NCBI RefSeq assembly: GCF_001936595.1
Contig: NZ_MLBG01000046.1
Location: 1 to 32,956 of the forward strand
DNA: 32,956 bases
Source: Desulfovibrio sp. DV
GTDB lineage: Bacteria; Desulfobacterota; Desulfovibrionia; Desulfovibrionales; Desulfovibrionaceae
Direction of reading: 5' to 3'
A program made the position numbers and the translations under genes. The notes under the pieces were generated by a model. It saw nothing but the letters and a program-made list of their open reading frames with translations, ran no database searches and was not told the DNA's origin. Shown in pieces: positions 1-32,956 of this stretch. Within the stretch, counting starts at the first letter, position 1. Every line of letters starts with the position of its first letter.

Positions 1-567
1 CGCCAGGGCATGACAGTTTTTCGTCTGCCGGCCCGACGTTCCGTTTTTCGTTTGTCACAGCTAATAAGAAAGGCTTTGGCACAACAACTCGTAAAATTAC
101 GAGGTTTGCCGTCTTTGTTTTCGGGGCCGGTTTTCCGGGAAGACAAGGTGGGGTGGCATCTCCGCCCCGCGGAGAGGTGGAAAGGCTGGGGCCGGCTTAC
201 GCTTCGCGAGGCGGTTTCCGGAAATCTGCTCCCTCTGCCCGTCGCCCCAGGAACCTGTTCGCCTTATGCGCTTTTTTCCCGCCCGCGCCGGCGAGCGCAA
301 TTCCCGCGTCGGGATGCAGCCGGCGAAGCCGCACCTTGGCCGCATGGCAAGGCGACATGGTTTACAGTCAAACGCGGCCAACCGGCGCAACCCGAAAAAA
401 TAGCCGGCCAGATGAGGCCGGCATTTTCCGATTCACTGCGCAAGCGCGCGCAGCACGAAGGGGCGCTGACGCCCGAGGATACGGGCGACGCGGTGGTCGC
501 GGCGCATTTTTCGGGTACTGCGCATCGCCGTTTTGGCCGGTACGACAGCTCGGACGACTGAGGGGCG
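1..567. other. Gene-free stretch left of the chemoreceptor
   Basis: Apart from repeat copy 1 I see no supported gene. A plus-strand frame at 10-561 stays open, but it runs straight through the repeat, has no Shine-Dalgarno sequence and has a composition typical of chance frames in GC-rich DNA. Positions 424-567 hold no recognisable motif or clear rho-independent terminator for the chemoreceptor gene that ends at 568. Confidence 0.5.
45..423. repeat. Non-coding repeat, copy 1 (MITE-like)
   Basis: This is a diverged copy of the element at about 3241-3651, in the same orientation. Two blocks are strongly conserved: 56-107 matches 3253-3304 at about 50 of 52 bases, and 380-408 matches 3600-3628 at about 27 of 29. 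The interior is more diverged but roughly collinear. The left block contains the palindrome CTCGTAAAATTACGAG at 88-103. The right end carries a different hairpin with 7-bp arms, GCCGGCC and GGCCGGC, at about 402-421. The left block resembles the reverse complement of the right block (both read towards a T-rich TTTTCGGG), as expected for terminal inverted repeats. Reading frames crossing it have no convincing start signals. A non-autonomous mobile element is my inference; a structured RNA gene family is the alternative. Confidence 0.7.
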
Positions 568-2898
568 CTAGGCAGACAGGAGGGCCGGGCCGCCGCTCTG
601 GATGCCGGACACGAGGGCGCTCAAATCCTGGGCCAGTTCGGCCAGTTCGGCCACGGCCTGGGCGGATTGGCCCATGGCGTCGGCGGTTTCCGAGGCGATG
701 CGGCTAATGGCCTCGATGGCGCGGTTGATCTCTTCGGAGGTGGCGGACTGTTGGTCGGCCGCCGTGGCGATGGCCCTGATCTGGTCGCCGGCCGTCTCGA
801 CCACGGCGACGATTTCGGACAACGCCATGCCCGAGCGCTCGGCCAGGGCAGTCGCCGAGTCCACGGCTGTGGTCGCCTCGTCCACCATGCGCTCGGTTTC
901 CGCCGTGCCGTGCTGGATACCTGAAATGGCCTGGCCGACCTCCTTGGTCGCGTGCATGGTCTTTTCGGCGAGCTTTCGCACCTCGTCGGCCACGACCGCG
1001 AAGCCGCGTCCGGCCTCGCCGGCGCGGGCCGCCTCAATGGCGGCGTTGAGCGCGAGCAGGTTGGTCTGGTCGGCTATGTCGGAAATGACGCCAAGCACCG
1101 CGCCAATGTTCCGGGCCTGCTGTCCGAGGCCGCGCATATTTTTTTTGAGCTTGTCCGCAGCTTCGCGCACGCTGCCCACGGCCGCGACCACCTGGACCAC
1201 GATGTCGGCCCCTTCACGGGCCTTGTCCCCGGCCGCTTGCGCGCCCCTGGCGGTGTCGCCGGCGTTCCGCGCCACTTCGAGGATGGTGGCGTTCATCTCT
1301 TCCACTGCCGTGACCGTGTCTTGGACACGGTTGTTTTGTTCCTGGGCTCCCTTGTTGCCCTGCTCGATCTGGGTTGAGAGCTCCTGGGAAGCCGAGGCCA
1401 TGCGGTCGGAAACGGCCGAGGCCTTGACCGCCGCGTCGGCGATGAGGGCGTTTTGTTGCTCGACGCGCCGTTGTTGCGCCGCCATCTCCGTAAAATCGCT
1501 CCAAAAGACCATACCGCCGAGGAGGTTGCCGTCCATGTCGTGAATCGGGGAGGCGTTCACGGCCACATGGTAGCTTCGGCCTGAGAGCGCAACGAGTTCA
1601 ACGTTTGTGGAAACCGTTATTCTTTCCGTAATGGTCTTGTTGATGTTGGGGGATTTTGCGGGATCGTTCAGAATGAATGCTCCCGACCTCATGCCGACAT
1701 AGGACTCCGGCGCGGCAGTTTTTCCCAGCATGGAACAGGCGGCCTGGTTGACCCAGAGAATCTTGCACTCGAGGTCGATGATGGTGGTGGGGATGGGAAT
1801 GCTGTGCAAGACGCCCTGGGAGAAGCCGAGCTTGTTCTTGAGTTCCGCGACCATGGTTTCGAGGTTTTGGGCCAGTTCGGCGAGCTCGAAGCGGAACTTC
1901 CCTGAAAGCGTGGCCTTGAGGTCGCCGCCGGCCACTTTGCCGGTGAAGTCCCTGATGGCGCGCAGCGGCCCGATGACCGCAACCCGGTTGGAGACCATGC
2001 TCAAGCCGGCGACCACGGCCAGCACCACGAATCCAAGAACGAGGAGCACATTGCGCTGCCTGGCGGCCGGCCCCGACATTTCCGACGCCGCGACGGTCAT
2101 GCACAGAATCCAGTTCGTCTGCGGTACTTCGGCGACCGCCATGTACCTCTGCTCGCCCTTGTAGGAATAGTTCAGGATGCCGTTTTGGGGTGTCAGGTCC
2201 CTATTGGAGAGACTGGCCTCCGCGGGACGAGACAACAGCAGAGACTTGTCAAAGGTGTGGGCAATCACGCGCCGGTCCGCATCCAGAATGAAACCGTAGC
2301 CGGTTTTGCCGAAGCGAATCGGATCAACGAACTTCCGCGTGAAATTATCCCAGGCGGGACAGACGACGGCCATACCGATGGTTTTGCCTGCATCGTCGAC
2401 CACCGCATGGGCGAGCACGAAGAACAGCGCACCGGTAGTCTTCCCCTTGAGGATCGTTTTGCCGAGATACTCTTTGCCACCTCCTGCGATGGCCTTGACG
2501 TAGGCTGTGTCGTCATAGCTTTGCGCCAAGGATTCGCCGGATTTGGTCGCACCGGCCACGGGTCTGCCGTCGAGGGTGATGAACATTGCGGAGGTGATGG
2601 ATCTGGAATGGCCCACGTATGTATCGAGCATCGCTTGGGCGCGCGCAGGGTCACCGGAGAGGGCGTCCTGGGCGGCTCGCAGGCTAGCCAGATTTTCCGC
2701 CTCGTCCCTGGCATTATCGATATACTGCTCCAGGGCGTCGGCCGTGCTCCTGGCCGCCTGGGTCAGCGCCAGTTCCTGGAGCGTGGTGGAAATTGAGAAG
2801 CTGGATGAAGTTACATAGACGACCAGCGCGGCGATGCCGATGAACAACGATCCAACGACAGTGAGCGTCAAGACGACGTTGATGCCCTTTTTTTGCAT
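568..2898 (-). CDS. Methyl-accepting chemotaxis protein (Cache-HAMP-PAS-MCP)
   Basis: A transmembrane chemoreceptor of 776 residues that should pass ligand binding to the CheA/CheW complex. A membrane segment lies near residues 8-30, then a long periplasmic double-Cache-type region to about 280, a second membrane segment near 285-305, HAMP, a PAS domain (about 370-490) and the cytoplasmic signalling coiled coil. The signalling tip has the near-invariant stretches [19 protein letters not shown] and [14 protein letters not shown]. Start: an upstream ATG at 2940 is possible, but the ATG at 2898 has GGAG seven bases before it and begins directly at the membrane segment, so it is preferred. No C-terminal CheR/CheB-tethering pentapeptide is seen. 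The gene stands alone between two copies of a non-coding repeat. The ligand is unknown; Cache domains of this type often bind small organic molecules. Confidence 0.95.
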
Positions 2899-3872
2899 GG
2901 AGTTTCTCCGTGATGGGCGATGTGCTGGATGCGCAGCCAATCTTGAAATGTTTTATTATTCATGACCTGGGAGCATTCATTCCTTGAAGGCGCAGGCAAT
3001 TCGCGAAGACGGCTGGCATTCTCTGGAACACGATTTCCGAAGGATGCCGATCCCGATCAATATGATCATTGCAATTTATCAGATGCCAGTATGCTACTTG
3101 AGGGTGCCATGAACGTATTCGTTGATTTTCTTGTCCGTCATACTGAGTTTCTCTGCTGCTATCCCTTGATGCTGCACTGGACGGCCCCGATCCAATAGAC
3201 GCCAAGGGCAGCCGGCTTTACGTCTTTGGCCCCACGCCTCGTTTTCGTCTTTCACAGCTAATAAGAAAGGCTTTGGCCCAGCAACTCGTAAAATTACGAG
3301 GTTTCGAACCTTTGTTTTCGGGACCCGTTTGCCGGGCTCATATGCTTGACGAGTCGTCCCGGCGTGCAGGGATGTGAGGAGGCTGCGGCCAGCCTCTGCT
3401 TCGCCAGGCGGTTTCCTATGGATGGCTCCTCTGGTCGTCACGCCTGGATACTCTCCGCCGTATGCGCTTTTTCACCGCCTCGCGCCGGCGGGGCGCGATC
3501 CCCGCACCGGAATGCCGTCGACGAAGCCGCGTCTTATCCGCACCGCAAGGTGACCTGGGTCCGCACGCCGGCAATCCCCTGCCTTTGTCGGGCACGTCCA
3601 ACCGGCGCGACTCGAAAAAATAGCCGGCAAATCTCGTATTTTTACGAGTTGTTCCGACCGGCCGTTTCTCCGTAACTCCTTCAAAAAATTGCCAGGAACG
3701 TTTCTTCCTCAAAGGCCGGCAGCAACGCCGGGCCAGGGCGTCCCCAACGCGCTTCGGGGGCAGGAACGTTGGCGAATATGGCGGCGGGCAGCAACGGAAT
3801 GCGTCGGCAACGCGTCGGCAGTTGCGGCTACGTATCTATACGCACTTGTAAACGAGCCGGAGGGAGTAGCGA
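2899..3872. other. Gene-free stretch between chemoreceptor and porin
   Basis: This ~970-bp stretch holds the upstream region of the chemoreceptor (minus strand), repeat copy 2 (about 3241-3651) and the porin leader. Short frames at 2962-3198 (plus) and 2960-3441 (minus) lack ribosome-binding sites and recognisable motifs, so I do not call them. Near 3810-3825 the motif GCGTCGGCA occurs twice in tandem just ahead of the porin leader; its meaning is unknown. Confidence 0.5.
3241..3651. repeat. Non-coding repeat, copy 2 (MITE-like, hairpin ends)
   Basis: The better preserved copy of the element at 45-423. It begins with the palindrome CTCGTAAAATTACGAG at 3285-3300 and ends with a sibling palindrome CTCGTATTTTTACGAG at 3633-3648. 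The reverse complement of the right end (about 3613-3654) resembles the left end (about 3282-3322) over some 40 bases, so the element has imperfect terminal inverted repeats with palindromic tips. It has no coding capacity that I can support. The shape fits a miniature inverted-repeat element. No target-site duplication is obvious by eye. Confidence 0.7.
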
Positions 3873-5339
3873 ATGAAATGGCGTTTGTATTGCATCGTGG
3901 TGTTCATGCTGTCTTGGGGCGTCGCCCTGCCTGCCGGGGCGGACACCTTGGTCAAGATGCGCGGCGATTCTTTCATCATGGGAAACTTCTATCTCAACCA
4001 CAACTACACGGGCTGGAACAAAACGGGAACAAAGACCACGGATACCTTCGAGATCTGGGAGCGCTTCCGTTTACGGACTGATTTCGAGGCGAACAAGGCT
4101 GTGTACTTCCGCCTTGGGCTGCGCATCATCAACACCTGGGGCCAGGGAACCTTCACGGCCGCTAATCCGGCGGCGGAAGTCCTGGTCGATCTCGCCTACC
4201 TCCAGTTCCGGCTGCCGGACACCAAAGTGGAGGTGACGGCGGGCCTGCAGGCGCTGGACCTGCCCCAGGCGGCCATCTTCAACGGCAGCGTCCTGTACTC
4301 CGACGTCGTGGCCGGCTTGACGGTCAACGCCCCGGTGGTCGCCGACACCTTTTCGGTGATGGCCGGTTTCGCCCGCCTCTTCGACGCGAACAGGACCTTC
4401 GACACCACCACCACCCAGAAGGGCGACGAGTTCGACGCCTACTTCCTGGCCCTGCCCATCACCGTGGAAGGCATGAAGGCCACGCCCTGGGGCGTGGTCG
4501 CTGTAGCCGGCCGCAACGCCACCTATATGTACAAGAACACCGCGGACGTTTCGGAAATAGGCAACTCCTTCGACAACGCCCTGTTCTCGGCGGCGAGCGT
4601 GGCCAACATGAATGCTGCCAATGGGTTGGGACGCTGGAAGAATGCCCAGAATCCCTATGTCTGGACCGGCGCCAGCTTTGAAGTCTCCACCCTCGACCCC
4701 ATCCGTTTCTACGCCGACGTCATATATGGCGAAGGTGCCATGAATGACTCCAAAGCAGCCAAGCGGCACGGTTGGATGGCGGATTTCGCCGTACAATACA
4801 CGGGATGGAGCCTGGCGACTCCGGAGTTGTACGCCTTCTGGTCCTCCGGCGAGGACAATTCCACCCGCAATGGTTCCGAACGCATGCCGTACATGCGCTC
4901 CCAGTGGGGGCCCGGCAAGAGCTTCCTGTTTGAAAGCGGACAGGAGCTCCCCCGGGACACCTCGACCTACACCTCGCCTGTCGGCATTTATGGCCTGGCC
5001 GTCTCCCTGGGCAACATCTCCGTCATCGACAAACTGTCCAACCGCCTGACCTTCGCCTACGTCCGGGGCAACAACAGCCCGCGGGCCATCCGCGCGGCCC
5101 AGCTGTTGAACGCGTCCTATATGACCATGGGCCACGACCTGTCCCAGAACGATTCCCTGACGGGCCTTAACGTCGACTCCAAGTACGAGCTTTACGAAAA
5201 CCTTGCCTTGATCCTGCAGACAGGCTGGGCCCACGGGCACTTCCAGGAGAGCGTCTGGGGGCATCGTCTGGTCAGCCAGGCCGAAAGCAACGGCAACAAC
5301 ACCTGGCTTTTGGCCCTTGGGCTGAGCTACAAGTTCTGA
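3873..5339 (+). CDS. Outer membrane homotrimeric porin (Desulfovibrio type)
   Basis: A 488-residue outer-membrane beta-barrel porin giving diffusion of small solutes across the outer membrane. The N-terminus is a signal peptide with a hydrophobic core and an Ala-Gly-Ala type cleavage region near residue 23. The mature part has alternating amphipathic strands rich in Tyr, Trp, Gly and Asn, and the chain ends in Tyr-Lys-Phe; a terminal aromatic residue is the usual BAM recognition feature. The Shine-Dalgarno GGAGGGAG lies just upstream of the ATG at 3873. A strong rho-independent terminator follows, so the gene is probably monocistronic. Family membership rests on overall resemblance to the abundant Desulfovibrio major outer-membrane porins; substrate specificity cannot be read from the sequence. 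Confidence 0.88.
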   Translation: MKWRLYCIVVFMLSWGVALPAGADTLVKMRGDSFIMGNFYLNHNYTGWNKTGTKTTDTFEIWERFRLRTDFEANKAVYFRLGLRIINTWGQGTFTAANPAAEVLVDLAYLQFRLPDTKVEVTAGLQALDLPQAAIFNGSVLYSDVVAGLTVNAPVVADTFSVMAGFARLFDANRTFDTTTTQKGDEFDAYFLALPITVEGMKATPWGVVAVAGRNATYMYKNTADVSEIGNSFDNALFSAASVANMNAANGLGRWKNAQNPYVWTGASFEVSTLDPIRFYADVIYGEGAMNDSKAAKRHGWMADFAVQYTGWSLATPELYAFWSSGEDNSTRNGSERMPYMRSQWGPGKSFLFESGQELPRDTSTYTSPVGIYGLAVSLGNISVIDKLSNRLTFAYVRGNNSPRAIRAAQLLNASYMTMGHDLSQNDSLTGLNVDSKYELYENLALILQTGWAHGHFQESVWGHRLVSQAESNGNNTWLLALGLSYKF

Positions 5340-5391
5340 GCGGCGCCCACGCAAAGGGCACGGCCTCCCGCTGCTCCCTCGCCAGAAAGCC

Positions 5392-5426
5392 AAGGGGCCG
5401 CCGGACAATCGGCGGCCCCTTTCTTT
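5392..5426 (+). terminator. Rho-independent terminator of the porin gene
   Basis: A perfect 10-bp stem GGGGCCGCCG (5394-5403) and CGGCGGCCCC (5410-5419) with a 6-base loop is followed by TTTCTTT, about 50 bases after the porin stop codon. Confidence 0.9.
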
Positions 5427-5684
5427 GGCCGAAGCGGCAGCGACGGTCCCACTCCCGTATGCGGCATCAGCAAACTGCCTCCCCAAGGATACATTTCGCC
5501 GCCCCGCCAGCACCTTTTCCCCTGTCTCGTTTATTTGAGAAGTGATCATTCGATGCGCCATGGTCATGCAAGATTTCGAGGCGAATTGATCGAGAGAGTG
5601 GTGAACCGTGGTGAACGGATTGCTGAATTCCTGCGTGCAATGCTTTTCATATTCTGTAAGGCACATAAGCTAGCCGTTTAATTC
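5427..5684. other. Intergenic region with direct repeats, downstream of integrase
   Basis: No gene is seen between the porin terminator and the integrase stop codon. The 9-mer GTGGTGAAC occurs twice, at 5598-5606 and 5608-5616, a 10-bp phase that would place both copies on one DNA face. Such pairs are typical of arm-type integrase or excisionase sites, but this is inferred only from spacing and position. No copy of the tRNA-Arg 3' end was found here. Confidence 0.35.
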
Positions 5685-6725
5685 TTAAACAGCACTGTGA
5701 TCCTCTTGCAAAGGTTTGACCTCTCCACGCTTCGCGCCATCCAGTCTCGCCGCAAGGTTTGACGTGCGCAAGTGCGTGTATCGCGCCAGCATTTGCAATG
5801 ACTTGTGTCCTGTAATGGCCTTGATTTCCATCACATCCAAGTCCGTATGCTCAAAGAAGCGACTGGTGGCTTCATGGCGCAGGTCATGAAAATGCAAGTT
5901 CGCCAGTCCGGCCAATTGGCAAACCTTGCCCATCTTCGATGACAGCGTGTCGGGATGGAGGTGGCCGGGAAAGACTCGCCCGGAAATATGACGAGGGAGC
6001 CCGTGGAGCACTTCGATCGCTTTTCGAGATAAAGGGACCGTCCTGCATGTCCCGTTTTTGGTGTCACGCAGCACCACCGATTTGTTGCGGAGATCGATGT
6101 CTTCCCAGGCGAGCTTGACTATCTCGCCACGTCGCATGGCTGTTTCCAAGGCGAACTTGATGATTGCGCAAAACTCCAAGTCGTCGCCAATGGCTTCAAA
6201 GAGTTTATCTTCCTCGCCAGCTTCCAGTCGTCTTTCGCGTCCCGGCGGCAATTTGGGTTTGGCGGCGAGTGGCACGGGATTGGTCAAACTCTCCATTCCC
6301 CAATCGCTCTGGGCAAAATTAAAGAGCCTGGAGAGAAGAGCCAGGTCCAAACGGATCGTATTGGCCGAAATCCCCTCTTTCTCCCGGGCGCGTCGATAGT
6401 CCGCAATGTCTTTCGACCGAATCGTTGACAGGATACGGTGGGCGATGGCACGTGATTGAAGGCAATTCGCTCGGGAAATTTCACGGCGAGGGTCTTTGAG
6501 CCTTGGCAAATATTCCTCTTTATAGCGATCCAAACATTCGCTCAGGGTGTAGCTCTCGGCCTCTTTGGTCGAGACGAACGGTCCTTTGGACATCTCGGTC
6601 TCGACTCCCTTTGCCCATTGCTCGGCCTCGGCCTTTGTATCGAAGGTCTTGCATGTTGCCGGGTAACCTCGCTTGCGAATCCTGGCTTCCCACTGGAGAT
6701 TTCCCCGCTTGCGAAATGTTGCCAT
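5685..6725 (-). CDS. Tyrosine site-specific integrase (phage/island type)
   Basis: A 346-residue tyrosine recombinase expected to catalyse integration and excision of a mobile element at the neighbouring tRNA gene. An N-terminal arm-binding-like segment (about 1-50, starting MATFRKRGN) is followed by a SAM-like core-binding domain (about 55-165) and the catalytic domain (about 175-335). Catalytic residues seen are Arg in ETAMRRGEIV, Lys in the TKNG hairpin, His and Arg in HDLRHE, His in GHKS and the nucleophile Tyr in ARYTHL. The full set is intact, so the enzyme may be active. The ATG at 6725 is preferred over 6758 because it follows an AGAGG motif and begins at the conserved family N-terminus. 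It is transcribed away from tRNA-Arg, whose 3' end is 111 bp upstream of the start. Confidence 0.93.
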   Translation of the reverse strand: MATFRKRGNLQWEARIRKRGYPATCKTFDTKAEAEQWAKGVETEMSKGPFVSTKEAESYTLSECLDRYKEEYLPRLKDPRREISRANCLQSRAIAHRILSTIRSKDIADYRRAREKEGISANTIRLDLALLSRLFNFAQSDWGMESLTNPVPLAAKPKLPPGRERRLEAGEEDKLFEAIGDDLEFCAIIKFALETAMRRGEIVKLAWEDIDLRNKSVVLRDTKNGTCRTVPLSRKAIEVLHGLPRHISGRVFPGHLHPDTLSSKMGKVCQLAGLANLHFHDLRHEATSRFFEHTDLDVMEIKAITGHKSLQMLARYTHLRTSNLAARLDGAKRGEVKPLQEDHSAV

Positions 6726-6741
6726 CGCTTTGCCTCTCTGT

Positions 6742-6768
6742 TGGAGCAAGTGGAGCAACAGTGGAGCA
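6742..6768. repeat. Triple TGGAGCA direct repeat upstream of integrase
   Basis: The 7-mer TGGAGCA occurs at 6742-6748, 6751-6757 and 6762-6768, with spacing of 9 and 11 bp, between the integrase start and the tRNA terminator. The roughly helical spacing next to an integrase and its tRNA target suggests integrase arm sites or an autoregulatory operator. This is an inference. Confidence 0.5.
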
Positions 6769-6770
6769 GA

Positions 6771-6810
6771 AAATTAAAAAGGCGACCTGCCGCTTTCGAC
6801 AGATCGCCTT
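6771..6810 (-). terminator. Rho-independent terminator of tRNA-Arg
   Basis: Read on the minus strand, AAGGCGATCTGTCGAAAG pairs with CGGCAGGTCGCCTT as an imperfect hairpin of about 12 pairs with a short A-rich loop. It is followed by TTTTTAATTTT, 27 bases beyond the tRNA 3' end. Confidence 0.8.
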
Positions 6811-6836
6811 CATGCTTTGTGATTATTGAACTTAAT

Positions 6837-6913
6837 TGGTGCGCCCGGAGCGATTCGAACGCCCGACCGTCGGATTCGAAGTCCGATGCTCTATCCAGCT
6901 GAGCCACGGGCGC
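6837..6913 (-). tRNA. tRNA-Arg (anticodon TCG)
   Basis: On the minus strand, GCGCCCG (acceptor 5' arm, 6907-6913) pairs with CGGGCGC (6841-6847), followed by discriminator A and an encoded CCA. The D arm contains GCTCAGCTGGATAGAGC. The anticodon loop CTTCGAA, with a TCGGA/TCCGA stem, gives anticodon TCG, read as arginine. The T arm contains GTTCGAATC. It is 77 nt including CCA. The integrase gene next to its 3' end indicates that the gene serves as an attachment site for a mobile element. Confidence 0.97.
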
Positions 6914-6974
6914 ACGGGGGGAACCTAAATGGCCTGCCCCGCGCCGTCAAGCCGGCACTGCCAGGGAGAAGACC

Positions 6975-7316
6975 ATGCCTGAGAGCCTTGCGGCGGCGCG
7001 CATTGTCGTTTCCGTCAGCTGCATCCTGGCCCCGATCTATCCGCTGTTTCTGGAGATGCAGCGGGAACAGCTCGGGGCACTGGGCTTTGCCCTGGAGGCC
7101 GGCGACACTGCGACCGCCTGCCGGCTGGCCCATAATGCCAAAGGGGCGGCCGGCACCTATGAACTGCCGGATGCCGCTGCGCTGGCCAACGATCTCGAAA
7201 TCGCCATCGCCCGCGGCGAGCTGAACCGGGCCGGCCGCCTGCTTGGCGAACTGGACGGCTATTTTGCCGCCCTTGACGTGGCCTTCACGGATGTGCCGCT
7301 CTTGCCGGACGCCTGA
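6975..7316 (+). CDS. Hpt (histidine phosphotransfer) domain protein
   Basis: A 113-residue cytoplasmic helical-bundle protein that should relay phosphate between a response-regulator receiver domain and another receiver or kinase. The Hpt signature is RLAHNAKGAAGTYELP at about residues 51-66, with the phosphorylatable His in HNAKG, followed by the usual amphipathic helices ending near residue 100. The ATG at 6975 follows an AGGGAG motif. It is 23 bp upstream of a single-domain receiver protein, so the pair probably forms a phosphorelay module. No kinase is adjacent; the hybrid kinase at 16646-18658 is a possible but unproven partner, and hybrid kinases elsewhere in the genome are equally plausible. 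Confidence 0.85.
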   Translation: MPESLAAARIVVSVSCILAPIYPLFLEMQREQLGALGFALEAGDTATACRLAHNAKGAAGTYELPDAAALANDLEIAIARGELNRAGRLLGELDGYFAALDVAFTDVPLLPDA

Positions 7317-7339
7317 AAAGGTCGTAGAGAAGGCAAGAG

Positions 7340-7795
7340 ATGGAGTCCAACCTTCGTTCCCATGCCAACTCTGGAGCTGCGATGCGCTTTCTGATCGTTG
7401 ACGACGATGAGAGCATCATCCTTTTTTTGCGGACTTTTCTCTCTGCCCATGCCGAGTGCATCACTGCCGCCAACGGCCTGGAGGCCGTGTCTGCCTTTGA
7501 GGCCGCCCTGGAGGAGTGCCGCCCCTTTGCGGCCGTCTTCATGGACATCCTGCTGCCGGGCATCATGGACGGCAATGAGGTGGTCCAGGCCCTGCGCCGC
7601 ATCGAGGACAGCCATGACGGCGCTGTCCCCCCTTTCAAGCTCATCATGATCTCGGTCCTGACCGATACCCAAAACGTCAGCGAATCCTTTTTCCACGGCC
7701 GGGCAGACTCGTATCTGCCAAAGCCCCTGCGCCGCGAAACCCTGCTGGCCGAACTGGTCAAGCTCGGGCTCGTCGAGATTCCCCTGCCCAACTGA
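7340..7795 (+). CDS. Single-domain response regulator (CheY-like receiver)
   Basis: A 151-residue receiver domain without an output domain. The acidic cluster is in FLIVDDDES, the phospho-accepting Asp in VFMDILLPG, the switch Thr/Ser position in ISVLTD, and the conserved Lys in YLPKPL. The segment between Asp and Lys is long (residues DSHDGAVPPFKLI), as in several Desulfovibrio stand-alone receivers. An internal ATG at residue 15 (7382), directly before the receiver fold, is an alternative start; the first ATG has an AAGG motif upstream. Pairing with the Hpt gene just upstream suggests phosphorelay between the two proteins. The final output is unknown. Confidence 0.9.
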   Translation: MESNLRSHANSGAAMRFLIVDDDESIILFLRTFLSAHAECITAANGLEAVSAFEAALEECRPFAAVFMDILLPGIMDGNEVVQALRRIEDSHDGAVPPFKLIMISVLTDTQNVSESFFHGRADSYLPKPLRRETLLAELVKLGLVEIPLPN

Positions 7796-7813
7796 GCCAG
7801 TGCGCCCGCGTCG

Positions 7814-8371
7814 CTACAGTCTCGCCTTGGGCCGGCAGGCCCCCTGGCAGCAGCCGTCGGCGAGCATCTCGCTGTAGGCGAAAAGAATGCGCCGTTCCCG
7901 GTCAAGGGCCTCGTCGGAAAGCGGCGCCAGCGGCCCGGCCAGGCCGGAGAGGTCTTCATAGCGCGGCACGGCCCGCATCCCCCGGCCGAGCTCCCGGCCG
8001 TCGGCCACGGCAACAAGCACGGCGTCGCGGGTGTCGGTGACCAGCACCAGCGGCACCGGCCCCAGGTCGTAGACCCGGGCGGCGGCCAGGGATTCGCGCA
8101 CGTAGGACCCCGGCTCCCCGGAGCAGAAGATGATGAAAAGCAGTGTTCTCCCGGCCTCGTCCGTGGCCGCCAGATCTACCATGCGGGTGTAGTCCTGGCC
8201 CTGGGCCGGAAAGCAGACCCCGACCTTGGGCGTCAGGCGCTCCCGGGGGTAGCCGCGCTCTTCCACCAGCAGCCGGGCCAGCCCCTGGCGAAATTCCTCA
8301 TACGACGTCTCCACCAGTTCCTCGCCGGTCAGGTAATCGCGGATCGTGTTGCCCAGGGATTCCTCGTGCAT
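7814..8371 (-). CDS. HsdR N-terminal-like protein with degenerate nuclease motif
   Basis: A 185-residue soluble protein resembling the stand-alone type I restriction enzyme R-subunit N-terminal domain family (HSDR_N, PD-(D/E)xK fold). Family features are an N-terminal helical region with a Tyr-Glu-Glu-x-Arg start, the MVDLAATDEAGRTLLFIIF segment carrying the fold's Asp, and an ARVYDLGPVPLVLVTD strand. At the usual E-x-K position the sequence reads FCSGE, so the catalytic Glu/Lys pair is absent and nuclease activity is doubtful. There is no HsdM or HsdS gene nearby, so this is not a restriction system as it stands. GGAGG lies 6 bases before the ATG. The stop of the upstream membrane-protein gene is 12 bp away, so the two are probably cotranscribed. 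Role unknown. Confidence 0.65.
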   Translation of the reverse strand: MHEESLGNTIRDYLTGEELVETSYEEFRQGLARLLVEERGYPRERLTPKVGVCFPAQGQDYTRMVDLAATDEAGRTLLFIIFCSGEPGSYVRESLAAARVYDLGPVPLVLVTDTRDAVLVAVADGRELGRGMRAVPRYEDLSGLAGPLAPLSDEALDRERRILFAYSEMLADGCCQGACRPKARL

Positions 8372-8383
8372 GGGATGCCTCCG

Positions 8384-10090
8384 TCAGGACGCGTTGGAGA
8401 AAAGGCCGGGCCGGCGGCGCGCCAGCCGGCACAGGGCCGGCAACAGGGCGGCAAAGGCCAGGCCGGCTGCCGGCAGCAGGATGTCCCGATGATGGGTCTT
8501 GGCCCACAGCACCACCTGCCGCGAGGCCGCCGTGACCTCGATGACCGCCACAGCCTGGGGATCGGCCGGGACCTGGGCCACGGGCCGGGCATTGTCCAGT
8601 TTATAGCCGCCAAGGGCGGCGGCCGGCAACCAGGGCAGCTCGATTTGGTCCCCGACCGAGCCGGCCGGGGTGATGGTCACTGCCGCCGGCGTGGCCGCCA
8701 CCGGCAGCCGGACGCCGCTGGAATACGCCGTGACCCGGTCGGCGTAATAATCGGCCAGGGACAGGCGGCCGATGAAATTGGGCTGCTCGGTCAGCGACGG
8801 CATGAGCTGGCGGTTGCGCTCGTAAAAGGTCAGGCAGGCCAGCCCGGCCAGGGTGTAAATGCCCAAAGCGCGCCAGCGCCCTGGCCGGGACGTGGGAAAG
8901 GGGCCGAGCCGGGCGACGATGCAGTAAAACAGAAAGAGCAAGGCGATCAGCAGGAACCGGAACGGATAGATTTCCGAGGCCAGGGGCGGGATGCTCTCGC
9001 ACACCGAGCGCCAGACCGTGCCCCAGCCCAGGGCCAGGAACACGGCGGCCGAACACAGGGCTGCCAGTTGCGGGCCAAGGCGGCCAAGACCCGGCCGGCC
9101 GTGCCGGAATACGGCAACGACCAATTCCCCGGCCAGCCACAGGCCAAGGACCACAAAGGCCGGCCCCATGAGGATGGAGCCGTCGTAAAAGGCCACGTGG
9201 CAGTGGGAATAGGTCTCGGGAAACTGGAACAGGGGGAATTCGGCGTCGGTCAGAAGGCCCCAGAGATCGGCCAGGGACTGGTAGCCATGGCCCGGGATGC
9301 GCTGCCAGCCGCTGTAGACGGCGGACACGGCGTAGACCTTGGGGGCAACCAGCACGAGGACGCCGGCAAAAAACGCTCCGACCCGGGCCAGGGCGGCGGG
9401 ATGGCGGGTGAAAAGCGCCAGCAGGGCGGCGAAACAGCCGGCAGCCAGACACACCCAGACAAACAGGTGCAGCGCGCCCTGGTAAAAGATGGTTGCGCCA
9501 AGCAGGCAGGCTCCGGCCAGATCCCGGCAGCGCCAGGTCCGTCCGGCCAGACAGGCGGCCAGGGCCGGCACCAGGCACAGGCTGATCTGGGGCGAATAGC
9601 CGATGGCGAGATGCTGGATGAGCCAGGGGTTGCCCAGGAAAAGGACAAGCAGCAGGACCGCCTGTCCGGTGTCCCAGCCAAGGCGCACGGCTAAAAGGCG
9701 CACGCCCCAGGCCGCCGCCAGCAGGTGCAGGCCGAAATAGGTCTTCACAAAGGCCATAAACGGCAGGACAAAGGCCAGGGGGAGCAGGGGCGAGAGGCTT
9801 ATGACCTCGGGATTGGACCAGTAGGACAGGTCCTGGAGAGTGGAAAACCATTCGATTTGTTGGGGAATGACCAGGAACGAGGCCGGGAGCCGGCCGAAGC
9901 GGTTCAGGGCGTCGTGGAGAAAGGCAAAATAATAGAGGTCCTTGGACCAGTCGAGAATGCCGACCCGGTCGGAAAAGAGAAATTCGCCGTAAAAAAGCCA
10001 GACAAGGGCCAGGGCAAGGCCCCAATAGACCGCTTTGGCGGCGGGAGCATTGGCGGTTTGAGGGGCAGGGGCGTCTGGCTGGCTTGGCAT
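8384..10090 (-). CDS. Polytopic membrane protein, possible GT-C type glycosyltransferase
   Basis: A 568-residue inner-membrane protein with about 11-12 hydrophobic segments. After a Pro/Ala-rich cytoplasmic start, the first segment (YWGLALALVWLFYGEFLF) is followed by a loop with Asp-Trp-Ser-Lys-Asp. An acidic first extracytoplasmic loop is typical of GT-C lipid-linked-sugar transferases. A soluble, beta-rich stretch (about residues 440-530) precedes one last membrane helix and a basic tail, an architecture also seen in YfhO-like proteins. No catalytic motif is decisive, so the function is unassigned. The ATG at 10090 is chosen; upstream in-frame ATGs at 10153 and 10345 lack better ribosome-binding sites. 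It is followed 12 bp later by the HsdR-N-like gene and is divergent from the dynamin-like GTPase. Confidence 0.7.
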   Translation of the reverse strand: MPSQPDAPAPQTANAPAAKAVYWGLALALVWLFYGEFLFSDRVGILDWSKDLYYFAFLHDALNRFGRLPASFLVIPQQIEWFSTLQDLSYWSNPEVISLSPLLPLAFVLPFMAFVKTYFGLHLLAAAWGVRLLAVRLGWDTGQAVLLLVLFLGNPWLIQHLAIGYSPQISLCLVPALAACLAGRTWRCRDLAGACLLGATIFYQGALHLFVWVCLAAGCFAALLALFTRHPAALARVGAFFAGVLVLVAPKVYAVSAVYSGWQRIPGHGYQSLADLWGLLTDAEFPLFQFPETYSHCHVAFYDGSILMGPAFVVLGLWLAGELVVAVFRHGRPGLGRLGPQLAALCSAAVFLALGWGTVWRSVCESIPPLASEIYPFRFLLIALLFLFYCIVARLGPFPTSRPGRWRALGIYTLAGLACLTFYERNRQLMPSLTEQPNFIGRLSLADYYADRVTAYSSGVRLPVAATPAAVTITPAGSVGDQIELPWLPAAALGGYKLDNARPVAQVPADPQAVAVIEVTAASRQVVLWAKTHHRDILLPAAGLAFAALLPALCRLARRRPGLFSNAS

Positions 10091-10311
10091 GGGCTGCGTT
10101 GTCCTTGGGGGTTGCGGCCTGCCGCGCAGGGCGGCGCGGGCCGTCCGGGCCATATGCAGCCGCGCAGTCTGGGAGATAGCGGGTATGGGCGAAGCTGGGC
10201 AAGCCCCCGGACGGAGAAATCCCCGGTTTCTTGGTCCCGGCAAGCCCTGCCACCTCGACGAATCCCGAATCATTTGATAGAGAAGGCCACTCGACTTGGG
10301 CAGGGGGGGGC

Positions 10312-11817
10312 ATGGAAGACGGCAGGCTGCACGACAGGCTGACAAGCCTCAAGGAACATCTGCAACTGGAGAACCCGCTTCTGGTCGAGGCGGTCGGCAG
10401 TTTCAAAAAGCTCGACAAGGTTTGCCGGGGCCTGGGCCTTATCGCCCACGACCAGTCCACGGTCTCCCAGATCGCCTGGTGGCCGCTCATTTCCATCCTG
10501 GGGCCTTTTTCCGCCGGCAAATCGACCTTCATCAACAACTACCTGGACATCCCGGTGCAGCAGACCGGCTCCCACGCCGTGGACGACAAGTTCACGGTGG
10601 TCTGCTACAACGCCGCCGGCGAATCCCGGGTGCTGCCCGGCACGGCGCTCAACGCCGACCTGCGCTTTCCCTTTTACAAGATGAGCGAGGAACTGGAAAA
10701 GGTCGAACCCGGCGAAGGGGTGCGCATCGATTCCTATATCCGGCTCAAGACCTGCCCCAGCGACAAGCTGCGCGGACTGATCCTCATCGACTCCCCGGGC
10801 TTTGACGCCGACGCCCAGCGCACGGCAACGCTTCGCATCACCAACCACATCATGGACCTGTCTGATCTGGTGCTGGTGCTTTTCGACGCCCGCCGCCCCG
10901 AACCCGGGGCCATGCGCGACACGCTCACCCATCTCGTGGCGGCCACCATCAACCGCCGCGACTCCAATAAGTTTATTTATATCCTCAACCAAATGGACAT
11001 TGCCGCCCGTGAGGACAACCCTGAAGAGGTCGTGGGTGCGTGGCAGCGCGCCCTGGCCCAGCAGGGCCTCACGGCCGGCAAGTTTTATCGCATTTATTCG
11101 CCCTCGGCTGCGGTGCCCATTGCCGATCCGGCCCTGCGCCACCGCTTCGAGGCCAAACGCGACGCCGATCTGGCCAGCATCCATACCCGCATGAACCAGG
11201 TGCGGGTGGAGCGGGCCTATCGCATTGTCGGGGAGCTTGAGAAGCTGGCCCGGGAGGTCGAGGATGTGCGGGTGCCGGAGCTGCGCCACATGCTTATGCG
11301 CTGGCGATCGGGCACACTCTCGCGCGACGCCATGCTCTTTGGCGGCATCGGGGCCGTTTTGTTGGCGCTCTATCTGCTCACCGGCCATCCGTTCACGACC
11401 GGCGTGACTCCGGGCTGGCTTGGCTGGGTGTTCGAGGAATCCTGGCGCACCATCGTGTTTTTGGCCCTGTGCCTGGGCGGGGCGGGCTGGCTGCACATGC
11501 TGGCCCGGAAGTGGTCGGCTGCGGCCGTGTCCCGGCTGGTGGCCAAAAGCTACCCGTATGGCCCGATCCGCGAGGGGCTTGTGCGGGCGTTTTATAAAAA
11601 TACCGCCCCCTGGCGTTCGATTTTCCGGGTGGAGCCGGCCGGCTGGGGAGCCAAGTACCGAAAGCTCCTCATCTCGGTCATTGCCGACAGCGAGCGCTTC
11701 ATCCAGACCCTAAACGACCGCTACGCCCATCCCTCGGGCGTGTCGGCCGCCACCGTGCAGCAGCAGCCGGACGTGCAGTCCGAGCAACCGCCGCAATCGG
11801 AGCCGGAGCCGGCCTAA
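10312..11817 (+). CDS. Dynamin-like GTPase with two C-terminal membrane segments
   Basis: A 501-residue dynamin-superfamily protein. The G1 P-loop is GPFSAGKST (about residue 65), a G2-like Thr follows in the TGSH region, G3 is DSPGFD (about 163), and G4 is in the LNQMD segment. After the G domain come helical segments, then two hydrophobic stretches (DAMLFGGIGAVLLALYLLTG and TIVFLALCLGGAGWLHML), then a basic linker and a Gln/Pro/Glu-rich tail, suggesting inner-membrane anchoring. Bacterial dynamin-like proteins are known to bind or remodel membranes, and some act in membrane stress or phage tolerance; which applies here is unknown. The ATG at 10312 has an AGGGGGGGG purine tract just upstream; an earlier ATG at 10231 gives an unlikely extension. 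Divergent, 221 bp, from the polytopic membrane protein. Confidence 0.85.
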   Translation: MEDGRLHDRLTSLKEHLQLENPLLVEAVGSFKKLDKVCRGLGLIAHDQSTVSQIAWWPLISILGPFSAGKSTFINNYLDIPVQQTGSHAVDDKFTVVCYNAAGESRVLPGTALNADLRFPFYKMSEELEKVEPGEGVRIDSYIRLKTCPSDKLRGLILIDSPGFDADAQRTATLRITNHIMDLSDLVLVLFDARRPEPGAMRDTLTHLVAATINRRDSNKFIYILNQMDIAAREDNPEEVVGAWQRALAQQGLTAGKFYRIYSPSAAVPIADPALRHRFEAKRDADLASIHTRMNQVRVERAYRIVGELEKLAREVEDVRVPELRHMLMRWRSGTLSRDAMLFGGIGAVLLALYLLTGHPFTTGVTPGWLGWVFEESWRTIVFLALCLGGAGWLHMLARKWSAAAVSRLVAKSYPYGPIREGLVRAFYKNTAPWRSIFRVEPAGWGAKYRKLLISVIADSERFIQTLNDRYAHPSGVSAATVQQQPDVQSEQPPQSEPEPA

Positions 11818-11848
11818 CGCTCAACACAATGATCTCGTGCCGTCAATC

Positions 11849-11890
11849 CGCCCGGCCGGTCAGCCCCAGAGGCTGCCGTGCCGGGCGGCC
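11849..11890. terminator. Possible bidirectional hairpin between convergent genes
   Basis: CGCCCGGC and GCCGGGCG form an 8-bp stem around a loop of about 23 bases, between the dynamin-like gene and the convergent protease gene. There is no T-run, so rho-independent termination is uncertain. Confidence 0.35.
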
Positions 11891-11911
11891 TTGCGTGGTC
11901 GGGACATCAGT

Positions 11912-12838
11912 TCACAACGTCTTTGCAGGGTCGATAAGGCCGAATCCAGAAGCGGTATCCCAACCGACAGCGTTGATGTCGTGCGCATGCGCCAGGAGAT
12001 GTTTGCGTACTTCAGATTGCGAGTGGTACGTCGGCGTCGCTCCCAGAGCATCGTTTCGGTGGGAAGCCAAAAGCAAGGCGACTACGCCGGTTACGAAGGG
12101 GCAGGCCATGGAGGTGCCTGACAGTGTCGCATAGATATCGGGCGGGTAAGTCGAGAGGATGGAACGGCCTGGTGCGAGGATGTCCAGACGTCTGCCCACA
12201 GCGCTGGTGGGATCGGGTAGCCCACAAGCATCATGGGAGCCGACAGAGATGACCCGGTCATATTTGGCTGGGTAGCTGACGGTGTCAATGTCGTAGGAAC
12301 CGCCGTTGCCTGCGGCGGCAACGACAATAACTCCGCTGTCTATGGCTTTATTGATGAGCTCCTGAAGTTGATCCGAGCCCTGGGAGATCCATAGGCTTGT
12401 CGATATGATGTCCACGCCGGCGTCGAGACACCAGGCGATGCCGTCGCAGAGTTTGTCGATCGCAACGGTCCCGTCGTCGTCGAGCACTTTGGCTATATAT
12501 AATTGCGACAGCGGGGCAACGCCGATGACTCCAATGTTATTTTCTCGGGCTGCAATGATGCCGCAGACGTGAGTACCATGACCGTAAACATCTGCATAGC
12601 CTGATTTGTTGTTTGTACAAAAACTTTTCCCCTTGACGATTGCCTGCACTAGGTCAGGATGCTTGTAAGCAACGCCAGAGTCAAGCACGCCGATTTTTAT
12701 GCCCTCCCCTCGTGTTGTTTTCCAAAGATTCGGTATGCCGTGCATCTTCAGTCCCCAATCGATCACTTCCGCAGCAGGGGGGCAGGTCGTAACGGCTGTT
12801 GTGACAAACCGCGGACAGGATGGCATTTGTGCGCCCAT
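11912..12838 (-). CDS. Subtilisin-family (S8) serine protease, no signal peptide
   Basis: A 308-residue subtilase with an intact triad: Asp53 in VLDSGV, His87 in GHGTHVCG and Ser243 in SGTSMACPFVTG, with the oxyanion Asn178 in AAAGNGG. The chain starts about 45 residues before the catalytic Asp, with no hydrophobic leader and no inhibitor prodomain, as in intracellular or accessory subtilases. Nine or so Cys residues are unusual for this family. AAGGAG lies 5 bases before the ATG. Its DNA is less GC-rich than the neighbours, notably at 12450-12850, suggesting acquisition. It is divergent from a large lipoprotein gene across about 190 bp, so the two may be co-regulated. The target is unknown. 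Confidence 0.92.
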   Translation of the reverse strand: MGAQMPSCPRFVTTAVTTCPPAAEVIDWGLKMHGIPNLWKTTRGEGIKIGVLDSGVAYKHPDLVQAIVKGKSFCTNNKSGYADVYGHGTHVCGIIAARENNIGVIGVAPLSQLYIAKVLDDDGTVAIDKLCDGIAWCLDAGVDIISTSLWISQGSDQLQELINKAIDSGVIVVAAAGNGGSYDIDTVSYPAKYDRVISVGSHDACGLPDPTSAVGRRLDILAPGRSILSTYPPDIYATLSGTSMACPFVTGVVALLLASHRNDALGATPTYHSQSEVRKHLLAHAHDINAVGWDTASGFGLIDPAKTL

Positions 12839-12858
12839 AAAGACTCCTTGTGAATTTT

Positions 12859-12873
12859 AGCAAAATCATTTTG
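12859..12873. promoter_or_regulatory. Small inverted repeat in the protease-lipoprotein divergent region
   Basis: GCAAAATCATTTTGC has perfect 6-bp arms around a 3-base centre, about 20 bp upstream of the protease start in an AT-rich divergent intergenic region. It could be an operator for one or both genes. Confidence 0.3.
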
Positions 12874-13026
12874 CTGTTAATAATTCTGGTTGTCCAATTG
12901 GCCGCAGGGGTTGCGCGTGCTCTTTTTGTCGTATAGTTAGATTTCTATAGGTAATTATTTTGGGGTTTGCAATAATCTGCGTGAAAAATGTTCCAAAATA
13001 ACCCGCTTGGACCATGGAGGCCGGTT

Positions 13027-14535
13027 GTGAGACATTTATTTCTCGTGATATTGTCGGCAGTTGCACTTGTGTCCTGCGGTCCGATCGTTCGGTCGGTGCC
13101 TCTGCGGTCAGATCCGGTTGCAGTAGGAACACCAGTCCCGACGGTGCCCGAAGGCGACAAGGACGGAAAGAGCCAAACCTTTTCTTCGGGTGTGATTTAT
13201 TTTTTGCCCAAAGCAATGTTTCGCATTTCGGTGAGTCCCATTGCCGAAAAGGGTGCTGCGGCAGCGCCGCAGGGGAGCGGTATGACGCAGACCCTGACGC
13301 CGACCGGCAGCAAAAAGACAACAGCCAAAGACGCTAAAGTCGCAGTTCAAACGAAAAAAAAGCAAAATACGGCAGGGGCCACCCCGACGCCCGCAAAGAC
13401 GGGGGCGGCAATGCCCGGAGCCGAAGGGACTGCAGGAACGACAGGAGAGGGTGCTCCGGGTGGGGGAACTGCCGTGGAGCCGGAAGCCGTAACACCTGCA
13501 ACAGCGCAGGCTGCCGTTCAAAACAATACGACGATCAACGTCACCAATTCCTCGGGGCAGCCTGCAGCACAAGCGGCTAACTCAGGGAGCGGCCATGATA
13601 TTGAGTTTGAATTCCGTCGAAGCGATTACCCAAAAAGCAAGTTTAAATTTACATTGGATGTAATTACAACAGTTGATCCGACACAGGTCTATTCATTACA
13701 GTATGTTCCAGGATCAGCTTCTAATGATGATATCACAATAGCTGTCAAAGATTTTTTCATATCGTCGGTAAATACGACGACAGAGGATCAATCAGCCGCC
13801 ATTGCTAAAAAATCCGTTGAGCTGATTAAGCAGGCTATTCTTCTTGGTACAGGGCTTCCAGGGGCAGCGCCAACAGGTGGTGCTGCCCAAATTAGCCCAA
13901 GTGCCAAGCCAGAGGCATTTGATGTAGAAATTGATCCGATTGATATATTAAACTTTGTCAACAAAGGGACCGGTATTGAAGGTACATCGAATGTTCCAAA
14001 CCCATGCCATATGTTCCCGGATGAAATACAAATAAATGTCAATGCTCTTATACCACCGGGTGCAATAAGTTCGGCCGATAAAACCGGCGGAGATGGTGTC
14101 AGATATAGGGCAGCTTTTCCTTACCGTGTCCTCGTAACAGCCACGGCTGGTATTGCCGTAGCAAGGCGGATCGAACGCATCGTCTTATTGCCCAATGAAT
14201 CCCCAGCCTATCTCTTCGATCTGCGGCGGACAGCGTTCGTCAAGAAAACCTATGCTGTCCAGTTTGAAAACGGCTTCCTTACCAGCGCCAAAATCAATAA
14301 GCCGAGCGAACTGCTGGCCGGCGTCAGCCTGCCCGTGGATATCATTAAAAGCATTGCCTCCATACCGGCCGAAATCATCCAGCTCAAAATCAATTACAAC
14401 TCCCAGCAGCAAGCCCTGCTTGAGGCCGAAAAGACCAAGTTCGAGTCGCTCAAAGCGTTTAACGACGCGGTCCTGGAAATGTATAAAACCAATGCCAACC
14501 AGACCCAGACCTTGATCGAACAGCTCAAAAAGTAG
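13027..14535 (+). CDS. Large lipoprotein of unknown function
   Basis: A 502-residue lipoprotein starting at GTG 13027, preceded by GGAGG with a 6-base gap. This start gives a textbook lipoprotein signal, VRHLFLVILSAVALVSCGP, with lipobox LVSC. An ATG at 12988 would add 13 residues but lacks a ribosome-binding site. After the lipid anchor is a short ordered region, then a low-complexity Ala/Thr/Pro/Gly/Lys-rich linker (about residues 80-185), a beta-rich domain and a C-terminal alpha-helical, coiled-coil-like tail (about 445-502, rich in Gln/Lys/Glu). The middle (about 13600-14150) is AT-rich, while the last ~380 bp have the high GC of the chromosome, so the gene may be mosaic. Family not recognised. 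Divergent from the subtilase gene. Confidence 0.8.
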   Translation: MRHLFLVILSAVALVSCGPIVRSVPLRSDPVAVGTPVPTVPEGDKDGKSQTFSSGVIYFLPKAMFRISVSPIAEKGAAAAPQGSGMTQTLTPTGSKKTTAKDAKVAVQTKKKQNTAGATPTPAKTGAAMPGAEGTAGTTGEGAPGGGTAVEPEAVTPATAQAAVQNNTTINVTNSSGQPAAQAANSGSGHDIEFEFRRSDYPKSKFKFTLDVITTVDPTQVYSLQYVPGSASNDDITIAVKDFFISSVNTTTEDQSAAIAKKSVELIKQAILLGTGLPGAAPTGGAAQISPSAKPEAFDVEIDPIDILNFVNKGTGIEGTSNVPNPCHMFPDEIQINVNALIPPGAISSADKTGGDGVRYRAAFPYRVLVTATAGIAVARRIERIVLLPNESPAYLFDLRRTAFVKKTYAVQFENGFLTSAKINKPSELLAGVSLPVDIIKSIASIPAEIIQLKINYNSQQQALLEAEKTKFESLKAFNDAVLEMYKTNANQTQTLIEQLKK

Positions 14536-14552
14536 CCTTTCGCCCATCCCAG

Positions 14553-14590
14553 GCGCGCCCCGGTCAGTCCGAAGCCGGGGCGCGCTCTTG
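14553..14590 (+). terminator. Terminator hairpin of the lipoprotein gene
   Basis: An 11-bp perfect stem GCGCGCCCCGG (14553-14563) and CCGGGGCGCGC (14575-14585) starts 18 bases after the stop codon. The following TCTTG is only weakly T-rich. Confidence 0.65.
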
Positions 14591-14651
14591 CCGGCAGTCC
14601 CCTGGAGCGCTACACCTTCCCGCTCCATCGCACTCTAACCGGACGGCCAGC

Positions 14652-15797
14652 ATGAATCCTGCCTGCAAGGACATCACCTCGTTTCTCGTCATGGACATCC
14701 TCGAACGCGCCCAGGCCATCGAAGCTGCCGGTCACCGGGTCATCCACCTGGAGATCGGCGAACCGGACTTCGATATTCCGGACTGCGTCAAGGAAGCGGC
14801 GCAACAAGCCGTGGCCGACGGGCGCACCCACTATACCCACAGCCTGGGCATCCCGGAACTGCGCCAGGCCATCTGCGACCTGCACGCCCGGGAATACGGC
14901 GTGTCCGTGTCCCCGGACCGGGTGCTGGTCACCGGCGGCACCTCGCCGGCCATGCTGCTGGCCTTCGGGGCCATGGCCGTGCCGGGACGGCATATCCTGC
15001 TCACCGACCCGGCCTATGCCTGCTACCCAAATTTCCTGCGCTTTACCGGCCTTGTCCCGCGCTACGTGCCCGTGGCCGAAGAGGACGGCTTCCAGTGGAC
15101 GCCGCAGCTCGTGTGGGACAGCGTCAATGAAGGAACCGCCGGCATCCTGCTCAATTCCCCGGCCAACCCCACCGGCACGCTCGTTTCCCCGGAGGCCATC
15201 GAGGCAGCCTGCGCCTCAGGCGTTCCGGTCATTTCCGACGAGATCTACCACGGCCTGACCTACGGCCAGCCCGCCCGCTGCGCCCTGGAATTTTCCGACG
15301 ACGCCCTGGTCTTGAACGGCTTTTCCAAGCGTTTCGCCATGACCGGCCTGCGCCTGGGCTACCTCATCGCTCCGTCGCCCATGATGGGGCTGCTCCAAAA
15401 GCTGCAGCAAAATCTCTTTATTTGCGCCGCATCGGTCTCCCAATGGGCCGGACTGGCGGCGCTTTCGCCGGACGGGCTGGCCGCAGCCGAGGCCATGCGC
15501 CAGATCTATGACACCCGCCGCCGCGTGCTGCTGGCCGGACTGGCCCGACTGGGGCTGGCCCCGCGCACCGAGCCCACCGGCGCGTTCTACGTCTTTGTCC
15601 GGGCCGACCACCTGCACGCCGATTCCCTGGCCCTGGCCTACGACATCCTGGACAAGGCCCATGTCGGCGTCACCCCGGGCATCGACTTCGGCCCCGGCGG
15701 CGAGGGGCATCTGCGTTTTTCCTACGCCAATTCCCTGGAAAATATCGAGGAAGGACTGGAGCGCCTGGGCCGCTACATCGCCGACCACTGCGGCTAG
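14652..15797 (+). CDS. Class I/II PLP-dependent aminotransferase
   Basis: A 381-residue fold-type I aminotransferase of the AspC/aromatic aminotransferase group, exchanging amino groups between an amino acid and a 2-oxo acid in the cytoplasm. Seen: an N-terminal LEIGEPDFDIP motif, HYTHSLGIPELRQAI, the phosphate-binding GGTSPAM, NSPANPTG with the cofactor-contacting Asn, SDEIYHGL with the pyridine-N Asp and Tyr, the Schiff-base Lys in NGFSKRFAMTGLRLGY, and the substrate-carboxylate Arg in LRFSYAN. The length is typical. Translation starts at ATG 14652; the ribosome-binding site is weak. Substrate specificity cannot be fixed by eye; aspartate or aromatic substrates, or LL-diaminopimelate-like roles, remain possible. 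Neighbours give no pathway clue. Confidence 0.93.
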   Translation: MNPACKDITSFLVMDILERAQAIEAAGHRVIHLEIGEPDFDIPDCVKEAAQQAVADGRTHYTHSLGIPELRQAICDLHAREYGVSVSPDRVLVTGGTSPAMLLAFGAMAVPGRHILLTDPAYACYPNFLRFTGLVPRYVPVAEEDGFQWTPQLVWDSVNEGTAGILLNSPANPTGTLVSPEAIEAACASGVPVISDEIYHGLTYGQPARCALEFSDDALVLNGFSKRFAMTGLRLGYLIAPSPMMGLLQKLQQNLFICAASVSQWAGLAALSPDGLAAAEAMRQIYDTRRRVLLAGLARLGLAPRTEPTGAFYVFVRADHLHADSLALAYDILDKAHVGVTPGIDFGPGGEGHLRFSYANSLENIEEGLERLGRYIADHCG

Positions 15798-15812
15798 CAA
15801 GGACGCTTGACG

Positions 15813-15832
15813 ATATTCCCCGGAGGGAATAT
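15813..15832 (+). promoter_or_regulatory. Inverted repeat covering the toxin ribosome-binding site
   Basis: ATATTCCC (15813-15820) and GGGAATAT (15825-15832) are perfect 8-bp arms around CGGA. The right arm contains the Shine-Dalgarno GGAGGG of the toxin gene starting at 15835. It may be an operator for the HTH antitoxin, or an RNA hairpin that hides the ribosome-binding site. Confidence 0.6.
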
Positions 15833-15834
15833 TA

Positions 15835-16182
15835 ATGAGTATGGCCTGCGAAGTGGAATACACGGACGAATTCGGGGCGTGGTGGAGAACGCTCGCCGCA
15901 TCGCAGCAAGAGGATATTGCCGCAATTGTCGAGGAATTGGAACGTCGGGGGCCAAGCTTGCCCTTTCCCTATTCCAGCAAGGTCCATGCTTCACAGTATT
16001 CGCACATGCGGGAGTTGCGCGTACAAAGTGACGGACACCCGATCCGTATTTTTTATGCATTCGACCCGCGGCGGATGGCAATATTGCTGATCGGCGGTGA
16101 CAAGAAAGGGGATGACCTGTTTTATTCCCGGATGATTGCGGTGGCTGATCGGTTGTACAAAACGCACATCGATGGGCTCTGA
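15835..16182 (+). CDS. RelE/HigB-type toxin (phage Gp49-like family)
   Basis: A 115-residue small basic protein of the RelE/ParE superfamily, Gp49-like/HigB branch, expected to act as an mRNA-cleaving ribosome-associated toxin. Family features are an N-terminal helical hairpin (VEYTDEFGAWWRTLAASQQEDI), ELRVQSDGHPIRIFYAFDPRR with the conserved Arg residues, and the C-terminal signature LIGGDKKGDDLFYSRMI followed by a helix. The start at 15835 is set by GGAGGG seven bases upstream; ATG 15841 is an alternative. It precedes the XRE antitoxin gene by 87 bp, the toxin-first order of HigBA and Tad-Ata systems. The Shine-Dalgarno lies inside an inverted repeat, suggesting tight control. Confidence 0.9.
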   Translation: MSMACEVEYTDEFGAWWRTLAASQQEDIAAIVEELERRGPSLPFPYSSKVHASQYSHMRELRVQSDGHPIRIFYAFDPRRMAILLIGGDKKGDDLFYSRMIAVADRLYKTHIDGL

Positions 16183-16269
16183 TTTATTTATATATTGGTT
16201 GTCGGTGTCGGGTTGTTCTCTTGGCCGATATTTTTGAGATACTGTTTTCATCTGAACGGTGGTGGATAT

Positions 16270-16614
16270 ATGGCTGGCAGAAATTCATTTGCAACACTTC
16301 GGGAGGCAATGTCTCCGGAGTCAAGGGAACGGGCACGGGAGAAGGCTGTCGCGTTGCGGGCGGAAATGGATCTCGCAGAGCTGCGCAACGCCATGCAACT
16401 TTCTCAGGAAGAACTCGCTAGTTCTCTGTGTATCGGTCAGGCTTCTGTCGCCAAGATGGAAAAACGGACAGACATGTACGTCAGTACGTTGCGGCGTTTC
16501 ATTGAGGCAATGGGCGGAGAACTGGATATTGTTGCGCGGTTTCCCGACCATTCCATCCACATCAAAACATTCTCGCAAATCCGGGAAGACAGCAGCGAAA
16601 AAAGCTCAGCCTAG
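16270..16614 (+). CDS. XRE-family HigA-like antitoxin
   Basis: A 114-residue HTH protein, the probable antitoxin and autorepressor of the upstream RelE/HigB-like toxin. The DNA-binding domain spans about residues 38-80, with LSQEELASSLCIGQASVAKMEKRTDMYVSTL covering the recognition helices, preceded by an acidic/basic helix (REAMSPESRERAREKAVALR) probably used for toxin binding. The ATG at 16270 follows GGTGG; an upstream in-frame ATG at 16195 gives an implausible hydrophobic extension. It is separated from the toxin by an AT-rich 87-bp spacer that could hold its own promoter, allowing the antitoxin to be made in excess. Confidence 0.9.
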   Translation: MAGRNSFATLREAMSPESRERAREKAVALRAEMDLAELRNAMQLSQEELASSLCIGQASVAKMEKRTDMYVSTLRRFIEAMGGELDIVARFPDHSIHIKTFSQIREDSSEKSSA

Positions 16615-16645
16615 CCAGAGGTCGCCCCACCACGCCGCATCACCC

Positions 16646-18658
16646 CTACTTGGCCAGGGCCCGGGTGATGGCCGCCACCAGCTCGGCCGGCTCGAAAGGC
16701 TTGGTCACATACTCGTCCATGCCGGCCTCCAGCCCCTTTTCCCGGTCCGAATCCATGGCATAGGCCGTTAGCGCCACCACCGGAATGGTGGGTGCTATGC
16801 CCTGGACCTGGCCCGACCGGATGAGACGCGTAGCCTCCAGGCCGTTTAATCGCGGCATCTGAATATCCATGAGCACCAGATCGTAGGCGTCCCGGCCAAG
16901 CATGGCCAGGGCCTCGCGGCCGTCAACGGCGCTGTCCACGGTGTGCCCGAGCTTTTGCAGGGCGCGCACCGTGAAGATGCGGTTGACCGGCTCGTCCTCG
17001 GCCAAAAGGATGCGCAAGCCCTCGCCGGGCTTGGGGACGGGAGCCGCCTGGACCTGGCGGGGGGGGATCCGGGGTTTGCGCTCGGTCAGGGGCAGACTGC
17101 ATTCCAGCGTGGCGTAAAACGTGCTCCCCCGGCCGGGTTCGGAAGCAAAAGTGATGTCGCCGCCCATCATGGTGGTCAGCTTGCGGGCAATGGACAGACC
17201 CAGTCCGGCCCCGCTGTACTTTTTGGTGAGATAGTTCTCGCCAATGCCGAACGGCTCGAAAATGGAGGACGTGGCATCGGGATTGATGCCGACACCGGTA
17301 TCCTCGACCACCAGCAGCAGGCGCACCCGGGGCGCGCCGTCGCCGGTGTCCCGGTCGGCCGGCCGCTGGCCAAGCTTCTGTTCGTCCAGGCCGACACGAA
17401 CGGCAACATGGCCCTTTTTCGTGTATTTGAAGGCGTTGGACAGGAGATTGATCAGAATCTGCCTGACCCGGTTGGCATCGCCGATGACCCGGGCCGGCAG
17501 CAACGGATCGAAAACGTAGGTGAACTCAAAGGGACGCAGCAGGCTTTGGGCGGCAAAATTACGCAGCAGCGGCGTGAGTTCGTCCCTGAGGTCAAACTCC
17601 TGCTTGGCCATCTCAATGCGCCCGGACTCGACATTGGACAAGTCGAGCAGGTCGCTTACGATGTGCACGAGTGTAGCCGCCGACTGCCTGATGATGCCCA
17701 GGTACTCCTGGGTTTCGCTGTCGTTTTCCTGGTCGAGCAACAACTGGGAAATGCCCAGGATGCCGTTTAAGGGCGTGCGCAGTTCATGGCTGATGTTGGC
17801 CAGGAACTGGGTCTTGGCGGCGCTGGCCGTCTCGGCCGCCTGGCTGGAGGCCACCAGCTTCTGCTCCAGGCATTTTTGCTCGGTGATGTCGTCAAAGGCC
17901 CAGATCACACCCTCGGCCTCGTCGCAGGGGCTGATCATCCGGGCGGCCGTGCGCAACACCAGTGGGGAGCCGTCGGTGTGGCGCATGGTGTGCTCACCGA
18001 TGTGCATTCCCTTGGTGCAGAGGTCCTCATAGGCGGTTTTGGTGAAAAGGCCGTAGCTTTCGGGCGTGGAGAACAAAAACTCGATTGAGCGGCCGATCAG
18101 CGCCTCGACCGGGCGTCCGAGCAACTCGGCGCCTCGGGCGTTGACCTTCTCGAAACGGTGGTTGCGGGCCAGGGCCATGCCGATCAGCGCGTTGTCGAAA
18201 ATGGTCTCCATCTCCCGAAGCGCCCTGGCCAGGGTGAGGCGGGCCTCGATTTCACCCGACAGGATGAGGACATGGGCTTCCATCCCTCCGCCCAGGCGCC
18301 GGACCGCCCGGGTGCGCACTGCCACGGCCGATCCGTCGGCACGGCGCAGCAACTCTTCCTGGCACACCGGCCCCTGGCTGGTCGTCAGGGATTCCAGCAA
18401 CGGGTCGCGCTCCCTGACAGCCCGGTAGAGCGCCTCCCCGGCCGTGCGGCCAAGCAACTCCCCGGCCTCGTCGTAACCAAGCGCCCTGGCCCCGGTCTTG
18501 GACAGCCACTCCAGCCGGTCCGAGCCGTCGGTGCGATAGGTCAGATCACTATGGCTCTGGGCGACCTGCTCAAAGGCGCAGAAACCGGCCAACAGCGCCC
18601 GGTTGCCAAGCTCCCGGGCATTGGCCGCAGCGGCGTCCCGTTTTGTGTCGTCAGCCAT
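16646..18658 (-). CDS. Hybrid sensor histidine kinase (PAS-PAS-HisKA-HATPase-REC)
   Basis: A 670-residue soluble hybrid kinase with no membrane segment, so it probably senses a cytoplasmic cue through two PAS-like domains (about residues 25-140 and 150-270). HisKA has the phosphorylated His in ISHELRTPLNGILG. The HATPase has N box LLSNAFKYT, G1 VEDTGVGI, an F-box-like IFEPF and G2 SGAGLGLSIARKL. The C-terminal receiver has AEDEPVN, the phospho-Asp in LVLMDIQMPRLNG and Lys in YVTKPFEP. The ATG at 18658 has GGGGA five bases upstream; ATG 18670 would add four residues. No response regulator is adjacent, so output probably goes through an Hpt protein. It converges with the antitoxin gene. Confidence 0.94.
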   Translation of the reverse strand: MADDTKRDAAAANARELGNRALLAGFCAFEQVAQSHSDLTYRTDGSDRLEWLSKTGARALGYDEAGELLGRTAGEALYRAVRERDPLLESLTTSQGPVCQEELLRRADGSAVAVRTRAVRRLGGGMEAHVLILSGEIEARLTLARALREMETIFDNALIGMALARNHRFEKVNARGAELLGRPVEALIGRSIEFLFSTPESYGLFTKTAYEDLCTKGMHIGEHTMRHTDGSPLVLRTAARMISPCDEAEGVIWAFDDITEQKCLEQKLVASSQAAETASAAKTQFLANISHELRTPLNGILGISQLLLDQENDSETQEYLGIIRQSAATLVHIVSDLLDLSNVESGRIEMAKQEFDLRDELTPLLRNFAAQSLLRPFEFTYVFDPLLPARVIGDANRVRQILINLLSNAFKYTKKGHVAVRVGLDEQKLGQRPADRDTGDGAPRVRLLLVVEDTGVGINPDATSSIFEPFGIGENYLTKKYSGAGLGLSIARKLTTMMGGDITFASEPGRGSTFYATLECSLPLTERKPRIPPRQVQAAPVPKPGEGLRILLAEDEPVNRIFTVRALQKLGHTVDSAVDGREALAMLGRDAYDLVLMDIQMPRLNGLEATRLIRSGQVQGIAPTIPVVALTAYAMDSDREKGLEAGMDEYVTKPFEPAELVAAITRALAK

Positions 18659-18700
18659 GGAAGTCCCCATACCGTTTTAACTATTCGCCAGAGCACTTGA

Positions 18701-18729
18701 AGTATCCGGATCTATATCCGCAACCGCAA
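18701..18729 (-). promoter_or_regulatory. Possible sigma-70 promoter of the hybrid kinase gene
   Basis: On the minus strand, TTGCGG (18724-18729) and GATACT (18701-18706) are 17 bp apart, about 43 bp upstream of the kinase start. The match to the -10 consensus is moderate. Confidence 0.3.
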
Positions 18730-18763
18730 GCCGTCGCAACAGCGTTCGAAAAAAACCACCTCC

Positions 18764-19111
18764 TCAGGAAGGATCGCGACGCCGGCAGAACTGGTCGCAC
18801 AAATCCACGGCCCGATCGAGCACCGCCCCACAGCCGTTGACCAGGTTGTCCACGTACAAGGCGTCCCCGGTCTTGCGGCACATGGTCAGACAGGCCGAAA
18901 GCTCGGCCGGCGGCTCGGACAATTCCTGGCGAAAACGATTGCAGATGGGATCGGATAAGCAGGCGTTGGGCGTGGGCAATGTCGAACAATATTCATGAAA
19001 ATCGGTCACGGTCATCACCGGCGGCTTGCCGCCGCCCATCCCGCCGCCCTGGCCGGCACACCCGGCCAAGGCCAACACAGCCAATACCACCGCTGTCACT
19101 CGGACGCCCAT
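18764..19111 (-). CDS. Cysteine-rich small lipoprotein
   Basis: A 115-residue exported lipoprotein. Starting at ATG 19111 (GGAG 5 bases upstream) gives MGVRVTAVVLAVLALAGCAG, a classic signal with lipobox ALAGC; the longer frame to 19204 has no start signal. After a Gly-rich linker, the mature part carries eight more Cys, in pairs such as EYC...NAC, PIC, SAC/TMC, NGC and DLC/QFC, arranged on predicted helices. That suggests four disulfides, or metal binding, in the periplasm. No known family is recognised. It lies 105 bp downstream of nothing but its own leader and is divergent from the phage-like small-gene cluster; the hybrid kinase gene follows on the same strand after about 105 bp. Confidence 0.75.
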   Translation of the reverse strand: MGVRVTAVVLAVLALAGCAGQGGGMGGGKPPVMTVTDFHEYCSTLPTPNACLSDPICNRFRQELSEPPAELSACLTMCRKTGDALYVDNLVNGCGAVLDRAVDLCDQFCRRRDPS

Positions 19112-19284
19112 AGATTCTCCATTGGTTTGAGTTGCCACTTCACCAATTCTGCCCAAGCGCTGTTCGCCTGTAAAGACGTTTGCGCTGCCACGCAGAAGTG
19201 CCAACAGATAAATTTATTTTTGACATAGACTGACTGGTCCATGTCCGCCTTCCATGGTCCTTATGGAAGCAAGGATGGTGCAAC
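19112..19284. promoter_or_regulatory. Divergent control region of the phage-like cluster
   Basis: The region contains a consensus-like -35 TTGACA near 19220 and an inverted repeat TTCCAT-N7-ATGGAA at about 19252-19270, just ahead of the first phage-like gene. The repeat could be an operator. The -10 is not clear. Confidence 0.35.
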
Positions 19285-19530
19285 ATGAACACACACTCGG
19301 CCCTGCCGGCCATGCCGGCCGATCTGCGAAATGCGGTCCTGTCCAATTACACAACCTTCAGCGAAGACGGAACATTGTGCTACGTCTCAGACAAGGTGCA
19401 TCGCAGCTGTACGCTCTGCGGCACCGTCTTCTCCGGCTCCGTCAGCTTCATGGCCCTGGGCAACGGCTATGCCTGCCCTTACTGCGGCATCAGTGCCTCC
19501 AAACCCATGCCCGAGAACTGGTTCTCATGA
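19285..19530 (+). CDS. Small zinc-ribbon protein
   Basis: An 81-residue cytoplasmic protein with two CxxC knuckles, CTLC and CPYC, about 24 residues apart in VHRSCTLCGTVFSGS and NGYACPYCGIS. Together these can hold one zinc ion as a zinc ribbon. Its first half has no recognised motif. The ATG at 19285 has AAGGATG some 8 bases upstream. Its stop overlaps the start of the next gene (ATGA), so it is translationally coupled in the four-gene small cluster. Zinc ribbons of this size are common among phage genes of unknown role. The exact function is not known. Confidence 0.7.
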   Translation: MNTHSALPAMPADLRNAVLSNYTTFSEDGTLCYVSDKVHRSCTLCGTVFSGSVSFMALGNGYACPYCGISASKPMPENWFS

Positions 19531-19754
19531 ACGACAATTCCCCCATGGCCTCGCGCAAACTCTGGGCCGCTGTCCTGGCCATCGCCGCTGTGGCGCTGAG
19601 CCGCAAATGGAGCATGGGACTCACCCCGGATGAAATCCAGGCCATCACCGATATCGCCCTGACCGCCATCGGGTCCCAGGCCGGCATCGACCTGGCCGAA
19701 AAAGCCCTGCCGCTCATCACCAAAGCCCAGATACCACCGGAGACAAAACCATGA
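19527..19754 (+). CDS. Small phage-like membrane protein, possible holin
   Basis: A 75-residue protein with an N-terminal hydrophobic segment (LWAAVLAIAAVALS), a basic turn and LTPDEIQAITDIALTAIGSQAGIDLAEKAL. This arrangement, a short membrane helix followed by an LTPDEI motif and a second weakly hydrophobic helix, resembles small holin-like proteins in prophages. It starts at the ATG in the ATGA overlap with the zinc-ribbon gene and ends in another ATGA overlap with the next gene. If it is a holin, the neighbouring endolysin is missing, so a lysis role is tentative. Confidence 0.65.
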   Translation: MNDNSPMASRKLWAAVLAIAAVALSRKWSMGLTPDEIQAITDIALTAIGSQAGIDLAEKALPLITKAQIPPETKP

Positions 19755-20017
19755 CGCCCGATGCCCTGCTGCTGCCCGCCTGGATCTCGTTCCTCGTCGC
19801 CCTGGTCCTCTTTTTTACCCGGAAATGGGTCAATGACGTGGCCCGCGCCATCGACAGTCTCCAGGAAAGGATGCGCGCCTACGAAAAAGCCCAGAACGAC
19901 TGCCGCCTGGAACTGGCCCGGGGCTACCCCACCCGCAGCGAAATGGAACGCGTGGGCGAACGCCTGGAATCCCACGCCACCCGCCTCACCATCCTCGAAG
20001 AAAATATCGCCGCCTAA
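19751..20017 (+). CDS. Small membrane protein with coiled coil (phage-like)
   Basis: An 88-residue protein with one N-terminal membrane helix (about residues 6-22, ISFLVALVLFFT) and a long heptad-patterned helix (about 28-86) ending in LTILEENIAA. It resembles the small single-helix coiled-coil proteins found near lysis or packaging genes of Mu-like and other prophages (DUF2730-like shape), but I cannot assign the family firmly. Its start overlaps the preceding stop (ATGA), indicating translational coupling. Interaction with the neighbouring holin-like protein is plausible. Confidence 0.65.
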   Translation: MTPDALLLPAWISFLVALVLFFTRKWVNDVARAIDSLQERMRAYEKAQNDCRLELARGYPTRSEMERVGERLESHATRLTILEENIAA

Positions 20018-20036
20018 CACGAAAGGAGCATACGCC

Positions 20037-20135
20037 ATGTCCCTCGACCGACTGCTCGCCCTCAATCCCCACCTGTCCCTGGCCGATATCCTCGCCCTTT
20101 GGCACTGGTCCGGCCCCTCCCGCCGGTTGCACTAG
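20037..20135 (+). CDS. Very small peptide of 32 residues
   Basis: A 32-residue reading frame, MSLDRLLALNPHLSLADILA and on to RRLH, with an excellent Shine-Dalgarno AAAGGAG nine bases before the ATG. It lies 19 bp after the coiled-coil membrane protein in the same direction, so it is probably the last gene of the cluster. It is a Leu-rich amphipathic helix with a basic C-terminus. The palindrome field begins immediately after the stop. No known family. Confidence 0.55.
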   Translation: MSLDRLLALNPHLSLADILALWHWSGPSRRLH

Positions 20136-20141
20136 GCACCG

Positions 20142-20229
20142 GCAGGGCGCTGCCCTGCACCCGCCGGGACGCTGTCCCGGACCCTGCCAGGGCGTTGCCC
20201 TGGACCCACCGGGGGGGTCACCCCCCCGG
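20142..20229. repeat. Array of four tandem hairpins, 22-23 bp period
   Basis: Hairpins at 20142-20158 (GCAGGGC/GCCCTGC), 20164-20180 (CCGGGAC/GTCCCGG), 20187-20203 (CCAGGGC/GCCCTGG) and 20209-20229 (CCGGGGGGG/CCCCCCCGG) each have a perfect 7-9 bp stem and a 3-base loop. Starts are 22, 23 and 22 bp apart, so they form one imperfect tandem array. Stem sequences vary while pairing is kept, which points to selection for structure. Confidence 0.9.
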
Positions 20230-20291
20230 ACCCCCGGACGGGGTGGGCGGGTGGAGGTGGCGACGGTGGCGGGAGTGCGGGAAGATGGGGT

Positions 20292-20350
20292 CTGGATTTC
20301 AGGGCTGGCCCCGACGCGGAAGCCGCCTCGGGGCCAGCCCTGAAATCCAG
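20292..20350. repeat. Large perfect inverted repeat (23-bp arms)
   Basis: The left arm 20292-20314 (begins CTGGATTTCAGG) and right arm 20328-20350 (ends CCTGAAATCCAG) are perfectly complementary over 23 bp around a 13-base centre. No T-run follows, so it is not an ordinary terminator. Confidence 0.95.
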
Positions 20351-20437
20351 GCCCCAACTCGCCAGCGGCCCGGCCGCATTTTTGAGTCGTGGAGTGTGGA
20401 AAGCGCACATTTTTGGAGAGGTTTTTACGGGCGAACC

Positions 20438-20511
20438 GGTTGGTTGCAATTTCGGCCGGCGTGCTCCCCGCGCTTCGCGGGGAGTGTCGCCGGCCGAAAT
20501 TGCAACCAACC
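20438..20511. repeat. Large nested inverted repeat (24-bp arms plus inner hairpin)
   Basis: The left arm 20438-20461 (GGTTGGTTGCAATTTC...) and right arm 20488-20511 (...GAAATTGCAACCAACC) match perfectly over 24 bp. Inside is a second hairpin, CTCCCCGCG (20464-20472), CTT, CGCGGGGAG (20476-20484), so a single strand could fold into a 74-nt, almost fully paired rod. Confidence 0.95.
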
Positions 20512-20615
20512 ATGCGGCGCAGCCGCCAGCGCTCCCGCGCCTCATGGTCTTCCCGCCCTGCCGCGTCCGCATTGGCTCCTTATGCCGCCTGGGCCATGCG
20601 CTCCCATTCAGGGGT

Positions 20616-20634
20616 CCGGGGGGTGACCCCCCGG
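20616..20634. repeat. Inverted copy of the G/C-run hairpin
   Basis: CCGGGGGG-TGA-CCCCCCGG. With its flanks it is close to the reverse complement of the last array unit and its flanks at about 20206-20237 (loop TCA there, TGA here). The two bracket the palindrome field as a ~400-bp inverted pair. Confidence 0.8.
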
Positions 20635-20795
20635 CCGCCGGAGGCTTCTTCCGCTTCCTCCCCGCCTCACCTTCTCCATCTCCATATCCACCTCTCCCTC
20701 TCTCCACTTCCCCCCACCGCACCGCTCGTCCCGTTGCGCTCTCCACACATTCCCATCCGTGCTTTTTCTCACCCCACAACAGGAAGGATTGACTG

Positions 20796-21356
20796 ATGCA
20801 TGAGCAAGCCAGGCGTTTGACGGATCGGCAGCAGCGGTTTGTCGAGGAATATCTGATGGACTGCAATGCGGCGGCAGCGGCGGTGCGGGCCGGGTACAGC
20901 GAGAAGAGCGCCGGCAGCACCGGGGCGCGGCTTCGGGGGCTGGACCGGGTGCGCGAGGCGATTGCGGCGGCCATGGCCCAGCGCAGCCAGCGGGTGGGGA
21001 TTACCCAGGACCGGGTGGTGTTGGAGCTGGCCCGTCTGGCCTTTGCCGATATGCGGGATTTTGTGGCCTGGGGCGGCGAGGGCGGGCTGCGGTTGCGGCC
21101 GTCGGAGGCGTTGACTCCGGATCAGGCGGCCTGTGTGTCGGAGATTGTGGAGACTCCGGGCAAGGGGGTGCGGGTGAAGCTTTATGGCAAGACCCAGGCG
21201 TTGGCGGCCTTGTCCCGGCATTTGGGGGACAGGGGCCGGGGAGAGGAGGACGGCGGCGGGGGGGGCGGGGCGCAGCCGGTGACGGTGGTGACGTGTATGC
21301 CGTTTCCTGAGCCGCTGCGGGAGGATGAGCAGATGGCATTGCCGTCGGACGCTTGA
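20796..21356 (+). CDS. Phage terminase small subunit
   Basis: A 186-residue DNA-recognition subunit of a phage packaging motor (Terminase_2 family). The N-terminal signature is clear: LTDRQQRFVEEYLMDCNAAAAAVRAGYSEKSA at about residues 8-39, an HTH-containing module, followed by a helical region and a segment (EIVETPGKGVRVKLYGKTQALAALSRHLG) also typical of the family. The C-terminal part has a Gly-rich stretch. AGGA lies about 9 bases before the ATG at 20796. Codon use is strongly G-ending, unlike the C-ending host genes. The large subunit lies about 420 bp downstream, with an opposite-strand gene between them. Confidence 0.93.
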   Translation: MHEQARRLTDRQQRFVEEYLMDCNAAAAAVRAGYSEKSAGSTGARLRGLDRVREAIAAAMAQRSQRVGITQDRVVLELARLAFADMRDFVAWGGEGGLRLRPSEALTPDQAACVSEIVETPGKGVRVKLYGKTQALAALSRHLGDRGRGEEDGGGGGGAQPVTVVTCMPFPEPLREDEQMALPSDA

Positions 21357-21363
21357 GGCGGGG

Positions 21364-21657
21364 TCACATCCGGGCGGTGGCGGGGCGGGCCTTGTCGGCC
21401 TTGGCGGCTTGGCGGCACTGGAGGCGCAGGCTTTCGAAGGCGTCATCAGGGATGGCGGTTTCGGGGCAGGCAGCGCGCAGGCGGGCGGCGGCCATGCGGC
21501 AGTCGGTGACGGCGTCGGGGGCCGGGGCGTTTTGGCGCTGCAGCAGCCGGGAGTAGCTGTTGGGCGAGGGCCGGGACAGCGAGAGCGTGGACCCGGCGAC
21601 GGCCATAATCAGGCTGGCGGCAAGGATGCAGCAGTATTTGAGCAATCTGGGCCGCAT
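21364..21657 (-). CDS. Small exported protein, opposite strand between terminase genes
   Basis: A 97-residue protein with a basic N-terminus and a hydrophobic core (CCILAASLIMAVAGS) that fits a signal peptide with cleavage near Ala-Gly-Ser, or a membrane anchor. The mature part has two Cys-containing stretches (TDCRMAAARLRAAC and LRLQC) and ends Arg/Ala-rich. AAGGAGG lies 5 bases before the ATG at 21657, a strong signal for a real gene despite its orientation. Its stop is 7 bp from the small-subunit stop (convergent), and its start is divergent from the large-subunit gene. No family recognised. The position is like a moron gene or a small lysis-accessory (Rz1-like) gene, but neither can be shown. 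Confidence 0.7.
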   Translation of the reverse strand: MRPRLLKYCCILAASLIMAVAGSTLSLSRPSPNSYSRLLQRQNAPAPDAVTDCRMAAARLRAACPETAIPDDAFESLRLQCRQAAKADKARPATARM

Positions 21658-21698
21658 GGCAGCCTCCTTGGGATCGGCGGTATCGACATGGGGAGCGT

Positions 21699-21714
21699 TG
21701 CCTGTTTCATGCCA
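21699..21714 (-). promoter_or_regulatory. Possible sigma-54 promoter of the small exported protein
   Basis: On the minus strand, TGGCATGAAACAGGCA has GG and GC elements exactly 10 bp apart, about 42 bp upstream of the start. The -12 element lacks the usual TT, so the call is weak. Confidence 0.25.
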
Positions 21715-21774
21715 CAATAAAGTCACGCTATTTTAGAAGGTTGCAAAAACAGACAAAACAGGGAGGCCCTGTTG

Positions 21775-23232
21775 GTGCAGCAAATTGACCATATTTCGGC
21801 ACAACCAGGGGGAGCCGGCCGCCGCATTGTCTTGCCGTACCGGCCCCAGCCGCTCCAGGCGCGGCTCCATGCCTGCCGGGCCAATGAGATCTTGTTTGGC
21901 GGGGCGGCCGGGCCGGGCAAGAGCCATGCCTTGCGGTTTGAGGCGTTGGTGATGTGTCTGCGGGTGCCGGGGCTGCGGGCCTATCTGTTTCGGCGGACCA
22001 TGCCGGAGTTGGAGCGCAACCATATTCTTCCGGCCTTGGACCAATTTCCCAAGGTGTTGGGGACGTATCGGGACGCAAAGCAGCGTTTTGAATTTCTCAA
22101 TGGTTCCATGCTCAACTTTTGCGGCTGCCAGCGCGAAAAAGATGTGTTCCGGTTTCAGGGGGCGGAGCTGCATATGCTTTTTATCGACGAGCTGACCAGT
22201 TTTACGGAGTTTCAGTACGACTATCTGCGGGGGCGGTTGCGCTGCGCCATCGAGGTGCCGGCGGCGCTGCGGCACAAGGTGCCGGGGGTGGTGTGCGCGT
22301 CCAATCCGGGCGGGGTGGGGCATGGCTTTGCCAAGGCCCGGTTTGTGGATTTCGCCCCGGCCGGGGAGTGCCGCCGGGCGCCTGTGGCCGAGGGCGGGAT
22401 GCTGCGCTGCTATATTCCGGGCAGGCTGGCCGACAACCGCCTCCTGATGGAGCGCGATCCGGGCTATATCGCCCGGCTGATGGCCCTGCCCGAGCCGTAT
22501 CGCACGGCCTATCTGGAGGGCGACTGGGATGTGTTCATGGGCCAGGCGTTTGGCTTTTCGCGCCGGCTGCATGTGGTCAAGCCCCGGCCTGTGCCGGAGG
22601 ATGCGCCGTTGTTCATGACGTTTGACTGGGGCTATGGCGCGCCGTTTTCGGTTGGCTGGTGGTGGGTGGACGCCGATGGGCGGCTTTTCCGGTTTGCCGA
22701 GTGGTACGGGTCCAATGGGTCGCCCAACCAGGGGTTGCGGCTGACGGATTCCCAGATTGCGGCCGGGATTGTGGAGCGCGAGGCCCGGTTGGGCCTGGCC
22801 GGTCGGCGGCTGACCCGGCTGTGCGGGCCGGACTGTTTTGCCAAAAAGCCGGATTACCGGGGCGGCGGCCAGGGGCCGAGCACGGCCGAGGTGTTTGCCG
22901 GGGCCGGGGTGTACCTGTCTCCGGGCGATCCGTCGCGAACGGCCAAGATCCGGCAGTTTCACGAGCGGTTGCGCCCGCGTGAGGATGGGCCGCCCATGCT
23001 GCAGGTCTATGACACCTGCGAGGATTTCATCCGCACCATTGCGCTGTTGGCCACGGACCGGCGCAATGTCGAGGACATCGACACCACCGGCGAGGACCAC
23101 GTCTATGACGAGGCCTGCCATGTCTGCATGGCCCGGCCTCTGGCTCCGGGCATGGTGAAAACGGCCGAAAAGCCGGCGGCGCGGCTTATTGACGCGGTGC
23201 TGGCCGAGGCCCCAACCGAGGAGGATTTCTGA
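21775..23232 (+). CDS. Phage terminase large subunit
   Basis: A 485-residue packaging motor ATPase/nuclease. Walker A is FGGAAGPGKSHALR near residue 42, an adenine/arginine segment FRRTMPELERN follows, Walker B is LHMLFIDELTSF, and a coupling-like CASNPGG motif lies near 180. The C-terminal RNase H-like nuclease starts with MTFDWGYGAPFS (first catalytic Asp) and ends with the Asp in DHVYDEACH. Both activities look intact. Translation starts at GTG 21775, 8 bases after GGGAGG; TTG 21772 is possible. The product ends by overlapping the next gene (TGATG). No portal or capsid gene follows, which is unusual for a terminase. Confidence 0.93.
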   Translation: MQQIDHISAQPGGAGRRIVLPYRPQPLQARLHACRANEILFGGAAGPGKSHALRFEALVMCLRVPGLRAYLFRRTMPELERNHILPALDQFPKVLGTYRDAKQRFEFLNGSMLNFCGCQREKDVFRFQGAELHMLFIDELTSFTEFQYDYLRGRLRCAIEVPAALRHKVPGVVCASNPGGVGHGFAKARFVDFAPAGECRRAPVAEGGMLRCYIPGRLADNRLLMERDPGYIARLMALPEPYRTAYLEGDWDVFMGQAFGFSRRLHVVKPRPVPEDAPLFMTFDWGYGAPFSVGWWWVDADGRLFRFAEWYGSNGSPNQGLRLTDSQIAAGIVEREARLGLAGRRLTRLCGPDCFAKKPDYRGGGQGPSTAEVFAGAGVYLSPGDPSRTAKIRQFHERLRPREDGPPMLQVYDTCEDFIRTIALLATDRRNVEDIDTTGEDHVYDEACHVCMARPLAPGMVKTAEKPAARLIDAVLAEAPTEEDF

Positions 23233-23531
23233 TGCCGGGACAGGCGGCTGACTGGCGGTGGCTGGAGATGCTGGTTCCTCTGGGTGCGGCCCTGGTTTTT
23301 TTGCTGGTGGGCTGGCGGCTTGGCCGGGAGAGTGTTGGCCGGGCCATGTTCGACTACCGGGTGTTGCCCCCGGTCCGGGAGGCGGCCCCGGTCCCGGAGG
23401 AGTCCGATCCCTGGAGCGAGGCGTCCATCGGGGCCACGGCCCTGGAGCGGCGGCCCCGGCCGGTGGATATTTTTGAGACACTGCGGCCGGCCTGCCGGGA
23501 AAATGGCGGCGACAGGGACGGCTTTGCTTAA
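23232..23531 (+). CDS. Small membrane protein coupled to terminase
   Basis: A 99-residue protein with one membrane helix (LEMLVPLGAALVFLLVGWRL, about residues 11-30) and a Pro/Glu/Arg-rich cytoplasmic tail without recognised motifs. Its ATG overlaps the terminase large-subunit stop by one base, so it is translationally coupled and belongs to the phage-like block. It is not a portal protein (far too short). It is the last gene of the block; the control region of the ZraP-like gene follows at once. Function unknown. Confidence 0.65.
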   Translation: MPGQAADWRWLEMLVPLGAALVFLLVGWRLGRESVGRAMFDYRVLPPVREAAPVPEESDPWSEASIGATALERRPRPVDIFETLRPACRENGGDRDGFA

Positions 23532-23540
23532 TTTTATTCT

Positions 23541-23682
23541 TTTATACCAGTATGTTGGCCTGCTTTTGTGTGTATTGAAACTATACACAAGCCCCTGGGT
23601 TGCGGCCCGGAATGGACAGAATCTATCCAGGCCGGTGCCGGCCTGAAAACCAGGGAAGTTAATTTAACATGCCGGTATAAAA
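23541..23682. promoter_or_regulatory. Inverted upstream elements, probable activator sites
   Basis: TTTTATACCAGTATGTT (about 23540-23556) and AACATGCCGGTATAAAAGG (about 23667-23685) are imperfect inverted copies about 110 bp apart. Between them lies a palindrome TGTGTAT (23569-23575) / ATACACA (23583-23589). They sit upstream of a sigma-54 type promoter, where binding sites for an enhancer-binding protein such as a ZraR-like regulator are expected. Confidence 0.5.
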
Positions 23683-23695
23683 GGAAAAGCAGGGA

Positions 23696-23712
23696 TGGCA
23701 CGGCGACTGCAA
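23696..23712 (+). promoter_or_regulatory. Sigma-54 type promoter of the ZraP/Spy-like gene
   Basis: TGGCACGGCGACTGCAA matches the -24/-12 consensus (TGGCACG-N4-TTGCA) at all but one position, with GG and GC 10 bp apart. Transcription would start near 23721, leaving a leader of about 75 nt. Confidence 0.75.
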
Positions 23713-23795
23713 TGGGGGCGTCATACAGCGGGCGATTGCCCGGGAACAACGCGGAGATATCGGCTGCGGCCGGCTCTCCAAACGGAGGAATTTTC

Positions 23796-24263
23796 ATGCG
23801 CAACAAGACGCTTCATATCGCTCTGGCGGCTTTGGCTACCCTGGCTCTCACTTCGACCATGGCTCTGGCCCGTCCAGGCGGCATGGGCGGCGGCATGGGC
23901 GGCGGACAGGGCAACTGCGGCGGGGACGGCGGCATGGCCCAGCTGAGCCCGGAAAAGCAGGCGGCTTTCCAGAAGATCCACGATGCCTATGCGGCCAAGA
24001 CCGCCCAGGTGCGGGCCGACCTTGGCGTCAAGATGGCTGAATTAAACGCCCTGTCCGTGGGCCAGACCCCGGATCAGGCCAAAATTGACGCCGTGACCAA
24101 GCAGATCGGCGAGTTGCAGGCCAAGCTTCTGTCCGAGCGTACCCAGTTCCGCATCCAGGTGTCCAAGGAAATCGGCCCGGGCGTTGCCGGCGGCGGCTGC
24201 GGCGGCATGGGCGGCGGCATGATGGGCGGCATGGGCGGCTACCACGGCGGCGGCTGTCAGTAA
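23796..24263 (+). CDS. Spy/CpxP/ZraP-like periplasmic protein
   Basis: A 155-residue periplasmic protein of the Spy/CpxP/ZraP group (zinc-resistance-associated, metal-sensor/chaperone family). The signal peptide (about 1-25) ends at ALA before Arg-Pro. The mature N-terminus is a Gly/Met-rich tract, followed by helices with LSPEKQAAFQKIHDAYAAKTAQVRADLGVKMAEL and a second helix, then a Gly/Met/Cys/His-rich tail with CGG, MMGG, YHGG and a final Cys. The Met/Cys/His residues suggest metal binding. GGAGG lies 7 bases before the ATG at 23796. The sigma-54 promoter upstream agrees with ZraSR-type control known for zraP. The SHOCT gene follows. Confidence 0.87.
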   Translation: MRNKTLHIALAALATLALTSTMALARPGGMGGGMGGGQGNCGGDGGMAQLSPEKQAAFQKIHDAYAAKTAQVRADLGVKMAELNALSVGQTPDQAKIDAVTKQIGELQAKLLSERTQFRIQVSKEIGPGVAGGGCGGMGGGMMGGMGGYHGGGCQ

Positions 24264-24274
24264 CCAGGGCGTAT

Positions 24275-24302
24275 CCCGGGACAGGCCCTGGCCTGTCCCG
24301 GG
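24275..24302 (+). terminator. Strong hairpin after the ZraP-like gene
   Basis: CCCGGGACAGGCC (24275-24287) and GGCCTGTCCCGGG (24290-24302) form a 13-bp perfect stem with an almost closed loop, 11 bases after the stop codon. There is no T-run, so it may act as an mRNA 3'-end stabiliser or partial attenuator before the SHOCT gene. Confidence 0.6.
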
Positions 24303-24319
24303 GCCTTAACGATACGGCC

Positions 24320-24580
24320 ATGTGCTCATATTACGGTTACTTCTTCCCGGGCGGGTGGATGGCGGTTTTCCTGGCCATCCTGGGACTGGCCGCAGTCCTC
24401 ATCCTGGCCCGGCGGTTCTTTCCCACCAGGCGCACGGATTCCCGCCGCAGCGCCGATGCCGACCGCGACGACGCCTTGCGCATCCTGCGCCTGCGTCTGG
24501 CCGATGGGGCCATCAGCCCTGATGAGTTCGAACGCCTGCGACGCATCGTCGAGGCTCCGACAATCGATGGGAACAGATAG
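24320..24580 (+). CDS. Small membrane protein with SHOCT domain
   Basis: An 86-residue protein with a membrane helix (about residues 11-30, GWMAVFLAILGLAAVLILAR) and a C-terminal SHOCT-type short domain, RILRLRLADGAISPDEFERLRRIV (about 54-77), with the usual Gly-Ala-Ile-Ser-x-x-Glu-Phe turn. SHOCT domains are thought to mediate oligomerisation or to tether small proteins; the specific role is unknown. It lies 56 bp behind the ZraP-like gene, separated by a hairpin, and ends before a strong terminator, so the two probably form one transcript. The ribosome-binding site is weak. Confidence 0.8.
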   Translation: MCSYYGYFFPGGWMAVFLAILGLAAVLILARRFFPTRRTDSRRSADADRDDALRILRLRLADGAISPDEFERLRRIVEAPTIDGNR

Positions 24581-24642
24581 GCAGTTCCTGTCGTCTCCAT
24601 AGACCAGAACCCGTGAGAGTTACCCTCTGTCTCCTTCCCCTT

Positions 24643-24675
24643 CCCGGGGCGGTTCCGACTGCCCCGGGTTTTTTT
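24643..24675 (+). terminator. Rho-independent terminator after the SHOCT gene
   Basis: CCCGGGGC (24643-24650) and GCCCCGGG (24661-24668) with a 10-base loop are followed by seven T residues. Confidence 0.93.
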
Positions 24676-24749
24676 GACCCCGATGACATTTCCCGGCGAC
24701 ATTGCTAGGTTGCCCCGCGCACGACATTCCCGCAGCAAAAGGAGATCCC

Positions 24750-25373
24750 ATGGCGTCCACCAATTCCGGCAATGCAGCCACCGTCAGCCGCAGCGCGGCC
24801 ATCCTTGGGGCCGGACTGGCCCTTTTGGCCGGCATATTTCTGGGATTTACCATGCGGGGCATGATGGATTCCCCGTCTTCCCGGGGTGCCGCCCCGACCG
24901 CCCAGCAGCAGATGCCGCCCCCGCAGGCCCCGGCCCAGCAGGCTCCGGCCCCGGCCCTGGTCGAGCGCATCAAGGCCCTGGAGAAACAGACCCAGCTCGA
25001 ACCGGCCAACGTGGCCGCCTGGACCGAGCTTGGCAATCTCTATTTCGACACGGACCAGCCGGAAAAAGCCATCCCGGCCTATGAGAAATCCCTGACCCTG
25101 GAGCCGGGCAACCCGGATGTGACTACGGACCTTGGCGTCATGTACCGCCATGTGGGAAAATTCGACAAGGCGCTGGAGTGCTTCAACAAGGCTATTGCCG
25201 CCAATCCCGGGCACGTGATCGCCAGCTTCAACAAGAGCGTGGTGCTTGAACACGACAAGAACGACCGGGCCGGGGCGCTGGCCGTGCTCAAGACCCTGGC
25301 GGCCAAAAATCCCCAGGCCGTGCTGCCCGGCAACAAGCCGGTGGCCCAGGCCATCCAGGAACTGTCGCAGTAG
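24750..25373 (+). CDS. Membrane-anchored TPR protein
   Basis: A 207-residue protein with an N-terminal membrane anchor (about residues 15-35, AAILGAGLALLAGIFLGFTM), a Pro/Gln/Ala-rich linker (about 45-70) and at least three tetratricopeptide repeats (from about 72), seen in NVAAWTELGNLYFDTDQPEKA, NPDVTTDLGVMYRHVGKFDKA and NPGHVIASFNKSVVLEHDKND. The C-terminal domain would face the periplasm if the anchor is an uncleaved signal. This layout resembles the CcmI/NrfG-type TPR proteins of cytochrome c assembly, but no ccm gene is nearby, so it is only a scaffold of unknown partner. AAAAGGAG lies 5 bases before the ATG. It has its own terminator downstream. Confidence 0.88.
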   Translation: MASTNSGNAATVSRSAAILGAGLALLAGIFLGFTMRGMMDSPSSRGAAPTAQQQMPPPQAPAQQAPAPALVERIKALEKQTQLEPANVAAWTELGNLYFDTDQPEKAIPAYEKSLTLEPGNPDVTTDLGVMYRHVGKFDKALECFNKAIAANPGHVIASFNKSVVLEHDKNDRAGALAVLKTLAAKNPQAVLPGNKPVAQAIQELSQ

Positions 25374-25395
25374 CGGCGTTGGCCCAGGCCGACAC

Positions 25396-25428
25396 GAAAA
25401 AGCCCCGGCTTTGGCCGGGGCTTTTTTT
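25396..25428 (+). terminator. Rho-independent terminator of the TPR gene
   Basis: An A-rich left flank precedes GCCCCGGC (25402-25409), a four-base loop, GCCGGGGC (25414-25421) and seven T residues, 22 bases after the stop. Confidence 0.93.
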
Positions 25429-25663
25429 GTGGATCGCCTGCCGGAGGGCGCGGTGCGGGCGGCAATGCGCCGCCAACAGCCCGGATGCCTTCGCCTTGCC
25501 TTCCCGCAGCGCTTGTGCGAGCAAATTTCATGTTCGGCGAAACCCGTGTCCCTCGATTCCCCGGCCTGTTCCCTTCCGGACTGCTTTTTTTGCGGCGGCT
25601 TGGGGCCGGTTGCGTGGCGGACCCGGCCGGGACGCTGCCGGTTGTGTGCACCAGGGAGCGGCC

Positions 25664-26884
25664 ATGCTTTTTTTGAGCAGGGAAAGGGCGCTTGTCTATT
25701 CGTGGATGCTGCTCATCGCCTATGCCGTGGCAACCCTTGGCCTCCTCGTTGTCAACGAGCGGTTTTCCAAAGCCTCCCATCTTCGCTTCGGGAGCGATTA
25801 CGTCCTGTATTACGCCACGTCCCAAGTGCTGCATGAGCGGGCGGCCAAGGACGTCTATGCCATCGGCATCCTCGATGCCTATGAGTCCCGGGCGGCTGGG
25901 GTCGCCATGGGCCAGGCGCTCCCGATGCTCTACCCGCCGCCGTTTTTATTTTTTGCCGCACCCCTGCATCTCCTGCCGTTTGGCGCTTCGCTGCTGGCCT
26001 TTCTCGGCCTGACCACAGGACTGTTTTATGCGGTGCTGGCCCGTTTCGGGCCACGGGGCCTTCCCCTGCCGCTGCCGCTCCTGGTCTTTTCCTTCCCGGC
26101 CGTGTTCGCCTCCATCCTAAACGGCCAAAACGGCCTCCTGACCGGCGCGCTGCTTGGCGCGGCCCTGCTCCTGGCCGGCCGGCGCGATGTCCTGGCCGGG
26201 CTGTGCCTCGGGCTGGCCTTTTATAAGCCGCATCTGGCCCTGCCGGCCCTGGCGGCCCTGGTCGCCGGCGGTCATTGGCGGGCCGTCATGACCTGTCTGG
26301 CCACGGTCTTCGGGCTGTGCGCCGGTTCCTTGGCGGTCTTCGGGGGAGGGGCGTGGCAGGCCTTTTTCGAAAGCGCCCGGCTGGCCCAGAGCCTGTTGTC
26401 CGGGGAGAGCTTTCCGCTGGCCAAGATGACGTCGGCCTATGCGGCCGTGCGCGGCCTTGGCGGGCCCTTTATACTGGCCATGGCCGTGCAGGCCGCTTGT
26501 TCCGCCGGGGCCCTGGCTGCGGTCTGGCATGTCTGGCGCATACGGGCGGACCGCTGCCTGGCCGTGGCTGTGGCCTCGGTCGGCATTTTGCTTTTCCCGT
26601 ATTATTCCTTCAATTACGACTGGGTCGTGCTCCTGGTCGGCCTGCTTTGCCTCTTTTGCCATGCCCAAAGGACTGGTCTGCCGTTTTCGGCTTTTGAACG
26701 GACCGTCATTGGGCTGGCCTGGGTCTCGCCGCTGTTGGCCCATGCGCTCTCGGTCCGGACAGGCGTCCAGATCGGGCCGCTGGTGCTCGGCCTGCTGCTT
26801 TGGATACTGCTGGGCTGGGTGCGAAAGGACCGGCCCGCCAAACAGGCGTCGGCCGGGGGGGATGGGCCTATTTCTTGCCGATAA
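25664..26884 (+). CDS. GT87-like (DUF2029) membrane glycosyltransferase
   Basis: A 406-residue polytopic inner-membrane protein with about 9-10 hydrophobic helices. It matches the GT-C family GT87/DUF2029 in arrangement: an early loop with FGSDYVLYYATSQVLHERAA carrying the acidic residue, MLYPPPFLF, then NGQNGLLTGALLGAALLLAGR and GLCLGLAFYKPHLALPAL. This last segment (G-Q-N/G...K-P-x-L) is characteristic of mannosyl/arabinosyl transferases using polyprenyl-phosphate sugars. Substrate is unknown here. The ATG at 25664 has GGGAG five bases upstream; the frame is open to 25379 but that extension is not credible. Its 3' end overlaps the 3' end of fliI by 17 bp (convergent). Confidence 0.85.
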   Translation: MLFLSRERALVYSWMLLIAYAVATLGLLVVNERFSKASHLRFGSDYVLYYATSQVLHERAAKDVYAIGILDAYESRAAGVAMGQALPMLYPPPFLFFAAPLHLLPFGASLLAFLGLTTGLFYAVLARFGPRGLPLPLPLLVFSFPAVFASILNGQNGLLTGALLGAALLLAGRRDVLAGLCLGLAFYKPHLALPALAALVAGGHWRAVMTCLATVFGLCAGSLAVFGGGAWQAFFESARLAQSLLSGESFPLAKMTSAYAAVRGLGGPFILAMAVQAACSAGALAAVWHVWRIRADRCLAVAVASVGILLFPYYSFNYDWVVLLVGLLCLFCHAQRTGLPFSAFERTVIGLAWVSPLLAHALSVRTGVQIGPLVLGLLLWILLGWVRKDRPAKQASAGGDGPISCR

Positions 26885-28193
26885 GGGCCAGGACGGCCTG
26901 GAAGCATTCCTCCAGGGTCTGGCTCTCGGCCACATCCTGGCGCAGGAAGGTGTTGATCGGGCCGATCATGTCGATGGCCCGGTCGATTTCCGGGTTGGCC
27001 CCTCGGGAATAGGCCCCGATGTTGACCATGTCTTCCACCCGCCGGTAGGTGGCGAGCAGCCGGATGAGTTCCCGGGAGGCGGCCAGGGCGTCTTTGGGGG
27101 TTACGTCCGAGCGCAGGCGGCTGATGCTTTTGAGCACGTCGATGGCCGGGAAATGGCCCTGGTCGGCCAGATCGCGGGTGAGCACGATATGCCCGTCAAG
27201 AATCGAACGCACGGCGTCGGCAATGGGCTCGTTGAAATCGTCGCCGTCAACCAGCACGGTGTAGATGCCGGTGATGCTGCCCAGGGCATTGCGCCCGGCC
27301 CGCTCCAGGAGCTTTGGCAACTGGGCAAAGACCGAGGGCGTATAGCCGCGGGTGGTCGGCGGTTCGCCGGCGGCCAGGCCCACTTCGCGCCCGGCCATGG
27401 CAAACCGGGTGACCGAGTCCATCATGAGGATGACGTCCTTGCCCTCGTCGCGGAAATATTCGGCCATGGCCGTGGCCGCGTAGGCGGCGCGCATCCGGAT
27501 GAGCGGGCTTTGGTCGGAGGTGGCCACCACCACCACCGACCGGGCCATGCCCTCGGGGCCGAGGTCCTTTTCGATAAATTCACGCAATTCGCGGCCGCGC
27601 TCGCCAACAAGGCCGATGACGTTGACGTCGGCCTTGGTGTTGCGGGCGATCATGCCCATGAGCGTCGACTTTCCGACGCCCGAACCGGCCATGATGCCGA
27701 CCCGCTGGCCTTTGCCGAGGGTCAGGCAGCCGTTGATCGCCCGCACCCCCACGTCCATGGGGTCGCAGATGCGCGGCCGTTCCATGGGCGGCGGGGCCGG
27801 GGCAAAGACCGGATTGAAGCGGCGCGGGGCAATGGGTTCGCCGTTGTCGATGGGGTTGCCGAAGGCGTCGATGACCCGGCCGAGATAGCGCCGGCCGACC
27901 GGAAAAAGCGGCGGGGTGCTGGTGTTGCGGATGAGCGTGCCCGGCGCAATGCCGCGCAGGTCGCCGTAGGGCATAAACAGGCAGGCCCCGTCGCGAAAGC
28001 CCACCACCTCGGCCGGCACCTCGGACCCCGGCGCGCCGTCGCCCGGCAGCATGTGGCACACCGCTCCGACCGGGGCGCTGATGCCGCGTCCTTCGGCAAT
28101 GAGCCCGACAACCTTGGACACCTTGCCGTAGGTCTTCATCGGCTGCATGGCCTCAAGCAAGGCAATGCCCCCGGAGGCGTCAACCGTGGGCAT
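26868..28193 (-). CDS. fliI: Flagellar export ATPase FliI
   Basis: A 441-residue ATPase of the flagellar type III export apparatus, homologous to F1-beta. An N-terminal domain (about 1-95) is followed by the catalytic core: Walker A GIMAGSGVGKSTLMG, IGLVGERGRELREF, Walker B VILMMDSVTRFAMAGREVGLAAGEPP, and GSITGIYTVLVDGDDFNEPIAD, with a C-terminal helical domain ending in CFQAVLALIGKK. ATG 28193 follows GGAG with a six-base gap; the longer frame has no ribosome-binding signal. It overlaps the fliH stop by 14 bp, consistent with coupled synthesis of FliI and its regulator FliH. It is the last flagellar gene of the operon in this window; no fliJ follows. Confidence 0.97.
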   Translation of the reverse strand: MPTVDASGGIALLEAMQPMKTYGKVSKVVGLIAEGRGISAPVGAVCHMLPGDGAPGSEVPAEVVGFRDGACLFMPYGDLRGIAPGTLIRNTSTPPLFPVGRRYLGRVIDAFGNPIDNGEPIAPRRFNPVFAPAPPPMERPRICDPMDVGVRAINGCLTLGKGQRVGIMAGSGVGKSTLMGMIARNTKADVNVIGLVGERGRELREFIEKDLGPEGMARSVVVVATSDQSPLIRMRAAYAATAMAEYFRDEGKDVILMMDSVTRFAMAGREVGLAAGEPPTTRGYTPSVFAQLPKLLERAGRNALGSITGIYTVLVDGDDFNEPIADAVRSILDGHIVLTRDLADQGHFPAIDVLKSISRLRSDVTPKDALAASRELIRLLATYRRVEDMVNIGAYSRGANPEIDRAIDMIGPINTFLRQDVAESQTLEECFQAVLALIGKK

Positions 28194-28986
28194 GGTCGTC
28201 TCCGGGCAGTCCGGCCTCGCCGTCCTCGCCGGGCATCTCGGCCGCCGCCAGATGGGCAAATACCGTCTCCACCTCGGCAAACCGGCTGGCAATGGTGTTG
28301 TCGACCAACCCTTCGGGATATTCGAGATAGAGGCTGCCCGGGATAAAGGCGGGGTTGACCCGCACCGTCACCCGGTCCAGGTGGGGCCGTTCGGCCTTGG
28401 CCCGGATAAGCAGTTCGCGCAGCAGGGCCTCGTCTTCGGGATGGACGGTGAGCGTCGGTTCGGCCTTGGCGTCGATGGCTTCCAGGGCCTCGCCAAGCAG
28501 GTGGTCCAGGATTTCCTGGCGGCGGCTATCGATGGTGACGTTGACGGTGCGTTCCACGGCCAGACGCAAAAGCGTCAGAAATTCCTCGCGCTGGAGGTGC
28601 CACAGCCGGCCGCGTTCCCCGGCCAGGGTCTCGACCATGCCGCCGAAGGAGGCGGCCATGCGGGCCAGTTCGGCCTCGCCTTTCGCTTCGGCCGCGGCCG
28701 TGGCTGCGGCATGGCCGGCGGCGTGCCCCTCGGCGTAGCCGTCTTCCCGGGCCTTGGTGCGCAGGCGTTCGGCCTCGGCCATGGCCTCGGCAATGACCGA
28801 GGCGGCCTTGGCCGTGGCCTTGGCCCGCAGGCGTTCCCAGAAGCGGGCCTCGACTTTTTCCAGTTCTTCGGGCGAGCGGTGGGCTTCAAGCTCCGCCACG
28901 GTGGTTTCACCCGGGCCGGCATGGCCCGGGCCAAGGATCACCCGGCCGGTCAGGACGCCGGGTTCCTCCCCGTCAAATGAAGACAT
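28180..28986 (-). CDS. fliH: Flagellar assembly protein FliH
   Basis: A 268-residue peripheral regulator and anchor of FliI at the export gate. After a short N-terminal region is a long Ala/Glu/Arg-rich helix (about residues 35-120, with many A-x-A and E-A repeats such as ATAKAASVIAEAMAEAERL) and a C-terminal globular domain (HPEDEALLRELLIRAK, VRVNPAFIPGSLYLEYPEG) like the V/A-ATPase E subunit. ATG 28986 is preceded by GGAGG with a five-base gap; ATG 29004 is less likely. The start overlaps fliG by 14 bp and the end overlaps fliI by 14 bp, so all three are translationally coupled. Sequence identity of FliH is generally low; position supports the call. Confidence 0.93.
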   Translation of the reverse strand: MSSFDGEEPGVLTGRVILGPGHAGPGETTVAELEAHRSPEELEKVEARFWERLRAKATAKAASVIAEAMAEAERLRTKAREDGYAEGHAAGHAAATAAAEAKGEAELARMAASFGGMVETLAGERGRLWHLQREEFLTLLRLAVERTVNVTIDSRRQEILDHLLGEALEAIDAKAEPTLTVHPEDEALLRELLIRAKAERPHLDRVTVRVNPAFIPGSLYLEYPEGLVDNTIASRFAEVETVFAHLAAAEMPGEDGEAGLPGDDHAHG

Positions 28987-29974
28987 CCCCGCCTCCGCGG
29001 CCAATGGCTATCTTGCCCTCGGCCTCCAGACGCCGCACGGTCTTGACCACGTTTTGCTGGGCGCCTTCCACCTCGGCCAGCCGGATGGGGCCCATGATTT
29101 CCAGGTCTTCCTGGATCATGTTGGCGGCGCGTTCGGAGAGGTTTCTGAAAAACTTGTCGCGGAGTTCCTCGGACGCGCCTTTGAGGGCCTGGGTCAGCTC
29201 CTCGTTGGAGACTTCCTTGAGCAGTTCGCGGATGGCCCGGTCATCGAGCGCCTTGATGTCCTCGAAGACGAACATGAGGTTTCGGATGTCCTCGGCGGTC
29301 TGGGCCGATTCCTCTTCGATCTCGGAGAGCACTTCCTCTTCGGTGGCCCGGTCCACGGCGTTTAAGATCTCGGCCACGGCTGTGATGCCGCCGACCTTCT
29401 TGCCTTCCTTGCCGCCCATGGCGATCAACTGGTTTTGCAGCACCTTGTCCACCTCGATGAGCATGTCCTCGGCCACGGCTTCGAGCCGCGACAGGCGCAT
29501 GAGCACCTCGGCCCGCACGCCCGAGGGAAGATTCTGGAGGAGTTCGGCCGCCTGCTCGGGATGGAGGTGGCCGAGGATGAGGGCCAAGGTCTGGGGATGC
29601 TCGTTGCGCAGGATCTGGGCCAGGATGCGCGGCGAGACATTGCTGAGTTCCTGGAAGGGGGTCGGGCCGGTGTCCAGCTCGAGGGTTTCCATGATGTACT
29701 TGGCCGTGTCGGAGTCGAGCGTCTTGGACAGGAGGCGTCGCACCTGGTCGGGGCCGCCCGTGACCATGTCGCGACCGACCTGCAGGGCGTCGTTGAACTC
29801 GTGAACGACTTCCTCGACCTGTTCCTTGGGTACGGTCTCGATCTCCATCATCGCCTTGGAGATGGTGGCGATTTCCCGCCGATCCAGGCGTTTGAAGACC
29901 TCTCCGGCGAATTTTTCGCCCAGCGCCAGACAGAGTATGGCGGTTTTTTGCGGTCCGGTCATCATGGCGGCCAT
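28973..29974 (-). CDS. fliG: Flagellar motor switch protein FliG
   Basis: A 333-residue rotor protein that links the MS ring to the C ring and makes electrostatic contact with the stator. Seen are an N-terminal domain starting TGPQKTAILCLALGEKFAGEVFKRLD, the middle-domain signature EHPQTLALILGHLHPEQAAELLQNLP (about 125-150), and the C-terminal torque helix region with LMFVFEDIKALDDRAIRELLKEVSNEELTQALKGASEELRDKFFRNLSERAA, carrying conserved charged residues. The length is typical. The start is at ATG 29974, 6 bp after the fliF stop; a GGAGG lies within the end of fliF. It overlaps fliH by 14 bp. Confidence 0.98.
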   Translation of the reverse strand: MAAMMTGPQKTAILCLALGEKFAGEVFKRLDRREIATISKAMMEIETVPKEQVEEVVHEFNDALQVGRDMVTGGPDQVRRLLSKTLDSDTAKYIMETLELDTGPTPFQELSNVSPRILAQILRNEHPQTLALILGHLHPEQAAELLQNLPSGVRAEVLMRLSRLEAVAEDMLIEVDKVLQNQLIAMGGKEGKKVGGITAVAEILNAVDRATEEEVLSEIEEESAQTAEDIRNLMFVFEDIKALDDRAIRELLKEVSNEELTQALKGASEELRDKFFRNLSERAANMIQEDLEIMGPIRLAEVEGAQQNVVKTVRRLEAEGKIAIGRGGGDVFI

Positions 29975-29980
29975 GCGGGG

Positions 29981-31624
29981 TTATGCCTCCTGCTTGAGCC
30001 AGGATTTGAGGAGCGAAATGGACTGCTCCATGTTTTCTTCGAACAGTTGCAGGGCCAGGCCTTTGGCCAGCTCGAACTGCCGGCCCGGCTCCAACATGGC
30101 CGCCGCGTCCTCGCTTTCCTCGGCCTCGGCCAGGGCCAGCCGGGCTTCGCCTTCGGGCAGACGTTCCAAGGTTTCAATCTCCTCTTCGGTAACCCGGGGG
30201 CGGATAAGGGCCAGCACCACCGGGCGAACCACCAGGATAAGGAACAGGAAGATCAGCAGGCCGTTGATGAAGGGTTTGCCCAGGCGCTGGGCGTATTCCA
30301 TCATGGTCTGCAGTAGGCTCGGTTCGCTCGATCCATCCGGAGCGCCGAACTCGAAGCTCGACACCTGGATTTCGTCGCCGCGCGCGGCGTCGAGGCCGGC
30401 AGCCCGGGCCACGATCTGCTTGATGCGTTCCAGTTCCTCGGCCGAGCGGGGCGCAAACTTGAACGTGTTGGAACCCTCGACCTTCTCGTAGGTCCCGTCC
30501 ACGATAACCGCTATGGACTGCCGCTTCAAGTCGCCAACCGGGCTGACGACATTTTGTTCTTCCTTGTTGATCTCGAAATTGGTGGTCTTGTTCTCACGGT
30601 TGGACTTCTGGGTGGACTCGGTGCCGGAGTAGCCTTCGCCCCGGAAATTGGTGTTGGGCACGGCCGTGCCGCCGCCGCGCGGGGTGGTGGTGGCGCCGGA
30701 GGCGTCGACCGCGGCCGTGCCGGAGGTCGATTCCTCGCTTTTCTGTTCGCTGCGCACCACGGTGGCGTTGGGGTCGTACATTTCCTTGCGGGTGGTGCGC
30801 TGGGCAAAGTCCAGCTCCGCATTGACCTTGGCCAGGGACCGGCCCGGGCCGAGGATGGGGGTCAGGATCTGTTCGAGGCGGTTTTCCAGGTTGGCTTCAA
30901 AGGTGTTCTTGTACTCGAACTGGGTGGTGGTCATCCCGTCCAGGCCGCCGTCGCCGCGCGGCTGGTACAGGGACTGGCCGGTGGTGTCGGTGATGGTGAT
31001 ATGGTCGGGGGTGAGGCCTTCGACGGACATGGCCACCAGATTGACAATGCCCTGCAACTGCTTGGCGTCAAGTTTTTGGCCCCGGCGCAGGGTCAGGACC
31101 ACCGAAGCCGTGGCCTTTTTCTGCTCTTCGATAAAAAGGCTCTTTTGCGGCAGCACCAGATGGACCCGGGCCTTCTCGACCTGGGGAAATTCAGTGATGG
31201 TGCGGGAAAGTTCGCCTTGCAGGGCGCGGGTGTAGTTGATGCGCTGGACAAAGTCGGTCTGGCCCACCTTGAGTTCGTCAAACAGTTCAAAGCCGATGCC
31301 CTGGCCGCGCATGGCCCCTTCGCCGGCCACCTTGAGGCGCTGTTCGTACACGACTTCGGCCGGCACCAGCACGGTGGCCCCGTTGTCGCGCAGCTCATAG
31401 GGCGTCTTGGAGGCCTTTAACAGCTCAACCACCCGGGAGGCGTCTTCAGGGGGTAAATTCGTATACATGACGCGCATTTCCGTCTGATTGAGGAAAATGA
31501 GCATGACCCCGAAGGCGATGACCAGGGAGCCAGCCAGTCCGGCCAGGAGGATGCGTTGGGCAGCCGAGCGATTGGACCAGTACTGGATGAGCTTTTCGAA
31601 GTGCTGCTTGAGGAAGTCGGGCAT
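29981..31624 (-). CDS. fliF: Flagellar MS-ring protein FliF
   Basis: A 547-residue membrane protein forming the MS ring, the base on which the switch and export gate assemble. There is an N-terminal membrane helix (about 25-43, LLAGLAGSLVIAFGVMLIFL), then ring-building motifs RVMYTNLPPEDASRVVELLKASKTPYELRDNG (YscJ/FliF domain), LQGELSRTITEFPQVEKARVHLVLP, and a low-complexity Ser/Thr/Gly-rich periplasmic linker (about 285-345), a second membrane helix (about 440-460, FINGLLIFLFLILVVRPVVL) and a C-terminal FliG-binding tail. AGGAG lies 8 bases before the ATG. Neighbouring genes agree. Confidence 0.98.
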   Translation of the reverse strand: MPDFLKQHFEKLIQYWSNRSAAQRILLAGLAGSLVIAFGVMLIFLNQTEMRVMYTNLPPEDASRVVELLKASKTPYELRDNGATVLVPAEVVYEQRLKVAGEGAMRGQGIGFELFDELKVGQTDFVQRINYTRALQGELSRTITEFPQVEKARVHLVLPQKSLFIEEQKKATASVVLTLRRGQKLDAKQLQGIVNLVAMSVEGLTPDHITITDTTGQSLYQPRGDGGLDGMTTTQFEYKNTFEANLENRLEQILTPILGPGRSLAKVNAELDFAQRTTRKEMYDPNATVVRSEQKSEESTSGTAAVDASGATTTPRGGGTAVPNTNFRGEGYSGTESTQKSNRENKTTNFEINKEEQNVVSPVGDLKRQSIAVIVDGTYEKVEGSNTFKFAPRSAEELERIKQIVARAAGLDAARGDEIQVSSFEFGAPDGSSEPSLLQTMMEYAQRLGKPFINGLLIFLFLILVVRPVVLALIRPRVTEEEIETLERLPEGEARLALAEAEESEDAAAMLEPGRQFELAKGLALQLFEENMEQSISLLKSWLKQEA

Positions 31625-31675
31625 GGCGTGTCTCCTGGCGGGCTTCGTTTACGCGGACTCTAGCAGGAATCGGGC

Positions 31676-32002
31676 CTAGAACTGGATTTTGACCAGTTCG
31701 CGGTAGGCGTCGAGGACCTTGCCGCGCACAGCCGTGGTCATCTGCATGGCCGAACTGGCCTTTTGCAGGTTGATCATCAGCTCATGGACGTTTTGGGTCT
31801 GGCCCGAGGCAAAGGCTTCAACCATGTCGGCTTTCTGGTTTTGCATGTCGTTGACGCGCTTGACCGACTCGGTCAGCGTCTGGCCGAAGCCTTCGGTCGG
31901 CGCGGCCGGCTTGATAAGGGAGCGCGACACCGTGGACTGGATGCCGGCCGACTGGGACATGGCGTTCTGGTAGGCGGACAGGGCGAGGGGGGGCATGGCC
32001 AT
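31676..32002 (-). CDS. fliE: Flagellar hook-basal body protein FliE
   Basis: A 108-residue basal-body protein connecting the MS ring to the proximal rod. The N-terminus is Ala/Ser-rich. The C-terminal half has the family signature FASGQTQNVHELMINLQKASSAMQMTTAVRGKVLDAYRELVKIQF (about 64-108), including the conserved LMIxxxKAxxAxQ pattern and the Ala-Tyr-Arg-Glu-Leu ending. The first ATG (32002) has GGAG seven bases before it. It lies 12 bp after flgC and 51 bp before fliF. Confidence 0.96.
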   Translation of the reverse strand: MAMPPLALSAYQNAMSQSAGIQSTVSRSLIKPAAPTEGFGQTLTESVKRVNDMQNQKADMVEAFASGQTQNVHELMINLQKASSAMQMTTAVRGKVLDAYRELVKIQF

Positions 32003-32014
32003 GACGTGTCTCCG

Positions 32015-32455
32015 TTAACGCCCGATTTCCAGGGCTTTGGTAAACATGTTTTTGAGTGTCCCGATCGACGAGCTCGAGGCCTCGTAGCTGCGCATGGCCG
32101 TGATCATGTTGGCCATTTCCTCAACCACGTTGATGTCGGGGTAGGCGACGTAGCCGTCGGCGTTGGCGTCGGGGTGCCCCGGCTCGTAGGCCATCCGGAA
32201 GGGACGGTTGTCGTTGACCAGACCCGTGACCTTGACCCCGGCCAGATCGCGGTCCTGGGAGGACTGCATGGCCTTGGAAAACGGGCTGTCCACCGGAGTC
32301 GATTCCAGCATGACCGATTTTCGCACGTAGGGTCCGCCGCCGTTGACCGTCCGGGTTGTCTTGATGTTGGCCAGATTCATGGAAATGGCGTTCATGCTGG
32401 TGCGCTGGGCAGACATGCCCGACGAACCGATGTCCATTGCGGTAAAGAGGTCCAT
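32015..32455 (-). CDS. flgC: Flagellar proximal rod protein FlgC
   Basis: A 146-residue proximal rod subunit. It has the N-terminal rod/hook signature (FTAMDIGSSGMSAQRTSMNAISMNLANIKT, with the A-x-R and N-x-A-N pattern) and the C-terminal flagellar-basal-body domain (YPDINVVEEMANMITAMRSYEASSSSIGTLKNMFTKALEI). The length is typical of FlgC. GGAGG lies nine bases before the ATG. Its start is one base after the flgB stop (TAG-T-ATG), so the two are tightly coupled. Confidence 0.97.
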   Translation of the reverse strand: MDLFTAMDIGSSGMSAQRTSMNAISMNLANIKTTRTVNGGGPYVRKSVMLESTPVDSPFSKAMQSSQDRDLAGVKVTGLVNDNRPFRMAYEPGHPDANADGYVAYPDINVVEEMANMITAMRSYEASSSSIGTLKNMFTKALEIGR

Positions 32456-32456
32456 A

Positions 32457-32867
32457 CTACTTTCCTCCGTCCATGATGACCTTCTGCAGGCCTTCGAAGT
32501 CTTTCTTGGCCAGATCGGTCAGGGCGTTGTACATAAGTGTGTTCTTCGCCATCACCGACATCTCCTTTTCCATGTCCACGCTGTCCAGGCCCTGGACCAC
32601 CCGGGGCTTCCAGCCCATTTCCAGGTTGCCCTCGAAGCCGGAGGCATTGAACACCGTGGGCAGATGGCCGGAGGCGGTGCGCGTCATCTTGCCCCGGTCG
32701 TCGGTATTGAGGGCCGACTGCAGTTCCTTTTCAAAATCCAGGCTGCGGGCCTTGAACGCCGGGACGTCCATGTTGGCCATGTTGGACATGACAACATTCT
32801 GACGCTCCAGGTGCAGGTCCATGACCTTGCCGAGCAGTCCAATGTTATTGGAAAATATTGTTTTCAT
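32457..32867 (-). CDS. flgB: Flagellar proximal rod protein FlgB
   Basis: A 136-residue proximal rod subunit and first gene of the flgB-flgC-fliE-fliF-fliG-fliH-fliI operon. The N-terminus MKTIFSNNIGLLGKVMDLHLERQNVVMSNMANMDVPAFKARSLDFEKELQ has the conserved NMANMDVP-x-FKA motif. The C-terminal part VDMEKEMSVMAKNTLMYNALTDL is the usual rod-protein ending. GGAGG lies about ten bases before the ATG. A sigma-54 type promoter is present about 65 bp upstream. Confidence 0.97.
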   Translation of the reverse strand: MKTIFSNNIGLLGKVMDLHLERQNVVMSNMANMDVPAFKARSLDFEKELQSALNTDDRGKMTRTASGHLPTVFNASGFEGNLEMGWKPRVVQGLDSVDMEKEMSVMAKNTLMYNALTDLAKKDFEGLQKVIMDGGK

Positions 32868-32932
32868 AGACTTTTTTCCTCCGCTTGGGCGGATTGTACC
32901 CGGCTTGGTCGCCCGGTTTCGAAAGGCTATTG

Positions 32933-32948
32933 GGCAAAAAGCGTTCCA
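32933..32948 (-). promoter_or_regulatory. Sigma-54 type promoter of the flgB operon
   Basis: On the minus strand, TGGAACGCTTTTTGCC matches TGGCACG-N4-TTGCA with GG and GC 10 bp apart, two mismatches to the full consensus. It lies about 65 bp before flgB. Sigma-54 control of basal-body operons through an FlrC/FleQ-like activator is common in flagellated proteobacteria. Confidence 0.75.
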
Positions 32949-32956
32949 GACCGGCC

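Follow-up and report, generated by a model that had tools for sequence, protein, structure and literature searches.

The terminase genes in the stretch of Desulfovibrio sp. DV DNA that we analyzed (the window, 32,956 nucleotides) probably belong to a phage packaging system that the host has domesticated and passes on vertically, most probably a gene transfer agent (GTA), with its genes at two or possibly three separate places in the chromosome. The comparative data suggest that cells may produce particles into which their own DNA is packaged. A sequence-only reading of the window had described an intact module of small and large terminase (TerS and TerL) without adjoining portal, capsid, or integrase genes, and we recovered every element that it named:

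19222 to 19259, plus strand: 38-bp element, with a copy before the head locus on contig C113 (808 to 845)
19285 to 19530, plus strand: zn81, a small CxxC..CxxC protein
19527 to 19754, plus strand: hol74, a holin-like small membrane protein (weak match to phrog_4712 holin, E value of 0.058)
19751 to 20017, plus strand: p88, an N-terminal membrane segment followed by a coiled coil (phrog_7885, unknown function, 6.3e-5)
20037 to 20135, plus strand: p32, a 32-aa ORF
20138 to 20790, no strand: inverted-repeat field between p32 and TerS
20796 to 21356, plus strand: TerS, small terminase (Pfam Terminase_2, 1e-31)
21364 to 21726, minus strand: antisense ORF with a signal-like N terminus and an alternative start at 21657
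21772 to 23232, plus strand: TerL, large terminase (phrog_979, 1.1e-38)
23232 to 23531, plus strand: mem99, a 99-aa ORF with a membrane-like N terminus

Stop and start codons overlap from zn81 to hol74 and from hol74 to p88, and p32, extracted from 16 genomes, measured 32 aa in every one. Within the inverted-repeat field, the arms of the repeat at 20283 to 20359 are 92% complementary and the 24-nt arms of the repeat at 20438 to 20511 are perfect; the fragments of this field that we tested were not found in any other genome compared. In 23 aligned TerL sequences, Walker A (positions 43 to 51) was invariant at seven of its nine residues, and so were D139/E140, D285, D354, and D446, which together with Walker A we take to be the catalytic residues. 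The earlier statement that TerL keeps its Walker A, Walker B, and nuclease Asp residues was thus borne out, and the ATPase and nuclease motifs are intact as judged from the alignment. Residues 2 to 56 of TerS matched a small-terminase chain, 2cmp (4.1e-7), which we take to be the DNA-binding domain of a small terminase. This N-terminal region was kept in 16 aligned orthologs, and TerS is about 180 to 200 aa long in most genomes. Searches of PDB sequences gave matches at chance level only for TerL and for the capsid protein described below.

The scanned ORFs of the terminase module and of the head loci in G000 and G011 included no recognizable integration or replication gene; for the other genomes, the mapping covered only relatives of the module and head-locus genes. 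The claim of a missing integrase therefore stands for the module and not for the whole window, which holds a tyrosine-recombinase ORF (5685 to 6758, minus strand) next to a tRNA-Arg, ∼12.5 kb from the terminase module. We could not uphold the proposal that G-ending codons mark the terminase genes as foreign, since it fails for TerL: G3/(G3+C3) was 0.56 to 0.60 only in G000, G009, and G001, 0.34 to 0.41 in the eight remaining genomes of the table, and 0.43 to 0.44 in three phages.

Portal and capsid genes are lacking from the terminase locus but not from the genome, as both are present on contig C113 of this assembly, away from the terminase genes. The head locus on this contig gave matches for portal (3e-25), capsid (3.5e-26), head closure (9e-22), and an SU10 adaptor (1.5e-17). 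Across the Solidesulfovibrio genomes, a syntenic head locus occupies a second chromosomal place, with the portal gene in 14/14 genomes and the capsid gene in 13/14. Among 288 genomes from the family, 17 gave a capsid match, and 16 of these 17 belong to the two genera that carry the system. The term "orphan" is thus misplaced, because TerL is present in all 14 genomes of the genus, each with a conserved head locus elsewhere. Wherever both were mapped, the terminase and head loci lay apart. Six genomes had both loci on one contig, and there the distance from TerL to the capsid gene was at least 88 kb in G003, G004, G006, G011, and G047 and 8.5 kb in G048, the closest case, in which a gap of only ∼3.5 kb, occupied by two host genes, separates the two halves. 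At these distances, an ordinary-sized particle would probably be too small for the complete set of genes in five of the six genomes. The near adjacency in G048 may represent an intermediate stage in the separation of such loci. As an explanation of the split, an assembly artifact was rejected, since the loci lie 88 to 620 kb apart on a single contig in G003, G004, G011, and G047.

TerL was found in 14/14 Solidesulfovibrio genomes searched, with 76 to 92% identity, and in three genomes of a second genus, with 70 to 71% identity, its gene context being unchanged in both genera as far as the contigs reach. As the earlier reading had proposed to check, the gene order recurs without adjoining structural genes in related genomes, with the antisense ORF between TerS and TerL detected in only 9 of the 14 genus genomes (own genome counted). 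Protein distances correlated with those of host FliF at 0.909 for TerL, 0.957 for portal, 0.942 for capsid, and 0.944 for p639, and the trees of these four proteins share 6 to 8 of 11 host splits, a level reached by none of 2,000 label shuffles. By synteny, distance correlation, and shared splits, the genes have been inherited vertically with the host, with the exception of p152, whose tree places phage copies within those of the hosts, so that we left it out as evidence for vertical descent. The proposed dN/dS check gave 0.09 to 0.20 for TerL (8 pairs), and we obtained 0.12 to 0.28 for portal (6 pairs) and 0.02 to 0.15 for capsid (7 pairs); the motor and head genes are under purifying selection. 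hol74, for which the extracted frames were extended to as much as 589 aa and the values (0.72 to 1.54) are unusable, was left out of this analysis. TerL of G008 and portal of G010 are each in two frames, and both genomes are incomplete MAGs.

The phage ancestry of both loci is apparent from the IMG/VR phage contig L009 and from a prophage of G011 (roughly 693 to 745 kb), which share with the host loci relatives of TerS, TerL, mem99, the zinc proteins, portal, an FmdB-like protein, capsid, and connector. Thus, by homology, packaging and capsid genes of phage origin are kept in the host chromosome. In L009 and the G011 prophage, the terminase, portal, and capsid genes are contiguous, unlike those of the split host loci; relatives of zn81 lie directly 3' of TerL in both, and phage relatives of mem99 are positioned between TerL and portal. 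The G011 prophage region also carries RecT, a PD-(D/E)XK nuclease, a phage lysozyme, and a 2,113-aa protein. The predicted structure of the L009 capsid had a mean pLDDT of 33.

The 38-bp element stands at the start of both loci in 13/13 genus genomes searched and also in the examined loci of the 14th, whereas a reversed-element control gave 0 hits in 16 genomes. A matrix built from either locus alone ranked the site of the other locus first in 13/13 genomes. Unlike the host loci, L009 and the G011 prophage are both devoid of the element, which was not found in the phages searched. The element is probably a promoter or other regulatory site. Its absence from those phages and the genus-wide split are strong comparative evidence that the host has taken control of a phage motor and capsid.

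We envisage an old, host-controlled GTA in which the genes for the packaging motor and the particle became separate, co-regulated loci. The locus in the window would make the TerS/TerL motor and small, possibly holin-like proteins, and the locus on C113 would supply the portal, a scaffold-like protein, the major capsid protein, the adaptor, head closure, and further virion proteins. The 38-bp element could switch on both together, so that TerS/TerL would cut chromosomal DNA and fill heads. From this arrangement, we infer co-expression, particle formation, packaging of host DNA, and transfer to other cells. Release of the particles may involve a gene at a third place, called lysozyme-like for its presumed resemblance to lysozyme, whose product had no PDB sequence match and none in Pfam, PHROG, or NCBIfam. 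G007 and G008 lack this gene, G006 has it in interrupted form, and stops occur within it in G001 and in one of the G012 copies; the G010 relative of the gene has a different context. The full 38-bp element precedes it in G003 and G006 only, and a variant of the element was seen upstream of it. The phage-type lysozyme of L009 had no match in six of eight genomes tested, the other two being G011, through its prophage, and G004, with a weak 29% match, and the 2,113-aa prophage protein had no match in seven of eight. Lysis or DNA delivery may therefore be incomplete.

A domesticated capsid and motor might instead serve a purpose other than transfer, such as altruistic lysis, DNA disposal, or a bacteriocin-like particle. 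The anatomy, inheritance, and selection would also fit this, as would the retained DNA-binding domain of TerS and the uncertain delivery and lysis genes, and the earlier option of a domesticated DNA-handling system is likewise compatible with the evidence. We nevertheless judge such a use unlikely, as selection on TerL, portal, and capsid together argues for a role in filling heads with DNA. The option of a recent prophage remnant, a phage that lost its head genes here and left a decaying terminase pair, draws on a module devoid of head and lysogeny genes at this place and on phage relatives with head genes adjoining TerL. The arrangement expected for a remnant was indeed found in the phage contig and the prophage, but this copy is not unique: the module and its context are common to 14/14 genus genomes and a second genus, dN/dS is low, and a cognate head locus exists elsewhere in the genome, making this option very improbable. 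Nor do the loci form the contiguous phage genome of a complete prophage. Equally improbable is a satellite whose terminase pair diverts capsids made by a helper phage. The lack of head genes beside the packaging genes would suit it, but the same genomes hold a related head locus preceded by the shared 38-bp element, the module has no integrase, and its position is fixed across species, so the system is not a mobile island devoid of its own capsid genes. That prophage halves were parted by rearrangement and drift and now have no function is scarcely credible, for although G048 shows that rearrangement did occur and some parts, such as the lysozyme-like gene, decay, the motor and capsid genes have dN/dS values far below 1 in comparisons between species, and the shared element is kept at both loci yet was not found in phages. 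Among the four options first offered, part of a dispersed GTA fits the evidence best.

GTAs are hard to recognize because they resemble broken prophages, and in this case a solitary terminase gave the lead to a complete GTA candidate in Solidesulfovibrio, a genus of environmental sulfate reducers. The comparative evidence points to genes for deletion and to a promoter for testing. RcGTA of Rhodobacter capsulatus and other GTAs likewise combine phage-derived terminase and structural genes, vertical inheritance, and several loci, published reports describing the multilocus nature (PMC11841831) and vertical inheritance (PMC9662315) of GTAs. The present system differs in having the packaging motor at a distance from portal and capsid, and no report of this system was found in the literature searched. 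Dd1 of Desulfovibrio desulfuricans ATCC 27774, placed in a putative GTA island from Ddes_0703 onward (PMC5701242), is also a GTA in a sulfate reducer named Desulfovibrio. It differs in its predicted TerS (Ddes_0720), which has 125 aa and is immediately upstream of TerL (PMC6854486). The capsid (17/288 family genomes) is noted as a further difference from Dd1, although ATCC 27774 may not be among the 288. These distinctions compare the published descriptions of RcGTA and Dd1 with a system known from its genes. Tentatively, the two genera may hold an independent, undescribed GTA lineage in which the motor and particle regulons share a promoter element and a DNA-binding TerS starts packaging at preferred chromosomal sites, so that transfer of host DNA would be directed and not near-random. 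According to two reports, the small terminases of reported GTAs are without a DNA-binding domain (PMC11841831 and PMC6854486), and the latter gives the RcGTA TerS as 107 aa without it, against about 180 to 200 aa with it here. Lack of the N-terminal DNA-binding domain is a reported common trait of GTAs and not part of their definition; its retention counts against the GTA reading and makes this system a test case for whether near-random packaging depends on loss of the domain.

The window corresponds to contig C46 in an assembly totaling 4.85 Mb, and the terminase module on this contig runs in the order 38-bp element, zn81, hol74, p88, a 32-aa open reading frame (ORF; p32), an inverted-repeat field, TerS, an antisense ORF, TerL, and mem99. 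The module and its surroundings contain the following features.

5685-6758, minus strand: tyrosine-recombinase ORF, adjoining the tRNA-Arg gene
6837-6913, minus strand: tRNA-Arg gene
16646-18670, minus strand: hybrid histidine kinase
18764-19111, minus strand: lipoprotein lp115, divergent from zn81 with the shared element in between
19222-19259: 38-bp element, first part of the module
20138-20790: long inverted repeats in the p32/TerS interval
20796-23531: shift to G-ending codons, covering TerS, TerL, and mem99
21364-21726, minus strand: antisense ORF in the TerS/TerL interval
TerS: Pfam Terminase_2 (1e-31)
TerL: phrog_979 (1.1e-38)

TerL was found in all 14 Solidesulfovibrio genomes, with 76 to 92% identity across the 12 other full-length copies; in G008, a metagenome-assembled genome (MAG), it is split over two overlapping frames. 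Three of the 14 genomes correspond to S. aerotolerans DSM 16695 (G001), S. magneticus Maddingley (G007), and S. alcoholivorans DSM 5433 (G002). Across the family, 26 of 288 genomes had TerL matches: the 14 of the genus, 3 of genus g17 (70 to 71%), and 9 others, the best of which was 52% identical. The sequence-only reading had considered the motor intact, and indeed the ATPase and nuclease motif residues were invariant in an alignment of 23 TerL sequences, of which the two carrier genera contributed 16. The gene context was analyzed by tblastn at 13 further loci in the genus and 3 in g17. TerS, zn81, p32, mem99, the left-flanking lp115, and the right-flanking zraP were each detected at 12 of 13 and 3 of 3 loci, the TPR gene at 12 and 2, p88 at 12 and 0, and hol74 at 10 and 0. 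The left part was absent from the TerL contig of G008 and lay on a separate contig (C22), and the terminase-locus contig of G010 stops short of zraP. Recurrence in relatives without adjoining head genes, for which the sequence-only reading had proposed a search, was observed for TerS, TerL, and mem99. The antisense ORF, named as part of this order, was detected in 9 of the 14 genomes of the genus, counting this assembly, and at none of the 3 g17 loci.

Several features vary around this core. Tested fragments of the inverted repeats occurred in no other genome examined. In G003 and G006, 2 to 3 kb of extra sequence separates TerS from the antisense ORF, and in G048 (g17) two other small ORFs, 104 and 79 aa long, occupy the hol74 and p88 positions (L083:9020-9580, minus strand). 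Among the genomes tabulated, the G-ending shift in TerL was confined to this assembly, G009, and S. aerotolerans DSM 16695 (G001), and that in TerS extended to G003 and S. magneticus Maddingley (G007). The recombinase/tRNA-Arg pair is an island-type integration signature ∼12.5 kb away from the module. lp115 was retained at every syntenic locus reaching that far, often alongside the hybrid histidine kinase, making these genes candidates for an extra part of the system or a regulator.

The phage contig L009 (IMG/VR) is ordered TerS-TerL-...-mem-zinc protein-portal-FmdB-like-scaffold-like-capsid-...-connector. Using its portal and capsid as queries against the genus genomes, we located a second locus, with the portal in 14 of 14 genomes and the capsid in 13. 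The exception was G010, a MAG of 69% completeness in which the contig breaks off inside the portal, itself in two frames. With a Solidesulfovibrio capsid as query, matches in the family came from 17 of 288 genomes: 13 in the genus, 3 in g17, plus G043. This head locus is syntenic and adjoins one and the same host gene in all 14 genomes of the genus, and its order is also kept in G047 and G048 (g17); it runs off the end of a contig in G008, G010, and G046 and is spread over two contigs in G012. The claim that portal and capsid are missing therefore holds for the terminase locus but not for the assembly, which carries both on contig C113 (L123). No terminase was seen at that locus, which encodes the following.

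Portal, FmdB-like zinc protein, scaffold-like protein, and capsid
SU10-like adaptor, head closure protein, and virion protein
F5/8-type-C-like protein (weak) and transglutaminase-like protein
639-aa protein (p639) belonging to a phage family without an assigned function

When the sequences preceding zn81 were aligned with those preceding the first gene of the head locus, the common 38-bp element emerged. Searching 13 genus genomes plus G046, G047, and G048 with ≤3 mismatches, we found it at both loci in 13 of 13 genus genomes, with 0 or 1 mismatches, and at a third site in G003 and G006. G046 and G047 each had one site, at the terminase locus, and G048 had none at this threshold; the reversed element, used as a control, had no match in the 16 genomes. 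G010, outside the 13-genome search, also had the element at both loci. In 13 of 13 genomes, a matrix built from terminase sites only placed the head-locus site at rank one, and a matrix built from head-locus sites did the same for the terminase site. In 2.03 Mb scanned, which includes overlapping loci and the sites used to build the matrix, all sites above 8 bits lay at the terminase locus, at the head locus, or before a lysozyme-like gene. The best scores were 5.9 in phage loci and 0.4 in the G011 prophage, versus a minimum of 42 among training sites, and a related pattern had no exact match in IMG/VR. We infer that a common activator or sigma factor may act on both loci.

In G003 and G006, the third site lies directly upstream of a gene for a presumably lysozyme-like protein of 227 aa, which none of the libraries searched (Pfam, PHROG, and NCBIfam) identified. 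Relatives were present in 12 of 14 genus genomes and 3 of 3 g17 genomes and absent from G007, G008, and G043; the context was different and prophage-like in appearance in G010 and for the second G012 copy. In nine genomes, TTGAC-N14-RTGKACT, resembling the right half of the element, replaces the full element upstream. Stops occur in G001 and one G012 copy, and the G006 gene is interrupted (L231 and L245; G006:C2:5096146-5098278) by ∼1.4 kb with a 451-aa opposite-strand ORF, presumably transposase-like. This gene is a possible third locus, as a lead only.

To compare inheritance, we correlated protein distances with those of the host protein FliF (91 pairs, 14 genomes), counted splits shared with the 11 of a FliF+FliG reference tree (FastTree trees only), and calculated dN/dS, as the sequence-only reading had proposed for TerL, from those of eight pairs available per gene.

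Correlation with FliF, shared splits (of 11), and dN/dS
TerL: 0.909; 7 splits; dN/dS 0.09-0.20
Portal: 0.957; 7 splits; dN/dS 0.12-0.28
Capsid: 0.942; 6 splits; dN/dS 0.02-0.15
p639: 0.944; 8 splits; dN/dS 0.10-0.21
TerS: 0.840; 8 splits; dN/dS 0.20-0.50
p152: 0.926; 5 splits
Host TPR: 0.960; 8 splits
Host FliG: 0.967
mem99: dN/dS 0.32-1.04
zn96: dN/dS 0.21-0.59
FliF: dN/dS 0.07-0.14

None of 2000 shuffles attained any observed split count. Constraint on the motor, portal, and capsid resembles that on FliF, and that on TerS and the small proteins is looser. Several genomes are MAGs, genes were called with a simple script, and all of the evidence is comparative. For p152, a 152-aa head-locus virion protein (L123:7940-8395), the tree places the L009 and G011-prophage copies within the host copies, a sign that this gene may have been exchanged between phages and the domesticated locus.

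Had relatives carried these genes continuous with portal and capsid and had the copy been unique, the module would have been read as a prophage remnant. Contiguous relatives do exist, in L009 and in a prophage of G011, but the copy recurs throughout the genus. G011 contains both split loci plus this prophage, which belongs to the same lineage and encodes RecT, a PD-(D/E)XK nuclease, and a phage lysozyme; its contiguous order is the parental arrangement. The split point lies between the mem gene and the pre-portal zinc gene. In G048, zraP and the TPR gene alone (∼3.5 kb) part the halves. On single contigs, TerL and capsid are 8.5 kb (G048), 88 kb (G047), 263 kb (G003), 427 kb (G011), and 620 kb (G004) apart; the distance in G006 is 609 kb on a circular contig or 4.6 Mb on a linear one. 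In genus g14 (L161, L162, and L088; G043:C40), ∼10 kb of opposite-strand ORFs parts a related TerL from mem-zinc-portal-capsid genes, an arrangement that is either another split or cargo.

A putative gene transfer agent (GTA) island is mentioned for D. desulfuricans (PMC5701242), and a prophage survey including D. magneticus RS-1 states that degenerate elements may be GTA-related (PMC6006170). The available portions of PMC12946183, PMC9662315, and PMC11434368 contain no such system in Solidesulfovibrio, and among the openly licensed papers searched, none had a title concerning a GTA in Solidesulfovibrio (subscription papers and preprints were outside this scope). In the D. desulfuricans GTA, the predicted TerS has 125 aa and lies directly upstream of TerL (PMC6854486). 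Here, TerS is longer (179 to 200 aa in 15 of 16 genomes and 246 aa in one, lengths as extracted), its N terminus matches solved small-terminase chains (3zqp, 3.6e-9; 2cmp, 4.1e-7), and the antisense ORF parts it from TerL in the window. Particles, their DNA content, and transfer are putative for this system. It is GTA-like in anatomy and inheritance and differs from GTAs in its TerS and in the split between motor and particle.
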